Part shown: piece by piece, positions 1 to 25,855 of the stretch | Position numbering within the stretch: position 1 is the stretch's first letter | How the letters are laid out: each line of letters opens with the position of its first letter | IMG/VR virus record: IMGVR_UViG_3300027810_000055 | Coordinates: 1 to 25,855 of that record | DNA from: a virus | Reading direction: 5' to 3' (one strand) | DNA: 25,855 bases | Translations under genes and position numbers: made by a program | The notes under the pieces: model-generated | Database searches by the model: none | Seen by the model: only the letters and a program-made list of their open reading frames with translations | What the model was told of the DNA's origin: nothing

Positions 1-104
1 TATCGATTATATGCGTCCACCTCAACCTGATTTAATACTCTATTAGTAAAAGGCGATACCAAATCGCCATGTTCTGCCATTGGTTGCTGTCTCATATCCC
101 TCAT
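1..104 (-). CDS. Partial hypothetical protein (N-terminus, cut by window edge)
   Basis: An open frame runs leftward from an ATG at 104-102 for 34 codons to the window edge without a stop; it begins MRDMRQQPMAEHGDLV. The start overlaps the stop of the upstream minus-strand gene as ATGA. It is preceded by a very strong ribosome binding site reading GGAGGTGA on the minus strand, about six bases before the ATG. Overlap plus site strongly suggest a real, translationally coupled third gene of the leftward module. The visible part is polar and has no recognisable domain, so no function is proposed. Confidence 0.7.
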   Translation of the reverse strand, partial: MRDMRQQPMAEHGDLVSPFTNRVLNQVEVDAYNR

Positions 105-463
105 GCTGTCACCTCCACATCTAATACGCCTGTCTCTTCCATCGCTTCGCTGATGATCTCCTCGCCAACTATATAGACGTACATATTGACAACGTGTTCG
201 GGCTGACTAAAGTCAGTGTAGACCTCGCCAAAATTGTCTTGCTCGTATTCTTTGATGATGTTGATTACATCGAAAGCCATATGACCCAACCAAAATTTTG
301 CTTCGTGAGTACCAGTGATGTAATAGTCATTGTTGAAAATGTCGTGATGCACATCATTAACTTCGGTGAAGTCGTAAGTGTGACCATCAGCGGCTTGCGC
401 TTTGGTTTCGTCAAGCCAATCAATTGCATGGTTCTTAATTTCTTCGCGTTTAAATAAAAGCAT
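101..463 (-). CDS. Conserved phage hypothetical protein, acidic, 120 aa
   Basis: The protein is acidic and soluble, with no signal peptide or membrane segment. Aromatic and acidic patches such as AIDWLDETKA, YDFTEVNDVHHDIF and EYEQDNFGEVYTDF alternate with predicted helices, and I see no known catalytic motif. It looks like a small cytoplasmic phage accessory protein of the kind common in marine phages, but I cannot name a family or function. The start is well supported by TAAGGAGA about seven bases upstream on the minus strand. Its stop overlaps the start of the next leftward gene by ATGA, so the two are probably co-translated. Its orientation, opposite to the structural genes, suggests a separate and possibly early transcription unit. 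Confidence 0.8.
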   Translation of the reverse strand: MLLFKREEIKNHAIDWLDETKAQAADGHTYDFTEVNDVHHDIFNNDYYITGTHEAKFWLGHMAFDVINIIKEYEQDNFGEVYTDFSQPEHVVNMYVYIVGEEIISEAMEETGVLDVEVTA

Positions 464-516
464 TGTGTGTGTCTCCTTAGATAAGACGTTGATTCGAGGC
501 TAAATTGCCACGCTAA

Positions 517-539
517 AGCCACCCTATATAAGAGTGGCT
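517..539 (-). other. Stem-loop between two minus-strand genes
   Basis: AGCCACCC and GAGTGGCT form an eight-base-pair stem (one G-U pair in the minus-strand RNA) around the seven-base loop TATATAA. It lies in the 85-bp gap between the 872-549 gene and the 463-101 gene. No clear U-tract follows it on either strand, so a standard intrinsic terminator is not supported. It could modulate readthrough, act as an RNA processing site, or be a protein-binding palindrome. Only the fold is certain. Confidence 0.5.
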
Positions 540-548
540 CAGGTGTGA

Positions 549-872
549 CTATTTTCTAGGCTTGCCGTTAGCTACAAACTCATCCCAATGGCTTTCTGCC
601 CATTCGTAAAGGTCGTCAGATATGATATCTGTCCAAGCTCCATCGTGATAACTGACATCTTTCTCTATATAAAGAGCTCCTTTCTCAGCTAAAGCACCAT
701 AAGTTCCTGCGGCTTCGTGTTTGCTCCAACCCATAGATGTAAGCACTTCAGGATGACACCAAGTGAATGGGTCATTTTCTAAATCCATTGGGCGATCACC
801 ACCCATGCCGTCTAGGCATTCAGCGACAAGGTGGAGCGCGGCCAGTTTTTCGTTGGGAGTAAAGTTGTGCAT
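549..872 (-). CDS. Hypothetical protein, 107 aa
   Basis: This soluble, acidic protein starts MHNFTPNEKLAALHLVAEC and is rich in Trp, His and Asp. The layout (LAALHLVAECLDGMGG, then FTWCHPEVLTSMGWSKHEAAGTYGALAEKGALYIEKD) resembles a small winged-helix-like fold: an N-terminal helix, a second helix after GWS, a helix containing AAGTYGALAEKG, then a beta pair. That is an impression, not an assignment. It is the first gene of the leftward module, directly beside the control region. The ribosome binding site is weak (only AGG close to the ATG). A small DNA-binding regulator is possible but unproven. Confidence 0.75.
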   Translation of the reverse strand: MHNFTPNEKLAALHLVAECLDGMGGDRPMDLENDPFTWCHPEVLTSMGWSKHEAAGTYGALAEKGALYIEKDVSYHDGAWTDIISDDLYEWAESHWDEFVANGKPRK

Positions 873-901
873 ACCTAATACCTATATAACTATATGAATG
901 A

Positions 902-940
902 GGTGTAACAATACTGACTATATAATAGTAATGCAACACC
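902..940. promoter_or_regulatory. Nested palindrome containing a TATAAT box, possible operator/promoter
   Basis: The inner dyad ACTAT-ATA-ATAGT (917-929) is perfect and is flanked by GGTGT (902-906) and ACACC (936-940), also an inverted pair. A plus-strand TATAAT lies within the dyad at 921-926. On the minus strand a loose -35/-10 pair (TTGCAT and TATTGT, 17 bp apart) could drive the 872-549 gene. A palindrome over a possible promoter just upstream of a divergent gene is the usual arrangement of an operator. The promoter match is weak and is inference. Confidence 0.35.
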
Positions 941-1166
941 CAAACGGACAATAAGAGAGCAAACTGGTAGAATTACTAACATTAAGCATAATCCACTAAG
1001 AATAAGCCATTTACTAGCATAATGTTTTGTGTCCACCTATATGATATATACAGGGGGTTATGCCGTCGCATTCACTACGTCAACCACTTGATCAATAAGT
1101 GATCAACATTGGCTAGACCCTTGATTCTATATGCAAGCTGCAACACTGCCCTGGTGGGTATAAGTC

Positions 1167-1175
1167 TGTGGATAA
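1167..1175 (-). promoter_or_regulatory. Perfect DnaA-box 9-mer
   Basis: The plus strand reads TGTGGATAA, the complement of TTATCCACA, the strongest form of the bacterial DnaA box. One such site in a window this size can occur by chance, so its value lies only in its position inside the repeat-rich non-coding region, about 135 bp from the tandem repeats. I did not see a second perfect copy nearby. Confidence 0.3.
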
Positions 1176-1308
1176 GATTACAGTTCGTGTCTCATCAGCT
1201 AACCATTGCTCCCCTCTTTGCTTGGCTGATGTGATACGGACGTTTATGTGGCTAGACCAATAGAACGCCATAGATTGTCTTGTGCGAGGCTTTGGGTAGA
1301 CTTGGGTA

Positions 1309-1353
1309 ATTGCTTGGGTGATCTTGTGTGGATTGCTTGGGTGATCTTGTGTG
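1309..1353. repeat. Perfect 22-nt tandem direct repeat (23-nt period)
   Basis: The 22-nt unit, which begins ATTGCTTGGGTG and ends ATCTTGTGTG, occurs at 1309-1330 and again at 1332-1353, separated by one base. Upstream, TTGGGT also occurs at 1292-1297 and 1302-1307, giving four TTGGGT motifs in about 50 bp. Iterated units of this size in a non-coding region are typical of protein-binding iterons in origins, partition or terminase recognition sites; which of these applies here cannot be decided. Confidence 0.85.
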
Positions 1354-1462
1354 AACTCTGGTGGTCTTAGGCGACCCCATTTGTATTGAACACATACAGC
1401 CTCATCCCAATAAATTTTTCTAATGTCGTAAGTCTAACCAATGTTAACCAACGATAATGCAA

Positions 1463-1477
1463 CGGATAAGATATCCG
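1463..1477. repeat. Short perfect inverted repeat
   Basis: CGGATA and TATCCG form a perfect six-base-pair palindrome with the three-base centre AGA. It is one of several dyads in the non-coding region and could be an operator half-site pair; no function is shown. Confidence 0.5.
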
Positions 1478-1563
1478 ATTGATGATTGTGTGATGTAAGT
1501 CATTGATAACTATAGAGTTAATGGTTTCGGTCTGGAGTCCCTAGGTTTTTTCCAATGGGGCGT

Positions 1564-1605
1564 GGGGTTAAATGGCTAATGGCTTCAAAAATAGCGTTAA
1601 ACCCC
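1564..1605 (+). other. Long stem-loop upstream of the rightward genes
   Basis: GGGGTTAAAT pairs with GTTAAACCCC (one A-A mismatch, one G-U), and after a bulged G the inner GCTA (1576-1579) pairs with TAGC (1592-1595), leaving a 13-base loop. It is followed by a repeated TTG tract (TTGTTGTTGTTATTG) rather than a clean run of T. It could be a weak intrinsic terminator insulating the structural genes, an mRNA 5' stabiliser, or a DNA-level recognition structure. Confidence 0.5.
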
Positions 1606-1651
1606 TTGTTGTTGTTGTTATTGTTCGACCTTCTTTAGAGGAGAGCCACCC

Positions 1652-1804
1652 TTGAGATTTACACTAAAGAACGACTTTAAGTCATTCGGCTACTTTCATT
1701 TACTTCCAGAGTTTGAGCTGTCGGTAGGCGCTTACGGTGAGATACGGCATCTACGTTTAGCCTTCCTGACCCACGAACTTTGGATATCATTTAATAGAAC
1801 ATAG
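1652..1804 (+). CDS. Small hypothetical protein with TTG start, 50 aa
   Basis: This frame begins at a TTG preceded by the purine-rich AGAGGAGAG, a good ribosome binding site ending about seven bases upstream. It encodes 50 residues beginning (M)RFTLKNDFKSFGYFHLLPEF and ending FLTHELWISFNRT. The composition is protein-like: alternating hydrophobic and charged residues, with a likely beta-strand-rich fold and no membrane segment. It ends 13 bp before the ATG of the first tail fibre gene and would be the first gene of the rightward operon. No ATG is available, so only the site and composition support it. No function can be given. Confidence 0.6.
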   Translation: MRFTLKNDFKSFGYFHLLPEFELSVGAYGEIRHLRLAFLTHELWISFNRT

Positions 1805-1817
1805 GACACCCCCTAAG

Positions 1818-2597
1818 ATGGCACTTGAAACTGGGACTTACATCGATAGTCTAGTAGCAGTAAACCCTGCTGCTACGGATGCTCTATCGCAAGCTGATGA
1901 CCACCTAAGACTAATTAAAGCCACACTCAAAGCAACCTTCCCTAGTGTTACTGGGGCTATTGAGGCTACTCATACAGCTATTAATACTAAGGTTGCTGAA
2001 CCAGTGTCGGCTATAACCTCAGATGGCACTGACCCTAGTCTCGCCACAGGCATTACGGCTGCTCAACTAAAGACATTGATTGGGGTTGTGGAGTCGGCTA
2101 TTACTACTGACGGCTCTACCCCTAGTCTATCTAGTGGCATTACGGCTGCTGAAGTTAGGACATTAATAGGTGCGGCTGAAGCTGCCACCACAGCCACCTT
2201 ATCCAGTGTTTACCCAGTAGGCAGTATCTATACCTCTGTAGTGGCTACTAATCCCTCGACCTTCTTTGGTGGTCAGTGGAATCCCTATGGTCAAGGTAAA
2301 GTAATGATTGGAGTAGATTCAACGGATACAGACTTTAGTACTGTAGGAAACACTGGTGGTGCTAAGACACACACCCTGACTACCGATGAAATCCCTAGTC
2401 ATACACACGAATTTACTGCTTTCCAAACAACGTCAGGTAGTAACAACCGTACTGGTGGTGGCGCATTGTCTGCAAGCGCCTCTGGTACTACAGTGGCTAC
2501 TGGGGGTGGTCAAGCCCACAATAACCTACAGCCTTATGTGGTTGTCTATATGTGGCAGCGTGTAGCTGATAGTCAAGCTATTGGCGGTGGTGGCTAA
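1818..2597 (+). CDS. Tail fibre / collar-domain protein, 259 aa
   Basis: This is a short tail fibre or receptor-binding protein. Residues 1-45 form a conserved fibre N-terminus (NPAATDALSQADDHLRLIK), probably the virion attachment end. Residues 64-92 and 93-121 are two copies of a 29-residue repeat around AIT(S/T)DG...GITAA...TLIG. From about 132 the protein has the features of the phage tail-collar family: YPVGSIYTS, FFGGQW, GKVMIGV, then HTLTTDEIPSHTHE (185-198) and a closing AHNNLQPYVVVYMW (233-246). The paired His of SHTH and the NLQPY/W ending are hallmarks of T4 gp12-like tips, where histidines can bind metal. The C-terminus is a Gly tail. The stop shares one base with the start of the next gene (TAATG). 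Confidence 0.88.
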   Translation: MALETGTYIDSLVAVNPAATDALSQADDHLRLIKATLKATFPSVTGAIEATHTAINTKVAEPVSAITSDGTDPSLATGITAAQLKTLIGVVESAITTDGSTPSLSSGITAAEVRTLIGAAEAATTATLSSVYPVGSIYTSVVATNPSTFFGGQWNPYGQGKVMIGVDSTDTDFSTVGNTGGAKTHTLTTDEIPSHTHEFTAFQTTSGSNNRTGGGALSASASGTTVATGGGQAHNNLQPYVVVYMWQRVADSQAIGGGG

Positions 2598-2743
2598 TGA
2601 ACTGTTGGACATGTAAGACAGAGCTTATATGGGGTGACGATCAAGATTGTGAAGATTGTGAAGAGTACGTCATGGTGTCTAACTTTAGCTGTCCGACATG
2701 CCAAGCGCATGTAGAGTTCTATGTACCAAGAACTGAGGATTAG
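2597..2743 (+). CDS. Zinc-ribbon-like miniprotein, 48 aa
   Basis: The ATG shares one base with the stop of the fibre gene, so it is probably translated by termination-reinitiation. The protein has three CxxC pairs: C3-C6 (CWTC), C18-C21 (CEDC) and C32-C35 (CPTC), around an acidic centre, which fits a small zinc ribbon using the first and third pairs, perhaps with redox potential from the second. Very similar small Cys-pair proteins starting with a Cys-Trp motif are, to my recollection, common in marine podoviruses, usually without a known role. It lies between two tail genes. It could be a virion, chaperone or host-directed factor. Confidence 0.8.
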   Translation: MNCWTCKTELIWGDDQDCEDCEEYVMVSNFSCPTCQAHVEFYVPRTED

Positions 2744-2782
2744 TAAACTTTAAGAAACAATGTACATTATAAGGAACAAATT

Positions 2783-4402
2783 ATGGGACAGCTTCTACCT
2801 GTTAGAGATGTTGGTAGCATAGGCGTAGTTACAGATATACGCCCTGCGTCCCTCCCGATCAATGCTTTTACTAGAGCTAAAAACGTAAGGTTTGATGAGG
2901 GTAGTGTAGGGCGATCCCCTGTATTCCGTACCATCAAAGATTCTCTTGGGTTTAACCCTAGATTTACTTATGCCATACCGGCTGACGTTAGCGGTAGCTA
3001 TGCAGCGGTTGTTCTTGTATCAGATACCTTTGCTCTTAAGCAGTACACTGGTAACTCTGTGTCCTCGATTCAAGGCAGTATCGCGACAACTTCAGTGGTT
3101 GCAACCTCGATAACAGGCACTAGCCTTGCCGACATAGCTTACATTAATAGGCGTGACCAAGTACCTGTTTATATGGCAAATGGGGGTACTAGTTTTGCGG
3201 CTTTACCTAACTGGGACTCCAACTGGAGGGCTGAATCTGTAAGGGCTTATGGGGACTTCCTTTTAGCACTGAACACTACAGAAAGCGGTACTAACTACCC
3301 CTCCAGAGTACGCTACAGTAACCTTACTTTGGCTAACTCTGTGCCTGACTCTTGGGATGCCTCTGACACTACTAAGTCAGCAGGATTCAACGATTTAGTA
3401 CAGATGAAGACAGGTATCGTCGATGGTCTAACTTTAGGTACTAACTTCATAGTCTACGCTAAAGATCAGGTGTGGCTAATGGAGTTTGTGGGTGGCACAT
3501 TCATACACAACTTTAGAAAACTCTTCAATGACTGTGGTGTTATTAACCAGAACTGTGTTGCAGAAGTTGAGGGTACGCACTATGTACTTGATCACGATGA
3601 CATATATGTGCATGACTCACACACTAGGCAGTCTATCTGTGATGAGAGAGTTAAAAACTATATCTTTAGTGGCCTGAACACAGCCAAAACTGACCGCTGT
3701 TTTGTACACCATAATGCTGACTTGGATGAAGTCATGTTCTGCTATGTGTCCGGTGACGATATGGCTGAATATACCCACGGTGACCGATGTAATCGTGCGG
3801 CTGTATACAACTATAAAAACCAAACTTGGTCGTTTGTAGACCTCCCTAATGTCGCTAGTTCGACGGTGGGTACTATTAGTTCTACAACAACTTACGCCAA
3901 CACTACGGCTGTATACAACACTATCGGTGGTAGCTACTACACCCAAGAAGCAGGCTATGACAACCATAGTCTATTCGTAGGTGAGTCCAATGCTGCTGAT
4001 GGCCTTACTTCAGATAAGTTGTACGGCTTAGATTTAAGTGACTCAGGTAGCCTATCGTTTCCCTTAGATTCGGAAGCAAACAAAAGCCCTTTCTTAGAGC
4101 GATCCGGTATAGACCTTGACGAGGTGTCTCCCCTTACTGGCTACAAAGTCATCTCTAAAATAGTGCCACAGGTAGACACTACAAGCACAGACAAAGTTTT
4201 TCAGTTTTCGTTTGGAGCAGCCGATTTACTTGGAGATACAGCCGTTTACAGCGGTAGTGTGGATTTTGATGTCTCTACAGATTACAAAATTGACTCAAGA
4301 GTCTCAGGTCGTTACTTGTCTTACAAGATGACTGTTTCTGACACTAAAGATTTTGACTTCTTAGGATTTGATTTGGATATGATGACAACTGGTAGGAGGT
4401 AG
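2783..4402 (+). CDS. Tail nozzle / stabilisation-type structural protein candidate, 539 aa
   Basis: A large beta-rich protein with no signal peptide. The opening (LLPVRDVGSIGVVTDIRPASLP, then NAFTRAKNVRFDEGSVGRSP) is typical of podoviral tail nozzle or stabilisation proteins of the P22 gp10 / T7 gp12 functional class, in which repeating strands build a propeller-like tube closing the portal channel. Later patches (TLGTNFIVYAKDQVWLMEF, YVLDHDDIYVHDSH, AVYNYKNQTWSFVDLP) read as repeated propeller strands. The C-terminal quarter may be a separate beta domain. It starts after AAGGA in a 39-bp gap and is followed by the long fibre gene. The class is inferred from architecture and position between fibre genes; a generic tail protein is the fallback. 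Confidence 0.65.
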   Translation: MGQLLPVRDVGSIGVVTDIRPASLPINAFTRAKNVRFDEGSVGRSPVFRTIKDSLGFNPRFTYAIPADVSGSYAAVVLVSDTFALKQYTGNSVSSIQGSIATTSVVATSITGTSLADIAYINRRDQVPVYMANGGTSFAALPNWDSNWRAESVRAYGDFLLALNTTESGTNYPSRVRYSNLTLANSVPDSWDASDTTKSAGFNDLVQMKTGIVDGLTLGTNFIVYAKDQVWLMEFVGGTFIHNFRKLFNDCGVINQNCVAEVEGTHYVLDHDDIYVHDSHTRQSICDERVKNYIFSGLNTAKTDRCFVHHNADLDEVMFCYVSGDDMAEYTHGDRCNRAAVYNYKNQTWSFVDLPNVASSTVGTISSTTTYANTTAVYNTIGGSYYTQEAGYDNHSLFVGESNAADGLTSDKLYGLDLSDSGSLSFPLDSEANKSPFLERSGIDLDEVSPLTGYKVISKIVPQVDTTSTDKVFQFSFGAADLLGDTAVYSGSVDFDVSTDYKIDSRVSGRYLSYKMTVSDTKDFDFLGFDLDMMTTGRR

Positions 4403-4407
4403 AGGCA

Positions 4408-6771
4408 ATGTCACAAGTACCTCCACTAGGATATAAGCGACACCCTTTACCATGTATGCCCCCACTTAAGAATAACGGCAAAAACAAAGGTAAGGTAAAA
4501 ACCCCACTTGCGCTACCGACAAGCTCTGAAAAAGACCCCCTTGTTGGCTATGTTGCAGATGAACTTCAACGCTTAGAAAATAGTTTATCGACCAATCATC
4601 AGGCTATTACTGGCTTTGGTGATGATGTTATCCAGATTAGCCAAGACATCATAAACCTCTCAGGAACTGTGTCCAACAACGAAAGTACTGCCACTGCATC
4701 CATACTCCAACAAGCCATTATTAGAGTGACTGCGGAAGAGGCTTTGGCGCAGTTAATAACCCAGTTGACAGCAACAGTCGCCACTAACGAAAGTACAGGG
4801 GCAGCTTCTGTACTTAGTGTCCAGACGGCTTTTGCAACGGCTACTTCTGCTGTAGCATCCAGTGTCCTTACATTGGAAGCCACTGTGACTTCTAATGATT
4901 CTACGCAGTCGGCTTCCCTTGTAAATGAGCAGATTGCTAGGGCAACTGCTGTCGAAGCGGTAGCCTCAAGTGTTACTACCCTTACTGCTACAGTTTCAAC
5001 AAATGCCAGTAACGCTACTGCACAAGTGGTGGCAGAACAAACAGCTAGGGCAACTGCTGTCGAAGCTGTAGCCTCAAATGTTACTACACTTACTGCTACA
5101 GTTGTGACAAACGCTGCTGCGGCTACTGCACAAGTGGTAGCAGAACAAACAGCAAGAGCCACGGCTATAGGTGCTGTAGCCTCCACTGTGACTACACTTA
5201 CTGCCACAGTTTCGACAAATGCGACTGCGGCTACTGCGGAAGTAACTGCGGAGAGAACAGCTAGGGTGACTGCGGAAGAGGCTTTAGCTTTAGTCAGTAC
5301 AAATTTAGCGGCAACCATTACTACTAACCAGAATACTTTGACAGCATCTATTGCCGCAGAGGCTACCGCTAGAGCTACGGCTACTACTGCACTAGCCCAA
5401 TCTATAACAAACCTTTCGGCTGACGCAGGGGGAACTGACAGTACAACATCAGCGGCTATCACTGCGGAAGAAACAGCAAGGGTATCGGCAGATCAAGCTG
5501 CTGCCGTTATTGTCACTAATCTTACTGCTACAGTCACGACCAATCAAAACACTAACGTAGCGGCCATTTTGGCTGAACAAGTAGCAAGGGCAACTGCGGT
5601 AAGTGCTGTAGCCTCAACTGTTACCAATCTTACTGCTACAGTCACGACCAACCAAGCCACGAATGTAGCGGCCATTGTGGCTGAACAAACAGCTAGGGCA
5701 ACTGCTGTGAATGCGGTAGCTTCAAGTGTTACTACACTCACTGCTACAGTTAATGGTGTGTCTGCGGCAGTCGCAACTGAGGCTTCCGCAAGGGCAGTAG
5801 CTGTTGGTGCTGCATTAGCATCAGCGGCAGGAGCGCAAAGCACAGCAGACGGAAAGATAGATACTTTTTACCAGATAGCCGCCCCGACCAGTGCAAGCGT
5901 AGGCGATCTGTGGTTTGACACCGACGATGGCAATACCCTTTACAGATACGATGGGTCAACATGGATAGTAGCCACAGACCAAGACTTAGGCATAGCCATA
6001 AACGCAGCAGCAGGAGCGCAAGCCACAGCAGACGGTAAAGTAGCTACGTTTTACCAAGCTACACCGCCAACCGCTGAAGGTGACGGTGACCTATGGGTAG
6101 ACACTGATGACGGTAATAAACTTTATCGATGGAGTGGGACTGCGTGGACGATAGTACAAGATACCGCGATCCCTGCATTACAGCTTAAGTATGGTGTGTC
6201 TCTGAATGCCAATGGTTATATAACTGGGTTTTCGCAGAACAATGACGGTAGTACAGGCAAGTTCAGGATAATAGCTGACGATTTTCGCATAATCGACCCT
6301 TCTGCCACTATTGGTGAAGAAGGCACTCAAGTGTTTTCTGTTATCAATGGTGTAGTGTCAATTGCAGGGGATTTAATTGTCGGTGGCTCTATTACCACAG
6401 GTAAAATTGCAGACAATGCAGTCACCAATGTTGCTTCTGTCAATATCGTAGGACTCGCCAATGAAACAGTCACAAGTACTACCCCAGTAACTCTTTTGTC
6501 TCTGACTTTTACAGGGTCGGGTGCTACAGCGGAAATTTTGGCAAACGTAGGTGCAGACGGCTCTGGAAAGAATTACTTGCAGATGTGGTTTTATTTAAAT
6601 GGCTCTCTTGTTAATACGCGGAACTACACCAGTGGTGGTCTTGAAGTATTCCAAACGACTACCCAAGTAGGTGTAAACACCCTAGTAATGAAAGGTCGTA
6701 AGTCCTCCAATACGTCAGGTAATGCCGTAATTACTGAGGCTTACATGCGTGTCTTGGAGTTAAAGAAATGA
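4408..6771 (+). CDS. Long repeat-containing tail fibre with J-like (DUF1983-type) module, 787 aa
   Basis: Residues 1-40 are a basic, Pro-rich leader. From about 50 to 470 the protein is a low-complexity Ala/Thr/Val coiled region built of 36-residue units (108 bp period) around ARATAV.AVAS.VT.LTATV, expected to form a trimeric shaft. Then come two copies of a TFYQ...GDLW.DTDDGN.LYR..G..W motif (about residues 487-520 and 548-582), typical of tail tip fibres. Residues about 588-671 (YGVSLNANGYITGFS, FRIIDPS, INGVVSIAGDLIVGGSI) match the central-fibre module of lambda J-type tip proteins (DUF1983). The last 110 residues look like a beta-sandwich knob, possibly receptor-binding. AGGAGG lies upstream, overlapping the previous gene's stop codon. 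It overlaps the next gene by ATGA. Confidence 0.82.
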   Translation: MSQVPPLGYKRHPLPCMPPLKNNGKNKGKVKTPLALPTSSEKDPLVGYVADELQRLENSLSTNHQAITGFGDDVIQISQDIINLSGTVSNNESTATASILQQAIIRVTAEEALAQLITQLTATVATNESTGAASVLSVQTAFATATSAVASSVLTLEATVTSNDSTQSASLVNEQIARATAVEAVASSVTTLTATVSTNASNATAQVVAEQTARATAVEAVASNVTTLTATVVTNAAAATAQVVAEQTARATAIGAVASTVTTLTATVSTNATAATAEVTAERTARVTAEEALALVSTNLAATITTNQNTLTASIAAEATARATATTALAQSITNLSADAGGTDSTTSAAITAEETARVSADQAAAVIVTNLTATVTTNQNTNVAAILAEQVARATAVSAVASTVTNLTATVTTNQATNVAAIVAEQTARATAVNAVASSVTTLTATVNGVSAAVATEASARAVAVGAALASAAGAQSTADGKIDTFYQIAAPTSASVGDLWFDTDDGNTLYRYDGSTWIVATDQDLGIAINAAAGAQATADGKVATFYQATPPTAEGDGDLWVDTDDGNKLYRWSGTAWTIVQDTAIPALQLKYGVSLNANGYITGFSQNNDGSTGKFRIIADDFRIIDPSATIGEEGTQVFSVINGVVSIAGDLIVGGSITTGKIADNAVTNVASVNIVGLANETVTSTTPVTLLSLTFTGSGATAEILANVGADGSGKNYLQMWFYLNGSLVNTRNYTSGGLEVFQTTTQVGVNTLVMKGRKSSNTSGNAVITEAYMRVLELKK
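4930..5760 (+). repeat. 108-bp coding repeats in the fibre gene
   Basis: Blocks such as GGGCAACTGCTGTCGAAGC recur in register: the first and second are exactly 108 bp apart (4940 and 5048), a third is at 5156, and another pair spaced 108 bp lies near 5588 and 5696. The units between are more diverged. The 36-codon period keeps the frame, so gain or loss of a unit would only change shaft length. Confidence 0.75.
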
Positions 6772-7109
6772 CAAAACAGTACACAGTCATAAATACCAGT
6801 ACGAACGCTGTATTGCGGCATGTAACTTGTCTAGAGAGTGACAAAGAACACAACTGTGCGGTAGGTGAAACTATTGTCGAAGGTATCCTAGAGCCAGAGC
6901 AAGCCACTGACAGTGTAATGGATGTTCTACGTGCCGTAAGAGACGATCTTTTGGCATCTTGTGATTGGACTCAAGTAGCTGACAGTCCTCTCACAGAGTC
7001 CCAGAGAGCAGAATGGGCGACCTATCGGACAGCCCTGCGTGACTTACCTAGCAGTAACTCTTCTACAACATCTATCGAAGATGTGACTTGGCCTTCAGAG
7101 CCTAGCTAA
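6768..7109 (+). CDS. Tail-assembly-chaperone-like protein, 113 aa
   Basis: The C-terminal half contains the signature of the phage tail assembly chaperone family (PF16778-type): AVRDDLLASCDWTQVADSPL, then SQRAEWATYRTALRDLP at about residues 47-89. Such proteins usually follow a tail fibre gene and help it fold or trimerise. The N-terminal half (TVINTSTNAVLRHVTCLESD, GETIVEG) is a small beta domain common in these proteins. The gene starts inside the stop of the long fibre gene (ATGA), so fibre and helper are coupled and the fibre is the likely client. A second, shorter member lies at 23909-24112. Confidence 0.75.
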   Translation: MTKQYTVINTSTNAVLRHVTCLESDKEHNCAVGETIVEGILEPEQATDSVMDVLRAVRDDLLASCDWTQVADSPLTESQRAEWATYRTALRDLPSSNSSTTSIEDVTWPSEPS

Positions 7110-7145
7110 CTTAAAAATCAAACTAAACAACTTTAGAGGTTTCCT

Positions 7146-8099
7146 ATGTGGGGACAAGTAATCGGTGCAGTAGCAGGCGGCTTATTAGGCGCTAATTCAG
7201 CAAGTAAAGACCGTAAGGCGCAGCAGGCTCAATTGGATGCCCAAATGGAAGGATACAACTTTTCCAAGCCTTACATAGAAAGAAGCTATGACAGAGCCGA
7301 AGGTGCTTTAAATAGCTCTCTAGATCAAGGTTCATACCAAGGCCAGACATACGCAGGCCAAAATCCTTACTTCTCCGCAGGAAACCACTACATGGGTGGC
7401 ATGGGCGCTATGGGAGGCCAAGGTGCTTTTGATGTTATGCAGCAAGGCCAAGGTTTTGCCAATAACTACGCTGACCTTTACCAACAAGGTGGCGCAGATC
7501 GTATGCAGCAGGCACAAGACTACGCTATCAATAATAGTGGCGGATTAGTCAATGCCGCTATGCGTGATGACAAGCGTAATCTCCAAGAGAACACACTCAC
7601 AGGCATAAACCAAGGTGCAAGTAGCTCTGGCAACATGAACTCTAGTCGCGCAGGCGTAGCAGAAGCTGTCGCTAATCGTGGCTTTGATGACAGACAGGCA
7701 GATGTCACCGCAGGAATACAGCAAAATCTGATGGATCAATCTCTAGGTCAGCAAAACCAACAGTTTAGAGATCAAATGTCTGCTAACCAAGGTCTACAGC
7801 AAGGCTATGGGCAAGGTATTGACGCTATGGGTCGTATGGGTGACTTTATGACAGGCGCAGGCAACAACTTCATGAATTATGAACAAGGTTATATGAATGA
7901 TCAGCGTAATCGCTACGAAGATCAAAGAGATTTTGGCCTTAACCAGAACATCAAATACCAAGGCGGCATTTTAAACAACGCTATCTATAACTCAGCGCAA
8001 AACCCTACAGGTGTTACCGCTAACAAGGGCGCAGGCTTTATTGGCGGTGCTATGCAAGGTGCAGGTATTGGTGGGGATATAGCAGCGTCTTTTACGTAA
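7146..8099 (+). CDS. Internal virion / DNA-ejection-type protein, 317 aa
   Basis: The N-terminus MWGQVIGAVAGGLLGANSASK is a short glycine-zipper-like hydrophobic helix, followed by long Gln/Gly/Asn/Met-rich stretches (QGGADRMQQAQDYA, GINQGASSSGNMNSSRAG, QQNQQFRDQMSANQG). The C-terminus again has a Gly-rich segment (GFIGGAMQGAGIGGDIA). This composition, and its place as the first of three similar proteins between tail and terminase genes, fits an ejection protein carried inside the capsid and delivered into the cell envelope with the DNA. The GASSSGNMNSSRAGVAEA stretch is a recurring feature of such proteins in podoviruses. No enzymatic motif is seen. The start follows AGAGG. Confidence 0.65.
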   Translation: MWGQVIGAVAGGLLGANSASKDRKAQQAQLDAQMEGYNFSKPYIERSYDRAEGALNSSLDQGSYQGQTYAGQNPYFSAGNHYMGGMGAMGGQGAFDVMQQGQGFANNYADLYQQGGADRMQQAQDYAINNSGGLVNAAMRDDKRNLQENTLTGINQGASSSGNMNSSRAGVAEAVANRGFDDRQADVTAGIQQNLMDQSLGQQNQQFRDQMSANQGLQQGYGQGIDAMGRMGDFMTGAGNNFMNYEQGYMNDQRNRYEDQRDFGLNQNIKYQGGILNNAIYNSAQNPTGVTANKGAGFIGGAMQGAGIGGDIAASFT

Positions 8100-8114
8100 A
8101 AAGGGATAATCAAG

Positions 8115-9599
8115 ATGAACAATAATTTTTTTAATGACCCTAGCAACTACAACGCAAATGGCGACCTAAAAAACCCTATGTTACAGCAAATGGCACAGCA
8201 GTCTATGCAGGCACAGGCACAGCAAAACGCTAATGCTCAAAGTGGTATGGGAATTTTAGGCCAGTATCGGCCACAGGACGGCTACTTGTCTGGTGGACAG
8301 TACGCAGAACAGGCAAAACTAAACGGTAGAGAGGCTCAACTTGATAACAGAGAGCTACGTAATGGAGAAAAGCTAGATAGGCTGAATCCTTTTAGTGAGT
8401 CAGGCTACATGAACGAGAAAGACTACGCAAAAAGATATGCTCCCGATGGGACTCTGCGTTCAACAGGTAACCGACCAGAAGGGGTATTGGATGGGGCAAT
8501 GGACTCTGTACAAGGCGCATTAGATGGCCGACAGATGCCTGCGTTTATGTATGGTGCAAGCGGTGTTGGTGGTAAACCTAATGTTGCCGCACAGTCTCCT
8601 GCCGAAACGCCTAATACACACACTATGCCTGATGGCACTGTCATGGAAGGTGCGACCCACGAAGAGTACCAGAAAAACAATCCAGTAGAGTCCCCAGTTG
8701 TACCAAACCCAGTACTGATCCCAGAAAACGAAGACCCAATGGGTCAAGGCAGTTTTCCTAGAGATATGATCGATGACGAGGGTGTCACCCAGAAAAGCGG
8801 TATGGGAATACTCCAAGAAATTGGCAAATCTATAACAGAGAATGACGGTACTGGTTCAGCCACAAATAATAGCCGATCAAATACAGCTACAGCCCAAGAG
8901 ATAAAAGCCAAAAAAGAAGCTGACGCTAGACGTAATGAAATGCTTATACGTGTCGGTGGGGCTATTGCAGGAGGCGCAAGACAAGGTGGTCTAGCCGCTA
9001 TGTCAGCAGGCGCTCAAGAGTACGGTAATATACAAGACTACAACCGTGATCAAGAGCGTCTTCAGTACGAGAATGACCTTGCCAGAGATCAAGAACTTAG
9101 AAAGCAACAAGCTGCCCAAGCAAAAGTAGATGCAGAACGCTTTGGATCGCCTGCCGATATCTATGCGGCTCAAGAACTCACAGGTAAAATCGACGGTCTT
9201 TTAAGTGACTTGTCTAACAGTGAATACAATGCAGTAGGTGCGTCTAAGAACTGGTTGACCAACAAAATCGGTGGAATGATGGGTACGGATGAAGCATCTA
9301 TACGCCTGCGTCTCCAAGAGTTGGTTGTAGACAAAACTCTGTCTAACACAGCGTTTACTAAAGGTGCAATTTCTGACAAAGAGATGGCTCTATTCCGTTC
9401 CGATATCCCACAATTCTCTGATTCTGAAGAAGTATGGCTCAAATGGCTTAATGACTATCAGGCGGCTACACGTATGTTAGAACATAACCTACGCACAGGC
9501 TATGCCCCCTACAAAGAGCAAAACGCAGGCCGTCAGTACTCTGGTGAGTCTGGGGAAGATTCTGATGATGTCAGTGATCTACTTGGTAAGTATGACTAA
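8115..9599 (+). CDS. Internal virion / DNA-ejection-type protein, 494 aa
   Basis: The N-terminal 60 residues are Gln/Asn/Ala-rich; a polar, Pro- and Gly-containing middle (about 110-240) looks disordered. From about 255 a long helical, charged segment (AQEIKAKKEADARRNEML) leads through a Gly/Ala-rich hairpin (VGGAIAGGARQGGLAAMSAG) into a coiled coil (NRDQERLQYENDLARDQEL). The last third (LRLQELVVDKTLSNTAFTKG, ISDKEMALFRSDIPQFSDSE) is a compact helical domain also found in other phage ejection-type proteins by my recollection. It follows a GGGA ribosome site and lies 17 bp before the 1169-aa gene. A virion-internal role is inferred from composition and context. Confidence 0.65.
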   Translation: MNNNFFNDPSNYNANGDLKNPMLQQMAQQSMQAQAQQNANAQSGMGILGQYRPQDGYLSGGQYAEQAKLNGREAQLDNRELRNGEKLDRLNPFSESGYMNEKDYAKRYAPDGTLRSTGNRPEGVLDGAMDSVQGALDGRQMPAFMYGASGVGGKPNVAAQSPAETPNTHTMPDGTVMEGATHEEYQKNNPVESPVVPNPVLIPENEDPMGQGSFPRDMIDDEGVTQKSGMGILQEIGKSITENDGTGSATNNSRSNTATAQEIKAKKEADARRNEMLIRVGGAIAGGARQGGLAAMSAGAQEYGNIQDYNRDQERLQYENDLARDQELRKQQAAQAKVDAERFGSPADIYAAQELTGKIDGLLSDLSNSEYNAVGASKNWLTNKIGGMMGTDEASIRLRLQELVVDKTLSNTAFTKGAISDKEMALFRSDIPQFSDSEEVWLKWLNDYQAATRMLEHNLRTGYAPYKEQNAGRQYSGESGEDSDDVSDLLGKYD

Positions 9600-9616
9600 A
9601 ATAGTGGAGTCTATAT

Positions 9617-12600
9617 ATGTCTCAGGATTTACAGCGCATTGGAAGGGCATTACGTGCCGCAGATGAAGCAGGCAACACAGAAGACGCTAAAAGACTTGCT
9701 AGGGCATATCGCAATGCACAATCTGTTCCACAGCCACAGCCCCAAGAAACCGACAATGCCTTTGAGTATTCTGTAGACCAAGCACAGAGAATGGGCGGTA
9801 AAGGACTAGAAGCCGTTGGTCGAGCCACTGGTATCCAAGGTGTCGAAGACTACGGTACTGGAGTTGTAGCACAACAAGATAAAGACATAGCCAAAGGTGG
9901 ATACACCCCCGATTACAACAAGTCTCTTAGAGATACCTTTAATGAAGACGGTGTTGGGGCGGCTGTAGGTTGGTTAGGTGAGAAGACAGCAGAGAACTCT
10001 GTGTCTGGTGGTGTTGCTTTAGGCGGTGGACTAGTTAGTGCCGCTGTAGCAACAGTATCTGCCCCTGCTGCTGCTGTAATAGGTCTAGGAACTGTTGTAG
10101 CTAGTGGAACTATGGGCGCAGGCGAGGCCGCTTTTGAACAAGAAGAGAAAGTAGGCGACTACGATGCCGCACTGGCTACAGGCCAAGGTGTCCTAATCGG
10201 TATCCTAGATAAGTTTGGTGCAAGTAAGGTAATCCCTGCATCCAAGTTATTGAAGATGACCCCTAAAGAAATAGCGAAGACCTTAGAAAAGAAAGGCTTT
10301 GCTAATGCCGCTAAAGAGGTACTTCAGAGAACCGCAGTAGAGGGAGTAACAGAAGTTGCTCAAGAAGGTGTCTCTATGGCAGGCGCGGCAAGTCGAGGTG
10401 GCGAGTACACCCAAAAGGAAGTAGAAGACAGATCAATTGATGCCTTTGCACTAGGCTCTACTAATGCAGGCGTAGTACAAACAGTAACAGGTGGCGCAAG
10501 TCTTGTCCGTGGCACTCCTGCTAACCTTAGTGACAGATCAGCGCAGGCTACTTTTGCACAACGCCTTGATGCTTTGGCTAGGGAAGGTAATGCTGACGGC
10601 AAAGAGTTTAATCTTAAGGATTTAGACACAACTTCAGTTACTGGTGTCAGAGCCTTGATGGACTTAGCCCACGCTAATATATCCGCAGACATTACTAACC
10701 TAGAGAGTGACCTGAGTTCTTACCTCAATGTAAACGACAAGTCTCTTACGTCACAGCAAAAGGCAGAGAGAGTAAGAGTCAAAAAGCTGCTCCAACAAGC
10801 AAGAAATAAAACTAAGTCTGTATTAGGCAATAGTGACTTTGAGCTACTAAAATCTATGGTTGGTGGTACTGCCGATGGAAAAAGGCTAATTAACGCAGTA
10901 AAAGAATCTCAGGAGCAGACCAAAGTTTGGAATGCAGGCATGAAAGGCGGTTTGTCTAAGTTCACTGACAACGCTAGTCCTTTGCCGCAGAGTAACAACT
11001 ACAGCGGTCAAGCCGCTTTAACTAATGCTATAAGAGCAGCTACCTTTGGTGGGCTTGCAGGCTCTACAGCAGGCGCGTCGATACCTATGGCTGTAGGAGT
11101 CGTAGCAGGCGGTAGGGTAATTGATGCTGTCACAGGTAGACGCTCTAAAGTACAGCGTTACATCAAACAGAATAAAGCCAAGCAAGGGCTAGGCGCGGTG
11201 TCTGGCTTGGGCGAGAGAGATAAAAACTTAGCGAAAGCCAAAGCCGCCAATACAAAAGCCCAAGCAAAATCTGAAGAAGAAACCCAAGCTAGAAGAGCAA
11301 AGAGATTCTTCCTTTATAACGAGGGTGCGCCCCCAGTAGACAACAGCCCAGAAGATATCTACCAAAGATTCACTGGCATGGATAGAGCAGGACTTGAGGC
11401 TACAGTTGCTGAAGCCCTACAGAACCCTAACCTTGATCCTTCAGTAAGAAAAGATTTAGAGACGCTTATCGAAAGTATCCAGTATGGTGAGAAGGTATCT
11501 GGATTCTCTGTGAACTACATTAACTTACTAGCGAACAACAGTCCTGAAGTAGCCAAGCGCAGAGTTAGACCCATAGAAGACCCACGCGGTCTAGCCACAG
11601 CTATTGCTGTAGGTAGCGCGGCTAATACTCCTAAAGATCGTGGCAGACTAGATAACAACGCTAGAGTAAACAAACTTCAAGAAGTCCTAGCGTCTGATAC
11701 TTCAGTTAATAGTACAGAGCGTGATCTTCTAGAAAAAGCACTGAATAAGATGCTTCTAGATTTAGGCACAAACCCTATAGACGCTATGTTTGCTATAGAG
11801 AAGTCACTGCAAGAGGATGGTGTTCCACAAGACCTGATCAACAAGTACGTTGTTGGCTATAGGCAGATTGTGCAACAACAGCAACAAGCTAGGAAGGGCG
11901 GTGGAGAAACACCTACGCCACCTCCTGCTACACCTACTGCTTCTCCAATAGTGGGCGTGGACGGACAGCCTATACCTAGAGAGCCACGGCCACCTGTAGT
12001 TCAACCAGAGCCGCAACCTCAACCAGAGCCGCAACCTCAACCAGAGCCACCTGTAGCTGAAACACCGACTCCAATGCCACCCCCAATTACCAAGCCTACG
12101 CCCCCTGAAGTAAAAGAGCAGCTTCCTACTGCCGAAAGTATTATCAGAATTTTTGACATAGGAAACAAAGGCTCTGTGTGGGAGAACGGAATTTCTAATG
12201 TTGATGATTTTCTTGCATTGGGTAAAGCACTTAACCTGACTATAGAAATCTCAAAATCACAAGCAGCGTTTGACCGCTACAGAAAATCTGTTGGCTACTA
12301 CGGTGTCAACGGTAAGAGTCTTATGGGGTTTAACGCACAGCCCAATGATGTTAGCAAACGCGCTTTGATTGGGGTCAAGAACACAAAAAACCAGACTGAT
12401 TTAGAAGTGTTGATTTTTTTAGCTCATGAAATTTCCCACACTATTGAGGGGACAAGTAATGCCTATGGTTTTATTAAAAAACCCCAGTGGATGAAGAAAC
12501 TTTCTGCACACCCAGATAGTAACGTCAGAAAACCTATTCTCGAAGGTAGCTTTAGAGATGTTTTAAATGATGTTATTAAGGATGCTCAATCTAAGGGCGC

Positions 12601-13126
12601 TACTGAGCAACAAAAAGAAATACTAAAAGAGATTAATTACATCCAGAACCAACTTCTAGTATCTTTTGCCGGTAACCCTGCCGTGGGAAGTGACTACGTA
12701 AGGTCTTCTTCTTATCAGAGAAGTTTCTTTGCCAAAATATTAAAAAACACTGGTAATGACTTGAGTAAAAGCGTCCTTACACCAGAGCAAAGAGTTGCGA
12801 TGAGCAATTATAAAAACGGCATAAGCCAAAGAGGGAAGAAGCATCTTAGCTACGTCACCGATGCCGCAGAAGTAGCTGTAGACCCAATATGGGTGTATTT
12901 GGCGAACCCCAAGCTAATGAAAGAAGTAGCGCCTGAAACTTCTAGATTAATACAGCAGTATTTCCAAACCCAAAAAAAGGCATTCCCTGTCAGCTTCCAT
13001 GCTAACCCAATGGCAACAATCCTTGCGATTGTAGTCGCAGGAATGGCGGCAAAGGAGCGAGAAGAGGAGGAGAAACAACAACCTCCCCAAGGACTCCCCC
13101 CAGGTCAAGGGATTCTATCTGTTTAA
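9617..13126 (+). CDS. Large ejection-type virion protein with C-terminal zincin-like domain, 1169 aa
   Basis: The largest protein of the window. Residues 1-35 are a charged helical pair (IGRALRAADEAGNTEDAKRLA) seen in many phage internal proteins. Two Gly/Ala hydrophobic segments (about 129-168 and 479-499) could insert in membrane during ejection. Residues about 764-835 are a Pro/Glu/Gln-rich linker with tandem PEPQPQ repeats. The C-terminal domain contains HEISH (937-941), the zinc-binding HExxH of zincin metallopeptidases, in a suitable hydrophobic helix (VLIFLAHEISHTI). A later helix with AAEVAVDPIWVYL (E1085) may give the third ligand. A final hydrophobic helix lies near 1130-1146. Likely roles are channel formation for DNA entry plus cleavage of a virion or host protein. 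The ejection role is contextual; the motif is direct. Confidence 0.75.
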   Translation: MSQDLQRIGRALRAADEAGNTEDAKRLARAYRNAQSVPQPQPQETDNAFEYSVDQAQRMGGKGLEAVGRATGIQGVEDYGTGVVAQQDKDIAKGGYTPDYNKSLRDTFNEDGVGAAVGWLGEKTAENSVSGGVALGGGLVSAAVATVSAPAAAVIGLGTVVASGTMGAGEAAFEQEEKVGDYDAALATGQGVLIGILDKFGASKVIPASKLLKMTPKEIAKTLEKKGFANAAKEVLQRTAVEGVTEVAQEGVSMAGAASRGGEYTQKEVEDRSIDAFALGSTNAGVVQTVTGGASLVRGTPANLSDRSAQATFAQRLDALAREGNADGKEFNLKDLDTTSVTGVRALMDLAHANISADITNLESDLSSYLNVNDKSLTSQQKAERVRVKKLLQQARNKTKSVLGNSDFELLKSMVGGTADGKRLINAVKESQEQTKVWNAGMKGGLSKFTDNASPLPQSNNYSGQAALTNAIRAATFGGLAGSTAGASIPMAVGVVAGGRVIDAVTGRRSKVQRYIKQNKAKQGLGAVSGLGERDKNLAKAKAANTKAQAKSEEETQARRAKRFFLYNEGAPPVDNSPEDIYQRFTGMDRAGLEATVAEALQNPNLDPSVRKDLETLIESIQYGEKVSGFSVNYINLLANNSPEVAKRRVRPIEDPRGLATAIAVGSAANTPKDRGRLDNNARVNKLQEVLASDTSVNSTERDLLEKALNKMLLDLGTNPIDAMFAIEKSLQEDGVPQDLINKYVVGYRQIVQQQQQARKGGGETPTPPPATPTASPIVGVDGQPIPREPRPPVVQPEPQPQPEPQPQPEPPVAETPTPMPPPITKPTPPEVKEQLPTAESIIRIFDIGNKGSVWENGISNVDDFLALGKALNLTIEISKSQAAFDRYRKSVGYYGVNGKSLMGFNAQPNDVSKRALIGVKNTKNQTDLEVLIFLAHEISHTIEGTSNAYGFIKKPQWMKKLSAHPDSNVRKPILEGSFRDVLNDVIKDAQSKGATEQQKEILKEINYIQNQLLVSFAGNPAVGSDYVRSSSYQRSFFAKILKNTGNDLSKSVLTPEQRVAMSNYKNGISQRGKKHLSYVTDAAEVAVDPIWVYLANPKLMKEVAPETSRLIQQYFQTQKKAFPVSFHANPMATILAIVVAGMAAKEREEEEKQQPPQGLPPGQGILSV
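12005..12046 (+). repeat. 18-bp coding tandem repeat in Pro-rich linker
   Basis: CCAGAGCCGCAACCTCAA repeats in tandem twice, followed by a third partial copy, encoding PEPQPQ units in the linker before the zincin-like domain of the large ejection-type protein. Slippage here would lengthen or shorten the linker in frame. Confidence 0.8.
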
Positions 13127-13145
13127 CCCACATAAGGAGAGTTAT

Positions 13146-13517
13146 GTGATGAATACCAAAGTAATGGACTTAGTGCCATACCTGACAGCAATACAAGAAG
13201 TAACAACTAGTAAACTTCTGTCCCCCTCACAGCGCATTGATGTATTTAAAGAGATGCTCTATGAGTTGCCTCCTGAACTGTACTGCAATTCAAGTGGAGT
13301 CACGCGGAAGTTAGTTCAGTCAATACTTGAGGATCACATAGATGACGGAAAGAAAGAAGAGGGCAAAGGCAGAACCCAAACCCCTGAAAAACCCAAACAT
13401 GGCAAGAAAAGACAGCTACTTCAAGACTCTGATGTCAACACCGGAGGGAAGAGCGAAAAGAAAGGAGTGGTCAACAAAGCCACGCAAAAACGCAGGAAGA
13501 CCGAAGGGAGTACCTGA
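13146..13517 (+). CDS. Hypothetical protein overlapping the small terminase, 123 aa
   Basis: The frame opens at GTG 13146, with ATG as the second codon at 13149, behind a strong AAGGAGA; the ATG is equally likely as the start. Residues 1-65 (LVPYLTAIQEVTTSKLLSPS, FKEMLYELPPELYCNSSG) look like a compact helical domain. The rest is Lys-rich and disordered, and overlaps the next gene by 176 bp in another frame. The overlap means the basic tail may be a by-product of the other frame or a real overprinted tail. Its position just before the terminase suggests a packaging-related or regulatory role, but I do not recognise it. Confidence 0.65.
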   Translation: MMNTKVMDLVPYLTAIQEVTTSKLLSPSQRIDVFKEMLYELPPELYCNSSGVTRKLVQSILEDHIDDGKKEEGKGRTQTPEKPKHGKKRQLLQDSDVNTGGKSEKKGVVNKATQKRRKTEGST

Positions 13518-13851
13518 CGGCTATCGTAAAGAAACGATTGAACCCTTGCGAGAACAAGCCAAAAAAGACGCAGAAAAGGTAGTCAAAATTATGAGCAAAG
13601 AATACAACATTGAAGATGAGTACCAAAAAGAAGCCCTAACTACGGCTGTCGAAGTCATGCGCCTTGTAGGTGAAACCAGAGAGCGACTAGCAGCGGCTCG
13701 TCTAGTACTGGACTTCACCAAGTCAAAGCCAGTAAGTAAGTCTGATGTCTCTATTTCTAGAGCAGAAGATTTCCTTGCTTCACTATTGCAAGAGGATGAG
13801 CAACCCGATGCACAAGAAACTAGCACAGATACGCAAGAGGCTGCTGACTGA
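13342..13851 (+). CDS. Terminase small subunit candidate, 169 aa
   Basis: This basic protein is directly upstream of, and overlaps, the large terminase, the usual place for the small subunit that recognises phage DNA and regulates the motor. The N-terminal 50 residues are Lys/Arg-rich with NAGRPKGVPDGYRKETIEPL; an AGRPKG-type basic element (about 50-56) is frequent near the N-terminus of small terminases and may touch DNA. Two helical segments follow (EQAKKDAEKVVKIMSKEY and TTAVEVMRLVGETRERLAAA), suited to oligomerisation, then an acidic C-terminal tail that could contact the large subunit. The ATG has GAGG about nine bases upstream. Small terminases diverge strongly, so the call rests on position, size and these features. 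Confidence 0.7.
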   Translation: MTERKKRAKAEPKPLKNPNMARKDSYFKTLMSTPEGRAKRKEWSTKPRKNAGRPKGVPDGYRKETIEPLREQAKKDAEKVVKIMSKEYNIEDEYQKEALTTAVEVMRLVGETRERLAAARLVLDFTKSKPVSKSDVSISRAEDFLASLLQEDEQPDAQETSTDTQEAAD

Positions 13852-15379
13852 TTTCAGCTTTTACTCTAATGCCGCACTAAAGATACGGACAAAAGCAGGC
13901 AAGATATCCCCTCTAAAGTTAAATTCAGCACAGCAAATTCTAGACACAGCAGTAAAAAACCAGATAGCCACCGAAGGTAAAGTCAGAGTCATTATTCTCA
14001 AGGCAAGACAGCAAGGTTTGTCCACCTACACTGGCGGCTACCTGTATTACTCTGTGAGCCAGAAGCAAGCCTGTAAGGCAATGGTAATCACACACCATGC
14101 TGACTCTACTCGCGCTCTGTTTGATATGACTAAGAGATTCCATGAGCATTGCCCTGATATCTTAAAACCACACACTAAATATAGCTCTAGAAGGGAGATG
14201 AACTTTGATGTCCTTGATAGCAGTTATGTGGTTGCGACAGCAGGCGGTGATTCTATCGGACGAGGCGAAACGCTCACTCATGTACATGCTTCAGAGTTGG
14301 CCTTTTGGCAGAAAAGCACTGCATTGGATAATTGGAATGGTCTTACTCAGGCCGTACCTAATCATTCTGGCACTGCGATTTTCGTGGAGTCTACCGCTAA
14401 TGGTGCTACAGGTATTTTTGCTGATCTTTGGCGCGGTGCTGTCGATGGTAGTAACGGCTATGTTCCTGTGTTTATACCTTGGTTTACTGATATTGAGTAT
14501 CGTGAAACAGTCCCTGAGAACTTTGAGAGGACTCCTGACGAAGAAGACTTAGTTGACCTCTATGATCTAGATGATGGGCAGCTAATGTTCAGGCGCAGGA
14601 AGATTGCCCAGAACGGCCTTGACCTCTTTAGACAAGAGTACCCTAGTGAGCCAGATGAAGCCTTTTTGACTACTGGACGGCCTGTATTTAACCCTGATCA
14701 AATTGTGAAGTCCTTAGATAAAACTATAGACCTAAAAGAGCGACTAGCTCTGGAAGGTGGAGAGTGGGCTAACAATGCGCGTGGTGAATTAAGTACTTAC
14801 CGTAAACACGTAGAGGGCGAACAGTACGTTATCGGTGCTGATGTCGCTATGGGCGTTAGAGGCGGTGACTATTCTGTAGCACAGGTCTTGGACTCCAAGA
14901 AACGACAAGTAGCCACTTGGCGAGGCCATGTACACCCTGATTATTATGCAGAGATACTGCATGCCTTGGGTGAGTACTACAACGAAGCCTTTATCTGTGT
15001 AGAGAACAACTCTCACGGCATCCTGACCTGTACTAGGTTAGGTAAGGATATGGCTTACCCTAACTTCTACACTGAAACTCAGATGGATAAGCTCACAGAC
15101 CGTGAGACAACAAAGCTAGGTTTCACAACAACTTCTAAAACAAAACCCTTGATTATCGACCAACTCAGAGCCGCCATGCGCGAGGAGACGTTGGAGCTTA
15201 ATTGTAAGGTCACGCTCCGCGAAATGCTTACCTATATTGTCACTGAAAGTGGCGCAATGCAGGCAGAAGCAGGGTGTTATGACGATTGTGTCATGGCATT
15301 AGCGTTAGCGAATCATGTACACACTGGTGCTTGGACTCCAGTTGAATCCACAGACTCATTCTATATTGAGATGGTTTAA
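13808..15379 (+). CDS. terL: Terminase large subunit (packaging ATPase and nuclease), 523 aa
   Basis: The motor that pumps DNA into the procapsid and cuts it. The N-terminal ATPase has a Walker A variant KARQQGLST (residues 65-73) and a Walker B region with acidic Glu163 (THVHASELAFW). The C-terminal RNase H-like nuclease has Asp345 (GADVAMG), Glu399 (VENNSHG) and the pair Asp492-Asp493 (CYDDC), a suitable acidic set. The frame is open from 13745, but I choose ATG 13808: AGAGG lies about 12 bases upstream, and MHKKLAQIRKRL leads straight into the family-like FYSNAALKIRTKAGK. ATG 13796 is an alternative. It overlaps the small subunit by 44 bp and ends two bases before the portal gene. Confidence 0.92.
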   Translation: MHKKLAQIRKRLLTDFSFYSNAALKIRTKAGKISPLKLNSAQQILDTAVKNQIATEGKVRVIILKARQQGLSTYTGGYLYYSVSQKQACKAMVITHHADSTRALFDMTKRFHEHCPDILKPHTKYSSRREMNFDVLDSSYVVATAGGDSIGRGETLTHVHASELAFWQKSTALDNWNGLTQAVPNHSGTAIFVESTANGATGIFADLWRGAVDGSNGYVPVFIPWFTDIEYRETVPENFERTPDEEDLVDLYDLDDGQLMFRRRKIAQNGLDLFRQEYPSEPDEAFLTTGRPVFNPDQIVKSLDKTIDLKERLALEGGEWANNARGELSTYRKHVEGEQYVIGADVAMGVRGGDYSVAQVLDSKKRQVATWRGHVHPDYYAEILHALGEYYNEAFICVENNSHGILTCTRLGKDMAYPNFYTETQMDKLTDRETTKLGFTTTSKTKPLIIDQLRAAMREETLELNCKVTLREMLTYIVTESGAMQAEAGCYDDCVMALALANHVHTGAWTPVESTDSFYIEMV

Positions 15380-15381
15380 TT

Positions 15382-17415
15382 ATGGCAAAGAAAAAAGACT
15401 ACAAGAAACTCTCTGACACAGAGATAGTCGCTTTAGTAGATGACAATGTTGGACGATCTGTCGGATACCACGATAGCGAACTCAGCCGTGAGCGATCCAA
15501 TGTAATGGAGTATTACACTGGCGCAAAGCCAAAGCCAATTCACGATGGTAACTCCAAGTATGTATCTCTAGATGTATATGATGCAGTTTCTGCAATGACC
15601 GCTGCTTTACTCGAAACATTCTCTAGCGGCAACAAGATTGTCCACTTCTCACCCCAAGGTGCAGAAGATGTGAAGATGGCTGCGGTTTGTTCTGCGTACA
15701 CAGATTATGTAGCCCATAGGCAAAACGATCTGTACACCATTATGTCCTCAGTTATCCATGACGGCTTAATGGCAAGAGCAGGAATCGCCAAAGTCTTCTG
15801 GCAAGAGCAGACTGAGACTACTTCAGAGTACTTTGAGAATATCACTGAGAATGAGCTAGACGTAATCCTCTCCCAAGACGATGTTGAGCTTGGTGAGCAT
15901 GAGGAAGATGAGCTAGGTCTGCTTTCAGGAGAAATTCTGGTTACTAGAGATACAAGCCAAGTAATCATAGAGAACATTGCGCCAGAAGAGTTCTTAATCG
16001 AATCACAGCCAAAGTCTGTAGAGAGTGCATTGTTTTGCGCCCATCGGACTAAAAAGACTCTCTCTGAACTACGCCTAGATGGTTACTCAGAGAAACTAAT
16101 AAATAAGATCGGTGATCATAGTGATGTCACTATGGGAACAGACTTAGAAGTGCTGTCGCGCCATGATTCTATCAGTAACGACAGGGGCTTTAATGCCCAC
16201 GGCTACCAAGACCAAGTAAGAGAAGTAATGGTCTATGAAGTCTACATGGAAATGGATTGTGAGGGATCGGGAGTTGCAGAACTCTATAAGATAATAAAAG
16301 CCGGTAACGTGCTTCTCGATAAAGAGAAGGTTAATAGAAAACCATTTGTTACGTTTGTTCCACTGCCGATTCCTCACGCCTTCTACGGTAACAACTTTGC
16401 TGACAAGCTAGTAGCTACCCAGAACGCAAGGACAGTACTCACGCGGTCTATTCTAGATCACGCTATGGTTACTAATAACCCTAGGTACACCGTACTCAAA
16501 GGTGGTCTAAGTAATCCTAAAGAACTGATCGACAACAGGGTAGGTGGCTTAGTAAACGTCACTCGTCCTGATGCTATTGCGCCAATGATGCAAGCACCTT
16601 TGAACCCCTTTACCTTCCAACTTCTAGCGACACTCCAAGAAGACAAAGAAGAGACAAGTGGGATCAGCAGTCTAAGCCAAGGCTTAAACAAAGATGCTAT
16701 CTCTAAGCAAAATTCGGCTGCTATGGTTGAGCAGTTAGCCACCATGTCCCAACAGCGTCAGAAGATCATTGCGCGTAACTTTGCGACTCAATTCTTGAAG
16801 CCTCTATACCAAGCTATCTATCAGCTATGTATTGAGAATGAAAGCCAAGAGAAGATCGTAGAGATCGGGGGTGAGTACATTGAGATAAACCCAAGTGATT
16901 GGGCTGACAAGCGTGATGTAACTGTAGAGCTTTCTCTAGGCTACGGTGAGCAAGATCGTGAAGCTCAGAAGTACATTGGTATGCACCAAACTTTCCAAGC
17001 TGACCCTGCACTACAAAAGATGTACACACCTCAGAATCAATTTCAGTTGATCTCCAAAGTAATGGAGCTATCTGGAATTAAGAATGTTGCTGAGTACTTG
17101 ACTAGCCCAGACCAACTACCAGAGGAGAAACCTGATCCTGCTCAAGAGCTTCAGCTAGAAATGATGAAGAAACAGCTAGAAGTACAAGAGCGTCAAACTG
17201 CATTAGGCGAGATGAAAGCCAAGATGGATGTGCAGAATGCTCAGATGAAGTTGGAGCTAGAGAAAATGAAAGCAGAGAACAACTTTGCTATTCAGTCTGA
17301 CAATGTTGATCTCAAAGAAGCTCAACTTAACCATAAGAAAGTAATAGATACCGCAGAACTTGTGCTTGCTCAACAGGCAGATGAGATCACGGCTATCGCA
17401 AGCCCGAATGGATAA
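15382..17415 (+). CDS. Portal protein, 677 aa
   Basis: The dodecameric ring at the capsid vertex through which DNA enters and leaves. Size and position directly after the large terminase and before scaffold and capsid genes are as expected. The N-terminus (ERSNVMEYYTGAKPKPIHDG, VSLDVYDAVSAMTAALLETF) and centre (NIAPEEFLIESQPKSVESA, ILDHAMVTNNPRYTVLKGG, LSQGLNKDAISKQNS) match the P22-like portal family as I recall it. An acidic insertion (VELGEHEEDELGLL) lies near 172-184. The last 110 residues are a long charged coiled coil (EMMKKQLEVQERQTALGEMK) that may form a barrel or contact ejection proteins. The gene begins two bases after the terminase stop with only a weak ribosome site, so it is likely coupled. 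Confidence 0.9.
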   Translation: MAKKKDYKKLSDTEIVALVDDNVGRSVGYHDSELSRERSNVMEYYTGAKPKPIHDGNSKYVSLDVYDAVSAMTAALLETFSSGNKIVHFSPQGAEDVKMAAVCSAYTDYVAHRQNDLYTIMSSVIHDGLMARAGIAKVFWQEQTETTSEYFENITENELDVILSQDDVELGEHEEDELGLLSGEILVTRDTSQVIIENIAPEEFLIESQPKSVESALFCAHRTKKTLSELRLDGYSEKLINKIGDHSDVTMGTDLEVLSRHDSISNDRGFNAHGYQDQVREVMVYEVYMEMDCEGSGVAELYKIIKAGNVLLDKEKVNRKPFVTFVPLPIPHAFYGNNFADKLVATQNARTVLTRSILDHAMVTNNPRYTVLKGGLSNPKELIDNRVGGLVNVTRPDAIAPMMQAPLNPFTFQLLATLQEDKEETSGISSLSQGLNKDAISKQNSAAMVEQLATMSQQRQKIIARNFATQFLKPLYQAIYQLCIENESQEKIVEIGGEYIEINPSDWADKRDVTVELSLGYGEQDREAQKYIGMHQTFQADPALQKMYTPQNQFQLISKVMELSGIKNVAEYLTSPDQLPEEKPDPAQELQLEMMKKQLEVQERQTALGEMKAKMDVQNAQMKLELEKMKAENNFAIQSDNVDLKEAQLNHKKVIDTAELVLAQQADEITAIASPNG

Positions 17416-17455
17416 CCCATTCACCAACCCCATGCCCTTAAGGAGAGCATAAAAT

Positions 17456-17725
17456 ATGAACGAAGAGCAACTAATAGCCCTTGGAACGGACGCAGAAACC
17501 TTGCTGTCTGCGGAGGCTTTCAACAGAGTAATGAACACGATGGTGGATGCTGTAATACAGGTATTTCTATCGTCAGAACCTGATGAAGAAGCCAAGCGCC
17601 ATGCCGCCCATATCCAATACAGAGCATTAGTCGAAATCATTAGCACTTTGCGACAACAAGTCTCAGTGCGTGAGCAGATTGAAGCTAAAAATTCAGAAAC
17701 TGAAGTAACAACTGAAGAGGAGTAA
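17456..17725 (+). CDS. Small acidic conserved protein between portal and scaffold, 89 aa
   Basis: A helical, acidic protein (ALGTDAETLLSAEAFNRVMN, FLSSEPDEEAKRHAAHIQYR, IISTLRQQVSVREQIEA) without membrane segment or Cys. It has a clear AAGGAGA site and sits five bases ahead of the scaffold gene. Proteins of this type and place are common in podovirus head clusters, and usually described as head-associated or hypothetical. A role in procapsid assembly or as a minor virion component is plausible from position only. Confidence 0.78.
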   Translation: MNEEQLIALGTDAETLLSAEAFNRVMNTMVDAVIQVFLSSEPDEEAKRHAAHIQYRALVEIISTLRQQVSVREQIEAKNSETEVTTEEE

Positions 17726-17730
17726 GCACT

Positions 17731-18765
17731 ATGTCTAACGATAACGTGCAAGACACTTTTGACTCAGGTACTACCGCCCTTGATTTAGATGGGGCGGCAG
17801 ATGCCATTTTAGACAACTGGAAAGACGCTGAAGAAGATCAGCTATCTATAGAAGGTAATCTAGAGGCAACAGAGGAAACTACTGACGAGACTCAAGTAGA
17901 AGACTCTGGTGAAATTGAGGATGATGGAGAAACCGAAGAAGACGTTGAATCTGACGAAGACCCTGTAGACGAGGAATCTGAGGAGACTGAGGAGGAGGTA
18001 GAAGAGTTAAATCTATCCGATGACACTATTGTCGAACTCACAGTTGACGGAGAAACCAAGCAGGCATCTTTGAAGGAACTTAAGCGGCTCTACGGCCAAG
18101 AAGCATCCCTCACTCGTAAGTCTCAAGAAACAGCAAACCAGAAAAAAGAAGCTAATGAAGCCCTGCAACGTGCAGATGCGTCACTACAAGCTATGCTGAC
18201 TCGCGCCCAAGACCGTTACAAGCCCTATGAAGAAGTCGATATGTTAGTTGCCTCGCGGCAAATGAACCCCGATGACTTTGCGGCTTTACGTGCTGAAGCA
18301 AAAGCAGCAGAAAGCGATCTTAAGTTCCTCCAAGAGGAAGCGAATGGTTTCTATGGCGAACTACAGCAGAAACAGGCCGTACAACAGCAAGAAAGTGCCA
18401 AACACTGCATTGAAGTTCTCAAAGAAAAGTTACCCGAATGGAATACTGATTTATACAATGACATTCGAGAACACGCCATCAGTAGCGGCTTGCCTGCTGA
18501 AGCTGTCAATACATACACCGATCCTAATGTGATTATGCTTTTACACAAGGCAATGATGTTTGACAAGTCTAAGAAAGTAGCCAAAACGAAGAAAGCTAAA
18601 GCACCCACCAAGATACTCCGAAGCAAGAAAGCACCGCCCTCTGAAAATGATCAACGAGTCAGCAAGCAGAGAGCAGCGCAAGATCGCCTACGGAATAGTC
18701 CAAGTGGAGGTAATGACATTGATGACATTGCAGATGCATTGATGGCTAACTGGGATGTTGGATAA
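17731..18765 (+). CDS. Scaffolding protein, 344 aa
   Basis: It should guide capsid assembly and then leave or be degraded. The acidic region about residues 34-95 is nearly all Glu/Asp/Thr/Ser; 120-250 is a charged coiled coil (LTRKSQETANQKKEANEALQ); the C-terminus is Lys-rich (KVAKTKKAKAPTKILRSKK), suited to bind capsid protein. It lies directly before the major capsid gene. An oddity is that AADAILDNW (22-30) near the N-terminus and IADALMANW (333-341) near the C-terminus are almost the same short motif. A GAGGAG site overlaps the end of the preceding gene. Confidence 0.85.
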   Translation: MSNDNVQDTFDSGTTALDLDGAADAILDNWKDAEEDQLSIEGNLEATEETTDETQVEDSGEIEDDGETEEDVESDEDPVDEESEETEEEVEELNLSDDTIVELTVDGETKQASLKELKRLYGQEASLTRKSQETANQKKEANEALQRADASLQAMLTRAQDRYKPYEEVDMLVASRQMNPDDFAALRAEAKAAESDLKFLQEEANGFYGELQQKQAVQQQESAKHCIEVLKEKLPEWNTDLYNDIREHAISSGLPAEAVNTYTDPNVIMLLHKAMMFDKSKKVAKTKKAKAPTKILRSKKAPPSENDQRVSKQRAAQDRLRNSPSGGNDIDDIADALMANWDVG

Positions 18766-18804
18766 CCCCCTTTTAAATAAAAACTCTATAGGAAACAATA
18801 AGTT

Positions 18805-19689
18805 ATGACTACCTTAGTCTCGTATGCCATGGTTGGTATTGCCGAAGATGTATCTGCAACTATCGCCAACATTAGCCCATCCGCTACCCCATTCCAATCT
18901 ATGATCAAAAGCGAGAAAGTACACTCACGTACTTTTGAGTGGCTCGAAGATAGTTTGAGAAATAGCTCGGCCGCAGGATTAGTAGAAGGGGCAGACAGCT
19001 CCATGACAGCAGTTGGGCAACCTACTACTCGCTCTAATACTACCCAGATTATCGGTGAGGCTTTTCAAGTATCTGCTACTTCTGATGCTGTAAAAACCCA
19101 CGGTAGAGCTAAACAAACAGCTTATAATTTGGCAAAAGTTTTAAAAACCGTCAAGCTCGACGTAGAAAAGTCTATGGTCGGTGTCTCACAAGCAGCAGTA
19201 ACTGGTTCGGCTTCAGCGGCTCGTAAGATGGCCTCTATTGATCAGCAGATTTCTACTACTGTAGATGCCGGAAGTAACAGCACAGATGCCCTTACCGAAG
19301 CCAAATTGCTAGAGTTAGGTCAGACTTGCTACACCAACGGCTCTGATCCTTCAGTACTGATGATCAAGCCTGCCGACTCTACGATCATTGCAGGATTCGC
19401 CTCTAGTTCTAACCGTCAGCGTGACTTAGCTGATGCGAAGACTTTGGTCAACGCAATCGACGTACTAGTAACAAGTTTTGGTACGTACAAAGTTATCCTA
19501 AATCGTGAGTGTCTAGCAACCAATGCTTACCTCATCGATCCATCCATGTTTAAGCAAGCTGTACTACGTCCGTTTACTCGTACTCTATTAGCCAAGACAG
19601 GTGATAGTGATAAGCACATGGTCATCGGTGAAGTATCTGTAAAGCATTCTCAGTTTTCAGATAGCGGCATGATCACTGGACTTTCTTGA
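18805..19689 (+). CDS. Major capsid protein (DUF5309/SU10-like), 294 aa
   Basis: This is the main shell protein, with an HK97-type fold expected. The start region GIAEDVSATIANISPSATPF, followed by EWLEDSLRNSSAAGLVEGAD, matches the N-terminal arm of the DUF5309/SU10-type capsid family (ED.S..I.NISP..TPF, then W..D.L, then EG). Middle and C-terminal parts (LKTVKLDVEKSMVGVSQAA, FGTYKVILNRECLATNAYLI, FTRTLLAKTGDSDKHMVIGE) also fit. Length is close to the family norm. The ribosome site is AGGAAA. It follows the scaffold by 39 bp and is followed by the strongest terminator in the window, so capsid transcripts probably end there, in line with high expression. Confidence 0.9.
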   Translation: MTTLVSYAMVGIAEDVSATIANISPSATPFQSMIKSEKVHSRTFEWLEDSLRNSSAAGLVEGADSSMTAVGQPTTRSNTTQIIGEAFQVSATSDAVKTHGRAKQTAYNLAKVLKTVKLDVEKSMVGVSQAAVTGSASAARKMASIDQQISTTVDAGSNSTDALTEAKLLELGQTCYTNGSDPSVLMIKPADSTIIAGFASSSNRQRDLADAKTLVNAIDVLVTSFGTYKVILNRECLATNAYLIDPSMFKQAVLRPFTRTLLAKTGDSDKHMVIGEVSVKHSQFSDSGMITGLS

Positions 19690-19711
19690 GTCCAATAGGG
19701 CTTCCATAAGT

Positions 19712-19728
19712 CCTAGTTAGAAACTAGG
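19712..19728 (+). other. Hairpin just upstream of the capsid terminator
   Basis: CCTAGTT (19712-19718) and AACTAGG (19722-19728) form a perfect seven-base-pair stem with loop AGA. Its 3' arm shares two bases with the 5' arm of the main terminator, so the two folds compete or stack. It could act as a 3' mRNA stabiliser or modulate termination. Confidence 0.6.
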
Positions 19729-19790
19729 GGGTGTTGCTAGAGATAAGGGTTTTGCTCTCCTTAACTTATCTTTGGCTTCACCCCCTTTTT
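19727..19790 (+). terminator. Intrinsic terminator after the major capsid gene
   Basis: GGGGGTG (19727-19733) pairs with CACCCCC (19779-19785), and an inner AGATAAG (19741-19747) pairs with CTTATCT (19765-19771), giving a long two-part stem. TTTTT follows at once (19786-19790), then ATTTTTT. This is a textbook rho-independent terminator and lies 37 bp after the capsid stop, before the adaptor and fibre genes. Confidence 0.88.
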
Positions 19791-19809
19791 ATTTTTTAAG
19801 GAGCAGCTA

Positions 19810-20127
19810 ATGTCAAATATTGAAAAAGATACTAAATTCCACGATATACAAAATAGAGTGCTGATGGATAACGACGAAAACAATTTCACTATCCAACACT
19901 CACAGCACATACCTCAGTCATTTATAGACGATATCCGATACCAACGAGAGAACTCCCTTAATCAAAAGGAAGGTGAGTTTATGCGAGTTGCCTCAGTCCC
20001 AGTACAGGTACATGAGCAGTGGCTACGCGAAGGATTCGACATGATGAATGAGACTCCAAAGGCCATCTTAATGCGCCTTAAGCAACAAGACCTCAATGCC
20101 TTTATCACAACGAAAAAACAGGTATAA
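19810..20127 (+). CDS. Conserved phage hypothetical protein, 105 aa
   Basis: A small soluble protein behind an AAGGAG site in the T-rich end of the terminator. The second half (GEFMRVASVPVQVHEQWLRE, FDMMNETPKAILMRLKQQDL) has a recurring pattern, MRVASVPV...W.REGFD, which I recall from proteins next to capsid or adaptor genes in several marine podoviruses, with no assigned function. The N-terminal half is polar with HSQHIPQSFID. Position between capsid and adaptor suggests a head-completion or accessory virion role. No catalytic motif is visible. Confidence 0.78.
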   Translation: MSNIEKDTKFHDIQNRVLMDNDENNFTIQHSQHIPQSFIDDIRYQRENSLNQKEGEFMRVASVPVQVHEQWLREGFDMMNETPKAILMRLKQQDLNAFITTKKQV

Positions 20128-20130
20128 AAC

Positions 20131-20733
20131 ATGAACTATGGAAGTATCAGAACTCACTTCAAAGCGTTATTGAATCGCTCAGACATAACCAATGCATTGG
20201 CTGATACCTTCATTGATCAAGGTATTGGACGTATCCAACGCTCACTGAGAGTTCCGTCAATGGAGACTCAGCATACTTATAACTTTTCATCGCAAGCGAC
20301 TAAAGTGGCTCTCCCAAGTAACTTTATGGAGGCGATAGACATCTACTACGGTAGCAGCGATTTGACGCGCCTACCGATGCGCGAGATGCAAGAGCTTTCC
20401 CAAGGCAACGAAACTGGTAGTCCTCAGTATTTTACAAGAGAAGGTGGCAGTTTCCTTTTATACCCACAGCCGTCAAGTGGTAGCTTAGTATTAAATTACT
20501 ATGCGTCTTTCGACGAGATGACTTCAGACTCAGAAGAAAATCTCTTAGCTCAGATAGCCCCAGATTTAATTATGTATGCGGCACTCACTTACGCCAGTGA
20601 TTACTACTTAGATGAGCGTTCTAGCGTTTTTGACAATAAGTACATGACGTTCATGTCTGAAATACAAGAGCAAGCGAATGATCAGGAACTCACTGGCTCT
20701 ATCCAGAGTATTCGTCCTTCTTACCGACTCTAG
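20131..20733 (+). CDS. Head-tail adaptor (connector) protein, 200 aa
   Basis: It should bind beneath the portal and join it to the tail nozzle. The N-terminal helical part (FKALLNRSDITNALADTFID, GIGRIQRSLRVPSMETQ) leads into strands (TKVALPSNFMEAIDIYYGS), then PQYFTREGGSFLLYPQPSSG and LVLNYYASFDEMTS, and ends in helices (LAQIAPDLIMYAALTYAS). This order, with RI.R.LRVP.ME, VALP.NF.E and LYP.P..G.L.L.YY, is characteristic of podoviral adaptor proteins. The length is also usual. It starts three bases after the previous stop and has only a weak ribosome site, suggesting coupling. Confidence 0.8.
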   Translation: MNYGSIRTHFKALLNRSDITNALADTFIDQGIGRIQRSLRVPSMETQHTYNFSSQATKVALPSNFMEAIDIYYGSSDLTRLPMREMQELSQGNETGSPQYFTREGGSFLLYPQPSSGSLVLNYYASFDEMTSDSEENLLAQIAPDLIMYAALTYASDYYLDERSSVFDNKYMTFMSEIQEQANDQELTGSIQSIRPSYRL

Positions 20734-20747
20734 TGGATAACTAACAA

Positions 20748-22418
20748 ATGGCAAAATCATCATTCTTCAGTGGTACTGGGGTCACCCCCACCGCTACTAA
20801 TGCAATAGAAAACTCTGTCTCAGATGCAGCAACTTCAGCCACAGAGGCAGCTACTTCAGCCACAGCGGCAGCAGCAAGTGCATCAGCGGCTACGCAAGAT
20901 ACTGCGGCAAATACAGCTTCAGCAGCAGCTAGTGAAGTTTCACGTTTAGCTTCAGAAGCGGCTAAAGTAATCGCTGTAAATGCACAGTCAGACATAACAG
21001 CGTCACAGACAGCGGCTCAAGCCTCCCAAGACGCTGCGGCTAATAGTGCAGTCAATAGTTTAGCAAGTAGCGTGACTGCTGCAACAAAAGCCTCAGAAGC
21101 CGCGACATCAGCGACTAACTCAGCAACTTCAGAAAGTACTGCCGCGACAAGCGCAACCGCAAGTGAAGCCTCCAGAGTAGCCTCAGTTGCCGCCAAAACT
21201 GCGGCAGAAACTGCGGAAACAAATTTAGAAACCGCAGAGGCAGCAGCCTTAGTCTCTAAGAATGCCGCAGCCGCTAGTGCGACTGCTAGTGAAGCCTCAA
21301 AAGTTACTAGTGTTGCTAGTGCAGCCACTGCGACAACTAAAGCCTCCGAAGCCTCAACTTCTGAGTCTAACTCAGCGTCTTCAGCTTCAAGTGCATCTAG
21401 TTCAGCCTCTACAGCGACAACTAAAGCAGCCGATAGTGAAACTGCAAGAGCAGCCAGTGTGGTCGCTAAAGATGCATCCGTAGTTGCTAAAAATGCATCC
21501 GTAGTTGCCAAAGATGCTGCGGTTGCAGCCCAAGCTGCTGCGGAAACTGCTGAGACTAATGCAGAGACTGCTGAGACCAATAGTGCTAGTAGTGCCGCAG
21601 CTTCAGCGAACTCAGCGACAGCTTCAGCTAACTCAGCGACTGCTAGTGCAGGCTCTGTAGCAGCCAGTGCAAACAGTGCTTCTACAGCGGCTACAAAAGC
21701 GGCTGAAGCATTAGCGTCACAGAATAGCGCGACAGCTAGTGCGTCAACTGCGTCAACCTCACGAACAGCGGCAGAGTCAGCGCGTGACACTGTGATTGCG
21801 AATATCGCAGGTTTTGACAACATTTATCTTGGAGCTAAGTCTTCAGTACCCACTGCAAATAATAGCGGTGGATCACTGGTCGAAGGTTCGCTGTACTACG
21901 ATGATGTTGGGGATTCAATGAAAGTCTGGGACGGCACTGCTTGGCTAAATGCGTATGCCTCATTATCCGGTGCATTGATCGCAGCAAATAATCTTAATGA
22001 CTTGGCTAATGTAACGACCGCAAGAGCGAGCTTGGGGCTTGGTACGGCAGCGACTACAGATGCTAGTGCCTATGCAACAGCCTCTCAAGCTGACCAAACA
22101 GTTGTAATAACAGGCTCTGGTGCTGCGAGTGTTTCTGGTACTTACCCAAACTTTACGATTGGTAGTACAAACACGACATACACAGGAGGTACTGGCCTAT
22201 CGTTAATAGGTACTGAGTTCACTAACACATCGCCCGACCAAACAGTTGTACTAACAGGGGGAGGTACAACGACAGTCACTGGTACTTATCCTAATTTTGC
22301 AATTTCTAGTAGTACTACGATACCGACAGGCAGTGTGACAACTGCAACACTCTCACCCGCTCTTGCGGCAAAAATCACCGACCTTGAAGATGAAACTTTA
22401 CTAAACCTAGGAGTATAG
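20748..22418 (+). CDS. Ala/Ser/Thr-rich tail fibre, 556 aa
   Basis: A trimeric fibre is expected. The N-terminus (AKSSFFSGTGVTPTATNAIE) is the virion-anchoring end used by marine phage fibres as I recall. Residues about 28-340 are almost only Ala, Ser, Thr, Glu and Lys (for example SATEAATSATAAAASASAAT), a coiled-coil shaft. After NIYLGAKSSVPTANNSGGSL a small module with GSLYYDDVGDSMKVWDGTAW (about 378-397) occurs, then two similar repeats (QTVVITGSGAASVSGTYPNF and QTVVLTGGGTTTVTGTYPNF) near the C-terminus, probably beta-structured spikes. The start follows a weak site 15 bp after the adaptor. The next fibre-tip gene begins five bases after its stop. Confidence 0.85.
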   Translation: MAKSSFFSGTGVTPTATNAIENSVSDAATSATEAATSATAAAASASAATQDTAANTASAAASEVSRLASEAAKVIAVNAQSDITASQTAAQASQDAAANSAVNSLASSVTAATKASEAATSATNSATSESTAATSATASEASRVASVAAKTAAETAETNLETAEAAALVSKNAAAASATASEASKVTSVASAATATTKASEASTSESNSASSASSASSSASTATTKAADSETARAASVVAKDASVVAKNASVVAKDAAVAAQAAAETAETNAETAETNSASSAAASANSATASANSATASAGSVAASANSASTAATKAAEALASQNSATASASTASTSRTAAESARDTVIANIAGFDNIYLGAKSSVPTANNSGGSLVEGSLYYDDVGDSMKVWDGTAWLNAYASLSGALIAANNLNDLANVTTARASLGLGTAATTDASAYATASQADQTVVITGSGAASVSGTYPNFTIGSTNTTYTGGTGLSLIGTEFTNTSPDQTVVLTGGGTTTVTGTYPNFAISSSTTIPTGSVTTATLSPALAAKITDLEDETLLNLGV

Positions 22419-22422
22419 CCGT

Positions 22423-22965
22423 ATGGCAGTACAAAATAGTAACTTTAACACCCTGATAACGGCTATCGACACCAAAGCACAGTCTTTGGCGGCCTCGACA
22501 TCAGACCCCAAAGACCTTGTTTATCTTGGTAAAACACTTGAGGCACTAAACGTCACAGCTACTGTGACAGATATCATCAACACTGGTGATACACAAGTAG
22601 GTCTTGTAACGACACAAGGCACTACACAGGTTGGCAACGTCAACACTGCCGGTACTACTCAGCTTGCCGCTGTCAATGCTGTTGCATATCCGACCGGCAC
22701 TACGACAGCCGTAAATAAGACGCTTTTAAACAACGAGCATGTACTTGTGACCGCTGCTGCAAAAACGATGACGCTACCCACTGGTACAGCCGGTGGCTCT
22801 AAAGTGTTTATTACTGTGGGTAACTTTATTAACACTGTCGTAGCTCCTGCTACTGGTCAGAAGATTCAAGGTTTAGCCGCAAATACTACACTGGTACTAG
22901 ACAAACTTAACGTCACTGTGCGGTTTCAGTATCACTCAGATGCCGCAGGATGGCGCATTCATTAA
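22423..22965 (+). CDS. Tail fibre tip / receptor-binding-like protein, 180 aa
   Basis: An acidic-to-neutral, Thr/Val/Ala-rich protein. Residues 1-30 are a helix (FNTLITAIDTKAQSLAAST), 40-95 contain short repeats (TGDTQVGLVTTQGTTQVGNV, NTAGTTQLAAV), and the C-terminal part (NNEHVLVTAAAKTMTLPTGT, GSKVFITVGNFINTVV, LDKLNVTVRFQYHSDAAGW) resembles the small beta-barrel often placed at the end of marine phage fibres. It has AGGAG in the tail of the preceding gene and follows the fibre gene directly, so it is probably an additional fibre subunit or tip. Confidence 0.72.
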   Translation: MAVQNSNFNTLITAIDTKAQSLAASTSDPKDLVYLGKTLEALNVTATVTDIINTGDTQVGLVTTQGTTQVGNVNTAGTTQLAAVNAVAYPTGTTTAVNKTLLNNEHVLVTAAAKTMTLPTGTAGGSKVFITVGNFINTVVAPATGQKIQGLAANTTLVLDKLNVTVRFQYHSDAAGWRIH

Positions 22966-23009
22966 ACAACGACATTACCAACAACTAATTTTTTTGGAGT
23001 AAACAACAA

Positions 23010-23909
23010 ATGGCGAATTTAACTGATTTTTTCAGTTCTAAAGGTGATACAGCCTCAATAATTAACGAGGTAATATTTTTAAAAGATACCGTTGATGTCC
23101 TTACAACGGCTGACGATAGAGTGTACTTAAAAGGTGGGGTGTATGAGACAGATTTGACTCTTTACCCTGACGCTAGTACTACGGATATTTACGCAGGAAA
23201 TAATTTTAGTTTTGCGACTCAGACTACTTACGTTAACGGGATGTGTTCTGATGGCACACATCTTTACCTTGTTAATCAAAACGAGGACAAGGTATACAAA
23301 TATACAAACGCAGGCGTATATGTTGCTGTCTATGACACGACCGGTACTAGTACTCCTTATGCAATTGAGTGGGATGGCACAAGTTTTTGGATAGGAGATA
23401 ACTATCAAGATGTCCGTCAATACGATACGTCGTTTAATTTAATAGGCTCAACTATCGACTTGGCGGCTCAACTTAATACTGACGGCATAAAGGGTATTGC
23501 GTGGGATGGAACGCATTTCTACGTGCTGACTTACTCGCGCACAGTATTTAAATATAGCTCGTCGTGGGTTTATACAAGTGTAGCCTTTGGTTCAGGTGGG
23601 CAAACTGGTTATGTTGACGGTATAACCTCTGACGGTACACACATTTATGTATATCGCGGATATAGCACTTGGAGCGTAGCTAAATGGGACAGCGCAGGTA
23701 ATTATATTGGCGTAGCGTACAGCATACCTAGTGGAGAAGGAGGCTATAACGGAACACTCGCATGGGATGGCACTAATTTTAGAATAGCTGACCCTAGTAC
23801 TGATTTAGTTATAAAAATAGAGCCTGCAATTGGCATAGATAATTATACATACGGTTATAGCGGTGTTGGTCAAGTCGGTGAAGGACAAAACTACGTGAGG
23901 GTAAAATAA
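23010..23909 (+). CDS. Predicted five-bladed beta-propeller tail/receptor-binding protein, 299 aa
   Basis: Five regularly spaced (S/W)DGT motifs occur at residues 80, 121, 165, 207 and 252 (spacing 41-45), each followed by a strand of the type H.Y or FW (SDGTHLYLVN, WDGTSFWIGD, WDGTHFYVLT, SDGTHIYVYR, WDGTNFRIAD). This is the pattern of a beta-propeller with one blade per motif. The N-terminal 75 residues (MANLTDFFSSKGDTASIINE) look like a fibre attachment segment, and the C-terminus is Gly/Tyr-rich. No signal peptide. Position, after two fibre genes and before a tail-chaperone-like gene, makes it a candidate receptor-binding tip. The gene looks somewhat more AT-rich than its neighbours, hinting at exchange. 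Its stop shares one base with the next start. Confidence 0.75.
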   Translation: MANLTDFFSSKGDTASIINEVIFLKDTVDVLTTADDRVYLKGGVYETDLTLYPDASTTDIYAGNNFSFATQTTYVNGMCSDGTHLYLVNQNEDKVYKYTNAGVYVAVYDTTGTSTPYAIEWDGTSFWIGDNYQDVRQYDTSFNLIGSTIDLAAQLNTDGIKGIAWDGTHFYVLTYSRTVFKYSSSWVYTSVAFGSGGQTGYVDGITSDGTHIYVYRGYSTWSVAKWDSAGNYIGVAYSIPSGEGGYNGTLAWDGTNFRIADPSTDLVIKIEPAIGIDNYTYGYSGVGQVGEGQNYVRVK

Positions 23910-24112
23910 TGGCTTTAATATACGAAGAAGATTTAATAACACCAGAACAGAAAGCGCGTACATGGCGTGACGCAGAACTAACGCGCACTGACATAGCCGC
24001 TACCGTTTCTGACTACCCTAATGCAGAGGCTATCTTAGTCTACCGTACAGCACTACGGAACTGGCCTTCTACTGAAGACTTTCCTGCTACACGGCCTGTC
24101 CTAGGGGGATAA
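23909..24112 (+). CDS. Second tail-assembly-chaperone-like protein, 67 aa
   Basis: A short PF16778-type protein: TWRDAELTRTDIAATVSDYP, then ILVYRTALRNWPSTEDFPAT, matching the RD.EL..TD......YP.....YR.ALR.WPST..FP pattern. It lacks the N-terminal beta domain of the 6768-7109 protein. It starts in the stop codon of the propeller gene (TAATG), with GAGGG just upstream, so it is probably its dedicated helper. Together the two copies suggest each fibre set has its own assembly factor. Confidence 0.78.
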   Translation: MALIYEEDLITPEQKARTWRDAELTRTDIAATVSDYPNAEAILVYRTALRNWPSTEDFPATRPVLGG

Positions 24113-24115
24113 CAA

Positions 24116-24298
24116 GTGGCAACAGTGAAAGAAACTCTAACACGCATAGACGCTCACGAAAAAGAGTGTCTAGTGCGTTACGAGGGCATCCAGAGACAAC
24201 TTGAGTCTGGCTCGAAGAAATTCGACAGGCTTGAGCGGATGGTCTTAGCGATATACCCCTTCATATTAACTGCAATAGCATTCGCTAAATGGTACTAA
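24116..24298 (+). CDS. Small XhlA-like membrane protein, 60 aa (GTG start)
   Basis: A GTG start follows GGGGGA at a proper distance. The N-terminal 40 residues are a charged helix (RIDAHEKECLVRYEGIQRQL) and the C-terminus is one hydrophobic segment (MVLAIYPFILTAIAFAKW). This design, coiled coil then C-terminal membrane anchor, matches the XhlA-like lysis-associated phage proteins. It opens the lysis cassette and is probably held on the inner membrane. Confidence 0.72.
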   Translation: MATVKETLTRIDAHEKECLVRYEGIQRQLESGSKKFDRLERMVLAIYPFILTAIAFAKWY

Positions 24299-24301
24299 AA
24301 C

Positions 24302-24394
24302 ATGGATTTCAAAAGTAAAGACGAATGGTTAGACCTTCTATTCGTCATAGTCTTCTTCAGTGTGCTTGGTAGTTGTGCTGTTTTTATAAAGTAA
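24302..24394 (+). CDS. Single-pass membrane miniprotein, 30 aa
   Basis: The frame ATG 24302 to TAA encodes a 10-residue charged start (MDFKSKDEWL), then a hydrophobic segment (DLLFVIVFFSVLGSCAVFI) and a final Lys. The size and layout fit one membrane helix. It starts three bases after the stop of the preceding gene with no clear ribosome site, so it would depend on coupling. It could be a lysis accessory (pinholin-like or antiholin-like) peptide. A chance frame is possible, but a hydrophobic run with flanking charges inside a lysis cassette supports it. Confidence 0.5.
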   Translation: MDFKSKDEWLDLLFVIVFFSVLGSCAVFIK

Positions 24395-24409
24395 AAAGGA
24401 GAAAACTCA

Positions 24410-24766
24410 TTGAAAGAGGACACATTTAAATACTTTAAGATAGAAGACTTTGACTGCCAAGAAACTGGTGAGAACGAGATGTCACAAGGCTTCATTAGAA
24501 AGCTAGATTTACTCAGGGGAGCTTGCGGCTTCCCTTTTCATATCACCAGTGGTTACAGATCGCCCGACCACAGTATCGAGAAGCGCAAAGACAAAGTAGG
24601 TACACATGCCCAAGGCATAGCCGCAGACATCTATGTCAATGGAGGCCGTCAGCGAATGCAACTAGTCCGTCATGCTACTGCCTTGGGCTTCAATGGTATT
24701 GGGGTAGCAAAGGCGTTTGTGCATGTCGATATTCGCGATGACAAAAGCGTCCTTTGGTGCTACTAA
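24410..24766 (+). CDS. Endolysin, M15-type D-Ala-D-Ala peptidase, 118 aa (TTG start)
   Basis: A compact zinc peptidase that should cleave peptidoglycan stem peptides. It has ITSGYRSPDH at 45-54, then THAQGIAADIYV with H66 and D73, and FVHVDIR with H105, the expected zinc ligand set of the M15 family (M15_3-type, as in other phage lysins). It has no signal peptide, so export must depend on a holin. The start is TTG, supported by AAAGGAGA about seven bases upstream; the first ATG is not until residue 24. It stands inside the lysis cassette, before a membrane protein with coiled coil. Confidence 0.9.
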   Translation: MKEDTFKYFKIEDFDCQETGENEMSQGFIRKLDLLRGACGFPFHITSGYRSPDHSIEKRKDKVGTHAQGIAADIYVNGGRQRMQLVRHATALGFNGIGVAKAFVHVDIRDDKSVLWCY

Positions 24767-24787
24767 TTTTTAAAAGAGGAAAAACTC

Positions 24788-25087
24788 ATGTCAGACAACA
24801 CCATTTCAATCCCTACGTGGGCGTTACCATTGGTGGTTTCTCTGTTTGTTGGGGCGATAAGTTACGGTGCGGCACAAGCTAATGCCGAAGCCACCACAGC
24901 AGACGTTAAACGTATAGAAGTCATCGTCAAAGAAACGGCTAAAGCTGCCCAGAAGAACGGACAGAGCCAAGCCGTCACAGAGACTAAAGTTGAGGCAATT
25001 GTTGAATCTCTAGCGAGACAAGAGAAAATACAAGAGCAGACCAACGAGCAGATACAGGCGCTAGTCCAAGCTCTGTTGGCTAAATAG
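24788..25087 (+). CDS. Membrane-anchored coiled-coil protein, lysis/spanin-like, 99 aa
   Basis: An N-terminal membrane segment (TWALPLVVSLFVGAISYGAA, about 10-29) is followed by a long charged coiled coil (DVKRIEVIVKETAKAAQKNG, ETKVEAIVESLARQEKIQEQ). This resembles an inner-membrane spanin subunit in design, or another lysis-cassette membrane protein. It follows the endolysin by 21 bp and has AGAGGA as ribosome site. No o-spanin lipobox gene was recognised next to it, so the spanin call is only one option. Confidence 0.7.
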   Translation: MSDNTISIPTWALPLVVSLFVGAISYGAAQANAEATTADVKRIEVIVKETAKAAQKNGQSQAVTETKVEAIVESLARQEKIQEQTNEQIQALVQALLAK

Positions 25088-25088
25088 A

Positions 25089-25280
25089 ATGAAGATGGCG
25101 TTTGCGCTATTGTTTTTTCTTAACGGCAGTGTTGATGAAAGTAAGACTGTGTACTACAAAAACCTCCAAGCCTGTAGATACATGTGCCAACAGCTTTCTA
25201 AAGCACAGCGTAACTATCAGCCCACGCAGTGTATCTGTAAGTTAGCGTGGGTAGAAAAAGAGACAAAGGTTTTGAGATGA
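25089..25280 (+). CDS. Small secreted Cys-containing protein, tandem paralogue 1, 63 aa
   Basis: The N-terminus (MKMAFALLFFLNGSVDES) looks like a signal peptide or short anchor. The mature part has four Cys (QACRYMCQQLSKAQ and PTQCICKLAWVE) and ends ETKVLR. It shares its plan with the next gene's product: hydrophobic start, a (YY/AW)(K/R)N(L/I)(Q/K)(A/E)C helix, then a Cys followed by ..(W/Y)V(E/D)..T(K)V. The start could be ATG 25089 or 25095. It overlaps the next gene by ATGA. Small proteins of this kind are often in lysis clusters; disulfide-bonded periplasmic action is inferred. Confidence 0.68.
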   Translation: MKMAFALLFFLNGSVDESKTVYYKNLQACRYMCQQLSKAQRNYQPTQCICKLAWVEKETKVLR

Positions 25281-25522
25281 ACGTATTAGTTTTTGTACTT
25301 ATAGTAATTACTAACGTCGAAGGCGAAGAGGTCAAAGAAGAGTTCGGTGCTTGGAGAAACATAAAAGAATGTGTTTTTTTTGCAAGATCGATTGCTTTAC
25401 AAAACAGACTTCCAGAGCAAAAGCATTATCCAGAAAAGCTGAAAACCATCTTGTACCAACTGCCACTGAAGGCTTACTGCGCTCCAAAATACGTTGATCC
25501 AGAAACTACAAAGGTGTACTAA
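25277..25522 (+). CDS. Small secreted Cys-containing protein, tandem paralogue 2, 81 aa
   Basis: Translated from ATG 25277, which overlaps the previous stop as ATGA; an upstream in-frame extension to 25247 is possible but less likely. The N-terminus MNVLVFVLIVITNVEGEEV is a short signal-like hydrophobic segment. Then FGAWRNIKECVFFARSIALQ and LPLKAYCAPKYVDPETTKVY give two Cys positioned like the helix and C-terminal Cys of the preceding protein. The resemblance of the tails (C.K.(V)..ETTKV) suggests duplication. It is probably periplasmic, function unknown; role in lysis or superinfection is only positional. Confidence 0.7.
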   Translation: MNVLVFVLIVITNVEGEEVKEEFGAWRNIKECVFFARSIALQNRLPEQKHYPEKLKTILYQLPLKAYCAPKYVDPETTKVY

Positions 25523-25523
25523 A

Positions 25524-25855
25524 ATGTTAGAGCATTTCCTAAAGCCTATTGCAGGCATCCTTGAGAAAGTCATACCGGATGTTGACGAGCGTAATCGCTT
25601 GAGCCATGAAATAGCGACGATGGCTGATGCCAACGCATTGGCTCAGATAGAAATACTAAAAGCAGACGCTAGAGGAAGTTGGTTTCAGTCATCATGGCGA
25701 CCCCTATGCGGCTATGTGGCTGTACTGGGTATGGCTGTAAACTTCCTAGTGTCACCCATCGCGGCAGGGTTTGGCTTAGTGATACCACAGGCAGACGCAG
25801 GCACACTGATGCCTCTCCTATTGGGTATGCTAGGGCTATCCGGTAGCCGATCTTT
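25524..25855 (+). CDS. Putative holin, 3TM type, partial at right edge
   Basis: The frame stays open to the window end (110 codons seen). A charged N-terminal helix (LEKVIPDVDERNRLSHEIAT) is followed by GSWFQSSWRPLCGYVAVLGM, a hydrophobic segment to FLVSP, then another (GTLMPLLLGMLGLSGSRSF). The S(S)WRP...G(Y)......N pattern and the LGLSGSRS ending are characteristic of the phage/GTA 3TM holin family (PF11351). Holins open the inner membrane for endolysin exit, in keeping with the M15 endolysin upstream. Only the last residues are missing. The start lies one base after the previous stop. Confidence 0.8.
   Translation, partial: MLEHFLKPIAGILEKVIPDVDERNRLSHEIATMADANALAQIEILKADARGSWFQSSWRPLCGYVAVLGMAVNFLVSPIAAGFGLVIPQADAGTLMPLLLGMLGLSGSRS

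What the first reader, a model, noticed from the sequence alone, without database searches (positions are those of the whole stretch)
12122..13126. Zincin-like protease domain fused to an ejection-type protein
HEISH (937-941) with a plausible third ligand E1085 follows a long Pro-rich linker. The domain appears more AT-rich than the rest of the gene, suggesting acquisition. A metalloprotease delivered with DNA could process virion proteins or attack host factors on entry, and may be an undescribed entry effector.
Basis: partly seen in the sequence, partly recalled or inferred. Interest (0 to 1): 0.6.

Follow-up and report, generated by a model that had tools for sequence, protein, structure and literature searches.

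The report
Swappable protease on phage ejection protein
A marine virus of bacteria carries, on the tail end of a protein that it probably injects along with its DNA, a zinc-dependent protein-cutting module that its relatives drop or swap for very different versions while always keeping the cutting site, which suggests a delivered enzyme matched to the cell being infected.

Summary
Gene 9617-13126 (1169 aa) has HEISH at 937-941 and E1085 after a Pro-rich linker. In 25 homologous modules, down to about 28% identity, H937, E938, H941 and E1085 never change. Neither does Y1079, always six residues before E1085. AlphaFold2 (core pLDDT >90) puts HEISH and E1085 on two helices. The best PDB matches are M34-type zincins (lethal factor, Certhrax, PPEP-1/2; Z 5.8-7.6, next 4.0). 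The gene is third in a trio syntenic with SU10 ejection genes gp22-23-24. So it is very probably an active gluzincin on an ejection protein.

The module is a dispensable, exchangeable cassette. Nine relatives lack it, needing at least 4 to 6 gains or losses. In two independent close pairs (94.8/96.6% and 98.8-99.5/98.0% DNA identity on the two sides) it has been replaced by versions only 42% and 57% identical in protein. Longer relatives carry ART-PolyVal or DUF7178 modules before it, so the protein works like a polyvalent protein.

AT-richness is not evidence of acquisition: third-position GC is normal.

Best mechanism (inferred): delivered with the DNA, possibly self-released at the Pro-rich linker, then cleaving a host or defence protein. 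Auto-processing alone is the main rival. No library names this family; the kind (zincins in injected phage proteins) is known.

The parts
9617..13126 (+). large ejection-type protein gene with C-terminal zincin (P0001, 1169 aa)
   Evidence: ORF and translation; third gene of a block syntenic with SU10 gp22-23-24
9617..11887 (+). helical 'body' (residues 1-757), shared by all relatives including those without the zincin
   Evidence: 41 loci; all-helical but low-confidence model (pLDDT 66.6, pTM 0.38)
10001..10111 (+). hydrophobic Gly/Ala-rich stretch, residues 129-165 (possible membrane segment)
   Evidence: Kyte-Doolittle 19-residue mean up to 1.96
11897..12094 (+). Pro-rich linker (residues 761-826)
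   Evidence: Pro-rich linker with Pro-Pro steps in all 17 short-form zincin-bearing relatives examined
12057..12982 (+). segment replaced by a divergent version in L036 while both flanks stay 94.8% and 96.6% identical in DNA
12104..13000 (+). zincin (gluzincin, M34-like) domain, residues 830-1128
   Evidence: 25-sequence alignment, AlphaFold2 model, structural second look
12425..12439 (+). HEISH, residues 937-941: two zinc ligands and catalytic Glu
   Evidence: invariant H-E-x-x-H in 25 of 25; in helix 106-122 of the model
12851..12853 (+). Y1079, probable oxyanion tyrosine
   Evidence: invariant in 25 of 25, always 6 residues before the ligand Glu; on the helix before it, as Tyr190/Glu197 in PPEP-3 (PMC12828418)
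12869..12871 (+). E1085, third zinc ligand
   Evidence: invariant in 25 of 25; in helix 261-274 of the model
13001..13123 (+). hydrophobic helix, acidic stretch and conserved C-terminal tail GQGILSV
   Evidence: a GQGILSA tail is kept in zincin-less L013 and L045
7146..8099 (+). neighbouring DNA ejection protein (counterpart of SU10 gp22)
   Evidence: phrog_4287 E 5.5e-8; SU10 gp22 matches the same PHROG at E 3.5e-109
8115..9599 (+). probable second ejection protein (positional counterpart of SU10 gp23)
   Evidence: gene order only; no family match

Best explanation
The C-terminal third of this ejection-type protein is an active zinc metalloprotease of the gluzincin type, with an M34-like (lethal factor / Pro-Pro endopeptidase) arrangement: H937, H941 and E1085 hold zinc, E938 is the general base and Y1079 steadies the transition state. 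It rides in the virion as cargo on the large ejection protein and is delivered with the DNA. It is probably freed from the body by cleavage in the Pro-rich linker, perhaps by itself, and then cuts a host or host-defence protein early in infection. Relatives keep, drop or replace the cassette according to host. Shown by computation: the conserved catalytic set, the fold class, position in the ejection-gene block, repeated gain or loss, and replacement between close relatives. Inferred: packaging and delivery, linker cleavage, and a host target.
For: HExxH, third Glu and Tyr invariant in 25 sequences while the spacing from HExxH to Glu varies from 91 to 190 residues. Confident core model with the motif and Glu on two helices. 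Ranks 1-21 of the structural second look are all lethal factor, Certhrax, edema-factor or PPEP chains at Z 5.8-7.6, then a gap to 4.0. dN/dS 0.12-0.14 in the module. Gene trio syntenic with SU10 gp22-23-24, of a block (gp20-24) reported as ejected (PMC9509320). Module absent in nine relatives with at least 4 to 6 changes on the body tree. Replacement in window/L036 and L033/L038 with 94.8-99.5% identical flanks on both sides. ART-PolyVal (L038) and DUF7178 (L040) modules in the same position of longer relatives.
Against: No substrate is known. Cassette turnover also fits neutral mosaicism or superinfection competition. Zincins in polyvalent proteins have been proposed mainly as self-processing enzymes (PMC5512222). 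The structural Z stays below 8, and Foldseek alone gave no PDB hit below E 1e-3. The body has no detectable sequence homology to SU10 gp24, so ejection rests on gene order.
Confidence: 0.5

Rival explanations
1. Self-processing enzyme only: the zincin cuts its own polypeptide (probably the Pro-rich linker) during packaging or after ejection, to release the body or neighbouring cargo modules, and has no host target.
For: Zincins in polyvalent proteins are thought to process the polypeptide, and phage P1 DdrB, which bears one, is processed before packaging (PMC5512222). The nearest folds include Pro-Pro endopeptidases, and the linker is full of Pro-Pro steps. The recognised cargo modules (ART, DUF7178) and the other long inserts occur only together with the zincin.
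Against: In the window nothing lies beyond the zincin but a 40-residue tail, so only the zincin itself would be released. The body persists without the module in nine relatives. Replacement by 42-57% identical versions beside nearly unchanged flanks is not expected of a pure housekeeping self-cleaver.
Confidence: 0.3
2. Virion maturation or entry enzyme acting on other phage proteins or on envelope proteins (for example to open a path through the periplasm), rather than on host defences.
For: Position in the ejection-gene block; ejection proteins commonly carry envelope-active enzymes, e.g. the transglycosylase SU10 gp20 (PMC9509320) and the lysozyme domain of T7 gp16 that moves between proteins (PMC8954989).
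Against: Repeated absence in relatives with the same gene order. The matched fold class is of protein endopeptidases, not cell-wall enzymes.
Confidence: 0.12
3. Inactive, structural remnant of a zincin.
For: No activity data exist for any member.
Against: Complete conservation of the catalytic residues over large divergence and insert-length change, with purifying selection.
Confidence: 0.04

Closest known systems
Zincin-like MPTase domains of phage polyvalent proteins (Iyer et al. 2017, PMC5512222)
   Same: HExxH helix plus Glu on a later helix with variable inserts between them; fused in large phage proteins thought to be delivered with the DNA; relatives carry ART-PolyVal and DUF7178 neighbours; an invariant acidic residue three positions after HExxH (Glu here, Asp in one described clade).
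   Different: No Pfam, PHROG or NCBIfam model hits the domain; the window protein has a single recognisable enzyme domain; membership in one of the 12 published clades could not be tested.
Peptidase family M34: anthrax lethal factor, Certhrax, Pro-Pro endopeptidases PPEP-1/2/3
   Same: Best structural matches (Z 5.8-7.6); HExxH helix, then a tyrosine on the helix just before the helix with the third ligand Glu.
   Different: About 9-16% identity; Tyr-Glu spacing 6 instead of 7; a large variable insert (HExxH to Glu 91-190 residues); intracellular phage cargo instead of a secreted enzyme.
Coliphage N4 virion RNA polymerase, C1 zincin domain (PMC12633501)
   Same: A zincin-motif domain in a giant ejected protein of a short-tailed phage; a Glu-bearing motif follows HExxH.
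   Different: Profile comparison aligns only the 13 columns around HExxH (probability 7%); it lies inside an RNA polymerase protein.
SU10 gp24 (Kuravirus large ejection protein)
   Same: Same place after a phrog_4287 ejection gene and a mid-sized gene; part of a block shown to leave the virion.
   Different: No significant sequence homology to the body and no HExxH.

Membership tests
Zincin / gluzincin metallopeptidases | HExxH zinc-binding helix | tested here: met
   Invariant in 25 of 25; helix 106-122 of the model
Zincin / gluzincin metallopeptidases | third ligand Glu on a later helix | tested here: met
   E1085 invariant, helix 261-274; atom distances not available
Zincin / gluzincin metallopeptidases | zinc binding and proteolysis | not testable with these tools
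   needs protein
Peptidase family M34 (lethal factor, PPEP) | M34 fold | tested here: inconclusive
   Top 21 rows, Z 5.8-7.6, clear gap to 4.0, but below 8; Foldseek alone not significant
Peptidase family M34 (lethal factor, PPEP) | catalytic Tyr just before the ligand Glu | tested here: met
   Y1079 invariant, on the preceding helix, spacing 6 against 7 in PPEP-3
Peptidase family M34 (lethal factor, PPEP) | sequence match to a family model | tested here: not met
   No relevant Pfam hit for any of 25 members; therefore said to work like M34, not filed as a member
Peptidase family M34 (lethal factor, PPEP) | Pro-directed cleavage | not testable with these tools
   needs substrate profiling
Phage polyvalent proteins | several unrelated enzyme domains in one polypeptide | tested here: inconclusive
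   Met in relatives (ART-PolyVal PF18760 E 6e-11 in L038; DUF7178 PF23802 E 2e-25 in L040); the window has one enzyme domain
Phage polyvalent proteins | zincin MPTase domain | tested here: met
   its clade was not testable
Phage polyvalent proteins | carried in the virion and delivered with DNA | not testable with these tools
   only synteny with SU10 gp22-24
SU10-type ejection protein gp24 | gene position in the ejection block | tested here: met
SU10-type ejection protein gp24 | sequence homology | tested here: not met
N4 vRNAP zincin | profile similarity beyond HExxH | tested here: inconclusive
   hhalign probability 7%, 13 columns

The most novel reading that the evidence does not exclude
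An exchangeable protease cassette delivered by the ejection machinery: the module frees itself by cutting the Pro-rich linker and then attacks a host or defence protein. Phages in nature swap alternative versions of it by double crossover between a conserved body and a conserved tail, much as bacteria swap toxin tips, so that the cassette tracks the host.
Probability: 0.3. Interest if true: 0.78.

Novelty: new variant of a known kind. Interest (0 to 1): 0.52.

Why it matters
Proteins injected with phage DNA act before any phage gene is expressed, and almost none of their enzymatic cargo has a known target. Here is a compact, confidently modelled protease cassette with named catalytic residues, natural module-less relatives, and two natural pairs that differ mainly in the cassette (the second pair also in other segments). 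That makes the open question of whether zincins in ejected proteins cut themselves or the host directly testable by comparing natural variants.

Tried and rejected
Acquisition from base composition: rejected, third-position GC is normal. Family libraries: no hit for the zincin in Pfam, PHROGs or NCBIfam. PDB by sequence: only chance-level hits, two of them snake venom metalloproteinases matched around HExxH. Cultured phages by tblastn: none for the module or body, also with divergent relatives as query. Bacterial and archaeal genomes: 216 motif matches, no relative. Foldseek on PDB gave nothing below E 1e-3. Direct homology to the N4 zincin and to SU10 gp24 not found. The body model was too weak to assign a fold; its BFVD matches below E 1e-3 were an unnamed protein (A0A516M1K3, which also matches the zincin model) and one uncharacterised phage fragment. 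Accelerated point evolution of the module was considered and not seen (dN/dS 0.12-0.14, like the body); divergence comes by replacement.

Full report
What is there. The window is a 25.9 kb virus contig with an SU10-type structural block: portal PF23899 (E 1e-182), major capsid PF17236 (E 1e-72), scaffold, terminase and tail genes. Gene 9617-13126 encodes 1169 aa. HEISH lies at 937-941 and E1085 follows 148 residues later. HExxH occurs in 5 of 5000 shuffles of this protein.

The AT-rich claim. The domain has GC 0.398 against 0.470 for residues 1-776, but third-position GC is 0.382 against 0.356. The difference is amino-acid make-up, so it gives no support for recent acquisition.

Homologues. 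Searches of IMG/VR with the module and with the body gave some fifty distinct contigs. None was found in 50,697 phage records, and none in GTDB genomes. In an alignment of 25 modules, 28-99% identical to the window, H, E, H and the third Glu are invariant. So is a Tyr exactly six residues before that Glu, while the distance from HExxH to Glu ranges from 91 to 190. dN/dS against close relatives is 0.12-0.14. This is the pattern of an active enzyme with a variable insert.

Fold. AlphaFold2 on residues 823-1169 with the 25-sequence alignment gave mean pLDDT 81, core blocks above 90, pTM 0.79; HEISH is in helix 106-122, Tyr in helix 249-258, Glu in helix 261-274. Foldseek alone found no PDB match below E 1e-3. 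The second look by VIA-align placed lethal factor, Certhrax, PPEP-1, PPEP-2 and an edema factor entry in all of ranks 1-21 (Z 5.8-7.6; PPEP-2 Z 6.8, rmsd 3.3, 139 of 186 residues), with the next row at 4.0. In PPEP-3 the oxyanion Tyr190 sits on the helix before the one carrying ligand Glu197 (PMC12828418), the same arrangement with a spacing of 7. Since Z is below 8 and no family model matches, I say that it works like an M34 peptidase and do not file it there.

The carrier. Genes 7146-8099, 8115-9599 and 9617-13126 match SU10 gp22, gp23 and gp24 in order, and 7146-8099 and gp22 hit the same PHROG, 4287 'DNA ejection protein'. [quoted passage not shown] The body has no significant sequence similarity to gp24 and only a weak, all-helical model, so 'ejection protein' rests on gene order.

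The module is optional. Nine relatives have the body and the same downstream genes but no zincin. On a body tree of 27 rows this needs 6 changes, at least 4 forced by well-supported branches. L013 and L045 keep the C-terminal tail GQGILSA right after the body, and L019 ends in the Pro-rich linker, as expected if the cassette was inserted or lost between linker and tail.

The module is exchangeable. Against the window, L036 is 94.8% identical in DNA up to 12056 and 96.6% from 12983 on, while the protein between is about 42% identical. Independently, L033 and L038 are 98.8-99.5% identical before and 98.0% identical after a replaced stretch covering the HExxH half of the zincin (L033 12395-13024); the modules are 57% identical. 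In that pair the preceding module was replaced too: L038 has ART-PolyVal there (E 6e-11). Part of the body (residues about 301-550) was replaced as well. Catalytic residues survive each replacement. All are metagenome contigs; double-sided flanks in two pairs make simple chimeras unlikely but not impossible.

Mechanism. Longer relatives carry 500-700 residues of extra modules between body and zincin, including ART-PolyVal and DUF7178. This is how polyvalent proteins are built; in that class zincins are the commonest domain, with self-processing, processing after injection, or attack on host proteins proposed (PMC5512222). I think a delivered protease with a host-side target most likely (0.5): the body does without it, its versions are replaced among near-identical phages, and nothing lies behind it to be released. 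Self-processing alone gets 0.3; the Pro-Pro-rich linker beside a PPEP-like fold makes self-release attractive, and both can be true. An envelope or maturation role gets 0.12.

Novelty. The kind is known (zincins in polyvalent proteins; N4 vRNAP also has one, PMC12633501). This family is unnamed in the libraries searched, and its profile is not detectably close to the N4 zincin. Exchange of functional domains among ejection proteins is known for a lysozyme domain (PMC8954989). Allelic replacement of a protease cassette was not found described in the papers searched, which covers open-access papers only.

Noticed in passing
L038 5818-8031, L033 10218-12290, L032 10200-11816, L039 8604-10361, L040 7874-9538, L031 2755-4880, L044 10083-12347: Longer relatives have 500-700 aa of further modules between body and zincin: ART-PolyVal in L038, DUF7178 in L040, and a widespread unannotated module with a G-P-K-x-G...T-x-D-x-W-x-x-R signature, weakly related to DUF7178/phrog_3842.
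   Followed up: partly
L033 aa 301-550 against L038: A stretch inside the body is also replaced (26-48% identity between flanks of 94-100%), a second exchangeable segment of unknown role.
   Followed up: no
window 13103-13123; L013, L045 C-termini; inside L033 and L038 before the zincin: A short tail G-x-G-I-L-S is conserved at many C-termini with or without the zincin, and similar motifs occur just before the zincin in long relatives; it may mark cassette junctions or be a packaging signal.
   Followed up: partly
L028 4200-4988: A relative whose body is followed, after a repeat-rich linker (VAPEVAPEVAPE), by a different C-terminal module of about 130 aa without HExxH: an alternative cargo.
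   Followed up: no
BFVD entry A0A516M1K3: A deposited viral protein without a name matches both the zincin (E 1.9e-12) and the body (E 1.1e-8) by structure, so a full-length relative is already in UniProt unannotated.
   Followed up: no
window 13146-13851: Two overlapping small ORFs (123 and 169 aa) without family match between the ejection gene and the terminase; the second overlaps the terminase ORF start and could be a small terminase subunit.
   Followed up: no

Follow-up and report, generated by a model that had tools for sequence, protein, structure and literature searches.

Five-bladed beta-propellers have been described in viral receptor-binding proteins: phi11 Gp45 contains one as the platform of a receptor-binding protein (PMC4901313), and PRD1 P2, as cited in that paper, has a distorted five-bladed propeller head. 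Propeller-based phage receptor-binding proteins, called uncommon in the initial annotation of the locus analyzed here, are thus already established. Among T2-like phages, exchange of the gp38 N-terminus rescued a cap that was incompatible with its gp37 (PMC12892980), and in the Pam3 fibre, a chaperone wraps around the TNF-like and glycine-rich regions at the distal end (PMC9608196). In cobaviruses, the stretch that follows the terminase varies all the way to the genome end and holds genes for fibres, fibre connectors, or tail assembly proteins (PMC6775973). Here, we compare with these systems a probable tail-fibre tip gene of a marine phage, found in a 25,855-base IMG/VR virus record that we refer to as the window (Table 1).

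Table 1. Features of the proposed tip locus, with positions numbered along the window and residues along the tip protein
Feature	Position	Strand	Remarks
Tail-fibre stem, 556 aa, Ala/Ser-rich, coiled-coil-like, then fibre domain	20748..22418	+	phrog_22284, phrog_38058
Adapter/distal stem, 180 aa, last ~75 aa a domain ending ..GWRIH	22423..22965	+	Proposed tip socket
Ribosome-binding site GGAG	22996..22999	+	10 nt 5' of tip ATG; same in L180
Tip protein with predicted five-bladed beta-propeller head, 299 aa	23010..23909	+	Repeats, AlphaFold2, Foldseek
Start tag MANLTDFF, constant 8 residues, left exchange boundary	23010..23033	+	DNA identical to L180
Exchanged segment	23034..24059	+	Without counterpart in L180; blastn and junction alignments
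Base, residues 16-56 (..DRVYLKGGV.ETDLT.YPDA)	23055..23177	+	Common to non-WDGT heads; entropy 1.62
Propeller (predicted), residues 57-274	23178..23831	+	AlphaFold2/DSSP; Foldseek to solved propellers
Propeller blades, residues 77-109, 116-150, 160-194, 202-238, 249-274			
Conserved C-terminal strand ..QNYVRVK (residues 291-299) and stop	23880..23909	+	Alignment A2; model strand 293-297
Tail-fibre assembly chaperone, 67 aa	23909..24112	+	PF16778, phrog_4628; start overlaps tip stop by one base

The tip protein contains five [SW]DGT motifs, at residues 80, 121, 165, 207, and 252, with spacings of 41, 44, 42, and 45 residues. Across 200,000 shuffles of the protein, the highest motif count was three, reached once, and only two further [SW]DGT occur outside the ORF in all six frames of the window. 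Likeness among the five repeat units extends well past the motif: their mean pairwise identity is 30%, and their mean alignment score is 26.3, compared with -13.3 for shuffled units (sd 2.9, max -5.3). In relatives such as L014 and L051, the blades are 63-67% identical among themselves, the window protein being a diverged member. We found no significant Pfam, PHROG, or PDB sequence match for the window protein and no meaningful one for its relatives; PF21311 (Phage_RBD_prop, the phi11 type) gave no match to the window protein at E<=1, and its best value among the relatives, E 1.8, fails the cut-off. Searching 50,697 phage records by tblastn with the window protein yielded no match, and a genome scan found only distant repeat-bearing relatives, in bacterial or archaeal contigs.

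The protein is predicted to fold as a five-bladed beta-propeller. An AlphaFold2 monomer model based on 31 aligned sequences (pLDDT 86.7, pTM 0.83), analyzed with DSSP, has a closed ring of five four-stranded blades with velcro closure, in which strand 57-67 is the outer strand that closes blade 5. Foldseek comparison of the model with solved structures returned propellers (E 6e-11), and in a viral structure library Lentibacter phage ICBM2 gp51 was among the top matches (TMq 0.61). The initial annotation had inferred such a fold from five motifs 41-45 residues apart and had proposed an AlphaFold model as a check; the sequence and shuffles agree with the motif pattern, and the model and Foldseek with the fold. 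It had also described the gene as compositionally distinct, a description that the codon usage contradicts. GC content is 41% versus ~45%, yet GC3 is 0.34 (0.31-0.50 in other genes) and the choice among synonymous codons is not unusual (z = -0.55), which rules out compositional foreignness and indicates that the low GC reflects amino-acid make-up.

The top TM-score among the PDB matches listed belonged to glutaminyl cyclase 3mbr (TMq 0.58, TMt 0.71), and five-bladed propellers include glycoside hydrolases, both of which would suit a fibre enzyme (a glycan hydrolase- or lyase-like depolymerase, or a cyclase-like protein) rather than a pure binder. We consider an enzymatic head unlikely: no Pfam enzyme family scored above cut-off for the tip or its relatives, the residues invariant across 31 relatives (G43, P53, A55, G167, T168, and G275) are structural, with no invariant acidic set, and the phi11 binding propeller likewise finds its best structural match in glutamine cyclotransferase (PMC4901313).

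The window encodes a terminase, portal, scaffold, SU10-type major capsid protein and adaptor, fibre genes, and an endolysin; given the SU10-type head genes, the phage is probably short-tailed. The stem matches the PHROG tail fibre families phrog_22284 (E 2e-22) and phrog_38058, and a stretch of it resembles the tail fibres of roseophage SIO1 and cobaviruses. Directly downstream of the tip, and overlapping it by one base, the chaperone gene matches PF16778 (Phage_tail_APC, E 6.9e-10) and the PHROG tail fibre assembly family phrog_4628 (E 8e-10); we found no mention of PF16778 in the literature searched. The arrangement recurs among 74 distinct tips retrieved via the N-terminal base, 63 with a propeller head and 11 without: a chaperone lies directly downstream of 49 of 62 propeller tips and of all 11 other-head tips, and an adapter-type C-terminal domain lies upstream of 46/60 and 6/9, respectively. 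Several phages carry two or three tip cassettes in tandem. Elsewhere in the window, at 4408-7109, a second fibre set comprises a 787-aa fibre protein followed by its own 113-aa tail-fibre assembly chaperone.

Because the SU10 nozzle contains a beta-propeller (PMC9509320) and the window encodes a capsid protein and an adaptor of the SU10 type, the propeller might also be a structural tail part that binds no receptor, such as an SU10/T7-like nozzle or hub propeller or a fibre connector. That propeller, however, is seven-bladed and interrupted by inserted nozzle domains (PMC9509320), whereas the predicted tip propeller is five-bladed, small, and uninterrupted, within a 299-aa protein without insertions rather than a large subunit with a platform and inserted nozzle domains. 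Moreover, none of 73 adaptor-retrieved loci, many of which end before the tip, carries a propeller, and neither does the record of the sister contig L180, whose capsid protein and adaptor are 97-99% identical to those of the window. A structural role of this kind is therefore very improbable.

The strongest evidence for a tip function is the replacement seen in L180. The two phages are closely related upstream of the tip (identity 97% for the major capsid protein, 98% for 19810, 99% for the adaptor, 77% for the stem, and 92% for the adapter 22423) and downstream of it (95% for 24116, 93% for the endolysin, and 99% for 24788). DNA identity runs to base 23033, where tip codon 8 ends, and resumes at base 24060, in the last codons of the chaperone gene, with flanks 95.4% and 94.0% identical at the nucleotide level. 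Between these junctions lie 1,026 bp in the window and 858 bp in L180, encoding unrelated tips of 299 and 204 aa and differing chaperones that both match PF16778; no propeller is found elsewhere in the L180 record. For the 204-aa tip in the propeller's place (L180 3870-4484), the sole Pfam hit is weak (E 0.033) and points to a polysaccharide-lyase-like core.

The L180 junctions sit in shared sequence, where assemblers can cross over, and L180 is a single metagenomic contig, so the exchange might be taken for a misassembly there, and the propeller for nothing more than a fibre gene that is diverging. We find this hardly credible: a separate contig, L001, repeats the window arrangement at 99-100%, and with L180 diverging from the window by 4-6% on either flank, the assembler would have had to cross over falsely twice to bring in another cassette. 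At other loci, adapters 59-68% identical to 22423 precede a third tip type of 476-484 aa that starts with MSNLTDFF. Conversely, the nearest other propeller (53% identity) occurs in L002/L003, whose adaptor is only 27% identical to that of the window, and in L016 the capsid protein is 73% identical but the propeller only 39%. Within tips, the DNA of L026 tip 2 and L030 tip 1 is 96-100% identical over residues 125-199 and 95% over 200-224, compared with 52-64% over residues 1-99 and 52-79% for the flanks of the 125-224 stretch as a whole; the propeller blades themselves therefore recombine.

Cassette exchange was anticipated in part. The initial annotation had placed the gene among the fibre genes, had proposed a swapped module with an N-terminal attachment segment, and had suggested looking for its first 75 residues joined to different C-terminal domains. 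The tip does sit between stem/adapter and tail-fibre chaperone, and the L180 comparison, with near-identical flanks around an unrelated tip and chaperone, supports the swap. A constant start is likewise present, though in the observed exchange it spans 8 residues, not 75. The search for shared N-termini was positive: an alternative-head family (L161 3001-4047, L155, L167, and L135; 349-358 aa) has the base without WDGT repeats, and hhalign matched it to the tip family over the N-terminal part only (prob 98.7, E 4e-16). The L161 protein gave no Pfam match, and the AlphaFold2 model of this family (A5) was poor (pLDDT 49.5). Glycine-rich heads (PF21722) occupy the same kind of slot. In related phages, the shared start/base and chaperone come with heads of several sorts: propeller, glycine-rich, or unclassified.

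Two loci, L162 (510-5907) and L145, have three tip cassettes in tandem, each with its own adapter; in L162, the chaperone position behind the 476-aa MSNLTDFF tip, itself without Pfam match, is taken by a protein of 144 aa. At 88 of 88 distinct junctions, the class of the tip's start tag fits the class of the upstream adapter C-terminus; no p-value is attached, because the junctions share ancestry and N-terminal patterns served in part to collect them. MAIxLG begins the tip after each of the 42 adapters ending in [KER]EL, M(A/S)NLTDFF the tip after each of the three ending in GWRxx, and an MSN-type start the tip after each of the remaining 43. Head types cut across these tag classes: MAIxLG tags precede 39 propeller heads and one each of alternative, glycine-rich, and new heads, while MSN-type tags precede 8 propeller, 7 alternative, and 28 glycine-rich heads. 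Tips with a body typical of the other tag (L021; L124, L130, L132, and L135) still carry a tag that fits their adapter. Tag and adapter end are near each other on the DNA, so linkage accounts for part of this pairing; the gp38 N-terminus rescue (PMC12892980) is a direct precedent for a matched attachment segment. We think the chances are about even that tag and adapter C-terminus form matched plug-and-socket classes (..[KER]EL with MAIxLG; ..GWVMS, ..SWVFI, and similar with MSNxTDxI; ..GWRxx with M(A/S)NLTDFF), by which tandem-cassette marine phages trade heads without mixing slots. If so, separate tip slots would be kept while propeller, glycine-rich, and other heads are exchanged. The pairing also yields a rule, open to testing, for matching tips to fibres.

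Variability is unevenly distributed over the predicted propeller. With loop sides assigned from strand order, both chain ends exit on the side of loops AB and CD, with BC and DA opposite; mean column entropy is 1.32 on the AB/CD side and 2.57 on the BC/DA side (Mann-Whitney p 2e-12), a contrast that is partly structural conservation of the DGT turn and that may be inflated by conserved AB turns (WDGT) kept for folding alone. The contrast agrees with conservation of the attachment side and variation of the side turned outward.

Our computations show how the genes are ordered, the repeat and the fold predicted for it, the replaced cassette, the match of tags to adapters, and the difference in variability between the two faces; docking on the adapter, receptor binding, and an effect on host range we infer. 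The protein is probably a distal tail-fibre tip (adhesin) with a propeller head, chaperone-assisted and exchanged with its chaperone as one cassette, which would alter host specificity. The start tag, the small base, and the C-terminal strand would dock the tip on the adapter/stem encoded upstream, at its C-terminal domain, and the opposite face of the propeller would contact the host surface, probably a glycan or an outer-membrane component. The small protein encoded directly downstream would chaperone folding or assembly of the tip. The tip/chaperone cassette would be swapped by recombination in two conserved stretches, the tag and the 3' end of the chaperone gene, and such a swap may change host specificity.

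The tip looks like a plug-in host-recognition part traded among phages. Phage-host pairing for marine bacteria is mostly unknown, and a constant tag and adapter end make host-recognition tips findable in uncultured phages, even with family-less heads; near-identical phages with different tips amount to a natural experiment on host range.

Related repeats also occur in other proteins. Very long ORFs of 954 and 2994 aa (L055 4777-7641 and L056 508-9492) carry related propeller repeats outside such cassettes, a related repeat protein (39% identity; L174 5005-5652) lies on a Pseudoalteromonas denitrificans contig, possibly a prophage, and Roseobacter phage CRP-9 gp42 is a 1241-aa hypothetical protein with related repeats (L069 3001-6726). 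The cultured cobavirus ICBM2 (PMC6775973), whose laboratory host is Lentibacter sp. SH36, has a row of tip and chaperone pairs, among them gp51, which shares with the window tip five similar repeats and a tail assembly chaperone of its own downstream (gp50) but differs in its N-terminus, the ~27-29% identity covering the repeats only. In the parts of the literature searched, we found no virion proteomics of cultured relatives.

Five-bladed propellers in phage receptor binding and shared fibre and chaperone modules are known already (PMC4901313, PMC10579305); new here are the sequence family, its deployment as a small tip in its own right, an exchange resolved to the base, and the classes of tag and adapter. 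Like phi11 Gp45, the tip model has five four-stranded blades with an N-terminal strand velcro (PMC4901313), and a glutamine cyclotransferase/cyclase leads the structural matches of both; Gp45, however, sits as a trimer on a siphophage baseplate and unites stem, propeller, and tower in a single chain, whereas in the window a small gene encodes the tip by itself and a dedicated chaperone gene follows. PRD1 P2, likened here by its description in PMC4901313, belongs to an unrelated virus type. Alteromonas phages A5 and V22 have a fibre and cognate chaperone unit common to distantly related marine phages, in which a propeller did not come up (PMC10579305); the window unit, by contrast, consists of tip and chaperone, leaves most of the stem in place, and is seen exchanged between near-identical phages. 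Gp38 of T2, PP01, and S16 is a separate small fibre-end protein with an N-terminus that must match the preceding fibre protein and an exchangeable head. The sequence pairing of tag and adapter and the L180 exchange agree with a similar design for the window tip, and glycine-rich heads occupy the same kind of slot among window-type tips, although the gp38 head is a polyglycine sandwich and the window tip has a propeller and an extra chaperone gene after it. By this analogy, the window tip may represent a sequence family that acts in the manner of the T2/S16 gp38 cap.
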